Source: a virus
DNA length: 44,412 bases
Virus record (IMG/VR): IMGVR_UViG_3300021963_000225
Span: 1 to 44,412 of that record
Direction: 5' to 3' (one strand)
Position numbers and translations under genes: made by a program. Numbering within the stretch: the first letter of the stretch is position 1; each line of letters starts with the position of its first letter. Positions 1 through 44,412 of the stretch are shown here, in pieces. The notes beneath the pieces were generated by a model that worked only from the letters and a program-made list of their open reading frames with translations, was not told where the DNA came from and did no database searches.

Positions 1-190
1 GGTGGTACGACCCCCCTTGGCGGCCTTTGGGTGGGGGTGGGGCGCGCGTGAGAGCGCGGCGCCGGGGCGTGGTGGCGTGTCCAGCGGCGCGGTGCGGAAT
101 CGCCGGGATCCACTGCGGTGCAGCGTGTCCTGTCCTGCGTAACTGCCACTGCAGCAGGTACGCTGGACATAGTGTTAAGAGTTATCAACG
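1..190. repeat. Left copy of imperfect terminal direct repeat
   Basis: Bases 1-190 match 44167-44357 with about 10 substitutions and one 1-base indel (near 71), roughly 94% identity. The unit contains an inverted repeat, GTGTCCAGCG at 77-86 and CGCTGGACA(T) at 161-170. It also holds a tandem TGTCCTGTCC near 126-135 and ends in GAGTTATCAACG. If the ends join, it lies between the divergent TerL gene and the left plus-strand operon, a usual place for a packaging site or divergent promoters. A true physical terminal repeat would normally be identical; see findings. Confidence 0.9.
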
Positions 191-351
191 ATGAGGGTTC
201 CGCACTCTGCTGCGCTGGATCGCGGGAGTCTCCCTAGCTAGAGTTGCGGGTGAGATCGAAATGATTCGAGTCGCGCAGCATTCTGCGCCGCGAAAAATTT
301 TTCAGCCCTGCCGTTGCGCGGGGCGGCTCACATTCCCACTGCACAAGACAC
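191..351. other. Non-coding leader of the left operon
   Basis: No convincing gene. It holds CCTAGCTAG (233-241, also at 8785-8793 and 44121-44129) followed by AGTTGC, and an A/T palindrome AAAAATTTTT near 294-303 that stands out in this GC-rich region. It probably carries the promoter for the plus-strand genes that follow, but I cannot identify clear -35/-10 boxes. Confidence 0.4.
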
Positions 352-540
352 ATGTTTACTTGCGCCCTCGCGTGGGCAACGGTTCTGCTGTTGCTCCCAC
401 TGATCGTGATTCTTTGGGCCACAGAATCGCGCCCGCAACGTATTCGCCGGATCGCGCGTACCGGTGCGTCGCAACGTGCCATCGCTGAGCGCCTGGGCTG
501 CAGCCGCTACGCGGTGCAACGCGCCCTCGCTGGGGCTTGA
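352..540 (+). CDS. Small membrane-anchored helix-turn-helix protein
   Basis: A 62-residue protein starting at ATG 352. Residues about 3-26 form a strongly hydrophobic segment (LAWATVLLLLPLIVILWA), a likely single transmembrane helix. It is followed by a basic stretch (RPQRIRRIARTG) and a textbook helix-turn-helix of the Hin/resolvase type (ASQRAIAERLGCSRYAVQRAL) up to the C-terminus. The inferred layout is a membrane anchor carrying a cytoplasmic DNA-binding domain. It is first in the left plus-strand operon. I do not recognise a named family. A regulator or membrane tether for DNA are both possible, and the coding call rests on the quality of the two domains. Confidence 0.6.
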   Translation: MFTCALAWATVLLLLPLIVILWATESRPQRIRRIARTGASQRAIAERLGCSRYAVQRALAGA

Positions 541-544
541 GCCG

Positions 545-751
545 ATGCGCCCCGCAACCTACGCGGCTTGCGCCCTCGCCGGTGCAGCCCTCGCCGTTAG
601 CGCTTGCGCCCTCGCCGTCACCACAGCCGGTGCAGCCGCTTGCGCCCTCGCCCATCGCCGGTGCGCCGCAGAAGCCGCGGCCGCTGGCCGGAGCGCCGCC
701 CACTGCGCCACACGCCCGGCGCCTGTTCTCTCCACCGCTACCGGTTACTGA
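545..751 (+). CDS. Possible Ala/Cys-rich small protein
   Basis: Begins with ATG 545, five bases after the preceding stop, and ends just before the next gene, giving 68 residues. It is rich in Ala with repeated ACALA units, which reflect a reiterated GC-rich DNA unit (TTGCGCCCTCGCC). The N-terminal 40 residues could be membrane-inserted. The overlapping frame (about 537-800, TTG start) encodes a Pro-rich sequence with repeated APSP/QP units that is also plausible as a linker or spanin-like protein. I cannot decide between them, or exclude that neither is translated. Confidence 0.3.
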   Translation: MRPATYAACALAGAALAVSACALAVTTAGAAACALAHRRCAAEAAAAGRSAAHCATRPAPVLSTATGY

Positions 752-754
752 TCA

Positions 755-1063
755 ATGCCAGAAGAACACCCCCGCCGCTACGTACCCGCCGCCGTTGTGA
801 CGTACCGCGGCGCAACGGACACACGCGGTAGCCAATGGGCCGCAATTATCGACCGGGGCGGCGCCGGGCACCGCGTCCGTACCGCCGTGCCATATGCGAA
901 CGGCCCGGACGAAGCGGCCGCCGCCGTGGTGGCAAAAGCGAACCGCGTGTGGGCGACGCAATGGGCCGTGGTGGGCCCTGCCCTCTCGCTTGACGCGTCA
1001 AGCCGCTACGCGTACCCCATCGCCGACCCGCGCCTATGGGGCCCGGATGGCGCGTCCTACTGA
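755..1063 (+). CDS. Conserved phage hypothetical protein (YRGxTDTRGS type)
   Basis: A 102-residue protein starting at ATG 755, four bases after the previous reading frame. The N-terminal part has the pattern VTYRGATDTRGSQW, later VPYANGPDEAA. I recognise this from small hypothetical proteins of many unrelated phages (form: YxGPTDTRGSR...VPYD...AA). Function is unknown; it is probably a small soluble alpha/beta protein. The gene lies in the GC-rich accessory operon. The family match is from memory and should be confirmed by a profile search. Confidence 0.6.
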   Translation: MPEEHPRRYVPAAVVTYRGATDTRGSQWAAIIDRGGAGHRVRTAVPYANGPDEAAAAVVAKANRVWATQWAVVGPALSLDASSRYAYPIADPRLWGPDGASY

Positions 1064-1118
1064 TCCGGCGCCCTGCGCCCTGACCCTTTATCGCCGGTGC
1101 CACGCGCCGGCTCACACA

Positions 1119-1757
1119 ATGCCCAAATCGATCACCGTTCAAACAGCCGCCGGGCCGCGCGATATCGCCGCGGTCTGGGTTGGCGACAATCTCGCCGTGC
1201 ATCGGCCGCCCATGCGTGGCGGCACGAAACCGGCGCCGAAACAATGGGCCATCACCCATACCGCTTCTGGCCTTTCTATGGGTGCGCCGTTGTGCGCCCG
1301 TAAGGAAACCGCGGTTGCACTTGCGCGCCTATGGGATGGCGCAGCCGGTGAGATTGATGCCCGCAATCCGCGCGGCTGGCGGTACGTGCAAACGTGGCAG
1401 CTTGACGTTGCCGCGGCCGAGAATCGCCGCATTGCGCCCCTAGAGGGTCCGGTTCTGCCCGACAATCCCGGCCCACAAGACGTAGCGGCTGCCATCGCCG
1501 CCGCGCTGGATTCTGCCTACGCGCCCGCCGGTGATGAGGGCGCAGAACAGTTTCCGGCCCACGAAACCGTGGCGGCTGATTTGCTGCGCACCGGTGCGGA
1601 TGGTGTGGAGATGTTCTGGCGCGGCCAATGGTGGCCGGTGCCCACATTTGGGGAAGTAGAAGCGTGGGCGCTCGATTCTCTCGCTGAAACGCCGGACGGG
1701 CGCACGGTTGAGCCGGACGCGCCTGACAGCTGGACTCGGCTTCTGGGGGTGTGCTGA
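1119..1757 (+). CDS. Hypothetical protein, 212 aa
   Basis: The chosen start is ATG 1119 (MPKSITVQ). The frame is open further upstream, but that part overlaps the previous gene and has low-complexity composition. The sequence is acidic and Ala-rich, with several Trp and a motif near residues 165-180 (MFWRGQWWPVPTFGEVEAW). There are no membrane segments and no family I recognise. Its stop overlaps the potential GTG/ATG start region of the next gene, which suggests one transcript. Very high third-position GC matches its neighbours. Confidence 0.6.
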   Translation: MPKSITVQTAAGPRDIAAVWVGDNLAVHRPPMRGGTKPAPKQWAITHTASGLSMGAPLCARKETAVALARLWDGAAGEIDARNPRGWRYVQTWQLDVAAAENRRIAPLEGPVLPDNPGPQDVAAAIAAALDSAYAPAGDEGAEQFPAHETVAADLLRTGADGVEMFWRGQWWPVPTFGEVEAWALDSLAETPDGRTVEPDAPDSWTRLLGVC

Positions 1758-1759
1758 TC

Positions 1760-2497
1760 ATGCCCGCACAATCCCTTACCGCGTCCGGTGCGCCCTCCCG
1801 CACCGCGGGCCGGCTGCACTTCCATCTCACACCCTCTAGCGCTAACGCCAAGACGGGGCCCATCCCTGTCAGCACTAGCAGCGCCGAAACCTGCCCCAGC
1901 GCCGCGGTTTGCGCCTTTAAGGGAAACGGCTGCTACGCGGAGCGCGGGCCCTTGGCTCTCCACTGGCGCGCAGTCACAGAAGGCCGCCGCGGTGTTCCGT
2001 GGGCGGAATTCCTGCAGGCAATCCGCGCCCTGCCCGCCGGGCAGTTGTGGCGGCACAATCAGGCCGGCGATCTCTGGAAACCCGGAACACTTACGGGGCG
2101 CACCGCCCTGGCGCAACTGACAGAAGCGAACCGGGGTCGGCGCGGCTTCACTTACAGCCACCACAAGCGCACCCCCGCCACGGTGCAAGCGTTCAAGGCC
2201 GCCACGGCCCACGGGTTCACTGTGAACGCCAGCTGCCATAGCGAGGCAGAAGCCGATGCGGCCATCAGCGATGGCTTGCGCGCGGTGTTTGTGGTGCCCG
2301 CGGATGATCAGCGCACCGCGTGGGAAACCTCCGGCGGGAATCGCGCCATCGTGTGCCCGGCGCAGCGGTTCGAAGGAATGACGTGTGCGCGCTGTCAGTT
2401 GTGCGCCGCGCGGCCCTCACACGTGGCCATCGTGTTCCGCGCCCATGGCACCGGACGCAAGGCCGCTGAGCTCGCCCTGCAGGGGGTGCAGCCATGA
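1760..2497 (+). CDS. Cys-rich conserved phage protein (DUF7227/gp88-like)
   Basis: The protein is 245 residues from ATG 1760; a GTG at 1751 overlaps the upstream stop. Recognisable family pattern: SSANAKTGPIPVSTS, then a Cys-rich patch (TCP...VCAFKGNGCYAERGPL), LWRHNQAGDLW, RGFTYSHHKRTP, GFTVNASC, and a C-terminal CPAQ...CARCQLCA, FRAHGTG. Proteins of this kind occur in many phages and have no established function; the DUF7227 label is from memory. Clustered Cys suggest metal or Fe-S binding (inference). It overlaps the next gene by ATGA, implying translational coupling. Confidence 0.75.
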   Translation: MPAQSLTASGAPSRTAGRLHFHLTPSSANAKTGPIPVSTSSAETCPSAAVCAFKGNGCYAERGPLALHWRAVTEGRRGVPWAEFLQAIRALPAGQLWRHNQAGDLWKPGTLTGRTALAQLTEANRGRRGFTYSHHKRTPATVQAFKAATAHGFTVNASCHSEAEADAAISDGLRAVFVVPADDQRTAWETSGGNRAIVCPAQRFEGMTCARCQLCAARPSHVAIVFRAHGTGRKAAELALQGVQP

Positions 2498-2649
2498 TCG
2501 GCCCACAATCCGCCCGGATCACAATTGTGATCCCCGCCGCGGTGCTGGAACGCCTGCGCGCCCAGGCCACCGCCGAAGGGCGCAGCGTCAGCAACCTGGC
2601 CGCCCTCATGCTGCAACGCGCAACGCAGCAGGAGCCGGGGCATGGCTGA
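2494..2649 (+). CDS. Ribbon-helix-helix DNA-binding protein, 51 aa
   Basis: ATG 2494 overlaps the preceding stop (ATGA). The protein shows the Arc/CopG pattern: a beta strand RITIVIP, helix AAVLERLRAQATAEGRS and helix VSNLAALMLQRAT. Such proteins bind DNA as dimers through the paired beta ribbon and are often autoregulators or antitoxins. It overlaps the downstream HTH gene by 8 bases. No toxin partner is evident, so a transcriptional regulator of this operon is the simplest reading. Confidence 0.7.
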   Translation: MIGPQSARITIVIPAAVLERLRAQATAEGRSVSNLAALMLQRATQQEPGHG

Positions 2650-3058
2650 GCGCGCCACTGACGCGCAACGGGCCGCGCGGGAGCGGGCCGCGCTGGAACT
2701 CCTAAGCTCCGGCGCCGGCTCCGCCTTCGCCGGGGCCACCCTGGCGGAGCGTTACGGCGTCTCCCTGCGCCAGGCGCGCCGGTACGTTGCGGCCGCATCG
2801 TTCGAATTGTGCGATGCAGCCACGCCCGCCGAACTCGACCGCCAGGAGATGCTGTCGCTGCACCGGCTCGATCTCATCGCAGGCCGGGCCATGGCTGCTG
2901 GGGATGAGAGTCTCGCCGTACGGGCGACGCGGGCGCACGCCGCGGCCCTGGCGCAGTTCCGGCGCGCGATCTCAGCGCCCGTAACGCGGTTCCGCCTGCC
3001 CACAACGCAGGGGCCGCCCGGGGCGCAGGAGCCGGTGCCCCCCAATTGCCCCTTTTGA
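2642..3058 (+). CDS. HTH protein, terminase-small-subunit-like
   Basis: A 138-residue protein from ATG 2642. An N-terminal helical region (RAARERAALELLSSGAG) is followed by an HTH (ATLAERYGVSLRQARRYVAAAS). A second helical part follows (AELDRQEMLSLHRLDLIAGRAM, then VRATRAHAAALAQFRRAI) and a Pro-rich tail. This architecture, a DNA-recruitment HTH plus a helical oligomerisation stretch, is that of phage terminase small subunits. It resembles the protein at 3551-3970 across the non-coding gap. It could equally be a plain regulator. Confidence 0.6.
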   Translation: MAERATDAQRAARERAALELLSSGAGSAFAGATLAERYGVSLRQARRYVAAASFELCDAATPAELDRQEMLSLHRLDLIAGRAMAAGDESLAVRATRAHAAALAQFRRAISAPVTRFRLPTTQGPPGAQEPVPPNCPF

Positions 3059-3168
3059 TCACGCGCCCCATCCGCCCCGGCTGCGCCCTGCAGCGGGGGC
3101 GTTTTGCTGCGCCGGTGCGCCCTCTCGCCCAGGGCGCCCGGTGCTTTTGTGTCCCAATTGTGTCCGCG

Positions 3169-3200
3169 GCGCGCAGGGCGCCGATTGCGCGCAGGGCGCC
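3169..3200. repeat. 14-bp tandem direct repeat GCGCGCAGGGCGCC
   Basis: Two identical 14-base copies at 3169-3182 and 3187-3200 (period 18). Each ends in the palindrome GGCGCC, which recurs through this intergenic region. Confidence 0.8.
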
Positions 3201-3347
3201 CACATGGGGCCGGTGCGCACACTGCGCCCCTGACACCTAGGGGCGCGATTTGGGGCGCCGCAGGGGCGATTCTCGCGGGGCTGGGGCCACGCTATGGGTG
3301 GCGTGGGAGCTGGGGCCGGGCGCTATGGGCAGCGGGGCGCCTTGGCG

Positions 3348-3362
3348 TGAGAATGATTCTCA
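3348..3362. promoter_or_regulatory. Perfect palindrome resembling a Fur box
   Basis: TGAGAATGATTCTCA is a perfect 7-1-7 inverted repeat. It differs from the classical Fur half-site form TGATAAT-N-ATTATCA by one base in each arm. The AT-rich core is conspicuous in DNA of over 70% GC. Binding by host Fur or PerR is inference, and no gene starts immediately next to it. Confidence 0.5.
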
Positions 3363-3480
3363 GTCTCGGGGCGCCCTGGGGCGCGGGGAGAAAATCCGGG
3401 CGCCGGCATCGTGCGCGGGCGCCCTTAGTCCCACTGCTAGGACCACGGCACTATAAGCGCGCTACGCGAAAAACAGCCCT

Positions 3481-3540
3481 AGTGAATGCGATTTTGCGGT
3501 GAATGCGCCTTCGGCGTGGCGCAGTGAATGCGATTTTGCG
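3481..3540. repeat. GTGAATGCG repeats (two 18-bp copies plus a partial)
   Basis: AGTGAATGCGATTTTGCG occurs at 3481-3498 and 3523-3540. A third GTGAATGCG lies between them at 3499-3507. The spacing (17 and 25 bases) is irregular. It lies just downstream of the minus-strand gene 3551-3970. Protein-binding iterons or remnants of a duplication are both possible. Confidence 0.75.
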
Positions 3541-3550
3541 CCCCCGCGCC

Positions 3551-3970
3551 CTAAATGCCTTTGGCTTTGACGAGCTGGAGCAGGTCGGCCTGGAGCTTCA
3601 TCGCGCCGATGGCATTGGCGCCCATGTTGCGCTCGATGCTCATCTGAATGACTGTTTCGAGCTTCTCAATCATCTCGCTCACCTTCTCCGCGCGGTCCAT
3701 CACGTTGATGTCGCGGATCATTTGCTGGCGGGCCGCGGCCATCCGGTGCTCAGCTGTGCGGGTCGCTATCCCCCAACGATCTGCGCAGCGCTGCCGGATC
3801 TGGTTCGGCCGGTAGCCCTCGGAGAGCCAGTCCTGCACGATCCGCACTTGCTCGGCGATCTCCAGTGCAGTGAATGCCTGGCGGCGACGGGGCACGTCCT
3901 CCGGGTTAGCTGGGGTGGGGTTGCCAAAATCCGCTAGCTGGGCGTCGGTGCTCTCGTCGGCCATCGGCAT
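3551..3970 (-). CDS. Putative terminase small subunit (HTH protein)
   Basis: A 139-residue protein (start at 3970, or the second Met at 3964). An HTH-like segment spans about residues 35-75 (IAEQVRIVQDWLSEGYRPNQ, then CADRWGIATRTAEHRMAAAR). It is followed by long amphipathic helices (KVSEMIEKLETVIQMSIER, GAMKLQADLLQLVKAKGI). HTH plus helical oligomerisation is typical of TerS, and in cyanophages I recall the YRPNQIRQ...TRxAExxxAAAR pattern in that role. TerL lies at the other end of the window, so the two would be separated by the left operon on a circular map. A GGCAACTTAG element lies 27 bases upstream. Confidence 0.55.
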   Translation of the reverse strand: MPMADESTDAQLADFGNPTPANPEDVPRRRQAFTALEIAEQVRIVQDWLSEGYRPNQIRQRCADRWGIATRTAEHRMAAARQQMIRDINVMDRAEKVSEMIEKLETVIQMSIERNMGANAIGAMKLQADLLQLVKAKGI

Positions 3971-3997
3971 AGGCGCTCGGGGCGCGGCTTCTTGCGC

Positions 3998-4007
3998 CTA
4001 AGTTGCC
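3998..4007 (-). promoter_or_regulatory. GGCAACTTAG junction element
   Basis: Exact copy on the minus strand. Its TAG is the stop codon of the gene at 3998-4210. The element ends 27 bases before the start of the gene at 3551-3970. Confidence 0.6.
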
Positions 4008-4210
4008 GACCCTTGGCGCAACTGCTGAATGATGTCGCGGTATTTGCGGGGGAGCGTCGCGAGGTCGCGTTGGTGAATGGTTGTGTGCCCCCGGCGCAGT
4101 AGCTCCGCGTGATACATGAACTGCCCGTAGGCGTCGTTGCGCTCCGAGATGTTGGCGCGCGCGTAGCGCTCGATGGCGATGGCGGCGGCCTTGTTGCTGG
4201 GACGCGACAT
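3998..4210 (-). CDS. Small hypothetical protein, 70 aa
   Basis: ATG 4210 to stop 3998. A basic, helical, soluble protein (MSRPSNKAAAIAIERYARAN, HTTIHQRDLATLPRKYRDII). I recognise no family. It is the second-to-last gene of the leftward early block. A GGCAACTTAG element precedes it by 18 bases, and another overlaps its own stop codon. The tight placement between two copies of the element supports it as a real, separately controlled gene. Confidence 0.6.
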   Translation of the reverse strand: MSRPSNKAAAIAIERYARANISERNDAYGQFMYHAELLRRGHTTIHQRDLATLPRKYRDIIQQLRQGSAT

Positions 4211-4228
4211 GGAGCTGGGGCGGCAGCG

Positions 4229-4238
4229 CTAAGTTGCC
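4229..4238 (-). promoter_or_regulatory. GGCAACTTAG junction element
   Basis: Exact copy on the minus strand, ending 18 bases before ATG 4210. It lies in the short gap between genes 4276-4581 and 3998-4210. Confidence 0.6.
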
Positions 4239-4275
4239 GGGCGCCCGGGCGCTGTGGGGGCTAGCTATTTAGTGC

Positions 4276-4581
4276 TCAGAGCTCGAGGGCGAGCTCCTGG
4301 AGGGTGAGGCCGTATTCGTCGGCGACGGCTTTCATGTCGGCGTCGCTGCGGCGCTCGTTGAATGCGAGCTGGCACGCGCCGGTCATGATTACGCGGTCGC
4401 TGAAGCCTTGTGCGCGGAGTACCTGCTCAAACACCTGCATCCAGGCGTGGACGGTGCAGTCTTCAAGGCACGCACTCCAGACGGTGGAGCAAGTGACGGG
4501 ATTGTTGGCGTTCTCAAAGTCGCGGTTGGTAGTGGTGATGTAAACGTCTGGTGTGGCGGAGGGCATGGCGTGGTTGCGCAT
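4276..4581 (-). CDS. Hypothetical protein, about 100 aa
   Basis: The start is taken at ATG 4581 (MRNHAMPS); a second Met at 4566 is equally possible. The frame is open upstream to 4638 but would then overlap the gene at 4602-4820. It contains four Cys (VTCSTVWSACLEDC, GACQLAF) and a C-terminal acidic helix (KAVADEYGLTLQELALEL). I recognise no family. There is no clear ribosome-binding site before either start. Confidence 0.55.
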   Translation of the reverse strand: MRNHAMPSATPDVYITTTNRDFENANNPVTCSTVWSACLEDCTVHAWMQVFEQVLRAQGFSDRVIMTGACQLAFNERRSDADMKAVADEYGLTLQELALEL

Positions 4582-4601
4582 TGGGGCGTAGGTATTTGTG
4601 C

Positions 4602-4820
4602 CTAGGGAAGTTCTGCTGTCCCGCTTTCCAGCGACCAACGGCGCTCGGCAAGGATTGTGTTTGTCAGTCCTAAGAGGATTGCGGGGTCGTCAATACCCCG
4701 CTCCTGTGCCCAAAGGCGTACAAACTCCGCGGTGTCAAGCACACCAACAACCACGCTGTGTTGAAAGGAGTTTGACTCGATTTCGCGCAAGGCGGCTTCA
4801 AAAGAGGAGCAGGTGTTCAT
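4602..4820 (-). CDS. Small hypothetical protein, 72 aa
   Basis: ATG 4820 overlaps the stop of the upstream zinc-ribbon gene (ATGA), so translation is probably coupled. The frame continues upstream but only as the shadow of that gene. The protein is mixed helix/strand (SFEAALREIESNSFQHSVVV, AEFVRLWAQERGIDDPAIL) with no recognised domain. Confidence 0.55.
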   Translation of the reverse strand: MNTCSSFEAALREIESNSFQHSVVVGVLDTAEFVRLWAQERGIDDPAILLGLTNTILAERRWSLESGTAELP

Positions 4821-5077
4821 TGGATGGTTGTGGTGTTGGTGACTGAGGCTGGGCGGTGTTCGTGGACGATCACCTTCTGGTGGTTGTCGCGGCCGACCCA
4901 GCTGAAGTCGGTCCAGTTGATGACGCGCTCCGCGTCCTGGAGCGTGTACCAGCGGTGGTCGCAACTGTTGCAGTGGCGGCGGCGCAGGATGTGCTGGTTG
5001 TCACTGCTGGAGCGGGTGATCACAACGTGGACACGCCGGCTGCTGCACTCAGGGCATGGGGGCGGAGATACGGGCAT
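4817..5077 (-). CDS. Zinc-ribbon protein (NrdR-like N-terminal fold)
   Basis: An 86-residue protein with the pattern CPEC (residues 8-11)...CNSC (about 36-39)..HRWYTL, as in the zinc ribbon of NrdR-type regulators, but without the ATP-cone domain that makes full NrdR about 150 residues. It resembles the product at 15665-16003 in the order CPxC...RxxxCxxCxHRWxT...W....R. It overlaps the upstream gene by 29 bases and the downstream gene by ATGA. A small DNA/RNA-binding or adaptor role is inference. Confidence 0.65.
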   Translation of the reverse strand: MPVSPPPCPECSSRRVHVVITRSSSDNQHILRRRHCNSCDHRWYTLQDAERVINWTDFSWVGRDNHQKVIVHEHRPASVTNTTTIQ

Positions 5078-5360
5078 CGGATGGGGCGAGGTCGGCGAAG
5101 AACTTCTTGCGGTCCGGGAGTTGATTGGCGGTGGCGTTGGCCAGGCGGGTCAGCTGCAGAAAACGCGCCCGGTCGGCATCGCTTAGTTCGCTCACCAGCT
5201 CCTCAATGGCCTGCATCGCCTGTTCGAGTTGCGTGATCTCCTCTCGGAGTTCCAGCAAGCAGGGATACTCCGGGGTGACGATGAAGCGCGGCGAGTTCTG
5301 GGCGATTTCGACTGCTTTCTCGATCTCTGCCCAGCGGTCGTCGGGGCTGGGGCTACTCAT
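5049..5360 (-). CDS. Hypothetical coiled-coil protein, 103 aa
   Basis: ATG 5360 overlaps the stop of the upstream gene. The central part is a likely coiled coil (CLLELREEITQLEQAMQAIE, ELVSELSDADRARFLQLTRL). It is acidic and soluble, with no recognised domain. It is one of a run of tightly overlapping small early genes, probably co-transcribed with the exonuclease upstream. Confidence 0.6.
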   Translation of the reverse strand: MSSPSPDDRWAEIEKAVEIAQNSPRFIVTPEYPCLLELREEITQLEQAMQAIEELVSELSDADRARFLQLTRLANATANQLPDRKKFFADLAPSDARISAPMP

Positions 5361-5698
5361 GGCAGTTGCTCCATTGCGAGGCGGATGGTCTCCAAGTCCT
5401 GGCGCTGCTCTCGCATGTCATTGGCGCCGGTGGCAACAGCGTGGAGCGCATCTAGCGCTTGCGTCTTCAAGCTCGGCGGTTTGGGGCGGCGGGCCGCGCG
5501 GAGTTGATCAGCGTCCCAAGGTGTCCACTTGGGGATCCACTCACAGCACGCCTCCAGCTCCTGGTCGGCGCCCCATTGGGCAGCGCGGGTGGCGATGTCA
5601 GTGGTTACCTCGCCCGGCGCAATGACTGCGCCGTAGAACTCAGCCATCCACTGCGTCACCAGCTCCAGCGGCGGGGTAATTGGGTGTTCTTGTGTCAC
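5357..5698 (-). CDS. Conserved cyanophage-type early protein (ITPP...VxQW)
   Basis: A 113-residue protein starting MTQEHPITPPLELVTQWMAE. The ITPPxELVxQW opening followed by a helical, Trp-rich middle (ACCEWIPKWTPWDADQLRAA) is a pattern I recall from many small cyanophage early proteins of unknown function. It overlaps both neighbours by 4 bases. The family resemblance is from memory. Confidence 0.65.
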   Translation of the reverse strand: MTQEHPITPPLELVTQWMAEFYGAVIAPGEVTTDIATRAAQWGADQELEACCEWIPKWTPWDADQLRAARRPKPPSLKTQALDALHAVATGANDMREQRQDLETIRLAMEQLP

Positions 5699-5958
5699 GG
5701 AGTGCAGTGGGTGATTTCGGTGGGTGTGAACTCGCCGCTGGGGTGGTGGTGCCAGACCTGGATCGTTGCGTCGAGCTGGTCCGTGCGGTGCTCATCCACC
5801 AGCACGCGCAGCCAGGTGCCGAGCCACTTGCCGGTGCGGATGCCGCGGACCGTGAAGACGAGGTCGGGCTGGGGCGGGAGGCTGTGCTCCGGGATGAATT
5901 GCAGCACCGCCGTGGTGGTGTTACGCGGCGGGAGGTAGTGGTCCTCGTGGGTACTCAT
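5695..5958 (-). CDS. Hypothetical protein, 87 aa
   Basis: ATG 5958 overlaps the stop of the exonuclease gene (ATGA), and its own stop overlaps the next start. It is His- and Trp-containing and mostly beta-type (GKWLGTWLRVLVDEHRTDQL, TIQVWHHHPSGEFTPTEI). No family is recognised. Its position suggests co-expression with the exonuclease. Confidence 0.6.
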   Translation of the reverse strand: MSTHEDHYLPPRNTTTAVLQFIPEHSLPPQPDLVFTVRGIRTGKWLGTWLRVLVDEHRTDQLDATIQVWHHHPSGEFTPTEITHCTP

Positions 5959-6680
5959 TGCTCAAATCCGTGTTGGGCCGTGTAGTACGTGTTGGCGCGG
6001 GAGATGAACCTGCGGCCGTAGTCGCGCAGTTCGTCGCCCGTTAGCTCCCAGATGTCAGGGAAGTCGCCGTGCGGGCGCGCGATCACCAACAACGCGCGCT
6101 CCGGTTTGACGCCGTAGACGTAGTCAATCGCCGTGGCGTAGGCGCCCAGCTGGCAGCAGTAGTCCTCCACCAGCGCTGAATCGCGCTTGTTCTTCGACGT
6201 TTTCCAATCCAACAGCGTCAGCAGGTTGCTGGCGTCCTCGGGGGTGAGGTCGTCGCGCTGCGTGTAGTTGCTGTAGCCCAGGGCGTCGAATTGGCCGGCG
6301 AAGCGAGTGGGGTGGTACACCGCGCACTCCTGCGCCACCAGCTGGACCCAGTGCTGCTCCAGGAACGGGCGGATGTTGCGCCAGTACGCCCCAAAGGCGA
6401 AGTGCTTGGGGTTGGGCAGTGGGTCGCCCGCTTGGTGCGCCAGCAGCCAGTTCTCGATTTGCTCGTGCGTCCAGGTGCCCCGGGCTTTGGCAGCGTCGCT
6501 AATCGCGGCGGCGTCCGGGCGCTTCAGCCATTGCTCCAGGCGCTTTTTGCTGGTGCCCGTCTTGCCCAGGATCGACGTAACGCTGTCGAGGCGGCCAACC
6601 GGGCTGGTGTAGCCGCTCTTGTCCGCTAGTCGAGTAACGACGCCCCGCGGCTTGGGTAGAGACGTGAGGCGTTCGGACAT
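5955..6680 (-). CDS. PD-(D/E)XK exonuclease (Cas4/RecB/MGME1-like)
   Basis: A 241-residue protein with the motif order of the superfamily: RGTWTHEQIENWL (His at about 72), FAGQFDAL (Asp 132), LLDWKTSK (Asp 158, Lys 160) and the QLGAYATAI helix (Gln about 177). These correspond to motifs I, II (GxxD), III (DxK) and the QxxxY motif. The length fits single-domain phage exonucleases used in recombination or host DNA degradation. It heads the run 6680 to 3551 of overlapping early genes and lies in the same block as the probable ssDNA-binding protein and the primase-helicase. Confidence 0.8.
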   Translation of the reverse strand: MSERLTSLPKPRGVVTRLADKSGYTSPVGRLDSVTSILGKTGTSKKRLEQWLKRPDAAAISDAAKARGTWTHEQIENWLLAHQAGDPLPNPKHFAFGAYWRNIRPFLEQHWVQLVAQECAVYHPTRFAGQFDALGYSNYTQRDDLTPEDASNLLTLLDWKTSKNKRDSALVEDYCCQLGAYATAIDYVYGVKPERALLVIARPHGDFPDIWELTGDELRDYGRRFISRANTYYTAQHGFEQ

Positions 6681-6683
6681 TGG

Positions 6684-6887
6684 CTACTGGTTGAGCAGTG
6701 CTGTGGTGATGGCGTCGATGGAGGCATCGCTGAGATACAGCGCTTTGGCGATGCTCTGGGCTTTGACGGCGGTGCGCAGGGCCAAGGCGTTGGCGATGGC
6801 CGCTGCGTCCAGCTCGTTGATGGATGCCGCGAGCTGCTCCTCCTCTTCGCTCAGACCGTCCTGGAGGTCGTCAAGGAGGTGTTTCAC
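6684..6887 (-). CDS. Small acidic helical protein, 67 aa
   Basis: GTG 6887 overlaps the stop of the upstream gene (GTGA), and the stop is 3 bases before the exonuclease start. The composition is acidic at the N-terminus (LLDDLQDGLSEEEEQLAASI) and then Ala/Leu-rich helical. It has no recognised domain. It is a possible partner of the neighbouring exonuclease or ssDNA-binding protein, by position only. Confidence 0.55.
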   Translation of the reverse strand: MKHLLDDLQDGLSEEEEQLAASINELDAAAIANALALRTAVKAQSIAKALYLSDASIDAITTALLNQ

Positions 6888-7126
6888 GCGGGTGTAGGTA
6901 CAGCTTTGAACGAGGTTGCCGCCGGGCGGACGGTGACCACGACAACCGCACTCTCACCTGTGTTTTTGGTGTAGAGGCGGCACGCCTTGTGGCAGGCGTC
7001 GAGGTCAACCCATTCCTGGGCTTCCTCCGGGAACCGCGTCCAGTTGCTGTCCGCGCCGGGGCGTTGGTGGGCCTCGGCGCGGTAGTACCCGCGGGCCGTT
7101 TTTACGAGGTAGCGGGTGACATCCAT
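6884..7126 (-). CDS. Hypothetical protein, 80 aa
   Basis: ATG 7126 to stop 6884. A small alpha/beta protein (VTRYLVKTARGYYRAEA, VDLDACHKACRLYTKNTGES, VVVVTVRPA) with no recognised family. It sits 20 bases downstream of the probable ssDNA-binding protein and overlaps the next gene by 4 bases. Confidence 0.55.
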   Translation of the reverse strand: MDVTRYLVKTARGYYRAEAHQRPGADSNWTRFPEEAQEWVDLDACHKACRLYTKNTGESAVVVVTVRPAATSFKAVPTPA

Positions 7127-7146
7127 TGCGAACAGCGCTTGGGGGG

Positions 7147-7782
7147 TTACTTGGCGCTGAAGGGGTTGCCGCCGTCAGTCAGGCGCCAGATGTCGGCACC
7201 CGCAGCCTTGGCCGCTTCCCACGCTTCAGTCAGCGCAGCCGCCACCTTCTTGTCCTTCGCACGAAGGGCAGGCTTCATGTCGGCCGTGTAGCTGACCTTG
7301 GGGTTAGTGACCTTGCTGATCTCCAGATCCCAAGCACCCAGATCTTCGTAGTCGGGGTCGCCGGTCTTGCGGTCGATGTCACGCAGGAGCGAGACCTGGG
7401 TGTAGTTCAGCACCTTCACCGCCTCGGCTTCGTAGTCGTAGATGAAGAAGGCGGCGCACTTCTTGATTGCTTTGCGGTCCGTGGGCTGCTTGGTCTCGTA
7501 GTCGACCTCGTAGGCCACCGTGCCGCCGATCTGCTTCTCGTACTCCGCCAGCAGGGCGTCAGAGGGGTAGTCGCCCGCGGCGATGCGCTTGGTTTTGCCG
7601 CCGTCCGCCTTGTCGAACCAGATTTCGTAGCCGGTCAACGGCTCCTCACTGAGGATGGCGCACCTAAAGGGGTTGGGTAGTGTCTTGCCGATCTGAGAGG
7701 GGTTGACGTAGCCGTCGCGGGTGCTGGTCTCGGTTTCTTTGGGGGCGAGGGACGCGCTGAATGATTGCGAGAAGAAGGGCAC
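7147..7782 (-). CDS. Probable phage single-stranded DNA-binding protein
   Basis: A 211-residue protein, GTG start at 7782. The core FRCAILSEEPLTGYEIWFDK, then CAAFFIYDYEAEAVKVLNYT and a conserved segment DLEISKV, follows the pattern F-RxLSxxxxGYExW...W-xxVYNYxxxxVKxxxxxQ that I associate with phage ssDNA-binding/recombination proteins. The context supports it: exonuclease downstream, primase-helicase upstream. The C-terminus is not strongly acidic, unlike classical SSB. A hypothetical replication accessory protein is the alternative. Confidence 0.5.
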   Translation of the reverse strand: MPFFSQSFSASLAPKETETSTRDGYVNPSQIGKTLPNPFRCAILSEEPLTGYEIWFDKADGGKTKRIAAGDYPSDALLAEYEKQIGGTVAYEVDYETKQPTDRKAIKKCAAFFIYDYEAEAVKVLNYTQVSLLRDIDRKTGDPDYEDLGAWDLEISKVTNPKVSYTADMKPALRAKDKKVAAALTEAWEAAKAAGADIWRLTDGGNPFSAK

Positions 7783-7836
7783 TGTGTTCGAGGTGGGTCG
7801 TTTGGGGCCTACCCGACCTGGATAGGTATTGAGACG

Positions 7837-8052
7837 TTAGCGGGGGCGATTCAGGTCGTCAAGCATTTCTGTTGCCGCTTGCCGGGCCATACGCTCCACC
7901 ACCTCGCTGATGCTCACACCCTCTCTGTCCGCAAGGGTTCTCAGGATTTCGTGGCAGGTGTCCGTCATGCTCAGACTGCGGCACCGCTTCATCTCGCCCC
8001 AGTGCGTCAGACGCTGGACTGCAGGCCGGGGCTGGATGATCGGTTCGGGCAC
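7837..8052 (-). CDS. Ribbon-helix-helix (CopG-like) regulator, 71 aa
   Basis: GTG 8052 start. Residues about 20-62 fit a ribbon-helix-helix fold: strand KRCRSLSMT, helix TCHEILRTLADREGVS, helix ISEVVERMARQAATEML. It is followed by a short tail. It lies just downstream of the HTH regulator 8080-8778 and probably shares its transcript. It may bind the operator-like sites at 8845-9104, but this is inference. Confidence 0.65.
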   Translation of the reverse strand: MPEPIIQPRPAVQRLTHWGEMKRCRSLSMTDTCHEILRTLADREGVSISEVVERMARQAATEMLDDLNRPR

Positions 8053-8076
8053 GATGCGCTATTGAGGGGCGGCGCG

Positions 8077-8091
8077 AGTCTACCTACCTAG
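8077..8091. repeat. 15-mer AGTCTACCTACCTAG, copy 1
   Basis: Identical to 37575-37589, which precedes the sigma-like gene at 37015-37569. Here it overlaps the stop codon of 8080-8778. The last ten bases of the window (TAGGTAGACT) are the reverse complement of its first ten. Confidence 0.8.
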
Positions 8092-8778
8092 GTTCGCCTG
8101 CAGGTGCTCCCAGAGAGCCGTGCCGCTGAGACCCACAAGGCGCCCGATAGCGTCAAGGTCGTGGATCAGGCGGTCGGCGGGGACGGCGCGGTTCAGGAGC
8201 AGGGGCTCGATGGTGGGGCATTCGTAGACGAGCTCGGGCAGCTTTTCGTACCAGTCGATGTTGTGCTTGCCGTAGTGGGCGCGCAGGAAGGCGCCCAGGG
8301 TGCGGCTGGCGGCGGGGGCGTCGGCTTCGTCGAGCTCACGGCGTTCGCGCGCTGGCAGCTCCCGCAGGCCGCAGAACGCCTCAAACATGCCCACTGGGCC
8401 CAGGGCGATGCCGTCGCGGTCGAGCAGGGGGATCGTGTGCTCCCAGTCCGCCTTGAGGTAGTGGGGGAGCTTGGGTGGGTAGCCGATGTCGGGCACCTGC
8501 TCGATGAGGTCTTCTGGGTGGCCGATGCTGCGGGCTAGGGCGGTGTTGAAGTAGCCCAGCGCCAGCAGCGTCTTGGGGGCGGGTTCGATGAGCTTGCCGG
8601 TGCGGAAGCCGCCGATGGTGCTGCTGTGGATCGCCTTGGTGCCCAGGTAGGCCGCGGCCAGCTTCATGAACTGCGTCTGGGTCATCTGGCTGCTCAGCGC
8701 CCGAAACGCAGGGGGGAATTGCATGGCGCCCTGTTCGAGTGCGGTGAGTAGTGGCGCGACCTTGGTGGAGTCCGTCAT
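8080..8778 (-). CDS. HTH (XRE/Cro-type) regulator, 232 aa
   Basis: The N-terminal part contains an HTH-like segment (MTQTQFMKLAAAYLGTKAIH, then STIGGFRTGKLIEPAPKTL), matching the order of phage Cro/CI-type DNA-binding domains: a QxxxxKLA helix, a recognition helix, then a following loop. The C-terminal 140 residues are helical with no recognised domain. The gene starts just left of a 260-bp array of CGGACA sites, so autoregulation and control of the primase-helicase are plausible. I see no peptidase motif of a LexA/CI type. Confidence 0.6.
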   Translation of the reverse strand: MTDSTKVAPLLTALEQGAMQFPPAFRALSSQMTQTQFMKLAAAYLGTKAIHSSTIGGFRTGKLIEPAPKTLLALGYFNTALARSIGHPEDLIEQVPDIGYPPKLPHYLKADWEHTIPLLDRDGIALGPVGMFEAFCGLRELPARERRELDEADAPAASRTLGAFLRAHYGKHNIDWYEKLPELVYECPTIEPLLLNRAVPADRLIHDLDAIGRLVGLSGTALWEHLQANLGR

Positions 8779-8844
8779 TGGTGGCCTAGCTAGGTAGCCC
8801 TGACGCTACCTGAGGGCGCAATAGCTGGTGTCCAAACTCCCGTT

Positions 8845-9104
8845 CCCTTTAATACTCCCCCGGTTTGCCTGTCCGTATCTCCCCAAACCCCTTGGGGGGG
8901 AAGGTATTTGAATCGGACAGTTGAATCGGCATTTAATCGGACACTGTCCGCTCAATAAGAGAGCTTATTGAGAATCAATCGGACATGTCCGGTTAAACGC
9001 CGGTTGAATTGTCCGGTTCACTCCCGCTGCAGCGCAGTGGATCTCGGGTGATACGGACAGAAAAAGGGGGAGAGTATTAAGGGGCAACTCTCCCCAGGTG
9101 TCCG
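8845..9104. promoter_or_regulatory. Operator/origin-like array of CGGACA sites
   Basis: Between the regulator and the primase-helicase gene, CGGACA (either strand) occurs at 8870-8875, 8914-8919, 8938-8943/8945-8950 (palindrome CGGACAcTGTCCG), 8980-8991 (perfect CGGACATGTCCG), 9010-9015, 9054-9059 and 9099-9104. One more site lies at 11366-11371 before the primase start. An imperfect inverted repeat of about 40 bases (8845-8884 and 9045-9084) flanks the array. Each arm has TAATACTC-type sequence and CTGTCCGTATC. It may be an operator, a replication origin with iterons, or both. Confidence 0.65.
8951..8972. promoter_or_regulatory. Perfect 9-bp stem hairpin in the operator array
   Basis: CTCAATAAG-AGAG-CTTATTGAG is a perfect inverted repeat with a 4-base loop, AT-rich, at the centre of the CGGACA array. 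It could be an origin hairpin or a terminator for the primase-helicase transcript, though it lacks a T-tract. Confidence 0.5.
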
Positions 9105-9106
9105 GT

Positions 9107-11353
9107 TCAGATGTAGTTGATGCCATCTCCCCGGCTTGTGATCATCTCCTGGGCGGACTGGCGGACGCGCTGGCGGGGGCGGTAGTGCATGATCAGCCGA
9201 CCGTTTGCCCGTTCGCTGCGCCTGTTCTCAGCCTCCAACACCGTGCCCACCAGCCGGTCGAGGTAGCGGCGCAGGTTGCGCTCGTTGAACTGCAGGTCCA
9301 GCAGCTGCATCCACTCGCTGGGGATGCGCCACTCGTCATCGGTTACGCGGCGGAACGACTGCGAAAGCACCTCCATCGGGGAAGCCTCCCCTTGGTTGGG
9401 GTCCATCCATTGCCAGACGCCGGTGTAGCCGTCGCGGGTGATCTGCAGCTTGCGGCCTGCATATCCGCCCCGGCTCTTCTCCACCAGCAGGTGGCGGGTC
9501 TTGTTGAACGAGGGCGCGGTTTTCTTCTGCTTGATGAGTTCAGGGTCGTAGTACACCCACAGCTCCTCGCAGGCGGCTTTGATCTGCTCAGTGCCGCTGA
9601 AGCGCAGGGGCTCGTCCCGGCTGGTGTGGTGGAGGATCAGGAACGCGCACTTGGGCCAGCTCGTGCCGTTGTGCCGCACGAACATGCGGATCGGGTCGGC
9701 ATAAGCGGGGTCGCCCACCTTCACGCCGGTGACCGCCATCGAGGTGAGGCAGTCGCAGATCACGAGGTCCGGCTTGAAGTCGCTCAGCGTCTGGACGATG
9801 GGGATCATGTCGTCGAAGTTGGCGCCGGAGTGAATCAGCAGGCGCTCCTGGCACGCCTTGTCCTCAATGCCCTCCAGCACCAGATCGCGCACCATGTCCT
9901 CATCACTGCAGTCGCTGGTGAGCACCAGCACTCGACCGGGGCCGTTAATGCCGTGGCGGGTGTTGCCGATGTCGACCGGGGCGCCGTTGAGCACCCGCGA
10001 CGCCAGGAAGCACGCCAAGGTCGTTTTGCCGCTGTGAGAGCCGCCGGCTACGACGTGGACGCGCCGGGGCAGCAGGCCGTCCAGCACGTCTGTACTCACA
10101 TTGTCCGTACGCCTCGTCTTGGTGATGTCGGCCATGGAGCGTGGGGCGCCAAGGCTCACAACACCCAGCCATTGCTCCAGGCGCAGGCGGTAAAGATCTG
10201 CTGGGCTTACGCCGTACTCGCGGTAGGCGCGCCCAGTCCACGCAGCCAACGCCGCGTGGTCCGCGCTCACTTCGTTCATCTTGTTGAGCACCTTCTTCAG
10301 CCCGTCGACGTGGAGCTGGGTTTGCTCCAGCGGGGGCAGGGCCCAGGTCGGCCATTGGAAACCGTTGTTGCGGGCAAAGTGGAATAGTGAGCCGATGCGG
10401 GCGCGCTGGTCCTCGGCTACACGGCTACTGGCGAGCGATGCGATGGTCTTCTCGGCGGTGGTGTTGCCCCAGTCGTTGCGGGTGTCCCACTCGCTGGCTT
10501 CGATGATGTCCTGGGCGAGCTGGGGGCCGAACTCGTCGATCAGTCCGCAGATGATGCGGCGCACCTTTTCGTACGTGCCGCTGCCGCGCCCGTCGCGGTT
10601 GGGGCAGAACTCCAGCGCCTCCCTCGCTAACTGAATCTTTTCGTGGGTGCGCAGGCGCTCCCATGGGGTCGCGTCGTCTTCGCCTGAGCGGCGGCGTTCC
10701 TCGGGGCTGTCGGGCACCTGCTCGTCGAACTTGGCGATGATGCCCAGCAGCAACCACTCCGGTGCGTCGCCCCACTTCACCTCGGTGGGTGCGCTGCCGT
10801 TTAGCCAGCGGTAGTACAGCGGCGTTTGGTGCGAGCTTTGGGGGTGGTCGCCGCAGATCACCGCGTGGCGGCCGGTGCCAGTGCCGTTCATCCAGATCGC
10901 TTCAAGCACCACCTTGTCGTCGACTCGCCAGGAGGCGCTGCGGTTTTCCAGCTGGGGCCACCAGTGGGGCGGAACGCGCAGGAAGACCTTGCCGCGGCCT
11001 TTCTTGCCGCTTTCGTTGCAGATCGTTGGGCGCAGTTCGCTGGGGTTGCGGTGGAAGTGGTCGCGGAAGGCGCGGACCGCTTGCGAGCCGGTGCCGTCGA
11101 AGTCGATCACCAGCAGGCCGCCGGATTCCGGGCCGGTGATGGCGCCAACGCCGATCAGCTTGTTCGACTTCCAGCGCTCATACGGCGTTGGGGAGGAGTT
11201 GATGCGCAGCACATCGTCGAGCGTGCGGCCCGAACCCTTGGTGTTCCAACCCTCCTCAAAACAGACCTTGGAGTCGTCATTGCCGCCGGTGAGGGCATAA
11301 CGCCATTGCGGCGGAAGGCCCTCTAGGAGCGCAGTTTGGTCGTCGCGGAGCAT
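9107..11353 (-). CDS. Bifunctional primase (PrimPol)-helicase
   Basis: A 748-residue protein from ATG 11353. The N-terminal third matches archaeo-eukaryotic-type prophage primases: LIGVGAITGPESGG followed by LVIDFDGTG with the catalytic Asp pair (about residues 84 and 86), then a His-containing strand (TGRHAVICGDH). The C-terminal half has a RecA/AAA_25-type ATPase: VHVVAGGSHSGKTTLACFLA (Walker A, about residue 434) and LVICDCLTSM (Walker B, about 529). Such fusions prime and unwind at phage replication forks. It lies beside the CGGACA array and opposite the DNA polymerase operon. The family call is firm; substrate details are inferred. Confidence 0.85.
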   Translation of the reverse strand: MLRDDQTALLEGLPPQWRYALTGGNDDSKVCFEEGWNTKGSGRTLDDVLRINSSPTPYERWKSNKLIGVGAITGPESGGLLVIDFDGTGSQAVRAFRDHFHRNPSELRPTICNESGKKGRGKVFLRVPPHWWPQLENRSASWRVDDKVVLEAIWMNGTGTGRHAVICGDHPQSSHQTPLYYRWLNGSAPTEVKWGDAPEWLLLGIIAKFDEQVPDSPEERRRSGEDDATPWERLRTHEKIQLAREALEFCPNRDGRGSGTYEKVRRIICGLIDEFGPQLAQDIIEASEWDTRNDWGNTTAEKTIASLASSRVAEDQRARIGSLFHFARNNGFQWPTWALPPLEQTQLHVDGLKKVLNKMNEVSADHAALAAWTGRAYREYGVSPADLYRLRLEQWLGVVSLGAPRSMADITKTRRTDNVSTDVLDGLLPRRVHVVAGGSHSGKTTLACFLASRVLNGAPVDIGNTRHGINGPGRVLVLTSDCSDEDMVRDLVLEGIEDKACQERLLIHSGANFDDMIPIVQTLSDFKPDLVICDCLTSMAVTGVKVGDPAYADPIRMFVRHNGTSWPKCAFLILHHTSRDEPLRFSGTEQIKAACEELWVYYDPELIKQKKTAPSFNKTRHLLVEKSRGGYAGRKLQITRDGYTGVWQWMDPNQGEASPMEVLSQSFRRVTDDEWRIPSEWMQLLDLQFNERNLRRYLDRLVGTVLEAENRRSERANGRLIMHYRPRQRVRQSAQEMITSRGDGINYI

Positions 11354-11438
11354 GAACTAAGGAATCGGACAGGCGGAAAGTAGCGCGACTTGACCGGTTC
11401 CGGTAGCCTTTGCGCACCCCTACCCAAAAAGGTGCAAC

Positions 11439-11627
11439 GTGGATCTTCCAGAGGGCGGCCTATTGCCGCATGAGAAACGTGAGCTGATTGGAGACATCCA
11501 GGTTGATACCTTCCGGCACATGAAAGTTGAGGAGGTTCGGTGGGTCACCAGCTGGGCGTTGACCTTGGCCGCGGCCTCTGATCAAACCGTTGTGCGCGTG
11601 TGGAGCGAGATTCATGGCGGACGTTGA
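11439..11627 (+). CDS. Small hypothetical protein preceding the polymerase, 62 aa
   Basis: GTG 11439 start. It overlaps the polymerase ATG (11614) by 14 bases. It is an acidic soluble protein (LPHEKRELIGDIQVDTFRHM, EEVRWVTSWALTLAAASDQT) with no recognised domain. It is first in the plus-strand replication operon, divergent from the primase-helicase across about 85 bases that include a CGGACA site. Confidence 0.5.
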   Translation: MDLPEGGLLPHEKRELIGDIQVDTFRHMKVEEVRWVTSWALTLAAASDQTVVRVWSEIHGGR

Positions 11628-13431
11628 TCAGGCGCTTCTGGCCGACCTGGAGGGGTTCGGTAGCGCGTTTGCGCTCGACATGGAGACGGCACTGGTGCCC
11701 CTGTGCTGGGAAGGTAGGCAGCAGCAGCGCCTGCTCCAGCTGCACAACGACACCTACAGCCAGTGGTATGACCTGGCGATGTGGGGCGAGCCGCAGTGGG
11801 AGGCGTTGCGGGTGTTTCTTGAGAACACGGCGCTGGAGGTGTACGGGCACAACCTCGCCTTCGACCTCAAGTGCTTGCTGGCGTCTGGCGTTGAGGTCAA
11901 GGGGCGCCTGTACGACACGATGATCGCCTCGCGCCTGATCCATCAGGGCGTGGCCAAGGTCAGCCACTCGCTGGCGGATGTGGTGCGCCGGGAGCTGGGG
12001 AAGGTCATTGATAAGTCGCTGCAGTCGCAGGACTGGATGAACGCCCGGCTGACCGAGGCGGATCTTGCCTACGCGATGGGCGACGTGAAGATGACGTGGG
12101 ATGCCGCCCACACCCTGCACGCGCAGATCTTTGAGCAGGGGCTGCTGCACACCTATCGGCTGGAGACGGCGCTGATTCCGGTGGTGGCGTCCATGGAGCT
12201 CAAAGGGATGTACGTCGACACCGAGCAGCTGCGCTCGGCGCGGGAGTTTTACAGCTCCAGCCGCAATGAGGGGGAGGCGTTTTATGTGCAGCTGCTGGAT
12301 GAGCAGCTCAAGGCGGCCGGGCATGAGGGGCTGCCCCGGCTGGCGTCAGGCGAGTTCAATCTCAACGCCAAGGCGACGGGCAGGGTGCGCGAGGGCACCA
12401 AGGTTCCCGCTGGCTTCAACATGGGCTCGCCCCGGCAGCACGCGGCGTACTGGGGTGTGCTTGGCATTGAGCCCAAGGACGAAAAGGGCAAGATTTCGCT
12501 CGATAAGAAGAACCTTGCGACCTACCGCCATCACGAGATTGTTCGCACCTACGAGTTTTACAAGAAGGCGGAGAAGCGGGCGACGATGGCGGAGAAGTTG
12601 CTGGAGCATGTGAAGGCTGATGGGCGCATTCATGCGCAGTTCATGCCCCTGCAAACGGCGACGGGGCGCTGGTCGTGCGCTAACCCCAACCTTCAGCAGA
12701 TTCCGCGAGATCCAGAGTTTCGCAACGCATTTACTGCGCCGGAGGGTTGTGTGCTGGTGCAGGCGGATTACAGCGCGATGGAGCTGCGCTACCTAGCGGC
12801 AGTTGCCAAGTGCGGGCCCATGCTGGATGCGTTCAATAGCGGGGCGGATCTGCACACTCGCACGGCTGCGTTGATGTACGGCATCAAGGACGAGGATGTC
12901 GATAAGGCGCAGAGAACTGCGGCCAAAGCGTGTAACTTTTCCCTCGCATATGCCAGTGCTCCCAAGGGGTTGCAGTCGTACTTCGCGACCCTGGGCCTCT
13001 ACATCGACATGAAGCAGGCGCGGGAGTTTCATGCGATGTGGCATAACGCCTACCCCGAAGTAGGTGTTTGGCATGACTGGTGCCAGAAGCAGGTCAACGC
13101 TGGTGTGCCGGTGGCGACTGCGATTGGGAGGCGTCGTAAGCTATTTGGCGAGGAGAACCGCGTTCAGATCTTCGCCAATAACACGATCCAGGGCGGTTGC
13201 GCTGACATCATGAAGGCAGCGATGGTCGAGATCTTTCATAAGCTCCCCGCCCATGCCCGGTTGGTGGCCTGTATTCACGATGAGGTTTTATGCGAAACGT
13301 GCATAGACGTGGCTGAGGAGGTCTTGGGGCTCGTTATTGGCGAGATGCAGGATGCTGCTATACCCATGGTCGGTACTGCAGTCACGATGAAGGCAGAGGG
13401 AGGCATTGTTCGTAGCTGGGGTGAGAAATGA
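11614..13431 (+). CDS. polA: Family A DNA polymerase with 3'-5' exonuclease
   Basis: A 605-residue protein from ATG 11614, with GGAG about 11 bases upstream. The exonuclease domain has LDMETA (Asp 22, Glu 24), YGHNLAFDLK (Asp 84) and YAMGDVKMTWD. The polymerase domain has ATGRWSCANPNLQQIPRD, motif A QADYSAMELR, motif B KACNFSLAYASAPKGL and motif C CIHDEVLCE. The length matches phage polymerases without a 5' nuclease. The position equivalent to E. coli Pol I residue 762 is Phe. The usual Gly residues of motif B (NFGxxYG) are Ser and Ala here, which is unusual. The stop overlaps a downstream ATG (ATGA). Confidence 0.93.
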   Translation: MADVDQALLADLEGFGSAFALDMETALVPLCWEGRQQQRLLQLHNDTYSQWYDLAMWGEPQWEALRVFLENTALEVYGHNLAFDLKCLLASGVEVKGRLYDTMIASRLIHQGVAKVSHSLADVVRRELGKVIDKSLQSQDWMNARLTEADLAYAMGDVKMTWDAAHTLHAQIFEQGLLHTYRLETALIPVVASMELKGMYVDTEQLRSAREFYSSSRNEGEAFYVQLLDEQLKAAGHEGLPRLASGEFNLNAKATGRVREGTKVPAGFNMGSPRQHAAYWGVLGIEPKDEKGKISLDKKNLATYRHHEIVRTYEFYKKAEKRATMAEKLLEHVKADGRIHAQFMPLQTATGRWSCANPNLQQIPRDPEFRNAFTAPEGCVLVQADYSAMELRYLAAVAKCGPMLDAFNSGADLHTRTAALMYGIKDEDVDKAQRTAAKACNFSLAYASAPKGLQSYFATLGLYIDMKQAREFHAMWHNAYPEVGVWHDWCQKQVNAGVPVATAIGRRRKLFGEENRVQIFANNTIQGGCADIMKAAMVEIFHKLPAHARLVACIHDEVLCETCIDVAEEVLGLVIGEMQDAAIPMVGTAVTMKAEGGIVRSWGEK

Positions 13432-13667
13432 ACGATGCTCGGGTCCGCGAACTGCTGCAGACTGCTGCACTTCGCTACATCAGAGGCGAAGCACCACGTT
13501 CACCACTTCCTGGCGATCGACCAGCACCTGCTCCACCAGAGCCAGGTACAGCTCCCGGAGTTCTTCGTCGTCCAGCTGCGACCACACGGCCGGGTCGGCG
13601 AATACGCCGAGCAGCTCGGGATCGGGGCCAACCTGCTGCTCTAGCGCTAGCAAGCGCTCGCGCTTGA
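13428..13667 (+). pseudogene. Possible interrupted or truncated reading frame after polA
   Basis: An ATG at 13428 overlaps the polymerase stop (ATGA), the coupling style used throughout this operon. The first 17 codons (MNDARVRELLQTAAL) look like a normal helical start. From 13480 the frame runs antisense through the recombinase gene and becomes Arg/Pro/Ala-rich shadow sequence. This fits a small gene whose 3' part was displaced when the recombinase cassette arrived, but a chance ATG cannot be excluded. Confidence 0.25.
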
Positions 13668-14775
13668 TCGCAATCGCTGGGGCTAGGTCCGGGTCGCCCA
13701 GCGCCTCCAACTCCGCGATCTTGGCTTTGAGCGCCAGGATCTCGGGGTTTTCTGTTGTCGCCAGCTGCGCTAACTGCGTGTTGCGCTGCGAAAGCGCGGC
13801 GTTAATTTGTTCGCGTACCTTCTGTTCGCGGGTGCTCTTGTAACGCTGGGGGCACTCGCGGCTCTTGCAAATAACGCTGGCGATGGTGCGGCTGCCGGCA
13901 TAGGTCATCTTGCGGTTGCAGCCGGCGCAGACGCAGAGGCCCGTCAGAAGGCGCGGTCTCACCTGTGCGCTATGGCCCCAGCGGCGGCGATTGTCATGCA
14001 ACTGACGTTCCATGATCAGAAAGTTGCTGTGGGACAGCAGGGTGGGATGAGTCTCCCAAATGATCTCTTTATATGTGTTGTCGTTTTGCTTGAGATAGCC
14101 CAAGCCACCCCGAAGCACCGGGTTGAGAAGCCACGCTTTGACGGCGCGGCAGGATCCCAAAGGAATGGTGCCCAGTCCTGCTCTGTGCCACCGGTCTAAG
14201 GCGGTATTCATGCGCCAGTCGCAGGCTTTGCATAACGCAAGGAACCGGGCGGCACGCGGGAACTCGTCAGGGTCTGGCTCTAAGGCGCTGCGGTCTGCGT
14301 TCAGCCGGTAGCCCCAGGCCACCTTCCCGCGCAGGGGCCGGGCCCGCTTGCGTCCTTCGCTGTAGCCGGCGCGTACACGCATCGACAGCATCCGGCTTTC
14401 CATTTCTGCCATGGAGGTGGCCATGCGAGAGAGGAGGAAGCCCTGCGGGGTTTCGGAGTCGACCGTGCCGCCATCCAGGCAGTGGATGCGCACCCCGCGC
14501 TTGGCGGCAACGGCGATCAGTGCATCGGTGGCCGCGGCATCCCGACCCAGGCGGTCGATCCGGGTACAGACCACCTCTTGGACTTGGCGGGTGTCGATGA
14601 GGTGCAGGAGCTCCAGGTAGCCGGGGCGGTCCTGGGAGAGCCCGCTCTCCACGTCCTCAATGATGCGGTCCACGCCTGCGCCGAGGATGCGGGAGCGCTG
14701 GTTTTGCAGGGCGCTGAGCTGCTCACTCGTGTCGGTGGACACGCGCAAGTAGCCGATGCGCACTTCTTGTCCCAT
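13480..14775 (-). CDS. Large serine recombinase (integrase/XisF-type)
   Basis: A 431-residue protein taken from ATG 14775 (MGQEVRIGYLRVSTDTSEQ); the frame is open upstream but only as low-quality sequence. The N-terminal resolvase domain has the catalytic Ser (YLRVSTD) and the CTRIDRLGRDAAATDAL motif. It is followed by a Recombinase domain (KVAWGYRLN), a zinc ribbon (CVCAGCNRKM...CKSRECP), a coiled coil and a C-terminal helix. This is the layout of phage integrases and cyanobacterial element excisases such as XisF. It is the only minus-strand gene within the plus-strand replication operon. It suggests lysogenic ability or a mobile cassette. I could not find an att core. Confidence 0.88.
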   Translation of the reverse strand: MGQEVRIGYLRVSTDTSEQLSALQNQRSRILGAGVDRIIEDVESGLSQDRPGYLELLHLIDTRQVQEVVCTRIDRLGRDAAATDALIAVAAKRGVRIHCLDGGTVDSETPQGFLLSRMATSMAEMESRMLSMRVRAGYSEGRKRARPLRGKVAWGYRLNADRSALEPDPDEFPRAARFLALCKACDWRMNTALDRWHRAGLGTIPLGSCRAVKAWLLNPVLRGGLGYLKQNDNTYKEIIWETHPTLLSHSNFLIMERQLHDNRRRWGHSAQVRPRLLTGLCVCAGCNRKMTYAGSRTIASVICKSRECPQRYKSTREQKVREQINAALSQRNTQLAQLATTENPEILALKAKIAELEALGDPDLAPAIAIKRERLLALEQQVGPDPELLGVFADPAVWSQLDDEELRELYLALVEQVLVDRQEVVNVVLRL

Positions 14776-14795
14776 TGGACTAACGCTATGCGGGG

Positions 14796-14823
14796 TTGAC
14801 TTCCTGTGGGGAAGAGATACTCT
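14796..14823 (+). promoter_or_regulatory. Candidate sigma-70 promoter restarting the plus operon
   Basis: TTGACT (14796-14801), a 16-base spacer and TACTCT (14818-14823) lie between the recombinase start and GTG 14848. An inverted repeat CCTGTccatACAGG (14827-14840) follows, about where transcription would begin. It could drive thyX and the sigma factor independently of the polymerase. Confidence 0.4.
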
Positions 14824-14847
14824 CTGCCTGTCCATACAGGAACACCC

Positions 14848-15072
14848 GTGACTTCCCTTGCGCCACGGCGCATCTCGGCTGTGGCCGAAGATTGTGTGAC
14901 GCACACTGCAGAGCTCCTGCAGCTGCTTAACCGCCTCTCTGACGCGGAAGCGGAGCTGAATGAGGACGAGCCTCGTTACCAAGAGCTGGTGACGGCGCTG
15001 TTCGCGCTTAAGCACGCCATCCAAGGCATCAAGACCGTCGCCGCCCTCGAGGCGGGGAGGTACGGCTTGTGA
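14848..15072 (+). CDS. Hypothetical coiled-coil protein, 74 aa
   Basis: The start chosen is GTG 14848 (VTSLAPRRISAVAEDCV), downstream of the candidate promoter; upstream residues in frame lack protein-like composition. Most of the protein is one amphipathic helix (TAELLQLLNRLSDAEAELNE, YQELVTALFALKHAIQGI). It overlaps the DUF3310 gene by GTGA. No family is recognised. Confidence 0.55.
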   Translation: MTSLAPRRISAVAEDCVTHTAELLQLLNRLSDAEAELNEDEPRYQELVTALFALKHAIQGIKTVAALEAGRYGL

Positions 15073-15317
15073 CGCCCGATCAGCTCGTCGACCACCCGCC
15101 GCACTACAAGCAGGGCGGTGGGATCGAGTGCATCGAGGCGATCAGGTCCGCCCTGACCGCCGATGAGTACAGGGGCTACTTGAAGGGAAACGTCATCAAG
15201 TACGCCTGGCGGGAGCGCCACAAGAACCGCCTGCAGGACATCAAAAAGCTGCGTTGGTACGCCAACGAGCTGGTGGCACACCTCGAAACCTCACTCGTTA
15301 TCAATGAAGATCAATGA
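15069..15317 (+). CDS. DUF3310-type protein (T7 gp1.1-like)
   Basis: An 82-residue protein, GTG start. It carries the family signature: DHPPHYKQGG-IECIEAI, then YLKGNVIKYAWRERHKN and LQDIKKLRWYANELV. Proteins of this family occur in very many phages near nucleotide-metabolism genes and are sometimes annotated as nucleotide kinase-like; the function is unproven. It sits three genes before thyX. Overlaps with both neighbours support translational coupling. Confidence 0.85.
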   Translation: MTPDQLVDHPPHYKQGGGIECIEAIRSALTADEYRGYLKGNVIKYAWRERHKNRLQDIKKLRWYANELVAHLETSLVINEDQ

Positions 15318-15501
15318 CACCCGCCCATGGAACGGCGCGCTGTACTCGGCGGATTGTGACCCCTGCGTGCAGCAGAAAGTCCAAGACCGGCTGGACGAGC
15401 TTTACGTGCGTGATGGCCGGTATCGGCCTGATCACCCTTTTCACTCAACTTACACAGGCCTTTTCGCCAAGTACGCCGAGGAGTTCACCAATGACAACTG
15501 A
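15304..15501 (+). CDS. Small hypothetical protein, 65 aa
   Basis: ATG 15304 overlaps the DUF3310 gene by 14 bases, and its stop overlaps the next ATG (15491) by 11. The sequence is hydrophilic (SADCDPCVQQKVQDRLDELY, YTGLFAKYAEEFTNDN) with a CDPC motif and no recognised domain. Confidence 0.55.
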   Translation: MKINDTRPWNGALYSADCDPCVQQKVQDRLDELYVRDGRYRPDHPFHSTYTGLFAKYAEEFTNDN

Positions 15502-15652
15502 AGAGCTGTTCTTGGAGTGGTGGAAGGAGTCGTATCCGCACGCGAAGCCGGCGCCACACACCATCACCACCCACGTTGCGTTCGCTGACTACATCGACAG
15601 CAAGCGCACGCAGGAAGTGCTGGAGTCCATCTCCAAAGCTGGCGCTGAGTAG
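15491..15652 (+). CDS. Small hypothetical protein, 53 aa
   Basis: ATG 15491 gives MTTEELFLEWWKESYP, a Trp-rich acidic helix typical of small cyanophage early proteins, then a His-rich middle and a helical end (TQEVLESISKAGAE). The upstream in-frame extension is shadow sequence of 15304-15501. Function unknown. Confidence 0.5.
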   Translation: MTTEELFLEWWKESYPHAKPAPHTITTHVAFADYIDSKRTQEVLESISKAGAE

Positions 15653-15664
15653 AGGGCGGGCGTC

Positions 15665-16003
15665 GTGTTGTGCCCCGCTTGTACCGGCAAATACAGCCGG
15701 CCCAGCAAAACCTTCCGCGACGCCCCCGACTCATTCCTGCGCTTTCGTGACTGCAAACACTGCGGTCACCGCTGGTGGACGATTGAAGTCCTTGCGCCGA
15801 AAGACGCGATCCAGTGGATGGCGCGGGATCAGCCGGTGCGGCGCCCCAATTACCAACGAATCCGCTTCTCCAACAATGAAAGTAACTCTGGTGCATCGAA
15901 CCGATGGCGCCGAGGCGCTTACGGCCTACATGGCCCGAGTGAGCAATCCAAACAATCAGGGCAACAACGAGACGGCTCCGAAGCTGATCAAGTACCTGAT
16001 TGA
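15665..16003 (+). CDS. Zinc-ribbon protein with possible read-through tail
   Basis: GTG 15665 start: LCPAC (residues 3-6), then FRDCKHCGHRWWTIEV with the second CxxC, and RPNYQRIRF. This matches the order seen in the protein at 4817-5077 and in the zinc ribbon of NrdR-type regulators. The convincing part ends near 15880. The frame then runs on for about 128 bases inside thyX with low-complexity Ser/Gln/Arg-rich sequence, suggesting that the original stop was lost or that the true end differs. Confidence 0.6.
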   Translation: MLCPACTGKYSRPSKTFRDAPDSFLRFRDCKHCGHRWWTIEVLAPKDAIQWMARDQPVRRPNYQRIRFSNNESNSGASNRWRRGAYGLHGPSEQSKQSGQQRDGSEADQVPD

Positions 16004-16511
16004 GCACGGGCACTGGAGCCCGTTTGAGATGTGCTCCATGTGCGTCAAGATCGAGACCGAACGCGACATCGCAGCGCAACTGCTGCGCCACCGCAGCTTC
16101 TCCTTCCAAGAGTTCAGCACCCGCTACGCGCGCACCTCCATCGCCGAGATCCCGCACTTCCGGCGCCAGGACACCAAGAACCGCCAAAACTCCTTCGACG
16201 ACTTCAGCGCTGAGGATCAGGGGCAGCTGGGGCGGAACGCCGGTGAGCTGATCACCAAGGCGTATGGGCTCTATTACGCGATGGTTGAGAACGGCGTGGC
16301 GCGGGAGACGGCCCGGCGCATCTTGCCGCTCTGCACGCCCACCGTTTTGTTCATGCACGGCACTCTGCGCTCGTGGATCCATTACATCCAGGTGCGCACC
16401 GACCCCGGCACCCAGCTGGAGCATCGCGAGATCGCGGAGCAGTGCAAGCAGGTGTTCTGCCACGAGTTCCCCGTGATCGGTGAGGCGGCCTTCGGCGCAG
16501 TGGAGCCGTGA
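15876..16511 (+). CDS. thyX: Flavin-dependent thymidylate synthase
   Basis: A 211-residue protein from ATG 15876. It has the ThyX signature RHRSFSFQEFSTRYA (RHRx7S), the upstream KYLIEHGHWSPFEM substrate-binding segment, and RRILPLCTPTVLFMHGTLRS with a C-terminal RTDPGTQLEHREIA. It makes dTMP from dUMP using FAD and methylene-tetrahydrofolate. ThyX is common in picocyanobacteria and their phages, and here it supplies thymidylate for phage replication. It overlaps the upstream zinc-ribbon frame by 128 bases and the next gene by 4. Confidence 0.95.
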   Translation: MKVTLVHRTDGAEALTAYMARVSNPNNQGNNETAPKLIKYLIEHGHWSPFEMCSMCVKIETERDIAAQLLRHRSFSFQEFSTRYARTSIAEIPHFRRQDTKNRQNSFDDFSAEDQGQLGRNAGELITKAYGLYYAMVENGVARETARRILPLCTPTVLFMHGTLRSWIHYIQVRTDPGTQLEHREIAEQCKQVFCHEFPVIGEAAFGAVEP

Positions 16512-16705
16512 GCACCACTGCGTTTCACAGCGCACTGGCGCTTGGTGGCATCGAGGAGGTGCTGCTGGAGGTGGTGGAGCAGGGGCAGCGCTACGCCGCT
16601 GCGCAACATCCCGCTATTGATAACCGTTCGCTGTACGCCTTTCTGGCGGAGTTGAAGTACAGCGTGCGGCAATCGGAAACCTTGACTAATGCAAACTCAC
16701 AATGA
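16508..16705 (+). CDS. Small hypothetical protein, 65 aa
   Basis: GTG 16508 overlaps the thyX stop (GTGA), and its own stop overlaps the sigma factor ATG (ATGA). It is mostly helical (GGIEEVLLEVVEQGQRYAAA, LYAFLAELKYSVRQSE). No family is recognised. Coupling on both sides makes it a certain member of the thyX-sigma operon. Confidence 0.6.
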   Translation: MSTTAFHSALALGGIEEVLLEVVEQGQRYAAAQHPAIDNRSLYAFLAELKYSVRQSETLTNANSQ

Positions 16706-17715
16706 AGTTCGATCACACGTTTGCTGATTTTCTCAATGAGATCGGCCGCTACCCCCTGCTGACGATGGAGCAGGAGCTGATGCTTGGCCGGCAGGTGCAG
16801 AATATGGTGGCGCTCAAGGAGAAGGAGGCGCACGGCGGTGAGCTCACCAAGAAGGAGCTGCGCGCGGTTCGCGTTGGGCTGCGCGCCAAGGAGCAGATGG
16901 TCAACTGCAACCTGCGCATGGTCGTCTCCATCGCCAAGAAGTACCTCAAGCGGGTGCATCACCTGTCGATGCTGGATTTGGTGCAGGAGGGTGTGATCGG
17001 CCTGATGCGCGGGGTGGAGAAGTTTGACCCCCAGCGCGGCTACAAGTTTTCGACCTACGCCTACTGGTGGATCCGTCAGGGCATGAACCGCGCCTGCAAT
17101 CAGCAGGACTCCGCGATTCGGATGCCGCACCACGTCGCGGAAAAGGTGCCCAAGCTGAAGCAGGCGATCCATCGGCTGTCACAGGAGCTGGGGCGGATGC
17201 CGAGCAAGCAGGAGCTGGCCGATGCCATGGAGATGAGCGTTGATCAGATGTGGATGATCTTCGAGCGCACGGCATCGCCCTGCTCCCTGGATGCGCAGCT
17301 GCAAGAGGAAGGCTCCGCGCTCATCGACTTGCTGCCCGATACGTCGACTGAGGATGACGACGGTATCTTCCTGATGGATGACCGCTGGCGCCTGGAGGCG
17401 GGGTTGGCCCGGCTCAACGAGCGCGCGCGGTATGTCGTTGAGCAGCGTCATGAGCTGACCGGCAAGGCGCCGGTGCCGTACCAAACCCTGGCGCATCAGC
17501 TGGGGCTGTCGCGGGAGCGGGTGCGGCAGATTGAGATCCGCGCCCTGCGCCAGCTGCGCACTTACATGAACAGCGTGTCGCCGTTAGCCGATCCCAAGAC
17601 TCTCGCAAACCTCGCGGGCCATGGCGACAAAATCGAGGGCCTCATCGGGCTCCGCCTGAGCGCCAAGAAACAGGACAAGCTCCAGCTCGCTAATGCGGCC
17701 AATGGCGTTGGCTAA
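16702..17715 (+). CDS. RpoD-like (group 2) RNA polymerase sigma factor
   Basis: A 337-residue protein from ATG 16702. Region 1.2 is FLNEIGRYPLLTMEQELMLG. Region 2 is NCNLRMVVSIAKKYLKR, LVQEGVIGLMRGVEKFD and GYKFSTYAYWWIRQGMNRA. Region 3 is LSQELGRMPSKQELADAM. Region 4 is LSRERVRQIEIRALRQLR. All DNA- and core-binding regions are present, as in cyanobacterial group 2 sigmas. About 45 residues after region 4 are encoded antisense to the gene at 17584-17886 and lack family character. It would direct host RNA polymerase to phage promoters. It may have been acquired from a host; divergence from host sigmas must be checked by phylogeny. Confidence 0.93.
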   Translation: MKFDHTFADFLNEIGRYPLLTMEQELMLGRQVQNMVALKEKEAHGGELTKKELRAVRVGLRAKEQMVNCNLRMVVSIAKKYLKRVHHLSMLDLVQEGVIGLMRGVEKFDPQRGYKFSTYAYWWIRQGMNRACNQQDSAIRMPHHVAEKVPKLKQAIHRLSQELGRMPSKQELADAMEMSVDQMWMIFERTASPCSLDAQLQEEGSALIDLLPDTSTEDDDGIFLMDDRWRLEAGLARLNERARYVVEQRHELTGKAPVPYQTLAHQLGLSRERVRQIEIRALRQLRTYMNSVSPLADPKTLANLAGHGDKIEGLIGLRLSAKKQDKLQLANAANGVG

Positions 17716-17886
17716 GAGTTGTTGCTGGTGGTAGTTGGAGCGCATCAGCGCAGCACACAGATCCCGCACTTTCGCTGCGTCGGGGTGGGCGCTGACCTCG
17801 CGAATCGCCTGCTCCAGCTTGAGTTCTTCCGTGAGGGAGATCTCATACGCCATCCAACTCGTGGGGCGGCCATCGCTGGTGCTCAT
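17584..17886 (-). CDS. Small cyanobacterial-type protein, possible NblA-like
   Basis: A 100-residue protein from ATG 17886. The central part (YEISLTEELKLEQAIREV, then DLCAALMRSNYHQQQLLANA) follows the order of NblA/Ycf18 proteins: an SLxxEFxL start, a V/E-rich helix, a DLxxxLxR segment and a final helix. NblA triggers phycobilisome degradation and is carried by several freshwater cyanophages. The protein is longer than typical NblA (about 60 residues) because of N- and C-terminal extensions. The resemblance is by eye only. The alternative is an unrelated helical protein. It overlaps the sigma gene tail by 132 bases, antisense. Confidence 0.4.
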   Translation of the reverse strand: MSTSDGRPTSWMAYEISLTEELKLEQAIREVSAHPDAAKVRDLCAALMRSNYHQQQLLANAIGRISELELVLFLGAQAEPDEALDFVAMAREVCESLGIG

Positions 17887-17937
17887 AGCAACCTAGGCGT
17901 ACACAACATGCTAGCGAGCGGTTACATATGGAGCCCT

Positions 17938-18399
17938 TTATGCGGCAAATGGTGGGGCGCAGCGGTGAGGAGCTCTGGGTTGTCGAGGGGCTGGGGATGC
18001 GGTTTGTTCATCGTCAGCGCTGGCAAGCAGAAGTGAAGTTGCACTATCTCCAAAGCAGCGCTGGTGTATCCACAGCAGCAGATCCGCTTCTCGGTCCGGG
18101 GTCCAGTGCGGCTGGAGGCGGAACCAACTGAAAACCTCGCTGCTGCCCTTGAGGCGGTTGCACTCCGGGCAGGCGGGGGCCAGGTTTTGGGTTGTCGTGT
18201 CGCCCCCGCGGCTGCGGGGTTTGATGTGGTCGAGGGTCGTGGCGCCGGCACAGCCGCAGTAGGCGCAGTGGCCGCGCCAGGCGCTGAAGATGTGGTCGCG
18301 GAAACGCCGCTTGGCGTCACGCTTGTGCAGCAGGTGAGTCTCCGAAATCCCGTGATCCACTGGTGCTGAGAGGCGGCAGGGGGCATGGCATGACCTCAA
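17938..18399 (-). CDS. HNH endonuclease
   Basis: Up to 153 residues from ATG 18399; a GTG at 18360 (VDHGISETHLLH) may be the better start because the longer form overlaps the upstream gene by 83 bases. The HNH motif is clear: CAYCG (zinc), TTLDHIKPRSRGGDTTTQNL with the catalytic His, and PACPECNRLKGS. It could be a free-standing homing nuclease or take part in packaging, as in some siphoviruses. It is next to the lysis genes rather than TerL, which favours a homing type. The C-terminal tail is Pro/Ala-rich. Confidence 0.8.
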   Translation of the reverse strand: MRSCHAPCRLSAPVDHGISETHLLHKRDAKRRFRDHIFSAWRGHCAYCGCAGATTLDHIKPRSRGGDTTTQNLAPACPECNRLKGSSEVFSWFRLQPHWTPDREADLLLWIHQRCFGDSATSLLLASADDEQTASPAPRQPRAPHRCAPPFAA

Positions 18400-18532
18400 G
18401 CCTCAGGAGGTGGTCTTCGGAGTAGGCCAGTTCGGCGCATTGGGCGTAGACGTTGTTGGCGACGCCCTCGGCGTCTTCAACTGATTCGACGACGATCTGG
18501 AGTCGAACGTCGACGAGGTACTGCTGCTTCAT
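18317..18532 (-). CDS. Small hypothetical protein, 71 aa
   Basis: ATG 18532 overlaps the endolysin stop (ATGA). The N-terminal 50 residues (QQYLVDVRLQIVVESVEDAE, ANNVYAQCAELAYSEDHLLR) look like a compact alpha/beta fold. The C-terminal part overlaps the HNH gene and is Ser/Pro-rich. No family is recognised. Confidence 0.5.
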   Translation of the reverse strand: MKQQYLVDVRLQIVVESVEDAEGVANNVYAQCAELAYSEDHLLRLEVMPCPLPPLSTSGSRDFGDSPAAQA

Positions 18533-19683
18533 GGGTCGGCAAGGATGGCCCAGCCGGTGTCAGGGCCCTCAACCATCCAGCGCGGACCCCAGTTCTTGCA
18601 GCTGTACGCCAACCCGCCGCCCTTGCTGCTCAGGTACACGCCATCCACTACGTCCATCTCGCCGAAGGGGTCGTGGACGATCACGGCACTCATGGCGCCG
18701 TTGGACTTCGTGTAGCCGATCACCGTGAGCCAGTGGCCGCCACCAGTGGGGGCGCTTGAGGGGCCGTGGTGCAGGAAGCCGCAGGGCACAGGCACGCCCC
18801 GGTTGATTTGGCGCTCGATGTCGCTCCAGTTGGCGTCCTGGGTGAACTTGGCGCGGATGCCGTAGCTGCGCAGCGCGCGGAGCTGGGCGGTGGCGTCGGT
18901 GGTGTCGCCGAACTGGCGCACGCGCTGTAGGTACTGGTCGTCGGCGTTCAGGCCGGTGATCGCGCCGGGGCGCAGGGCGGCGACGAGCATCGCGCAGCTG
19001 CTGCTGAAGCACATGCGCATCGCTTGGCCGGGCAGGCCGCTGTCGCGTTGGCTGTAGTAAGGGACGCGTAGGGGGTTGGGGAATGGCGTGGGCGCGGGGA
19101 GTTTGCTTACCGGCGCGTGCTCGTTCATCAGCGAAATCAAGGCGCTGCTGTACCCGGGGTCACTTGCGTACCCCTGTTTCTGCAGCGCCCGGGCGGCGTC
19201 ATCGCGCGTCTTCTCCCGGTTCACGCCTTTGTACGTCTTGAAGTCCCTGTACCAGCGGTCCACGAGATACTGAACCGCGGTGGCGAGGTTGGGGAAGTTG
19301 AGGAACGAGTCGGTGATCGTGATCCACTCGCCGTTCACAAACTCCCGCGTTTCGCTGCTGGTGCCGGTGCCCTTGAGGCCGAAGGGGTTGTTGCTTCCGC
19401 CCGGCATGTGCTTGCCGAAGCCGCTCTCAAGCGCCCACTGCGCTGCAACGAGCTCAGGAAATGCCGCGCCCGCGGTGCGTGCCGAGGTGAGGATGCCGTC
19501 CCAGCTGTTGTCGACGGTGATGCCTGGCTTGAAGCCGGGGGTGGCGCGGAACAGCAGCGCGAACTCGTTGAGCTGGTCGGGCGTTAGGGCGCTTTCGAGC
19601 CAGTTCCACGCGGCCAGCTGGTGTGGCTCGTTCTTCGTGAACTTGACCGCGTCAACTAAGCGGATTGGACGCTGGGGGCTCAT
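18529..19683 (-). CDS. Two-domain endolysin: glucosaminidase plus C39-like peptidase
   Basis: A 384-residue protein from ATG 19683. Residues about 60-190 form a lysozyme/glucosaminidase (GH73-like) domain: FPELVAAQWALESGFGKHM with likely catalytic Glu 86, then NNPFGLKG. Residues about 205-375 resemble a C39/papain-like peptidase: VPYYSQRDSG, SSSCAML (Cys 230), GGHWLTVIGY (His 317) and VHDPFGE (Asp 338). Together they would cleave glycan and peptide parts of the cell wall. It is followed upstream by two small membrane proteins, completing a lysis cassette. Catalytic residue assignment is by motif position. Confidence 0.8.
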   Translation of the reverse strand: MSPQRPIRLVDAVKFTKNEPHQLAAWNWLESALTPDQLNEFALLFRATPGFKPGITVDNSWDGILTSARTAGAAFPELVAAQWALESGFGKHMPGGSNNPFGLKGTGTSSETREFVNGEWITITDSFLNFPNLATAVQYLVDRWYRDFKTYKGVNREKTRDDAARALQKQGYASDPGYSSALISLMNEHAPVSKLPAPTPFPNPLRVPYYSQRDSGLPGQAMRMCFSSSCAMLVAALRPGAITGLNADDQYLQRVRQFGDTTDATAQLRALRSYGIRAKFTQDANWSDIERQINRGVPVPCGFLHHGPSSAPTGGGHWLTVIGYTKSNGAMSAVIVHDPFGEMDVVDGVYLSSKGGGLAYSCKNWGPRWMVEGPDTGWAILADP

Positions 19684-19987
19684 GCGTGTCCCTGAGGTAG
19701 GGGGCGGGGTCGAACCACGGCGCAGTGATGCGGAGTTCCGTGCCGTTGTCCGTGATCACCGGCGCGGTGGGGGCGTCGTGGGCGGACCACTGCTGGTGGA
19801 GCGCGGCGATCTGGGCGTCAACGTCGCGGAGGGTGACCTCGGTGCGCCATTCGATCCAGTCGCCGCGCGTGTGCTCAAGGAGCGCTCGGACTATTGGGTT
19901 GTGGCGAAGGCTGGGGCGGTCGTCGCACACCAGGCGCAGCACCTCGTGGGTGAGGGCTGCCCAGAGGCGGTACGACCGCTCGCTCAC
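19652..19987 (-). CDS. Hypothetical protein in lysis cassette, 111 aa
   Basis: GTG 19987 overlaps the stop of the small membrane gene (GTGA), and its 3' end overlaps the endolysin start by 32 bases. It is Trp/His/Arg-rich (WAALTHEVLRLVCDDRPSLR, TRGDWIEWRTEVTLRDVDAQ) with no membrane segment and no recognised domain. Its position between holin-like gene and endolysin suggests co-expression in lysis. Confidence 0.55.
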   Translation of the reverse strand: MSERSYRLWAALTHEVLRLVCDDRPSLRHNPIVRALLEHTRGDWIEWRTEVTLRDVDAQIAALHQQWSAHDAPTAPVITDNGTELRITAPWFDPAPYLRDTHEPPASNPLS

Positions 19988-20124
19988 TTGCGGCCGCTGT
20001 AGGGGAAGACCTCGCGAAGGATCTTCACCACCTCGTGGACGATGCCGTTGCCGGCGAGGGGGGTGAAGGGCAGCACTTCGCTGATCACAAGCAGTGTCAG
20101 CGCGATGATTGCGGTGGTCTCCAT
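19984..20124 (-). CDS. Very small membrane protein, holin-like, 46 aa
   Basis: ATG 20124 gives METTAIIALTLLVISEVLPF, one hydrophobic helix (residues about 5-20), then a short amphipathic, basic-ended tail (VVKILREVFPYSGRK). The stop overlaps the next GTG. I recall proteins of this size and pattern (ISEVLP...V.....) beside cyanophage lysis genes. A pinholin or holin partner role is inferred from size, topology and position next to the endolysin. A GGAAACCTAG variant of the junction element ends 19 bases upstream. Confidence 0.6.
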   Translation of the reverse strand: METTAIIALTLLVISEVLPFTPLAGNGIVHEVVKILREVFPYSGRK

Positions 20125-20143
20125 AAGGGAGCTCGCGGGTGAT

Positions 20144-20153
20144 CTAGGTTTCC
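20144..20153 (-). promoter_or_regulatory. GGAAACCTAG, variant of the junction element
   Basis: Minus-strand variant (two differences from GGCAACTTAG), ending 19 bases before ATG 20124. It lies in the 34-base gap after the gene 20159-20407. Confidence 0.4.
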
Positions 20154-20158
20154 GCCAG

Positions 20159-20407
20159 CTATGGAGTGCGGCCCAGCATCTCCAAAGCGCGGACCCGGCG
20201 GTCGATGTCGTTCAACCGCTCCTTTGAGTCGTTCTTCAGCTCCCGCACGTCCTCCAGCACCGTGGCGAGGCCGGTCTCGATCTTTGTCACCTGCAAGAAC
20301 AGCCCGCACAAGCCCACAACCGCGGCCACCAGCAGGGCCGGCACGGCCTGGGCGATCCACAGGGGCTGCGGCGCCGGTGCTGCTGAGTTGTAGTCCTCGT
20401 CAGTCAC
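20159..20407 (-). CDS. Membrane protein with coiled coil, holin/spanin-like, 82 aa
   Basis: GTG 20407 start. Residues about 16-40 form a transmembrane helix (LWIAQAVPALLVAAVVGLCG), followed by a predicted coiled coil (LATVLEDVRELKNDSKERLN, DIDRRVRALEML). One helix plus a coiled coil resembles XhlA-type lysis accessory proteins. With the 46-residue protein it makes a two-component membrane part of the lysis cassette. GGCAACTTAG ends 24 bases upstream. Confidence 0.6.
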   Translation of the reverse strand: MTDEDYNSAAPAPQPLWIAQAVPALLVAAVVGLCGLFLQVTKIETGLATVLEDVRELKNDSKERLNDIDRRVRALEMLGRTP

Positions 20408-20431
20408 CGCGGGCTGGTAGGGGCGCTTGGC

Positions 20432-20441
20432 CTAAGTTGCC
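20432..20441 (-). promoter_or_regulatory. GGCAACTTAG junction element
   Basis: Exact minus-strand copy ending 24 bases before GTG 20407. It is the first lysis-side copy and lies in a true intergenic region, not over a stop codon. Confidence 0.65.
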
Positions 20442-20457
20442 CGCGCTAGGGTGCGCT

Positions 20458-20482
20458 CCTAGACCTTTTTCGAGGATCTAGG
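20458..20482. promoter_or_regulatory. Inverted repeats in the gap 20408-20671
   Basis: CCTAGA (20458-20463) pairs with TCTAGG (20477-20482) around a T-run (CCTTTTT), just upstream of the GGCAACTTAG copy. A second inverted repeat, GCCCAG/CTGGGC, lies at 20510-20534. One of these probably terminates the tail-fibre transcript (minus strand), but neither has a classical terminator shape. I see no gene in the rest of this 264-base gap. Confidence 0.4.
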
Positions 20483-20671
20483 CGGTACCGCGGCGGCCGG
20501 CTGCGGTGAGCCCAGTGGTGCGTGAGCCCTGGGCACCGGCCACCCTATTCAGCGCTTGCGTGGATGGCCCAAGCGTGAGACGCCTCAAGGACGCACAGGG
20601 GCTTGGGCTCTATCAGCCCGATGCCAAGGCAGAGCGGGAACACCAGCAAAGTAGTCGGCGAGACTAAGTCG

Positions 20672-21100
20672 CTAGCTGTAGGCGTCCGCGGAAGGGACGT
20701 AGTCGCGGGAGGGCATGACCCACTGAAGAGTGGCCTCGTCCCATATGTAAACGGTGCCAGTTCCGTCGCCGTCGTAAAAATCTTCTGGATACATCGGTTT
20801 GGCAACCGGAGCTTCCCATTCAAATGTTTGCTCATTAAAGAGCCAAGAAGGATATGGTTGCGGCGGAAGAAAGGCGTCTAGATCACTTCGATAAAGTACG
20901 CCGACGCCAGCGTAGAGACGGCGAATGGTGCCGTTGTAGCTAGTTTGCACCCAGATCGTATCCTCGCCGTAAAGCGATTTGCAGAACTGGATACCAAGCT
21001 CTTCACGTTCTCTGCCATCTGCGTCCAAAAGCATGACGTTATCAACCCTGATAACCTGCTCAACAATGGAGTCGCGATTAAGGCGTGCAAAATAAGCCAT
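20672..21100 (-). CDS. Cyanophage tail fibre-associated protein (MAYFA family)
   Basis: A 142-residue protein opening MAYFARLNRDSIVEQVIRVD, then LGIQFCKSLYG, QTSYNGTIRRLYAGVG, PPQPYPSWLFNEQTFEWEAP and YIWDEATLQWV. I know this order of motifs well from cyanomyovirus and other cyanophage tail-fibre clusters, where the function is not established. Third-position base use is markedly less GC-rich than in the flanking head genes, suggesting transfer from a lower-GC cyanophage. It overlaps the upstream Gly-rich fibre gene by 1 base. Confidence 0.75.
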   Translation of the reverse strand: MAYFARLNRDSIVEQVIRVDNVMLLDADGREREELGIQFCKSLYGEDTIWVQTSYNGTIRRLYAGVGVLYRSDLDAFLPPQPYPSWLFNEQTFEWEAPVAKPMYPEDFYDGDGTGTVYIWDEATLQWVMPSRDYVPSADAYS

Positions 21101-21966
21101 CAGACGGTAAAGCTCCCGGATCCTGTAAATCTATAGTAGCGATAATCTGCAGTTTCAGATATAATCGGGCTGCCTGCGTGGCTGGCGAAAGGTAAGTATT
21201 CAACTGGGTATCTAATTACGACAACGCCGGAGCCTCCCGCTTGAGAACCTCCTGAGCTGCCTCCACCATCTCCCGTGTTGTTGGCCCCTGCCCCCTTTAA
21301 GGGGATCCCTCCCGCGCCTCCGAATCCAAAACCATTGAAGTAGCTGACGCCGGGGCCGGGGGTGTACGTATTTAGCGAGGAGCTAACGCCGGCACCGCCG
21401 GCACCACCACCAACACCAACAATGGGTGAAGCGCCAAAACTAACACATTGGCCGAATTTGTTGAACGTCATGCAGCCGGCATCCTTACCGGCGGAACCAG
21501 CAAATCCTTGCCCTGGTGTACCTTCTCCACCGGCGAAAGTTGTGCTGTAGCCCAGGTAATTATATCCGCCGCCACCACCCGAGCCGCCTGAAGATCCGGC
21601 TTGACCAGTAGACCCACCTTTACCTCCGCCAATTCCGGTGATAGTCGTACCTCCATTAGAAAGCACAGAGTTTGAACCATTTACCGCAACAGCTCCCCCT
21701 CCGCCTACAGTCACAGTCCAGACCTGTCCTTTGGAGATTGCTACAGAGCTAACAAGTAAGCCGCCGCCACCTCCGCCACCCGGATAAGAGCCGGATCCTG
21801 CGCCACCGCCACCCGCCAGCACTACATATTCGATGACGGGAGCAGCTGCGGAGTTTGGCCACTGATTTCGTCTTACTCCTATGTAGGCATCTTCTAGCTT
21901 CCAGACCCCAGAGGCTGTTACTTTGCCGCTCAGATTTGCGCTGCCTAAAATGCCTCCGTTGCTCAT
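21100..21966 (-). CDS. Glycine-rich tail fibre/adhesin
   Basis: A 288-residue protein. The N-terminus (GGILGSANLSGKVTASGVWK) is followed by VIEYVVLAGGGGAGSGSYPG and long Gly runs (GGGKGG, GGSGGGGG, VGVGGGAGGAG), ending in a compact tail (SGVVVIRYPVEY, RYYRFTGSGSFTV). This resembles the polyglycine sandwich of phage receptor-binding adhesins and the Gly-rich fibre tips common in cyanophages. It overlaps both neighbours by a few bases. Lower GC than neighbouring modules. It probably contacts the host surface; the receptor is unknown. Confidence 0.7.
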   Translation of the reverse strand: MSNGGILGSANLSGKVTASGVWKLEDAYIGVRRNQWPNSAAAPVIEYVVLAGGGGAGSGSYPGGGGGGGLLVSSVAISKGQVWTVTVGGGGAVAVNGSNSVLSNGGTTITGIGGGKGGSTGQAGSSGGSGGGGGYNYLGYSTTFAGGEGTPGQGFAGSAGKDAGCMTFNKFGQCVSFGASPIVGVGGGAGGAGVSSSLNTYTPGPGVSYFNGFGFGGAGGIPLKGAGANNTGDGGGSSGGSQAGGSGVVVIRYPVEYLPFASHAGSPIISETADYRYYRFTGSGSFTV

Positions 21967-22304
21967 GCTGTTATCTCCAGGGCGCTAAGTGTTATTTCAA
22001 GGTCGCCAGCGGAGGTGGCGGTGGCCCTGATCTTTTGGGATTGCTTTAGTACTAATTTATTTGGAATGGCTTCCAGTGTGCTGTCTGCGGGCACTGCTAC
22101 GGTGCTTGCCAATGTACTCAGAACATTGTTGGAAGCATCTGTTACGGCTAAAGTGATCCCCGACTGAATTTCGCCATCCACGTTCGCCACCAAGCAGCTC
22201 AGCACAATCGCGCGATCTGCCGCGTTGCTAGTCGGCGCTTGGTAGATGTCGGTGGCGTTGGTGGTCGTCAGCTTGACGCTGGCGTTGTTGAAGGTTTCAG
22301 CCAT
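21963..22304 (-). CDS. Conserved cyanophage virion protein, 113 aa
   Basis: Opens MAETFNNASVKLTTTNATDI, then AIVLSCLVANVDGEIQSGIT, LASTVAVPADSTLEAIPNKL and a C-terminal GDLEITLSALEIT. I recall this all-beta pattern from small virion proteins encoded beside fibre genes in many cyanophages. It probably decorates the tail or fibre base. ATG 22304; its 3' end overlaps the next gene by 4 bases. Confidence 0.65.
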   Translation of the reverse strand: MAETFNNASVKLTTTNATDIYQAPTSNAADRAIVLSCLVANVDGEIQSGITLAVTDASNNVLSTLASTVAVPADSTLEAIPNKLVLKQSQKIRATATSAGDLEITLSALEITA

Positions 22305-22307
22305 GAG

Positions 22308-22508
22308 TTACGAAAGCGCGATGACAATGCCGAGACTCACGCCCCCGCCACCGGAGCCCCCCGCGCCGACCTCCACCATGGAGCCGGCAGCGTTCTTGAT
22401 GTAGAGCTTGCCGGCGCTCTTGTCCCACGCCGGTTCCCCCACCTCAAAGTCGCCTGCGCTTGGGGTTGTGGTGCCTTGGCGGATCAGGATTTTGTTGACG
22501 CGAGCCAT
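22308..22508 (-). CDS. Short fibre-base protein (tropism-determinant N-domain-like), 66 aa
   Basis: MARVNKILIRQGTTTPSAGD, then EVGEPAWDKSAGKLYIKNAA. The IxIRxGT...GEPAW...LYI pattern is that of the N-terminal tail-attachment domain of major tropism determinant-like fibre proteins, here alone with a Gly-rich tail. It probably joins fibre parts to the tail. The next gene upstream (22515-22976) carries the same fold. Confidence 0.65.
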   Translation of the reverse strand: MARVNKILIRQGTTTPSAGDFEVGEPAWDKSAGKLYIKNAAGSMVEVGAGGSGGGGVSLGIVIALS

Positions 22509-22514
22509 CGACTA

Positions 22515-22976
22515 TCAGGCGCCAAAGGTGCCGCCGTCGATGGTGTCGACCGCGATGGTGACGTAGCCGTTGCCGGCGTCTTTCGTCCAGCTCAGGGAGC
22601 TGTTCAGGCGGATGACGCCGTTGGTGCCATCGGTGCCCCAGATGTAGCCGGCGGTGCCGCCGCTCACAACAGCCACCTTCTCGTCGGTGTCGCTCTCGGG
22701 GACATTCAGCGCCGTCTTGAAGGCGTTGAAGGTGATCTTCTTCTCCTTCTGGCCGCTGGTTTCGCTGGCGTCGTGGATCAGGATGAAGTCGCTGGCACCA
22801 TCCACTGCGCCCAGCGTGGTGAGGTCGTCAATCGCAGGCACCACCGGCAGCTTCGTGGTGGCATCGGTGGCGACATGCAGCGTGCCGCGATCTGTCGTGA
22901 TGTGCGGCTCGCCCGCCAGCATCCCCGTGCTGGGCAGGTTGGCCTTGAGACCACGGCGCAGCTGTAGGCGTGCCAT
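22515..22976 (-). CDS. Tail fibre protein with tropism-determinant N-domain, 153 aa
   Basis: Residues 1-37 (MARLQLRRGLKANLPSTGML, AGEPHITTDRGTLHVA) match the LQLRRG...GEPxxxTD..xLxVG fold of phage fibre-attachment domains. The rest is beta-rich (SDFILIHDASE, GYIWGTDGTNGVIRLNSSLS) and ends TIDGGTFGA. The neighbour 23013-23258 also ends DGGTFA, suggesting a shared C-terminal element. GGCAACTTAG ends 21 bases upstream. Confidence 0.7.
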   Translation of the reverse strand: MARLQLRRGLKANLPSTGMLAGEPHITTDRGTLHVATDATTKLPVVPAIDDLTTLGAVDGASDFILIHDASETSGQKEKKITFNAFKTALNVPESDTDEKVAVVSGGTAGYIWGTDGTNGVIRLNSSLSWTKDAGNGYVTIAVDTIDGGTFGA

Positions 22977-22997
22977 TACGACTGGGCAATCAATGCC

Positions 22998-23007
22998 CTA
23001 AGTTGCC
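22998..23007 (-). promoter_or_regulatory. GGCAACTTAG junction element
   Basis: Exact minus-strand copy ending 21 bases before ATG 22976. It lies between the stop of 23013-23258 and the fibre gene. Confidence 0.65.
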
Positions 23008-23012
23008 CGCCC

Positions 23013-23258
23013 TCAGGCGAATGTTCCGCCGTCCACAACAGCAGACCACTCGCTTTCGTAGTTCGCGTAGCTGCTTTTCAGCAGCACATTGCCGGGGTCG
23101 CCGCCGGTGGGAACGCCGGGGCCTGCTGGGCCGGCAGCGCCTTGGGCGCCTGCGGTCACCACCTCCACTACGTCGCGCTCCCGCTCAACCACAACGACGC
23201 TTTCGGCGTCGGTGATCTCGACGGTGGTGACCGTGTCGGGAGTGACGATGACGCTCAT
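23013..23258 (-). CDS. Small collagen-like tail protein, 81 aa
   Basis: The N-terminal half is Val/Glu-rich beta (TVEITDAESVVVVERERDV). It is followed by a short collagen-like stretch (AGAQGAAGPAGPGVP) and the phage tail motif GNVLLKSSYANYESEWSAV, ending DGGTFA. Such proteins are minor tail-tip or fibre-linker components. ATG 23258 overlaps the upstream stop (ATGA). Confidence 0.6.
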   Translation of the reverse strand: MSVIVTPDTVTTVEITDAESVVVVERERDVVEVVTAGAQGAAGPAGPGVPTGGDPGNVLLKSSYANYESEWSAVVDGGTFA

Positions 23259-23593
23259 GCCGGTGCGGTGTAGCCCTCGCTGGGGCGGACGATGCCCTCC
23301 AACATGTATTCGCGTAGGCCGCCGCTGCTGATCAGCATCACGTCGTACCGCGCCTCATCTGGCAGGTCGGTGGTCGTCTCGTAGTCGAGCAGCAGTTCAA
23401 CGGCGCCGCTGGTGGGGTCGTTGATCGTGACCGTGAAGTCGCCCAGCTTCGTGGTGCGCTTTTTGTCCCACACCTGTGCCAACACCTCCGCGCCGGTGAG
23501 GTCGAGCTCGGTGCCGTTGCTGTCCTTGAGCACCAGACCCAGGGTGAAGTCCGCTCGGCGCTGGGGGCGGATGTTGTAGACGCCCGGTTTCAT
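23255..23593 (-). CDS. Baseplate/tail protein (BppU N-domain-like), 112 aa
   Basis: The order RRADFTLGLVLKDSNGTELD-LTGAEV, then SGAVELLLDYETTTDLPDEA and RYDVMLI resembles the N-terminal attachment domain of phage baseplate upper proteins (DFxxxLxxxDxxGxxLDLTGA...G.....L....T..L....Y.LD). All beta. Coupled to both neighbours by 4-base overlaps. Confidence 0.55.
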   Translation of the reverse strand: MKPGVYNIRPQRRADFTLGLVLKDSNGTELDLTGAEVLAQVWDKKRTTKLGDFTVTINDPTSGAVELLLDYETTTDLPDEARYDVMLISSGGLREYMLEGIVRPSEGYTAPA

Positions 23594-24000
23594 GCTGCAG
23601 CCTCCATCGGTTCAGGGTTGAACTGCAGCGTGATCCGCATTTGCGCCTGGGGGCCGAGGCCCTCGGGCACATCCACATTGGCCACTGAACTCACCACCGC
23701 CGCTGGGTAAAAGGTGGTGATCTTCTCGGCAGCTGGTGTGGGGTCGGTGTCGCCCCAGCCCACCAGATACAGCGTGAAGATCTTGAAGGCGAGCGGGGTG
23801 TCGTAGACGTTGGGGAAGCGAAGGCGCGGGTTGCGCTCGATCACCAACTCCAGGCCGCTCACCACCGTGCCCGCAGGGGAGGGTTGGCCGGCATAGCGGA
23901 CGCTCACCGCTGGGGTGGTGGCGCCGTTGGCCAAGGTGTAGACCCCGAGGTCGTCCGCTAGGAGCGTCTCCAGGTCTTCGCGGAGCGTGCGGAAATCCAT
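23590..24000 (-). CDS. Virion-associated hypothetical protein, 136 aa
   Basis: ATG 24000 (MDFRTLREDLETLLADDLGV). A helix at the start is followed by beta-rich sequence (GLELVIERNPRLRF, DTPLAFKIFTLYLVGWGDTD). It may be tail-associated by position. No family is recognised. A GGCAACTTAG copy ends only 3 bases upstream of the ATG, the closest spacing in the set. Confidence 0.55.
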   Translation of the reverse strand: MDFRTLREDLETLLADDLGVYTLANGATTPAVSVRYAGQPSPAGTVVSGLELVIERNPRLRFPNVYDTPLAFKIFTLYLVGWGDTDPTPAAEKITTFYPAAVVSSVANVDVPEGLGPQAQMRITLQFNPEPMEAAA

Positions 24001-24003
24001 GGC

Positions 24004-24013
24004 CTAAGTTGCC
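24004..24013 (-). promoter_or_regulatory. GGCAACTTAG junction element
   Basis: Exact minus-strand copy. Its TAG is the stop of the frameshifted chaperone, and ATG 24000 follows after 3 bases, an outlier in spacing. Confidence 0.5.
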
Positions 24014-25181
24014 CGCAGCAGCAACTCGCCCGCGCGGATCCAGCCGCCCGCAGCGTCTCTGCGGCAAGGGATCTCGAAGGTGTAGGTCAGGAGCGGGCGG
24101 TCCACGTCGCGCACCTGCACCGGGCCATGCACAAAGCCGTCGACGCACACCAGCGCACGGGCGTTGGGGCCCTCCCACTCCGGCGCCACAATCCACACCG
24201 CCTCGTCATCACTGCGCAGGGCGCGGGTTTCGGGCGCAGCTGCGCTAGCGCTGGTGTTCTCAAGCGCCTCGCGCCAGCACGACAGCAGGAGCGGGTGCAA
24301 TTTGCCGTCGTTATGGAGGGAGATCAGCGTGGTGGCGCAGTCGGGCGACAGGAACGTCTCCTTGCGCTGTTGTTCTTGTTTGAAGAGGGCGAAGTCGTCG
24401 ATGCCGAACGGCTTGCTGCTCTTCTTGGGGTCGCGGTTCATGTTCGCGACCAGCGCCATGTGCTGGGCGTGGGGGAGCTCCAGCAGGTGCGCTTGCTCGC
24501 GGCGGATTCGGTGAAGGTGGCGCCAGGCGCGGAGCACCGTCATGCGCAACTCGCGCTCGTAGCTGGTGCGGTCGAACTGGTGGGGGTAGCCGGCGGCTAG
24601 CTCCCAGAAGATCCCCGCCCAGTCCGTTTCTTCGCGGCGCCATCCGCCGCTGGCTGCTTTCCCAAGTCCTCCTCAGTCGGCGGCGCAGCAGGGTTGTCCT
24701 CCGCGTCCTGCTCGTCCTGCGCCAACTGCCACACGTCGTTGAACAGGGCGCGGTGCATCGTGCGGGTGTCAGAAACTGACCACTGGGGTAGGTCGCAGCG
24801 GCAGCGGATCATCGCCGTGACCGTCGCCTCCATGTTGCGCTGACCCGCGGTGCGGTAGATGCGGGCGACTTCGTCGATCTTGGCGGCGTGGCGGGTGCGG
24901 ATCTCGTCCGCCTTCTCCTCTAACTTCGCGCCGGTGATCGACTGCTCAATGATCGAGAACGCCTCGGAGAGGGAGATGCTTTCTGCCTTGGCGATGGCGT
25001 CGGAGATTTGGGCGCCTTTGACGAAGGCGCTTTGCTCCTCAGCCAGCAATTCGGTGATCACTGCGCTCTCGCCCACCGTCATGCCGCCCAGCACGGGGAG
25101 TTCCAAGATGCCGCTGGCGCTGTTGCCGCACTTGCGCTTGCTCGCTGTAGCCGGGGGCGTCAGAAAGGGGAGGGCGGTCAT
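24004..25181 (-). CDS. Frameshifted tail assembly chaperone (lambda gpGT-like)
   Basis: The -1 frame downstream of 24657 is open from the slippery site to 24004, with good protein character right through the overlap (REETDWAGIFWELAAGYPHQ, FDRTSYERELRMTVLRAWRH, LHRIRREQ) before any Met. A -1 slip at GGGAAAG (24657-24663) would join 175 residues of the upstream frame to about 217 residues here, giving 392. This is the G/GT strategy of long-tailed phage chaperones that coat the tape measure. A separate start at ATG 24549 (181 aa) is the alternative but would waste the conserved WELAAGYP segment. Confidence 0.75.
24597..25181 (-). CDS. Tail assembly chaperone, short form (gpG-like)
   Basis: A 194-residue protein from ATG 25181 (MTALPFLTPPATASKRKCGN). 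Features GILELPVLGGMTVGESAVI, QSAFVKGAQISDAIAKAESI and GQRNMEATVTAMIRCRCDLP are ones I associate with cyanophage tail assembly chaperones. It ends with a low-complexity tail after the slippery site. Usually this pair lies between tail tube and tape measure; here it lies about 6 kb beyond the tape measure, after the tail-tip genes, which is unusual. Confidence 0.7.
   Translation of the reverse strand: MTALPFLTPPATASKRKCGNSASGILELPVLGGMTVGESAVITELLAEEQSAFVKGAQISDAIAKAESISLSEAFSIIEQSITGAKLEEKADEIRTRHAAKIDEVARIYRTAGQRNMEATVTAMIRCRCDLPQWSVSDTRTMHRALFNDVWQLAQDEQDAEDNPAAPPTEEDLGKQPAADGAAKKRTGRGSSGS
24657..24663 (-). other. Slippery heptamer GGGAAAG for -1 frameshift
   Basis: Read on the minus strand in the upstream frame as G GGA AAG, it is the same heptamer used by lambda G/T. 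After a -1 slip translation continues GGG AAA GCA into the frame ending at 24004. The upstream frame stops 20 codons later, within the expected overlap. Confidence 0.75.
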
Positions 25182-25192
25182 GCGTGAGTGGC

Positions 25193-25297
25193 TTACTTAC
25201 CTATTTTGGCGAGCTTTTGCGTGCGCACGAAGATGAAGCGGGTGGCAGTGCTCTGCTGCACCAACTTCTGAAGGAGTTGTGAGGCGTTGAGGGCCAT
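25193..25297 (-). CDS. Very small protein with repeated QKL..QS.ATRF motif, 34 aa
   Basis: ATG 25297 overlaps the stop of the large structural gene by one base (TAATG), implying coupled translation. Product: MALNASQLLQKLVQQSTATR then FIFVRTQKLAKIGK. The segment LLQKLVQQSTATRFIF resembles residues about 14-29 of the upstream 591-residue protein (LTQKLKEQSEATRFGF). It may be a docking peptide or a remnant of a duplicated N-terminus. Function unknown. Confidence 0.5.
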   Translation of the reverse strand: MALNASQLLQKLVQQSTATRFIFVRTQKLAKIGK

Positions 25298-27072
25298 TAG
25301 ACGTTCATGCCAAGGGACGCCAACTGCTGCTGGCAATACTCTGGGTTGCCCCAGTCCCACACCAGCAGGTCGCCGTACTTGCTGCCGGTGTTGATCGTGT
25401 ACCAGTCGATGGCGTTGTGGGCGGTGGTGACGTTCAGCGGCTGGGTGGCTGTGGCCCGTATGGTCTGTAAGTCGGGCTGGTACTGCGTGATGCTGAGGTA
25501 CACACCGACGAAGGGGTTGTTTTCGTCAGCTGGGGTGTAGACGGGCGGGGCAACGTCGGCGTAGGTGGGGGTGAAGGTTGCGGTGCCCTTGAGCCACTCG
25601 AAGATTGCGGGGGTGTAAAAAGGGCCGGTGTGGGACGCCGTTTCGATGTAGCCCAGGCCCAGGTGCTTGGCTAGGGCTTGTTCGTTGGCGCTTTTGTCGT
25701 GGTAGGGCGCTTTGGGGAGGTTGCTGGCCTCAAATACTTTGTAGGTGTAGTAGAAAAAAGTTTCTTCCTCGAAGAAAACAGTTTGCCCTAGTGAGTTTGT
25801 GAGTGTTCTCGCCTGATTGTCATAGCTCTTCTGCTGGGAGAACTGGCTGGTGTCTGTGCCGGTGCGGTCTTCGGCAACAAGGTCTTTCACAAGCTCTGAG
25901 CACAGTTCAATTAGCTGCTCAGAGGCTTCTACCTCGGTTGCGAGGGCGCCGTCGACTAGAACGCACTTCACCTGATTAACTATTACGTCGTCAAGGTGCT
26001 CTACGGTTGCCCCCTCCTTAAAGCCCCCGCTAACCCGTACTCGCGTGCTCACATAAGTTCCCGCTGGGTTCTGGCTGGCTACTTGGTTCTGGCCGGCGTA
26101 CTCGTAGAAGTGCTCTGCATAAAAACGCTCTGCTAGGCCACGGTGTACGAACACGAGCAGCGCTCTGTCGCCTCCCGCAGGAAGGGCGAACTCATAAACT
26201 TGATTGTGCGCACCACCAAAGGCTCCGCCTTCTGCGGGAAAGTCGGTGGTATACAAGGCGCGTAGAAGCACAGACCTGTAGTAGTGGTCCTCTAAGTTCT
26301 GATCTTCGTCGTAGCCTGCGAAGTAGGAGCAGGAGCTCTTGACGCCGTTAAATAAGAGAGACTCTTCTAGTACGAAGTCGTATTTATCAAAGCGGGGGTC
26401 GCTGGTTCCTAGAGAAAGACAGAGGCCGCTTGTGCTTACCCTGATTGTGCGCAGGGAGTTCTTGATCTCGTAGTTGTATGGAATGCGTTTGGTTGTGTAC
26501 GCCTCGGGCGTTAGTTCATACATTCTCCCCTCGATCTTTAGCGACTGATACGGACCTTTGCCAATGTTTCTTGGCTGAGCAGGCGGGGGCACCAAGCCAG
26601 GAACGCTAAAGTCCAGCTCTACGCCAACAGCAAACGCCTCCGCTTTTGCAGTCTGATAATCCGCTGACAGGCGCCGGCCGTAGACACCCTCAATGGCCCA
26701 TGGATACACAAAGACCTTGGTGCGGCCGGCGTTCCATCGCACCCCGACGCGGGCTAGCTGTACGAAGTTGCCCTCAGGAGGCGCCTCGCCGTCCGGCAGT
26801 AGTGCGACGCCGTTGGGCAGCACAATGCCGCTGCCGCCCCGCCGTCCAATCGGGTCGCGCAGTCCGTCGCGCTTGACGTAGCTGGCGCTATCGCTGCGTT
26901 TCTTTGCGGCCGCGACCGCCGCAGCGACGGCATCCTGCTGGGCGGCTTTTTCGTCGGCGCTTAATTCGGTGCCGGTGCCGTTCTCGAAGCCGAAGCGCGT
27001 GGCCTCGCTTTGCTCCTTCAGCTTCTGGGTGAGCTTGCTCTTGTCAACCCTGACGTTGACGGTGGTGCTCAT
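25297..27072 (-). CDS. Large virion structural protein, 591 aa
   Basis: ATG 27072 is coupled to the upstream gene by a 1-base overlap. The N-terminus is helical and charged (DKSKLTQKLKEQSEATRFGF; DEKAAQQDAVAAAVAAAKKR); the rest is a mixed beta protein with many aromatic residues (FAGYDEDQNLEDHYYRSVLL, TVFFEEETFFYYTYKVFEAS). No family is recognised. The middle (about 25700-26600) has lower GC than the ends, hinting at a swapped domain. Position between tail-tip genes and chaperone suggests a baseplate or side-fibre component. Confidence 0.6.
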   Translation of the reverse strand: MSTTVNVRVDKSKLTQKLKEQSEATRFGFENGTGTELSADEKAAQQDAVAAAVAAAKKRSDSASYVKRDGLRDPIGRRGGSGIVLPNGVALLPDGEAPPEGNFVQLARVGVRWNAGRTKVFVYPWAIEGVYGRRLSADYQTAKAEAFAVGVELDFSVPGLVPPPAQPRNIGKGPYQSLKIEGRMYELTPEAYTTKRIPYNYEIKNSLRTIRVSTSGLCLSLGTSDPRFDKYDFVLEESLLFNGVKSSCSYFAGYDEDQNLEDHYYRSVLLRALYTTDFPAEGGAFGGAHNQVYEFALPAGGDRALLVFVHRGLAERFYAEHFYEYAGQNQVASQNPAGTYVSTRVRVSGGFKEGATVEHLDDVIVNQVKCVLVDGALATEVEASEQLIELCSELVKDLVAEDRTGTDTSQFSQQKSYDNQARTLTNSLGQTVFFEEETFFYYTYKVFEASNLPKAPYHDKSANEQALAKHLGLGYIETASHTGPFYTPAIFEWLKGTATFTPTYADVAPPVYTPADENNPFVGVYLSITQYQPDLQTIRATATQPLNVTTAHNAIDWYTINTGSKYGDLLVWDWGNPEYCQQQLASLGMNV

Positions 27073-27506
27073 CAGATGTTGTCGATCAGGAGCTGGATCT
27101 TGTAGGTCTGGGTCTGCCCGGCGGCCACCGTCACGTTGGGCGACTCAACCAGGATCGAGTGCGGGTAGGTGTTGCCGTCGACGCGCACTACCACCGTGTT
27201 GAAGCTGAAGCCGGCGCCAGACGCGGTGAAGCCGGCCTCGATGTAGGTGTTGGCACCTGCGGTGCCGCCGATCTCAAAGCGGCCATCGGTGCCGCTGTCG
27301 TAGGCCCCGGCGGGCAGGCTGGCGACTGTGAAGTCCGCGTAGCCGTTGGTGGCGGTGAGCTTCACCGCGTCCCACGCGGCAATGGTGTCCTCAGCCGTCA
27401 GCCCTGAGGTGTTGTTGTGCAGCGAGACGCGGACCGCCTTGCCGGTGTACGCCTCGGCGGCCACGCGCTCCAATTCCTTGGTGCTCAGCGTCGTGGTGAG
27501 GGCCAT
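27072..27506 (-). CDS. Conserved cyanophage structural protein, 144 aa
   Basis: Opens MALTTTLSTKELERVAAEAY, then TGKAVRVSLHNN, NGYADFTVASLPAGAYDSGT, FSFNTVVVRVDGNTYPHSIL and a C-terminal AGQTQTYKIQLLIDN. I recall this beta-sandwich-like protein from cyanophage tail/fibre clusters. Function not established. A GGCAAGCTAG variant lies 18 bases upstream. Confidence 0.65.
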   Translation of the reverse strand: MALTTTLSTKELERVAAEAYTGKAVRVSLHNNTSGLTAEDTIAAWDAVKLTATNGYADFTVASLPAGAYDSGTDGRFEIGGTAGANTYIEAGFTASGAGFSFNTVVVRVDGNTYPHSILVESPNVTVAAGQTQTYKIQLLIDNI

Positions 27507-27524
27507 ACCTACGGGTGTGTGTTA

Positions 27525-27534
27525 CTAGCTTGCC
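27525..27534 (-). promoter_or_regulatory. GGCAAGCTAG, variant of the junction element
   Basis: Two differences from GGCAACTTAG. It includes the stop codon of the LamG protein and ends 18 bases before ATG 27506. Confidence 0.4.
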
Positions 27535-30500
27535 GGGAGCTCGTCGGCCGGTGGGGTGAAGTTGCTGGTGTAACGGGCGACGCCTTTGGTGATGCGAAGG
27601 TCGTCGACGTACAACCACGTTGGGCCGACGAGCGTTGTGTCATTGGGGTAGTCGCGGCATCCGCCAATCGTGAGCTTGGGCTGGGCCTCCACGGAGATGA
27701 TGGCGTTGTTGCCAATGTTGTGGGTGGTGGCGGAGGATATTTGACCTGTTTGAGCTACGCCGTTCACAAATAGGCGCCCATCTGTGCCGCTGCGTGTCCA
27801 CGCAATGTGGTGCCATGTGTTTTCGGCAAAGCCGGAAAAGTCGCAGTATTCAGCTCCTTGTTGGACCGCACCAGATGCCGAGTATGTCCAGGCCACAGCG
27901 AGTAGTGGTTCATAGATGGCGTAACTTCCCTCGATAAAGTACAGTTGCCATGCGCCTTCAAATGTGGAGCCGCAGGATAGTAGTGTTGGGAAGTTATCGG
28001 TGTCCGTGCCTCGCATGTTGCCGGCAGGAATGTAGACCCAAAGTTCAACTGTGAAGTTCGACAGTCCGAAGACAAAGTCGCTGCCGTCGTTGATCTGCAG
28101 GGCGGCTGTGCCGTTGGAGGGGTAGAAGTAGGCGGCGGCTGAACCATACTTCTTTGGAGTTGTTGTTCTGACGTTGTTGAGTACGTTGATCGAGCGCTGG
28201 TAGGCGCTCTCGTCAATAAAAGTCTGGCCCCAGTCCTGCCCGTTCATACGGAGCAGGGCCTGGACGTACTCGTACTCGGGGTCAATGCCGGCGCGTACAC
28301 CAACGCGAACACCGGGGCGGACAATCTGGACCGGGCCGCGTAGTCCCGTGGCTTCACCGCCCAGCGCAATGCCGGGCAGGGCGGTTTGGATCACGGCGAT
28401 GGAGCCGGTGGCGGCTACGCCGAGCGCACCGCCCCCCTCCGCAAACACCTGCGTGTCTGGGCTCATAAAGACACCGAGGCGCAGGCGCGGGGTTGCGGTG
28501 ACTTCGACCGGCGCCAAGGAGTAGGGCACGACCTGCGCCGTGAGGCCCAGGCGTAGGCCGGTGGCGACATACACCAGTTCGCTGTAGGGCGGGATTGGGG
28601 CGTCGGGGTCGATCTCGCCGCTATTGGTGGGTTCGGGGGCGGGCGGGAACTCCGTGACGCCAGGGGCGACGGGAACCCATGGCGTGCCGGTGCCGCCCAC
28701 AACGCCCATCAGCAGACCGTCTGTGCTGCAGGCGACGCCATCGCTGCTGAACGCCCAGTTGGTGCCGTTGGCGCGGTACTGCACCACGATGCCGTTGGCG
28801 GTGAGGTACAGGGGGCTGTAGGGCTGGGCCGGCATCTTGCCGGGCGGCAGTTGCATGTTCAGGCCGTAGCGGCGGCCGTAGATCAGGCGCAGTTGCGTGC
28901 GGCCGTATTCACGCGCGAACGACGAGCCCTGGCCGTTGATCACCTCGCCGTTGACGCCGTACACGTCGTCGGGGCTCAGCGGGAGGCTGGTGTCCAGCAC
29001 GTTGATGCTGCCGTTGCCTGACACCACCACCTCGAACTGCTCGGCGTTCTCGATGCGGCCCTGCTGGTCGGCGTTGGTGGTGGCCTCGCTGTCGCCAGTG
29101 GCGGTCGCCTCGGTCTTGGTGGCGCTGGAGAGCTGTTGTTTGGTGGGGCGGCGCGGTGGGTTGAGGAGCTGGCGGTTGCGGGTGACCTCCACCTGCATGT
29201 CCTCCAGCTTCATCTCCATCATCAGCGCTTGGATCTTGCTTTGCGTGCCCTCAAGCGTGCGGAATGCGCCGTTCTTCTTGAAGGTGGCGATGGCTTGTTG
29301 GCCGCTTTGCGTGATGGCGTTGTTTACCCAAGTCTCAACCTTGACGCGCTGCCCCAGGGGATCGGCATAGGGGTTCTCTATGGGCTCTGCCACATAGGCT
29401 TGATTTTCAGAAACTCGTAGCTGCCCTGTGGCGTAGACATTTCTGACGCTGGTGATGACGCGCTGCACCAATACGTCAAAAGCGTTGATGGGCAGTTGAT
29501 CAATCGTTGTTCTGCCTTCGCTCAGGCCGTAGTAGATGTATTGGATGTCTAGGCGGCCGATAAAGGCGAAGTAGGGCTCGTAGGTCTCGACAATGGTTTT
29601 GACAACGTTGCCCTCTTCGTCGTACTCAAATGTTTCGACGGTGCGGTTGTAGCCGTCTAGAGTCAGCGGGGGTTGGCGGTTTTGTCCGTAGCCCAGGGGA
29701 ATCTGGCCAGTGGGGAAGATTGCGCCGGGGAGGTAGTACACCTGCAGCGTGCTCAGTACCTCCGAGCAGTAGTTGCCGTTGGCTTCGGCAAGGATCCGCT
29801 TGGTGCGGGTCTCGCGCTTGATCACGCTGTTGCTGAGATCAGAACCGGTGCTAACAAGCTCCCACTGGCAGGTCTCGTTGTTAAAGCTGCGGCGAGTGTT
29901 GCCGTCGCCGTATGTCGTGATCGTCTCGGACCACGGGATGTAGCGGGTGCGTGCTCTTTCTTCAGCGCCGGTAAACGGGTGCTTGTAATAGATCGAGATT
30001 TCGGCGGGTTGGCCGATGGTTTGCACCCGCTCCCAGTTGTCGTACACCGGAGCGGGGTCCGCTTCGGGGTCGCCCTCGGCGCCGGGGTCTTCTGGGTCAA
30101 CCGTGCCCTCTTCAATCGGCTTGAGGCGCAGTGAGTTGAAGCGAACCACGACGCGGCCGGGGATCAGCTCGCCCAAGCCGATGGGGGCGATGTCGATCAC
30201 GCTGTCGCCGTCGAGCAGGGGGCCGGTGCCTCCGCCAGCACCCAAGCTGCGCGTCTGCAGCAAGCCCGCGGAGGTCATGAAGCCCACCAGGCTTTCGGTC
30301 TCAAGCAGTTGGCTGATGACGTTGACGTAGCCCGAGCTGTAGTTGAACTCGTCGACGAAGTAACGGGCGCTGAGAGGTGCGGAGCCGGCGATGCCGAGGC
30401 GGGTGCAGCACTCCTGGAAAACTGCGGAGGCGTTGAAAAAGCTGGGGATTGCTGGTTGGCCAGGAACGCCGGGGATGCCGGGGTACTGCGGGATTTCGGC

Positions 30501-30878
30501 GTTTGGGTATTTGCAGCTCAACTCCTCCGGCGTGCGAATCGCCAGCTTCTCCTCGGGATCCTCTGTTTCGGCGTCCTCAGGCAGGGGCTTGGCATCGCGC
30601 AGGTAGGTGAGCGTGCAGCCGAGCGCGACTTGGGTGGTGTTGCGGAACGGGTCGGCGAAGCTGCTCAACACCCGCAGCTGGCGCGGGATTTGCGTCGTGA
30701 CGCCGTCGCGCTCGTAGCTGAACGTCACCACCGTGCCCATCGCTGGGGTCAGCAGGCCCTTGAGCGTGCAGTCGCCGCTGATGAAGACCAGGCCGCCCTG
30801 GATGTAGCCGTCGCTGATGCTGCCCTCGATCAACTCGCCAAGGGAGCAGGTGACGTTGGCGCGAATGTCGATGGTCAT
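27525..30878 (-). CDS. Tail-tip/host-specificity protein with C-terminal LamG domain
   Basis: A 1117-residue protein, coupled to the upstream gene. The N-terminal 500 residues look like a tail-hub protein (IRANVTCSLGELIEGSISDG, LTYLRDAKPLPED, FFNASAVFQECCTRLGIAGS). The middle has Gly/Val-rich repeats (LRLGL, LRLGV, GALGV, VRVGV). The last about 230 residues form a laminin-G/concanavalin-like domain (NFTVELWVYIP, WHHIAWTRSGTDGRLFVNGV, YVDDLRITKGVARYTSNFTP), probably binding host surface glycans. GC drops in the LamG part and around 29380-29960, consistent with mosaic exchange. Confidence 0.7.
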   Translation of the reverse strand: MTIDIRANVTCSLGELIEGSISDGYIQGGLVFISGDCTLKGLLTPAMGTVVTFSYERDGVTTQIPRQLRVLSSFADPFRNTTQVALGCTLTYLRDAKPLPEDAETEDPEEKLAIRTPEELSCKYPNAEIPQYPGIPGVPGQPAIPSFFNASAVFQECCTRLGIAGSAPLSARYFVDEFNYSSGYVNVISQLLETESLVGFMTSAGLLQTRSLGAGGGTGPLLDGDSVIDIAPIGLGELIPGRVVVRFNSLRLKPIEEGTVDPEDPGAEGDPEADPAPVYDNWERVQTIGQPAEISIYYKHPFTGAEERARTRYIPWSETITTYGDGNTRRSFNNETCQWELVSTGSDLSNSVIKRETRTKRILAEANGNYCSEVLSTLQVYYLPGAIFPTGQIPLGYGQNRQPPLTLDGYNRTVETFEYDEEGNVVKTIVETYEPYFAFIGRLDIQYIYYGLSEGRTTIDQLPINAFDVLVQRVITSVRNVYATGQLRVSENQAYVAEPIENPYADPLGQRVKVETWVNNAITQSGQQAIATFKKNGAFRTLEGTQSKIQALMMEMKLEDMQVEVTRNRQLLNPPRRPTKQQLSSATKTEATATGDSEATTNADQQGRIENAEQFEVVVSGNGSINVLDTSLPLSPDDVYGVNGEVINGQGSSFAREYGRTQLRLIYGRRYGLNMQLPPGKMPAQPYSPLYLTANGIVVQYRANGTNWAFSSDGVACSTDGLLMGVVGGTGTPWVPVAPGVTEFPPAPEPTNSGEIDPDAPIPPYSELVYVATGLRLGLTAQVVPYSLAPVEVTATPRLRLGVFMSPDTQVFAEGGGALGVAATGSIAVIQTALPGIALGGEATGLRGPVQIVRPGVRVGVRAGIDPEYEYVQALLRMNGQDWGQTFIDESAYQRSINVLNNVRTTTPKKYGSAAAYFYPSNGTAALQINDGSDFVFGLSNFTVELWVYIPAGNMRGTDTDNFPTLLSCGSTFEGAWQLYFIEGSYAIYEPLLAVAWTYSASGAVQQGAEYCDFSGFAENTWHHIAWTRSGTDGRLFVNGVAQTGQISSATTHNIGNNAIISVEAQPKLTIGGCRDYPNDTTLVGPTWLYVDDLRITKGVARYTSNFTPPADELPAS

Positions 30879-31618
30879 CAGCGGGCTTGGGCGAGGGTGA
30901 TCGACACCGTGTAGATGTCGCTGCGGATGCCGTTCACAATCACGGCCTCAGCACTGGCGCTCGGGGCGCCGATGGGGAACCACTCCCCAGCAGTGGGCGT
31001 TGTCTGAACTTCGTCCTCGTACCAGTTCTGGATGTCGGTCCAGCCGGTGGCGTTGGTGTCGCCCTCGATCTGGCGCAGGCGCGTGGCGGTCTGGGGGCCG
31101 GTGATGTAAGTCGCGCCACCCGCTGTCAACGCCAAGTTCGGGGTGTCTTGGTACGTCTCGGGTGGGCGCAACAGCTGGAGCGTGGTGTTGCCCACCGTCC
31201 AAGTGCCGTAGTAGTAGCGCTGCTTGTCCAGCACACCGGCTTTCTGGGCGACTTGCAGGGCTTGGGCGGCGTCCACCAGCTCGACGCTGGCTTCGATATA
31301 AGCGCCGACTTGGGTGCTGCTGGGGGCGGCGATGAACCAGCAGGGCACCGCGCTCCAAGTCACGCCGTTGGCACTGGCGGTCAGGTTGATTGTGGTGCCC
31401 ACGCTGTTGGCAATCACGCTGTCCGGGTCGCCGATGCGGGCGTCGCGCCATGTGTTGTAGGTGCTCAGCAAATTGCCCCACTGGGTGGGTGTGAGCAGGC
31501 CGCTGATCAGCCATTTGCGGGCGGTCAGGCCCTGGCGCGTGTTCGTCTCCTCGTAGCCAAAGGGCTGCGCGGTCAGCGTCTTGCCGCTGTAGGTGTAGCT
31601 GCCGATGGTGATCGTCAT
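30878..31618 (-). CDS. Distal tail-like protein, 246 aa
   Basis: Immediately follows the tape measure gene (4-base overlap). It opens MTITIGSYTYSGKTLTAQPF and contains GLTARKWLISGLLTPTQWGN and WSAVPCWFIAAPSSTQVGAY, a beta-rich pattern expected of distal tail or tail-adaptor proteins that join the tube to the tip. Its position between tape measure and hub supports this. No specific family is recognised. Confidence 0.6.
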   Translation of the reverse strand: MTITIGSYTYSGKTLTAQPFGYEETNTRQGLTARKWLISGLLTPTQWGNLLSTYNTWRDARIGDPDSVIANSVGTTINLTASANGVTWSAVPCWFIAAPSSTQVGAYIEASVELVDAAQALQVAQKAGVLDKQRYYYGTWTVGNTTLQLLRPPETYQDTPNLALTAGGATYITGPQTATRLRQIEGDTNATGWTDIQNWYEDEVQTTPTAGEWFPIGAPSASAEAVIVNGIRSDIYTVSITLAQAR

Positions 31619-34600
31619 GAGCGTGAGTTGACGGCGCCAACAACGTCGCCGCTGGCGCTGCCGCCGGGGACGTTGACGTTCACGGTCCAGTTCTTCTCGG
31701 CCAAGCTGCTCATGGAATTGCGCAGTTCAACGTTGATCTCGTAGAGCTTGCTGTTGATGGTGACGAGGTCGTTCTGTGCCTTCACCAGCTGCTGATTCAG
31801 ATCGTCGATGCCTTGGGCGCCGCGGATTTCTTGACGGATGGATTCGATGAACTGGACCATCTGGGCGTTCTGCTCGGCCAGCGTTCCGCTGAACTCTCGG
31901 CGGTTGACAGCGTTGGCAACAGCCGGGTCGGCGTTGGGGCCAAGGCTGTTGATGAACTCCTGCTTTGCGGCGCGGGTTGCGGCCTGTAGTTCGGCATTGA
32001 CTTGTGCCTGGCGGTTGGTGGCAGCCTGGCCCGGCAGGAAGGCGTTGAGGCCCTGATCCCCGCCAACAAGCGACTGCTGCGCCAACACCGCGTCCTGCAG
32101 GGATTCGCTGATGCTCTTGACCGACTTCTCCGCAGCTTCGGCGGCTTCGATCAGGTCTGCCCGAGCCTTAGCCGCGGCTAGCTCTGTTTGCTTGGCTGCC
32201 TCACGAGCTGCGTTCTGTAGGCCCACATCACCGGGGCGGACACGCAGTTCTGCTTGGGCGTTCTGCTCTAACCGCCTTGCTGCTTTGAACTGGTTAAACG
32301 CCTCTAACGCGCCGATGCCAGCAGGGCCCAAGCGGCCGGTGGCGCGGGTGTTCTGGACATTGATCTGGTCCTGTAGGTCCGCCAGGCGGTTAAGGGACGT
32401 GATCTGCTGGGCGAAGTTCTGGCGCTGAAGCTCGCCTATGCGCTGCTCACCTTCAATGCGGGCTTTGTTGTAGGCGTTGGCAGCGGCGAGGGCGCGGTCC
32501 TCAAGGACTTTGCGGTTGGCAGGATCCGTGAACTTATTCCTGCTCTTGGCGTCCTCCGCTTGGTCCGCGATGCGCTTGGCTTCCGCAATCTTCAACTCCT
32601 CCTCGCGGATCTGGCGCTGGGTGCCATACAGCCCCACCAGCTCCTTGGCGTTCTTGAGGTCGCGGGCGGAGGATTCGGCGGCGGCCTTGGCCTGTTCGCG
32701 GATCGCTTGGCGCTCGGCTTGGGCGCGTTCGCGAATCGCATCACCCCGCGGACCTTGGCGCTGTTCCGGCGTGAGCGCCAATAGATCAAGCCTTTCCTTC
32801 TTGTAAGAGCTGGTGAGCTTGATTGCGTCTACTAGAGTCTTGTTGCCTTGGGCATCAGCAGCAGTAAGTTGAAGCCCCAAACGCAGTAGGTCCGTGCGGA
32901 GCGTCTTTGCGGCGTCCAGCGCTTGAAGCTGTTTCTGTTGCTCCTTGGTGATGATCCCTTCCGCTGCCGCCTGATCCAGCACCCGCTTGGCGGCTTTTTC
33001 ATCGGCAGCGCCCAAGGTGATGTTCTTGCCGGTGCGAATCGAATCCTTGAGGATGCGGTCACGTTCTGTGATCTGACGACGCACCAAGTCAGCAGCGACA
33101 CCACGCCCCCGCTCCTTGCTGATTTGATCAACTTGGGTTTTGAAAGAACCGAAGCTGATGCCAGTCGGTTGACCGTTCTTGTCGGCACCCCCAGGAGCAC
33201 CGCCTAGCGCCCGGTTCAACAGAGCGAGGAACGCCGCAGCTGGGCCAGAAACAAACTGCGCCAGCCGGGTGGTGAGGTTGGCCCAAGTGCGGTTCAGAAC
33301 GTCTGTCTGGGTGGCCAACTGCTGTGCAGAGTCCAGCGATCCAAACTTCTGCGCCAGGTCTTTTTGGATCAAAGCTGCCGCTTCTGCCTCACGACCGGTG
33401 TCAATCAGCGCTCCGATCTGACTTTCCAGCGCTTTGGTGGAGATCAGCGCAGCCTCGCTGAGTTTGCTAAACGAGGCGACAGGGCTAGAGAGCGCCTGTC
33501 CAAGAGCAGTGACATTCGCAAGGGCGGTGTCAAATGCCGTGCCGACAGCAGTACCAACGAGGCTGAGGCCGAAGCCGAACTGACCGCCCTTTAATCCACC
33601 AAGAGCACCACCAGCGCCACCACCGAGGCTGGCGCCGATGCCTTGGCCGAACAGCAGCGGGAACGCACCACCAATAACCGCGTTGCTGACTGCCTCGGAA
33701 CGACGACGGTTGCGGTCTTTCGTCTCCGCAGCACGGCGCTTGTTCTGTACCGCCAGCAGATCCTGCTCTTGGCGGGCACGCTGGCGCTCTGGGGAGTTTT
33801 GGACTGCCGCCTCGTTGCGGGCTCTCGCGTCCTTAGAGCGCTGAGCTTCTACGGCGCGAATCTGGTTCTGCAGGGTCAGCTGGTCTTCCAGTAGCTCCCG
33901 CTGAACCTGCGAACCAAGTGTCTGCTCGCGGGTGGTGTCAACCAGCGTTTTCAGACTGGAGTTGACAACCGCAAAAATGCCAGGCAGCACGTTGCTCGCT
34001 TGACCAGCACGCAGCAACTCCTGCGTGAAGTTGCGGGCGCTTTGGAGGCCCTGGTCGATGCCGGCAAAGTCCGAGCGGCCGTCCAGGCGTTGGATGCCGC
34101 GGCCCCGGGCGTCCAGCATCTCGCTGCTCGGCAGCGCCAGCTGGCTGCTGGGCCGGGCGGCATCGCGCAGGCGCTGGGCAATCGACAGCCGCTCCTGCTC
34201 ACTCAGCAGCAGCTGTTGCTCTTGGTAGAACTGGCGCTGCTTCTCCTCGCGGATGCGCTTGTTGATGTCGAGCAGCTCGCGGGTGGCTGCGATGTTCTCT
34301 TCGCTGCCAACCGGGTTGGCCTGAACGCGCTGGGTGGCGTCGGCGCGGGCGCCCTCTAGGTCGCGCAGCGCCACAATGCCGGAGCTGGCTTGGCTGACGC
34401 GCGACAACGCCTCCAGCAACAGCTGGGTGTCCGCCGTCATGCCCTTCAGCGCTTCGCGGGCGCCGTCGATGCCGGGCTTGAAGCTCTTGGCGATCAGGTC
34501 TTGGAACCCGGCAAAGGTGAACGCCAAGGCGCCGCCAACTGCTGCGGCCTCAGGGCCGAGGGCACCTAAGGCGTCGGTGACCGCTTGCAGCGGGCCAGCC

Positions 34601-35583
34601 AGGGTGACGAGGTCGCCCTGCGCTTGCAAAATGCCCGATGCCCATTGCTGGATTGCCTGGGCGCCGTTGCTAAATACGTCGTCCAGACCGCCCAGTCCCT
34701 TGAGGGGGCCGGGGAGCGACGCCAGCGCGTCACGGGCTTCGTTCAAGATGCGGGTGACGGCCTCGGCGCTCGTGCCGATGCCGCCCAAGGTGTCGACGAT
34801 GCCCTTGGCCGCAAAGCCGCCGGCGCCCAGCACCGCTACGCCCTCGGTCAGACGGGCGACCTTGCCGCTGGCGGTCTCGGCTTGCTTCTGCAGGCGTTCG
34901 ATCTGGGCGCGGGCTTTCTCAAAGCCGCTGGTGGCTTCTTTCGGGAGGCCGAAGATTGGGAGCTTGACTGCTTCGCTCAGCCCTTTGGCGCTGATGCCGG
35001 CCAGGGTTTTGGCGACGCCCTCTGCGTTCTTGCGGAACTCTTGGAACTGACGGCTGGCGGCGGCAGCGGCGCTGGACTGCTCGCGCAGGTTCGCTGAAAA
35101 CGCACGGGCGTCTTGGATCAGGCGCGTGTAAGCCGCCTTGTCCAGCGCAGCGTTCAGGCGCTGCTGTTCTGCTGTGGCTTCGGCGGTGGTCTGCTTGGCA
35201 CGCTTCAGCGCAGAATCGACCGCGCCGATGCGGTCGTTCAGCTGCTGGGTGCTGCTGGAGCCCAGGCTGGTGGTGTCGCGGAGCTCCTGTAGGGCACGGG
35301 TGTATTCCGTCAGCCCGCGAATTGTGTTCTGTGGGTTGAACGACAGCGCCTCATCCAGGCTGCCGAACTTCAGCTTGTCGGTGGCCTTCTTGACGCCGTC
35401 CGTTAATGCCTTGCCCGCGCGTTCGCCGCTGGCACGGGCGCTGCGCTCGATGCCGTCAAAAGCGTTATCGCCGACGCCGCTAAGACGGCCCTCGATCAGT
35501 TGGCGGGCGGCGCGGAGACCTTGCTCTAACTGGCTGGTGTTGACCGTTAGTAGCAGTTCGGCTTGTCCTAGCTGCTCTGCCAC
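31615..35583 (-). CDS. Tail tape measure protein
   Basis: A 1322-residue protein, GTG start at 35583 with GGAGG 10 bases upstream. Long helical/coiled-coil stretches predominate (QGLRAARQLIEGRLSGVGDN, KRAKQTTAEATAEQQRLNAA), with a hydrophobic Gly/Ala-rich segment around residue 640-700 (GGAFPLLFGQGIGASLGGGA). Size, composition and location after the tail tube gene define it as the ruler for tail length (about 200 nm predicted) and a likely membrane-insertion aid during DNA entry. A GGCAACCTAG copy ends 21 bases upstream. Confidence 0.93.
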   Translation of the reverse strand: MAEQLGQAELLLTVNTSQLEQGLRAARQLIEGRLSGVGDNAFDGIERSARASGERAGKALTDGVKKATDKLKFGSLDEALSFNPQNTIRGLTEYTRALQELRDTTSLGSSSTQQLNDRIGAVDSALKRAKQTTAEATAEQQRLNAALDKAAYTRLIQDARAFSANLREQSSAAAAASRQFQEFRKNAEGVAKTLAGISAKGLSEAVKLPIFGLPKEATSGFEKARAQIERLQKQAETASGKVARLTEGVAVLGAGGFAAKGIVDTLGGIGTSAEAVTRILNEARDALASLPGPLKGLGGLDDVFSNGAQAIQQWASGILQAQGDLVTLAGPLQAVTDALGALGPEAAAVGGALAFTFAGFQDLIAKSFKPGIDGAREALKGMTADTQLLLEALSRVSQASSGIVALRDLEGARADATQRVQANPVGSEENIAATRELLDINKRIREEKQRQFYQEQQLLLSEQERLSIAQRLRDAARPSSQLALPSSEMLDARGRGIQRLDGRSDFAGIDQGLQSARNFTQELLRAGQASNVLPGIFAVVNSSLKTLVDTTREQTLGSQVQRELLEDQLTLQNQIRAVEAQRSKDARARNEAAVQNSPERQRARQEQDLLAVQNKRRAAETKDRNRRRSEAVSNAVIGGAFPLLFGQGIGASLGGGAGGALGGLKGGQFGFGLSLVGTAVGTAFDTALANVTALGQALSSPVASFSKLSEAALISTKALESQIGALIDTGREAEAAALIQKDLAQKFGSLDSAQQLATQTDVLNRTWANLTTRLAQFVSGPAAAFLALLNRALGGAPGGADKNGQPTGISFGSFKTQVDQISKERGRGVAADLVRRQITERDRILKDSIRTGKNITLGAADEKAAKRVLDQAAAEGIITKEQQKQLQALDAAKTLRTDLLRLGLQLTAADAQGNKTLVDAIKLTSSYKKERLDLLALTPEQRQGPRGDAIRERAQAERQAIREQAKAAAESSARDLKNAKELVGLYGTQRQIREEELKIAEAKRIADQAEDAKSRNKFTDPANRKVLEDRALAAANAYNKARIEGEQRIGELQRQNFAQQITSLNRLADLQDQINVQNTRATGRLGPAGIGALEAFNQFKAARRLEQNAQAELRVRPGDVGLQNAAREAAKQTELAAAKARADLIEAAEAAEKSVKSISESLQDAVLAQQSLVGGDQGLNAFLPGQAATNRQAQVNAELQAATRAAKQEFINSLGPNADPAVANAVNRREFSGTLAEQNAQMVQFIESIRQEIRGAQGIDDLNQQLVKAQNDLVTINSKLYEINVELRNSMSSLAEKNWTVNVNVPGGSASGDVVGAVNSRS

Positions 35584-35604
35584 TGGTACGACACCTCCGT
35601 GGAA

Positions 35605-35614
35605 CTAGGTTGCC
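35605..35614 (-). promoter_or_regulatory. GGCAACCTAG junction element facing the tape measure
   Basis: One difference from GGCAACTTAG, ending 21 bases before GTG 35583. Paired with an oppositely oriented relative at 35621-35630. Confidence 0.55.
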
Positions 35615-35620
35615 CCCGGC

Positions 35621-35630
35621 GGAAACCTCG
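35621..35630 (+). promoter_or_regulatory. GGAAACCTCG, plus-strand relative of the junction element
   Basis: The only plus-strand member I found. It ends 3 bases before ATG 35634 of the inverted neck cassette and lies back to back with the minus-strand copy at 35605-35614. Confidence 0.35.
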
Positions 35631-35633
35631 GGT

Positions 35634-36026
35634 ATGGCTACCTCCGCCCTGTTCGCACTCGTCAACGCCACCGTGGAGTTCCACGTAGCTGGGGCGGGGC
35701 TCGTGACGGAGCCGGAGACCGGGAATGTGTCGCCCACTGTTGAGGGGCTCACGTACAAGGCGTTTTTGAAGGCGGTCAACGTTGACCCCACCATTTACCC
35801 CGGGGTGGATGTGAACGGGGTTGTGTATGAGGGGTATGTGGTGGATCCGCAGGCGCTGGATGCGAAGGTGCAGGTGGGTAGCACCGGGACGCTCACCTTT
35901 GGGGGCGCCGCGTCTGTCGAGTGTCGGGTGATTCGGGCGCGGATGGGGTATGGCGATCAGGGGGCGCTGGGGGCGCGGTTGAGTGAAGCGCTCGGCACCA
36001 AAGTCACCCTGTTGAGCTTGGAGTAG
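35634..36026 (+). CDS. Probable neck/tail-completion protein, 130 aa (inverted)
   Basis: ATG 35634 (MATSALFALVNATVEFHVAG). A beta-rich small protein (EPETGNVSPTVEGLTYKAFL, DVNGVVYEGYVVDPQALDAK), similar in size and composition to head-closure proteins. It overlaps the next gene by one base (TAGTG). Both are on the plus strand, opposite to all surrounding virion genes, which is odd for a neck cassette. The function is inferred from position between tail tube and tape measure. Confidence 0.55.
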   Translation: MATSALFALVNATVEFHVAGAGLVTEPETGNVSPTVEGLTYKAFLKAVNVDPTIYPGVDVNGVVYEGYVVDPQALDAKVQVGSTGTLTFGGAASVECRVIRARMGYGDQGALGARLSEALGTKVTLLSLE

Positions 36027-36460
36027 TGGCGGTTCGGATTACGCAGTGGCGCGCGCCGGAAATCCTCGCGAAGGTGCCGCGGATTGTCGACGAATACGGG
36101 CCGGTGATCGGGGCGCAGCTGATGGCTGAGATCTCGAAGAAGCAGTTTGATTGGCCGGTGCCGACAGTGCGAAAGATGCAGCCGTTTGTTCCGGCCGGTC
36201 TGCGCAACATCATTGATACAGCTGAGCTGTTTAACTCGCAGACGCCCGCGCAGGTGACGAGTGCGCCGGGGGCGACGACGCTGAGGATCGCCTGGAGGGC
36301 GCCCTACTCAAAAGAAGTGCTGGAGGGGGGCTTTCTTGTGGGTACGGTGCGCAATGCCTACATCGCGCCTGAGAGGGATTGGATCACGCCGGCGCTTGAA
36401 AATCAGCCGCCACTCCAGTTCTTTAAGAGGAAGTGGCAGGAAAGTGCAGGGGCGCAGTAA
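36026..36460 (+). CDS. Probable head-tail joining protein (HK97 gp10-like), 144 aa
   Basis: GTG 36026 (VAVRITQWRAPEILAKVPRI), then IGAQLMAEISKKQFDWPVP, FVPAGLRNIIDTAELFNSQT and a C-terminal RDWITPALENQPPLQFFKRK. A helical start followed by a region about residue contacts (S/N...L..S) and WxxPAL near the end is typical of tail-completion proteins of the HK97 gp10 type. Its stop codon TAA abuts the terminator of the convergent tail tube gene. Confidence 0.55.
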   Translation: MAVRITQWRAPEILAKVPRIVDEYGPVIGAQLMAEISKKQFDWPVPTVRKMQPFVPAGLRNIIDTAELFNSQTPAQVTSAPGATTLRIAWRAPYSKEVLEGGFLVGTVRNAYIAPERDWITPALENQPPLQFFKRKWQESAGAQ

Positions 36461-36484
36461 AAAAGCCCCGCTGGTGGGCGGGGC
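36459..36484 (-). terminator. Rho-independent terminator of the tail tube gene
   Basis: Read on the minus strand: GCCCCGC stem, a 6-base loop, the complementary GCGGGGC, then TTTTTT. It lies 22 bases after the tail tube stop. A strong terminator here isolates the tail tube gene from the downstream tape measure. Confidence 0.85.
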
Positions 36485-36505
36485 GCGAGGGCGGTAGGGG
36501 CTAGA

Positions 36506-36991
36506 TCAGGCCCCGGCGACTTGGGCGGTCCAGTCGTAGGCGCCGTAACCGATCAGGTCGAAGCTCACCTTGGCGATGTTGCCGGCCTGGATGTCCTCGG
36601 AGAAGGAACCCACCTGGGCAAGACCGGCGTGGATTTCGGGGTCGTCACCGGAATCGTCGGTCACCGGGGTCTCGCGATACCACTGAACCAGGGTGCCGCT
36701 GGCGGCTTCCAAGGCGGCCTCTTTCAGGATCTTGTAACCAGCGTCGGTTACGTCCAGGTTCATCGAGCAGGGGATGGTGTACGACTGGCCCGTGATCAGG
36801 TTTGCGGCGAAACCTTGCTCCGAGTCGTAGTCGATCACCTGGGTGGAGTCCGACTGGCCCTGGATGCCGGAGTTGTCCAGGGAGAACACACGGGTCATGC
36901 CCGTGCTGGAGGTCGGGGTGGTACTAGCGGTGGTGCCGAGTTTGACCCACAGCTTGTAGCCCAGTGCGGCAAAAAAGGCACCAGTAGCCAT
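36506..36991 (-). CDS. Major tail tube protein
   Basis: A 161-residue protein from ATG 36991 (MATGAFFAALGYKLWVKLGT). It contains RVFSLDNSGIQGQSDSTQVI, SYTIPCSMNLDVTDAGYKIL and a C-terminal AKVSFDLIGYGAYDWTAQV, the pattern of siphovirus tail tube proteins with a DYDSEQGF-type segment. It is bracketed by a GGCAACTTAG element 23 bases upstream and a strong terminator downstream, suggesting a highly expressed single-gene unit, as expected for the most abundant tail protein. Confidence 0.8.
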   Translation of the reverse strand: MATGAFFAALGYKLWVKLGTTASTTPTSSTGMTRVFSLDNSGIQGQSDSTQVIDYDSEQGFAANLITGQSYTIPCSMNLDVTDAGYKILKEAALEAASGTLVQWYRETPVTDDSGDDPEIHAGLAQVGSFSEDIQAGNIAKVSFDLIGYGAYDWTAQVAGA

Positions 36992-37014
36992 TGCTATCCG
37001 TGTGGTGGATTGCC

Positions 37015-37024
37015 CTAAGTTGCC
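37015..37024 (-). promoter_or_regulatory. GGCAACTTAG junction element before the tail tube gene
   Basis: Exact minus-strand copy ending 23 bases before ATG 36991. Its TAG is the stop of the sigma-like gene 37015-37569. Confidence 0.65.
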
Positions 37025-37569
37025 TCTCCTTGTTCCAGCAGCTCCCAAGGGGTGGGGCGGGGGCAGATGTGGAGGTCGAAGCCCCGGATGTCGTGGTCCA
37101 TGGGGCTGGTGGCAGTGAGCGCCAACTTGAGCTGCTCTTCCGTCATGCCCAGTTGCATCATCACGTCACCGGGCGTGCAGCCGCGCTCCAACATCTTGCG
37201 GGCGAGCTGGCCGTTGCGGCGGACTGCCCCGGGTGCCTTAAGGGTCCAGTTGTGGTCGCGGATGAAGTGCAATACGTCGCCTTCAGCGAAGACCGTCAGG
37301 AGCGTGCTGAAGGTGCCTTTGGCGGGTTGCCACGCCCGGCAACACTTGATAAACGCCTGGTCGATGCACGAGAACACGTCCTCCGCGGCGACGAAGGGAT
37401 ACTTGCGGCAGAGCTTGCGGCCCATCAGGCGCAGGAGGCCCTGGTGCTCGCGGTACATGCGCGCAACCTTGCGCTGCTCGTCGCAGGTGAGGGGCGTGGC
37501 GAGGTAGCCGGTGCGGGGGCGGCGCCGCGCAGGCTGCGGAGACTCGCAGTGGCCGGCAAACTGCGCCAT
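37015..37569 (-). CDS. Sigma-70-family protein (regions 2-3 only)
   Basis: A 184-residue protein from ATG 37569. Sigma region 2 is recognisable: YREHQGLLRLMGRKLCRKYP, EDVFSCIDQAFIKCCRAWQP, KGTFSTLLTVFAEGDVLHFI, then KAPGAVRRNGQLARKML. A region-3-like helix pair follows (TPGDVMMQLGMTEEQLKLAL). I see no region 4 HTH; the C-terminus (HICPRPTPWELLEQGEAT) is unlike one. It is a sigma-like regulator embedded between capsid and tail tube genes. It could recognise late promoters through a -10-like element, or be a structural protein using the fold. Confidence 0.65.
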   Translation of the reverse strand: MAQFAGHCESPQPARRRPRTGYLATPLTCDEQRKVARMYREHQGLLRLMGRKLCRKYPFVAAEDVFSCIDQAFIKCCRAWQPAKGTFSTLLTVFAEGDVLHFIRDHNWTLKAPGAVRRNGQLARKMLERGCTPGDVMMQLGMTEEQLKLALTATSPMDHDIRGFDLHICPRPTPWELLEQGEAT

Positions 37570-37574
37570 GCGCC

Positions 37575-37589
37575 AGTCTACCTACCTAG
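37575..37589. repeat. 15-mer AGTCTACCTACCTAG, copy 2
   Basis: Identical to 8077-8091. It lies 5 bases upstream of ATG 37569, so it occupies the translation-start region of the sigma-like gene (read on the minus strand as CTAGGTAGGTAGACT). Confidence 0.8.
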
Positions 37590-37600
37590 TGCGGTAGGGC

Positions 37601-38143
37601 TTAGCTGCGCGTGATGGCGATGGTCTGGCCGGGGGTGTTCAGCAACAGCTCCTGCAGGAGTTGCTGGAGCTGGGGGAGGGCTTTGAGGGGGGTGACGGCG
37701 AGTTGCTGGTCCGGCTTCCACTCGACTTCCATCACATCGAGCTTCACGCGCTTGAGGCCGGCGTTCGGGATGCCGGGGATCAAGGGCGTGCTGCCGGCAA
37801 CCTGGCCGGCAACCACCATGTCCTTCACCAGCGATTTGGCGAGCTCCCAGGTCGCGGTCTTGATTTCCGCGGGGATCTCGTCGTCGGCGTAGGTCTTCTC
37901 GGTGGTCTTGAAGTCCTTGCGGGGCCAGGCCAACGCTTGGGTCGTTGTGCTGCGGGTGCCGACGAACCCGACGAGGTCGAGGTTGCGGGTGGCGGTGATC
38001 AGGGCGCGGGTGCGCTGGTCGGTGCTAGCCGCATACCACTCCACAGCGTCGATGTCGCCGTCCGCATAAGCCTGGGCTTCGGCGAGCGTGATGTAGCTGT
38101 TGGCATCAGCGGCGCCAGGGGTCGCGATGATTGAGGCGGTCAT
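37601..38143 (-). CDS. Head-tail connector (DnaT-like/gp6-type), 180 aa
   Basis: Opens MTASIIATPGAADANSYITL, then AEAQAYADGD and ALITATRNLDL, FVGTRSTTTQALAWPRKDF and EIKTATWELAKSLV. The pattern ANSYxTLxEAxAY...L..A...ID...GxxxxxxQALxWPR is that of phage head-tail adaptors often labelled DnaT-like. It sits after the capsid gene, as expected. ATG 38143 overlaps the upstream stop (ATGA). Confidence 0.8.
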   Translation of the reverse strand: MTASIIATPGAADANSYITLAEAQAYADGDIDAVEWYAASTDQRTRALITATRNLDLVGFVGTRSTTTQALAWPRKDFKTTEKTYADDEIPAEIKTATWELAKSLVKDMVVAGQVAGSTPLIPGIPNAGLKRVKLDVMEVEWKPDQQLAVTPLKALPQLQQLLQELLLNTPGQTIAITRS

Positions 38144-38313
38144 GGCTCGCCCTCCGCGCCGTCAGCAGGGGCAGGGGCGGTGCGCTTTTTGCGCTTTGGC
38201 TTCTCTTCCGCCACAGCAGGGGTGGCGGGGACTGGGGCGGGGCAGGAAAGGGAGGCCGCGTTAGCAGCCTCCTCTTGCTTGCGCCGGGCCAGGTTGAACC
38301 CGGTTAGTCCCAT
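38140..38313 (-). CDS. Small protein downstream of the capsid gene, 57 aa
   Basis: ATG 38313 overlaps the capsid stop by one base (TGATG), and its own stop overlaps the connector ATG. It begins MGLTGFNLARRKQEEAANAA and continues with a Pro/Ala/Lys-rich disordered tail (EEKPKRKKRTAPAPADGAEG). Small basic proteins with an FNxxRR start at this place occur in many siphoviruses; the function is unknown. Confidence 0.65.
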   Translation of the reverse strand: MGLTGFNLARRKQEEAANAASLSCPAPVPATPAVAEEKPKRKKRTAPAPADGAEGEP

Positions 38314-39275
38314 CAGTCGTTCAGGTAGCCCTTGATGATGCCGACGTTCTTGTCGTCGAACACCTGCTCCCAGTTGGAGCCGGTGGCAAGAGCGGTGCGG
38401 TTGGGGTTGGCGCCGGTGCCCACGTACTTCACACCGATGGGGTGGAAGACGTTGTGCCAGTCGAAGCTGATGTAGCTGGCCTTGGCGAGGATGTCGCGGT
38501 CGGTTTCCGAGCGCAGTCCGGCTTGCTGGCCGCTGGCGATGGCGCCTGCGGTGAAGAACAGCACGTCGTTGGTGCCGAGGTCGTCGGACACCACTACGCG
38601 CATGTTGAGGTACGTCGGGATGCGCACGTCGCCGAAGGAGGCAACGCGGGAGCCGCCCACAGGCACAACGCCTTCGCCGCCGCCCAGTTCAGCAGCGGAC
38701 ACGTAGTCCAGTGCTTTCAGGGTGACCAGCTCGTAGTAGGCGCTGGAGTGGAGCGCCATCACCGACAGCTTCTCGCCTTGGTCGCCCAGCTGGGCGCGGG
38801 CGCCGGAGACGAGGGCGGCGGTGGGGTATGCCTCGGCGGTGGCAACAGTCAGGCCGGAGAGCGCGGTGGCGAAAGCGCCGTTCACGCAGGCCAGCAGATC
38901 CTTCTGCTGCTCGTTGGCGATGTAAGCAGCGACCTTGTTGCCGATGGCGGCGAGGGGGTCACTGCCGGCGGCCATTGCAGCCAGATCGCGGGAGCCCCAG
39001 GCACGGCCGCGGTGCAGCACAACAGCGCGCTGCTTGTCGGCAGTGATGTTGCCGGGGGTCAGCGAGGTGCTGTCGCTCAGCACTTCGGCGTCGCCGCTCA
39101 GGTTGGCGACCCAGTGGGGCAGCTCGACAAAATCGCCGCCCTCAGTGGCGTTCAGCTCAGCCATCGGCTGAACCACACCGCTGTTGATGAAGGTGTTGCG
39201 AAGAGTGGTCTGCTCTTCGATGTAGGGGTTCCAAATCTCTGGAACCAGAATGTCGGCGCGAACCGTTTCAGCCAT
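38313..39275 (-). CDS. Major capsid protein
   Basis: A 320-residue protein from ATG 39275 (MAETVRADILVPEIWNPYIE). It contains SGVVQPMAELNATEGGDFVE, LPHWVANLSGDAEVLSDST, VLHRGRAWGSRDLAAMAAGS, MALHSSAYYELVTLKALDYV and IPTYLNMRVVVSDDL, the order of the HK97-fold coat family that pairs with a separate scaffold. Length and position after the scaffold gene agree. The capsid gene is followed by coupled small and connector genes. Confidence 0.88.
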   Translation of the reverse strand: MAETVRADILVPEIWNPYIEEQTTLRNTFINSGVVQPMAELNATEGGDFVELPHWVANLSGDAEVLSDSTSLTPGNITADKQRAVVLHRGRAWGSRDLAAMAAGSDPLAAIGNKVAAYIANEQQKDLLACVNGAFATALSGLTVATAEAYPTAALVSGARAQLGDQGEKLSVMALHSSAYYELVTLKALDYVSAAELGGGEGVVPVGGSRVASFGDVRIPTYLNMRVVVSDDLGTNDVLFFTAGAIASGQQAGLRSETDRDILAKASYISFDWHNVFHPIGVKYVGTGANPNRTALATGSNWEQVFDDKNVGIIKGYLND

Positions 39276-39310
39276 GGTCGTAAGTCCCTAGGTCAGTGCG
39301 GGGTTGGTTC

Positions 39311-40051
39311 TCAGCCGCGCTGGGCTTCGGCCTTGAGGCGCTCAAACAGGGCAGGGTCTTCGCGGAATAGACGCGATTGCTCCGTGAGGTTTCGCGTCTC
39401 GGGCCGGAAGGGGTTGGCCTTGCCATAGCTGGAGCCGGCGCCGCTGAGGGTCGGGGTGGTGCCCATGCCCTTCGCACCGCTGGGCGCAAAGTGGTGGTCC
39501 CATCCGCTCTCGGCGTCGCGGGGACGGGCGAGGTGGTCCGCTAACGGGATCTCCATGCCGCCCTCTAAAACCACCGGTGCGCCGTCAACCTCGCGGAGGT
39601 TGGGTTGCAGCAGGGCCAGCATTTGATCGGGGCGGAGCGCTTTGGCTTCGCTGATCTGCTGGAGGGCTTTGGTGCGGAGCGTTTCCGTGCGGCGGGCTTG
39701 GCGCTCGGCGTCAAGCTCGTTCTCCAACTCGGTGATCCGGCGCTCCAAGGTTTTGTTGGTCTCCTTGGATTGCTCCCATAACTGGCGGTACTCGCCAGTT
39801 GACTCCAACTCTTTCTGTTCGCCCGTTTTGAGCTTGGCCGTGATACCTCGTAGCTGATCCTCAAGCTCTTGGACTTTGTTGTTGAGTTGGGCGTTCTTTT
39901 CGCCCGCTCGCAACTTGTCCTGCGTCACTAAGTCCAGTTTGGCTTTGAGACGCTGAAGCTCGGAATCGCTGGAGGTTTCAGTCGCGGGTGAGGGCGGCAC
40001 GGCCGCACTCGCTTCCTCCACGGGAGGAACACCACTTACGTTTTCGGACAC
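39311..40051 (-). CDS. Capsid scaffolding protein
   Basis: A 246-residue protein, GTG start at 40051. A Pro/Ser/Glu-rich N-terminus is followed by a long coiled coil of about 110 residues (LQRLKAKLDLVTQDKLRAGE, NNKVQELEDQLRGITAKLKT, ERRITELENELDAERQARRT) and a C-terminal region that could bind coat protein (FRPETRNLTEQSRLFREDPA). This is the classic scaffold layout and lies directly before the capsid gene. GGCAACTTAG ends 21 bases upstream. Confidence 0.8.
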   Translation of the reverse strand: MSENVSGVPPVEEASAAVPPSPATETSSDSELQRLKAKLDLVTQDKLRAGEKNAQLNNKVQELEDQLRGITAKLKTGEQKELESTGEYRQLWEQSKETNKTLERRITELENELDAERQARRTETLRTKALQQISEAKALRPDQMLALLQPNLREVDGAPVVLEGGMEIPLADHLARPRDAESGWDHHFAPSGAKGMGTTPTLSGAGSSYGKANPFRPETRNLTEQSRLFREDPALFERLKAEAQRG

Positions 40052-40072
40052 GCAATGGGCTGAGAGTACGAA

Positions 40073-40082
40073 CTAAGTTGCC
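40073..40082 (-). promoter_or_regulatory. GGCAACTTAG junction element before the scaffold gene
   Basis: Exact minus-strand copy ending 21 bases before GTG 40051. It lies in the gap after the MuF-like gene and is not part of a stop codon. Confidence 0.65.
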
Positions 40083-40094
40083 TACACAAAGGTG

Positions 40095-40970
40095 TTAGGG
40101 AGCTGGGGTCGGGACGGGGAGGATGCGGCACCGGCAGCGCGGGTGGACCGGGGGCACGTAGGGGAAGCCGGTGAAGGTGGAGCTGGTGCGGCCGTCGAGG
40201 GGGCGGCAGATCGGGCACGTCTTGGGGTCGAGGATGGCGTGCCATTGCCAGCCGGCGCTCGCAAAGGCCGGGGCGCCCGTTGCTTCCAGCACGAAGGGGC
40301 GCCCTGTGAGGTACGCCTGGCGCTCAAAGACTGCGCGCTCCGCTTGGCCGCTCACCTCCCAGATCGCGTTGGCAATCAGCGCCGTATCGCGGTTTCGCAG
40401 GGCGCTGTACAACGTGCCGCGGGAGTTGATGGGTTGGATGTAGCCCTGGCGCACGCGCTCCGCGACCACCATCCTGGCGATCTCAATCGTCGGGTCGTCG
40501 CGCATCACCGCGCCGGTGAGCTTCGCGCGGATCGCGCGCAGGTGCGCAGCTGTGAAGGGGCTGAGGCCGGTGCGGGCGTCGGGCGTAAAGAGCGACAGCA
40601 GCGAACGGCCGCCACTGCGCGCAGTGCGGAGCAGGGTGTCACCGCGGCGGGGGCGGTAGTCGCGGAGCGTCATGTCGAGGCCCGCATACTCCGCGGCGCG
40701 GCGGGCGTGCTCCTCGTCAATGAACTCCAATCGGGTGAGCAGAATGCCTCGGAAGCGCTGCGCGTAGTCCTCAAGCTCCAGCGCTAACGGCGCGAGCAGG
40801 GAGTTGAGGATGAGCTGACGGCCCAGGCCGCGGTCCGGGAGGCTGGCGATTAGCGATTGGCGGAACCGCCACAGCAGCAGGATGAGCAGGGCGCGGGTGT
40901 CGTCTTCGACGCTCTTCTCGTCCCGGCGCAGGGCCGCCTCGCTGGCGTACAGGTACTCGTCTGGGGTCAT
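40095..40970 (-). CDS. Head morphogenesis protein (SPP1 gp7/Mu F-like)
   Basis: A 291-residue protein from ATG 40970. The N-terminal half is helical (ALLILLLWRFRQSLIASLPD). The C-terminal half has the MuF signature: RVRQGYIQPINSRGTLYSAL, WQWHAILDPKTCPICRPLDG and PPVHPRCRCRILPV, with CxxC...HPxCRC as a metal-binding motif. Such minor capsid proteins associate with the portal and are encoded right after it, as here. Confidence 0.85.
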   Translation of the reverse strand: MTPDEYLYASEAALRRDEKSVEDDTRALLILLLWRFRQSLIASLPDRGLGRQLILNSLLAPLALELEDYAQRFRGILLTRLEFIDEEHARRAAEYAGLDMTLRDYRPRRGDTLLRTARSGGRSLLSLFTPDARTGLSPFTAAHLRAIRAKLTGAVMRDDPTIEIARMVVAERVRQGYIQPINSRGTLYSALRNRDTALIANAIWEVSGQAERAVFERQAYLTGRPFVLEATGAPAFASAGWQWHAILDPKTCPICRPLDGRTSSTFTGFPYVPPVHPRCRCRILPVPTPAP

Positions 40971-40983
40971 GCGCTAAGGCGCC

Positions 40984-42555
40984 CTAGTTGGGATTTCGGC
41001 CCGGGCGCATGGGCGTGGGGAGGGTTTGGCTGGTCATGGATTCGCCCTGGCCGGCGCGGGCGGCGATGGTGCGGGTGAGCGCGTCGGGGTTCATGGCGAG
41101 TGGGTCGAGGCCCAGGGCGGTGTTTTGCTCGTTGATGTAGTCGCGCGTGCGGGTGACTTCCTCGCCGATGTCCAGGCCCGCCGGGAGCACTTCGCCTTGC
41201 TGGAGCACGTCCAGCAGCGTCTCCTGGCTGATCGCGTTTTGCATGAACAGCTGGAGCATGGCCGTGATGGAGTTGCCGTCCAGGAGCTTGTTGTCGTAGT
41301 CCTGCTCAATCACGACTTGCGGGGGTTCGATGCCCACGTATTGGGCCGCGAGCTCCAACATTGAGGTCAGGGCGTTGGCAAGGTCGGCGCTGATGAGGGC
41401 CATGATCGAGTCGCTGTCGATGCGGTCCATGCGCTTGGATTCCGCAGCGGCATTCGTCGTGTTCTGGCGGGTGAGGGTGTTCACGCCCAGGCGCGAGATT
41501 TGCTCCTCCAGCGCCTCTAGGCACTTCAGTTGGCTGTCGAAGGCGTCGGTGGTGGGTTGGACGAACTCCGCACCGCCGTCGACGGGCAGGAGCACAGCCG
41601 TGTTGACGCTGATGCCGATGGGGCTATCGGCATCGGGGTCGAAGCCTCGCATCGTCAAAATCGGCATGGCGCCAACGTGGACGCTGTGCATGTAGTCGCA
41701 GAAGCGCTGCGCATAGGCGATGCACAGGTAGGCGACCTCCAGCAGGGGTGGGCTGCTGGTGAGCGTGCCGAGGCGGTTGCCGTAAACCGTGACGAGGGGG
41801 ATGCGGTCTAGGTCGGTGACGCCCTTCTCGTAGGGGGCCCAGTTGCTGGAGTCGTCGCGGCGCCAGATCGCGTAGCGGCCGGGCTCTAGGACGCGGACTT
41901 GCTCGACCTCCTTCTCGCCGAAGAGGCCGTCGCGCTCAATCGCGATCTCGTGGATGCGGACTTGCTCTAACTCGCCCTGGGGGTTGTTGGCGCGGGTGCG
42001 CCAGCCGCGGATCGTCTTGGGGTGGACGTGGACGAGGTAGGGCGTGGCGCCTGAGGCGCGTTGGTCGGCCAGCGTGCGCGCAGGGGTGGGCGGATAATCG
42101 ACGATGGCGCTGCTGTGCCCGTACAACAACGCGGTCTCCAGTTGCTGGCGGGCGAAGCTGTTGAGCGTGGTGCCGTCGCCGCAAACGTTGTTGGCCCACT
42201 CCTCCCAGTACGGGTCGCCTTGCAGTTGGACGCCCTTGCGCAGGATCAGACCGGCGGCTTGGCTGGCGAGGCGCTGCAGGAACGGGGGTAGGACGGCGTG
42301 GTAGATGCGGCGCTGGTACGACTCGTCGTTCTCACGGGGCTCCTGCGGAATGATGCGGCGCGATTCGGCGCGGAGGGCGCGGGTGCCGCCCATGCACACG
42401 TTGATTGGATCCCACTTGGGGAGCATCTCAAGCACCGGGGCGCTCAGGATTGTGGGGTCGTCGCTCGGGGAGTCGACAAATACTTTCGCGCGGCGCTTGC
42501 GGTCGTAGGGCGTCGTGAAGTCGAAGCCGTTGTAGCTGCTGTTGTTGACCGCCAC
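40984..42555 (-). CDS. Portal protein (DUF4055-type)
   Basis: A 523-residue protein, GTG start at 42555. It includes KWDPINVCMGGTRALRAESR, ESYQRRIYHAVLPPFLQRLA, ALLYGHSSAIVDYPPTPART, LVHVHPKTIRGWRTRANNPQ and VNTLTRQNTTNAAAESKRMD. The GTxAMR/GTRALR...E....Y..R...A...........L.G.iFRK order is that of the DUF4055 portal family. It forms the dodecameric DNA gate. It lies between TerL and the MuF-like protein, the standard order. Confidence 0.85.
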   Translation of the reverse strand: MAVNNSSYNGFDFTTPYDRKRRAKVFVDSPSDDPTILSAPVLEMLPKWDPINVCMGGTRALRAESRRIIPQEPRENDESYQRRIYHAVLPPFLQRLASQAAGLILRKGVQLQGDPYWEEWANNVCGDGTTLNSFARQQLETALLYGHSSAIVDYPPTPARTLADQRASGATPYLVHVHPKTIRGWRTRANNPQGELEQVRIHEIAIERDGLFGEKEVEQVRVLEPGRYAIWRRDDSSNWAPYEKGVTDLDRIPLVTVYGNRLGTLTSSPPLLEVAYLCIAYAQRFCDYMHSVHVGAMPILTMRGFDPDADSPIGISVNTAVLLPVDGGAEFVQPTTDAFDSQLKCLEALEEQISRLGVNTLTRQNTTNAAAESKRMDRIDSDSIMALISADLANALTSMLELAAQYVGIEPPQVVIEQDYDNKLLDGNSITAMLQLFMQNAISQETLLDVLQQGEVLPAGLDIGEEVTRTRDYINEQNTALGLDPLAMNPDALTRTIAARAGQGESMTSQTLPTPMRPGRNPN

Positions 42556-42578
42556 GCGCTACGCAATACACAGGTGCT

Positions 42579-42592
42579 CTAACGAGGTTTCC
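42579..42592 (-). promoter_or_regulatory. GGAAACCTCGTTAG, loose relative of the junction element
   Basis: The minus-strand sequence ends 23 bases before the portal GTG. It matches GGMAAC-CT and TTAG but with four extra bases. It is the weakest member I would keep. Confidence 0.3.
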
Positions 42593-42659
42593 GCTGGCTG
42601 CGCCAGAAAACAGCCGCGCATGGGCGTAAAGAACGGCCGGCGCATCGGCGCAGGGGCGC

Positions 42660-44018
42660 TTATTTGAACTGGAAGTTGCTGCCGCCGGTTTGGTATCTGC
42701 GGAGGCCGGCGAGGCTGTAGATCACGTAGCCCATCGCGTCCACTGGGCCGGATTTGTCGTCGAGACCGGTGCCGCTCTTGTCGGGCGTGCCTTTTTGGTT
42801 GTAGGTCTGCGTTTCAAGGGCGCGGATGAGGTACTTGCAACTGGGGTGGACGCGGAGGCGGTTGTGGAGCAGCAACATTTGGACGGCGTTGACGCGGTCC
42901 TCGACGAGGGGGTTGGCGTTTTGCACCTTGATGCGCAGGCCGTGGCGCTTGAGGATCGCCAGGTCGCTCTCGCTGGCGTTGGTCGTGGTGCGGTGTTTGC
43001 TAGCCGCGTCGGGCACCACCGTGAGTAGGCCCCGGTCGATGTGGTCGCCGTACTGCTCCTTCAGGCGGGTGGCGATGGTGGGGGTGTCTTTGACGTGGAA
43101 CTCCGTCACGAAGTGGTACACGTCGCCACGACGGATGCAGATTTCGATGAAGCAGGTGCCGACGTTGAAGTCGCAGCCTGCGTAGATCATGTCGTCGGGG
43201 CGGATTTCTTCGTCGCTCCAATGCACGTCGCGGTCGAAGTAGCTGTAGACCGTCGTTTTGTCGAGGGCTGTGAATTGGCCCTGGAGGTAGGCGGCGAGGA
43301 GCTGGGGTGGGTAGTTGGCGTAGAGGGAGTCGACGAAGCCTGGGGGGAGGTAGGGGTTGTCGAGCGTCTTGGCGCGGATGAGGTGGCGGTCGCTCCCCGC
43401 TTTCTGGTCGAAGGTGTTCCACATGAAGCCGTAGCCCTCGGGGGTCGAGGCCAAGGCGAACTGGGGGTGGGCGCCGCCGCGGAGGCGCGCAAGGATCATT
43501 TCGGCGCCCTTTTGCGCTAACTCGTACTTGCTGGTGTCGATTTCGTCGGCGAGCGCAAAGGCGAGGTTCGTGCCTCGAATGCGGTTAACGGCTTCAAGCG
43601 TTCGGCACAGGATCGTGCATTGGCCGTGGGGGAGGTGGAGGGTGTACTCCGGCTGGGGGCTGGCGCGGTAGTCGTAGTCGATGTTGAAGCGGTCTAAGAA
43701 CTCGTCGAACGAGCGGACCCACACGTCGAGCACCATCTGGAACGTCGGCTCGAAGACGGCGCCGACCTTGCCCGGGTTGTCCATGGCGAGGAACACAGCC
43801 TTCGCGCATAACGCCACTGTTTTGCCCGCGCCGAAGCCGGCGCACAATCCCAGGAGCAGGTGGTCGGTGTCGTCGACGAAGGCGCGCTGGTGCGGTAGCA
43901 GCGAGTCGTAGATCGCGTCGCGCAGGGCGCTGTAGGTCGTGCTGCAGCGGGTGTCCACCGCGATGGGCGCATCGAGGCACTTTCCGCCAGGAACAATGCC
44001 CAAAATCCCCACGAACAC
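42660..44018 (-). CDS. terL: Terminase large subunit
   Basis: A 452-residue protein; the only nearby start is GTG 44018 because no in-frame ATG precedes the ATPase. Walker A is GFGAGKT (residues 61-67), Walker B is ALADEID (Asp 158, Glu 159), and a coupling-like segment is LASTPEGYGFM. The nuclease domain acidic residues are in YAGCDFNVG (Asp 283), VVPDAAS (Asp 337) and GPVDAMGYVIYSL (Asp 427). It packages DNA into the prohead. It is the rightmost gene and transcribes leftward into the head genes. TATGTATAGAAC upstream (about 44029-44040) may be part of its promoter. Confidence 0.93.
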   Translation of the reverse strand: MFVGILGIVPGGKCLDAPIAVDTRCSTTYSALRDAIYDSLLPHQRAFVDDTDHLLLGLCAGFGAGKTVALCAKAVFLAMDNPGKVGAVFEPTFQMVLDVWVRSFDEFLDRFNIDYDYRASPQPEYTLHLPHGQCTILCRTLEAVNRIRGTNLAFALADEIDTSKYELAQKGAEMILARLRGGAHPQFALASTPEGYGFMWNTFDQKAGSDRHLIRAKTLDNPYLPPGFVDSLYANYPPQLLAAYLQGQFTALDKTTVYSYFDRDVHWSDEEIRPDDMIYAGCDFNVGTCFIEICIRRGDVYHFVTEFHVKDTPTIATRLKEQYGDHIDRGLLTVVPDAASKHRTTTNASESDLAILKRHGLRIKVQNANPLVEDRVNAVQMLLLHNRLRVHPSCKYLIRALETQTYNQKGTPDKSGTGLDDKSGPVDAMGYVIYSLAGLRRYQTGGSNFQFK

Positions 44019-44166
44019 TCAACCGCAGTTCTATACATAGGGTACGAAGGGGCGCAGGGGGCTGGCGCTGAGCGGGGGTGGGGCCTAAATAGGGCGCCGG
44101 GGAGCGCTAAATGAGCGCTACCTAGCTAGAGGTGGCGATTTTGGGGGCTGCAAACGGGAGGACGAG
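44019..44166. other. Non-coding region upstream of TerL
   Basis: No gene seen. It has an AT-rich TATGTATAGA (minus strand, about 44031-44040), a tandem GAGCGCTA (near 44103-44120) and CCTAGCTAG at 44121-44129 followed by AGGTGGCG. It probably holds the TerL promoter. Confidence 0.4.
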
Positions 44167-44357
44167 GGTGGTACGACCCCCCTTAGCGGCCTTTAGGTGG
44201 GGGTGGGGCGCGCGTGAGAGCGCGGCGCCGGGGCGTGGGTGGCGTGTCCAGCGCTGCGGTGCGCAATCGCCGGGATCCGTTGCGGCGCAGCGTGTCCTGT
44301 CCTGCGTAACTGCCACTGCAGCAGGTACGCTGGACACAGTGTGAAGAGTTATCAACG
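44167..44357. repeat. Right copy of imperfect terminal direct repeat
   Basis: Aligns base for base with 1-190 except about 10 substitutions and one inserted G. The internal inverted repeat GTGTCCAGCG (44244-44253)/CGCTGGACAC (44328-44337) is perfect in this copy. The differing positions are scattered, not end-clustered. Confidence 0.9.
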
Positions 44358-44412
44358 TTTGGCAGTGCTGCAGGGTGCCGAACTGAGCGGCCCAACTCTC
44401 AATAGGTAGACT
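44358..44412. other. Unique right-end sequence
   Basis: 55 bases without similarity to 191-245 at the left end, so homology between the ends stops sharply at GTTATCAACG. It ends in TAGGTAGACT, the reverse complement of part of the 15-mer at 8077 and 37575. Confidence 0.5.

Follow-up and report, generated by a model that had tools for sequence, protein, structure and literature searches.

What is the function of the densely repeated CGGACA hexamers that lie between the 3′ end of a primase-helicase gene (9107–11353, minus strand) and the start of a regulator gene (8080–8778, minus strand) in an uncultivated phage? The sequence is IMG/VR record IMGVR_UViG_3300021963_000225, positions 1–44,412, and this whole 44,412-nt stretch is referred to here as the window. 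The original prediction took the array for a switch operator, a replication origin, or both. Comparison of related genomes strongly favours the origin and speaks against the operator, because the regulator stays constant while the sites change. The array is very probably the replication origin of the phage, recognized by the C-terminal winged helix of the primase-helicase, with domain and array together forming one specificity cassette that is exchanged between phages.

Inverted repeats downstream of the primase-helicase gene

All eight hexamers previously counted in about 240 bp are located inside 8845–9084. From left to right, the array consists of an outer iteron GATACGGACA (8870–8875, minus strand), the iteron GAATCGGACA (8914–8919, plus strand), an iteron pair with a 1-bp spacer, CGGACA-C-TGTCCG (8938–8950, hexamers starting at 8938 on the plus and 8945 on the minus strand), a central AT-rich hairpin CTCAATAAG-AGAG-CTTATTGAG (8951–8972), a pair without spacer, CGGACATGTCCG (8980–8991, hexamers starting at 8980 on the plus and 8986 on the minus strand), the iteron GAACCGGACA (9010–9015, minus strand) and an outer right iteron, again GATACGGACA (9054–9059, plus strand). 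A ninth copy, GAACCGGACA (9099–9104, minus strand), follows right after the primase stop codon, outside the symmetric region. Both palindromes and the 9-bp hairpin are present just as they had been described; in the relatives the CTCAATAAG half of the hairpin is kept and the opposite half pairs with it via G.T wobble. Nine copies in 260 bp correspond to P ∼ 7e-15 against the frequency elsewhere in the genome. When the 28 CGGACA copies of the genome were placed at random, a stretch of that length never received more than six in 20,000 trials, and no hexamer is equally dense in any other 260-bp stretch of the window.

The inverted repeat noted at the edges of the array exists, but its arms, given as about 40 bases, had been drawn too small, as the dyad symmetry covers the whole of 8845–9084. 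This imperfect 240-bp dyad, the putative replication origin, is centred on 8964.5 and has 76 matches among its 120 arm positions, compared with a mean of 31 (sd 4.8, maximum 50) in 5,000 shuffles and 56 at the second-best centre in the whole window. Folding of the 240-nt single strand gives just one long hairpin (−71 kcal/mol, z −11.8), and the symmetry is visible in the relatives too. The right arm carries a conserved hairpin-like element, GATCCACTGCGCTGCAGCG (9025–9043, minus strand), whose left-arm counterpart, CCCCTTGGGGGGG (8888–8900, plus strand), was read by eye. A search of the array region against Rfam gave no match, and no terminators were found there.

The outward TATTAA boxes proved to be real, each edge of the dyad bearing GGGGGAG-GTATTAA-GGG pointing outward. 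The left box (8849–8854, minus strand) faces the regulator gene and the right one (9075–9080, plus strand) is antisense to the primase-helicase gene; boxes at both edges are conserved in most relatives. A sigma-70 factor encoded by the phage (window 16702–17715; regions 1.2, 2, 3 and 4) might recognize unusual promoters such as these.

Away from the array, the CGGACA reported at 11366 was confirmed 13 bases ahead of the primase ATG; this single iteron, AATCGGACA (11366–11371, plus strand), is a candidate autoregulatory site. Its repeat type equals that of the array in the window and in the relatives L001 and L002, matches by half in L003 and L004 and is degenerate in L007. The TGTCC half-sites noted in the terminal repeats are indeed in excess (four and three copies, as against ∼ 0.35 expected per 200 bp), but they are not iteron-like: the final G is missing and the flanks fail to track the repeat type of the genome, so they were rejected as further iterons. 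The window ends themselves form a near-repeat (41–190 versus 44207–44357, 94% identical), across which contigs G4–G6 continue with one copy, and the window probably represents a nearly complete genome, either terminally redundant or circular, whose assembly drew on slightly different strains. A 19-bp element, GATCC(A/G)(C/T)TGCG(G/C)(T/C)GCAGCG, is common to the terminal regions (107–125 and 44274–44292, both plus strand) and the right arm of the dyad (9025–9043, minus strand) and is conserved in relatives. The oriented contigs G4 (at 15901) and G6 (at 10181) have seven CATTCA in 260 bp, the second-densest hexamer cluster there; this cluster was not seen in the window.

Covariation of the repeats with a predicted C-terminal winged helix

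Relatives were taken from IMG/VR scans and range in primase identity from 97% to ∼ 40%. The order of primase-helicase gene, intergenic repeats and regulator gene is kept in the relatives examined, where the contig reaches that far. A serine recombinase (integrase-type) gene at 13480–15024 of the window suggests a temperate phage; no prophage relatives were found in 84,980 prokaryote genomes. These phages probably infect cyanobacteria, judging from a distant similarity to phages of Synechococcus.

The primase-helicase (748 aa) comprises a primase-like N-terminal part, an AAA_25 helicase and a C-terminal winged helix. Pfam finds AAA_25 in all 13 family members examined, and none of them has a DUF927 or Primase_Cterm/D5_N helicase domain at E up to 1; AAA_25 is the only helicase type reported by Pfam, the full-length AlphaFold model being too poor in the primase and helicase parts to judge their fold, SF3 or otherwise. 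The N-terminal part is likely to be a primase, judging from one PHROG match (DNA primase, E 1.1e-9) and distant similarity to annotated phage primases; no credible sequence relatives of the protein were found in the PDB. The C-terminal domain (aa 655–748; 9110–9391, minus strand) is predicted by AlphaFold to be a winged helix (mean pLDDT 87), with helices followed by two hairpin-joined strands. Foldseek gave no match to it below E 0.001, and a second structural look turned up winged-helix regulators such as ArsR, MarR and PadR types (Z up to 7.8), generic matches without a specific relative that fix only the fold class.

Among the closest genomes the primase-helicase is 95–97% identical overall, yet in the five closest 13 of the 53 variable columns fall inside one 20-residue stretch near the C-terminus (P 1.4e-11). 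In the AlphaFold model this hypervariable segment (aa 708–722; 9188–9232, minus strand) forms the wing; the expected recognition helix is helix 3 (aa 691–701, NERNLRRYLDR; 9251–9283, minus strand), which is conserved. The repeats of the genomes nearest to the window keep the CGGACA core, and the adjacent 2–4 bases vary between genomes and agree within each, the concerted change covering nearly all copies within a genome, as expected from a sequence-specific binding protein with shifting specificity. The flank is AAT or AAC in the window, where the wing reads SERANGRLI; ACA in L001, L002 and the more distant L007, with the wing PNARV-NKTV; and CT in L003 and L004, with PSPIV-NRPC. It is AGG in L035 and L037 and GTT in L009, and the repeat of L036, ATACCGGCA, is unrelated to CGGACA. 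The wing of L007 matches those of L001 and L002 although the protein is otherwise 84% identical; between L001 and L007 the N-terminal part is 84%, the wing 80% and the array 64% identical. With distance in the rest of the protein controlled for, repeat-flank distance correlates with distance in helix 3 plus wing (partial Mantel r 0.68, permutation p 1.5e-4, n = 10), a result from some ten metagenome-assembled genomes and a test that is liberal.

Substitutions in helix 3 accompany changes of the core. Proteins with RYLDQ in helix 3 go with GGGAC(A/G) repeats, a pattern first seen in L034 and L043 and matched by L059, L060 and L064, which were fetched later; those with RHLDQ (L061–L063) go with GCGGCA repeats, and in L036 helix 3 and core both differ. 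The rule linking helix 3 to the core is not strict, since L034 holds both CGGACA and GGGACA.

A natural exchange is seen between L035 and L036. Their flanking sequences agree closely, with 98.7% identity across 7,992 bp to one side and 96.7% across 4,893 bp to the other, 12.9 kb together. Between these flanks lies a divergent block of ∼ 630 bp (nt 1953–2579 from the primase start, mostly 31–63% identical per 75 columns) that consists of the C-terminal ∼ 100 residues and the entire intergenic array and ends near the regulator start; its left edge is the start of the C-terminal domain, and the repeats of the two genomes differ within it. Both contigs are metagenomic and so may be chimeric assemblies, which is argued against by the intact reading frame and by a second example: L003 is nearer to the window than to L004 across most of the surrounding 9.6 kb, but nearer to L004 in the block of C-terminal domain and array. 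No further clean cassette swap was found in a second clade (L059–L065). Elsewhere in the primase gene, at window positions 10077–10176 (∼ aa 411–420), L003 is 94% identical to L004 and 81% to the window, possibly another recombination tract. That tail and repeats change together and were swapped as one block suggests that the primase-helicase tail recognizes the array.

This bears on the reading of the array as an operator or lysis–lysogeny switch, to which the 8080–8778 regulator would bind and thereby control outward TATTAA promoters. The array does lie just ahead of the regulator gene, both of its edges keep a conserved box and the phage carries a serine integrase; however, between the window and L003 the regulator is 98% identical and its helix-turn-helix residues are unchanged, despite different repeats, and L035 and L036 have exchanged arrays with the regulator gene still ∼ 99% identical. 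A scan of the boxes and the array region for sigma-70 promoters found no match. We consider this reading very unlikely. The 71-aa product of 7837–8052, also proposed as a binder, is 100% identical in L003 and the window, so that both candidates, at 98–100% identity between genomes with differing repeat specificity, had to be abandoned. The protein that does covary with the repeats, through its C-terminal winged helix, is the primase-helicase, which had not been named. No relatives of the regulator were found among isolated phages.

A putative replication origin

We propose that the C-terminal winged helix docks the primase-helicase on the inverted iterons, where the recognition helix would read the CGGACA core and the wing the 2–4 bases beside it. 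The enzyme would assemble symmetrically on the dyad, its helicase opening the DNA and its primase part starting synthesis, with the phage DNA polymerase A (11590–13431) taking over extension. The dyad suggests two facing enzyme rings and replication probably in both directions; the hairpin-like elements of the arms (9025–9043 and ∼ 8888–8900) and the central hairpin are candidate opening or priming sites. The enzyme probably also controls its own gene through the iteron 13 bases ahead of the primase start, a role consistent with the partial tracking of repeat type by this site.

Some observations weigh against this origin model. GC skew, suggested as a check, has no turning point at 8.9 kb. 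The arrays of the second clade (L043, L059–L065) are looser, and in L054, at ∼ 42% primase identity, the gene order persists but the gap after position 6292 shows no clear iterons. Adjacency, moreover, would let a single recombination tract transfer domain and array together even if they were functionally unrelated; that L001 and L007 share wings despite arrays of only 64% identity argues against a mere joint tract.

The primase-helicase could also bind the iterons for transcription regulation only, the true origin lying elsewhere. The iteron ahead of the primase start, which partly tracks the repeat type, and the outward boxes, if they are promoters, would suit such a role. The array, however, lies downstream of the primase gene, not upstream, and is the densest short-repeat cluster and the sole strong large dyad in the window; this position is also where the origins of the SaPI and pRN1 initiators are found (PMC7581432, PMC4234260). 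Regulation alone seems to us no more probable than an operator. A site for partition or recombination that takes no part in initiation, and whose covariation with the primase C-terminus is hitch-hiking, would account for an array that adjoins the coding end of the C-terminal domain and for a dyad with a central hairpin that resembles recombination sites, but is scarcely credible given that the repeat type tracks the wing despite the divergence of array and remaining protein between L001 and L007, that variation is focused on the predicted wing, and that the left edge of the L035/L036 swap is the start of the C-terminal domain.

The origin model has a broader form, in which the cassette is portable, passing as a unit between phages that are nearly identical otherwise, endows populations with many mutually non-cross-reacting origins and follows a code of wing to flank and helix 3 to core; to this we give about an even chance.

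Comparison with known replication systems

The Rep protein of SaPI elements (staphylococcal pathogenicity islands) binds, through its C-terminal domain, iterons directly downstream of its own gene, and Cch2 of SCCmec is similar (PMC7581432). The phage locus resembles SaPI Rep-ori in that iterons immediately follow the initiator gene, and it may likewise use a C-terminal domain, here a predicted winged helix that covaries with the iterons. It differs in having an AAA_25 helicase in 13 of 13 members instead of DUF927 or Primase_Cterm, in belonging to a tailed phage that brings its own DNA polymerase A, and in having an array in the form of a 240-bp dyad.

The alpha protein of P4 has a primase of the TOPRIM type, and P4 replication needs a second iteron region, crr, besides ori. 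In the phage protein, by contrast, the helicase scores as AAA_25, and in the window no second, type-matched iteron cluster of the crr kind was found, only single outlying iterons. What is alike is the joining of functions: a single P4 alpha polypeptide contains primase, helicase and, at its C-terminus, a winged helix for binding the repeats of the origin (PMC4234260), and the phage protein likewise unites a primase (by PHROG similarity), a helicase and a predicted C-terminal winged helix. A primase-helicase with a C-terminal winged helix is likewise found in pRN1 orf904 and the BIP-1/BPP-1 proteins (PMC4234260). In pRN1 a stem-loop origin lies downstream of the primase-helicase gene (orf904), with a similar arrangement in phages such as BIP-1 (PMC4234260), and the 240-nt hairpin is also a large stem-loop just downstream of a replication gene. 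Unlike pRN1, which has no iterons and an SF3 helicase, the phage has a stem-loop made of inverted iterons.

Among isolated phages, a distant primase gene (28% identity over part) occurs in Synechococcus phage S-LBS1, where dense AGGTTAGGCA and AGGTTGGGCA repeats in both orientations (5106–5511) come directly after the primase-polymerase gene; the succession of primase gene and dense array is the same, whereas the repeat differs. S-LBS1 has no match to the profile of the C-terminal domain of the window phage, and its genome paper mentions neither origin nor repeats. Its array includes CTGCAGTGGATT, related to the 19-bp element described above. In the short gaps after the primase-helicase genes of Vibrio phage D529 and Yersinia phage P744 no repeat was found.

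Lambdoid phages also encode an initiator, the O protein, with type-specific iterons at ori, although there the gene for the initiator, which is no primase-helicase, itself contains the iterons (PMC7466680). PLE satellites facing an origin-directed ICP1 nuclease swap their replication modules (PMC8263062), so that in PLE RepA/ori, as here, modules of initiator and iteron origin are exchanged or restructured between related elements. For PLE the helper-phage nuclease has been shown to select for exchange, whereas no such selecting agent is known for the present cassette. The AAA_25 helicase, the combination of iterons with a 240-bp dyad and the clear protein–DNA covariation set the phage locus apart from these known systems.

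If the origin model is true, a replication origin and its recognizer would have been located in uncultivated, probably cyanobacterial phages, and these phages would offer a natural series of matched protein–DNA pairs, including the near-perfect L035/L036 swap, for decoding origin specificity. Diversified origins within one phage population would raise the question of the selecting force, for which competition among phages that infect the same cell, satellites exploiting the origin, and origin-directed nucleases as in ICP1 and PLE are possible candidates.
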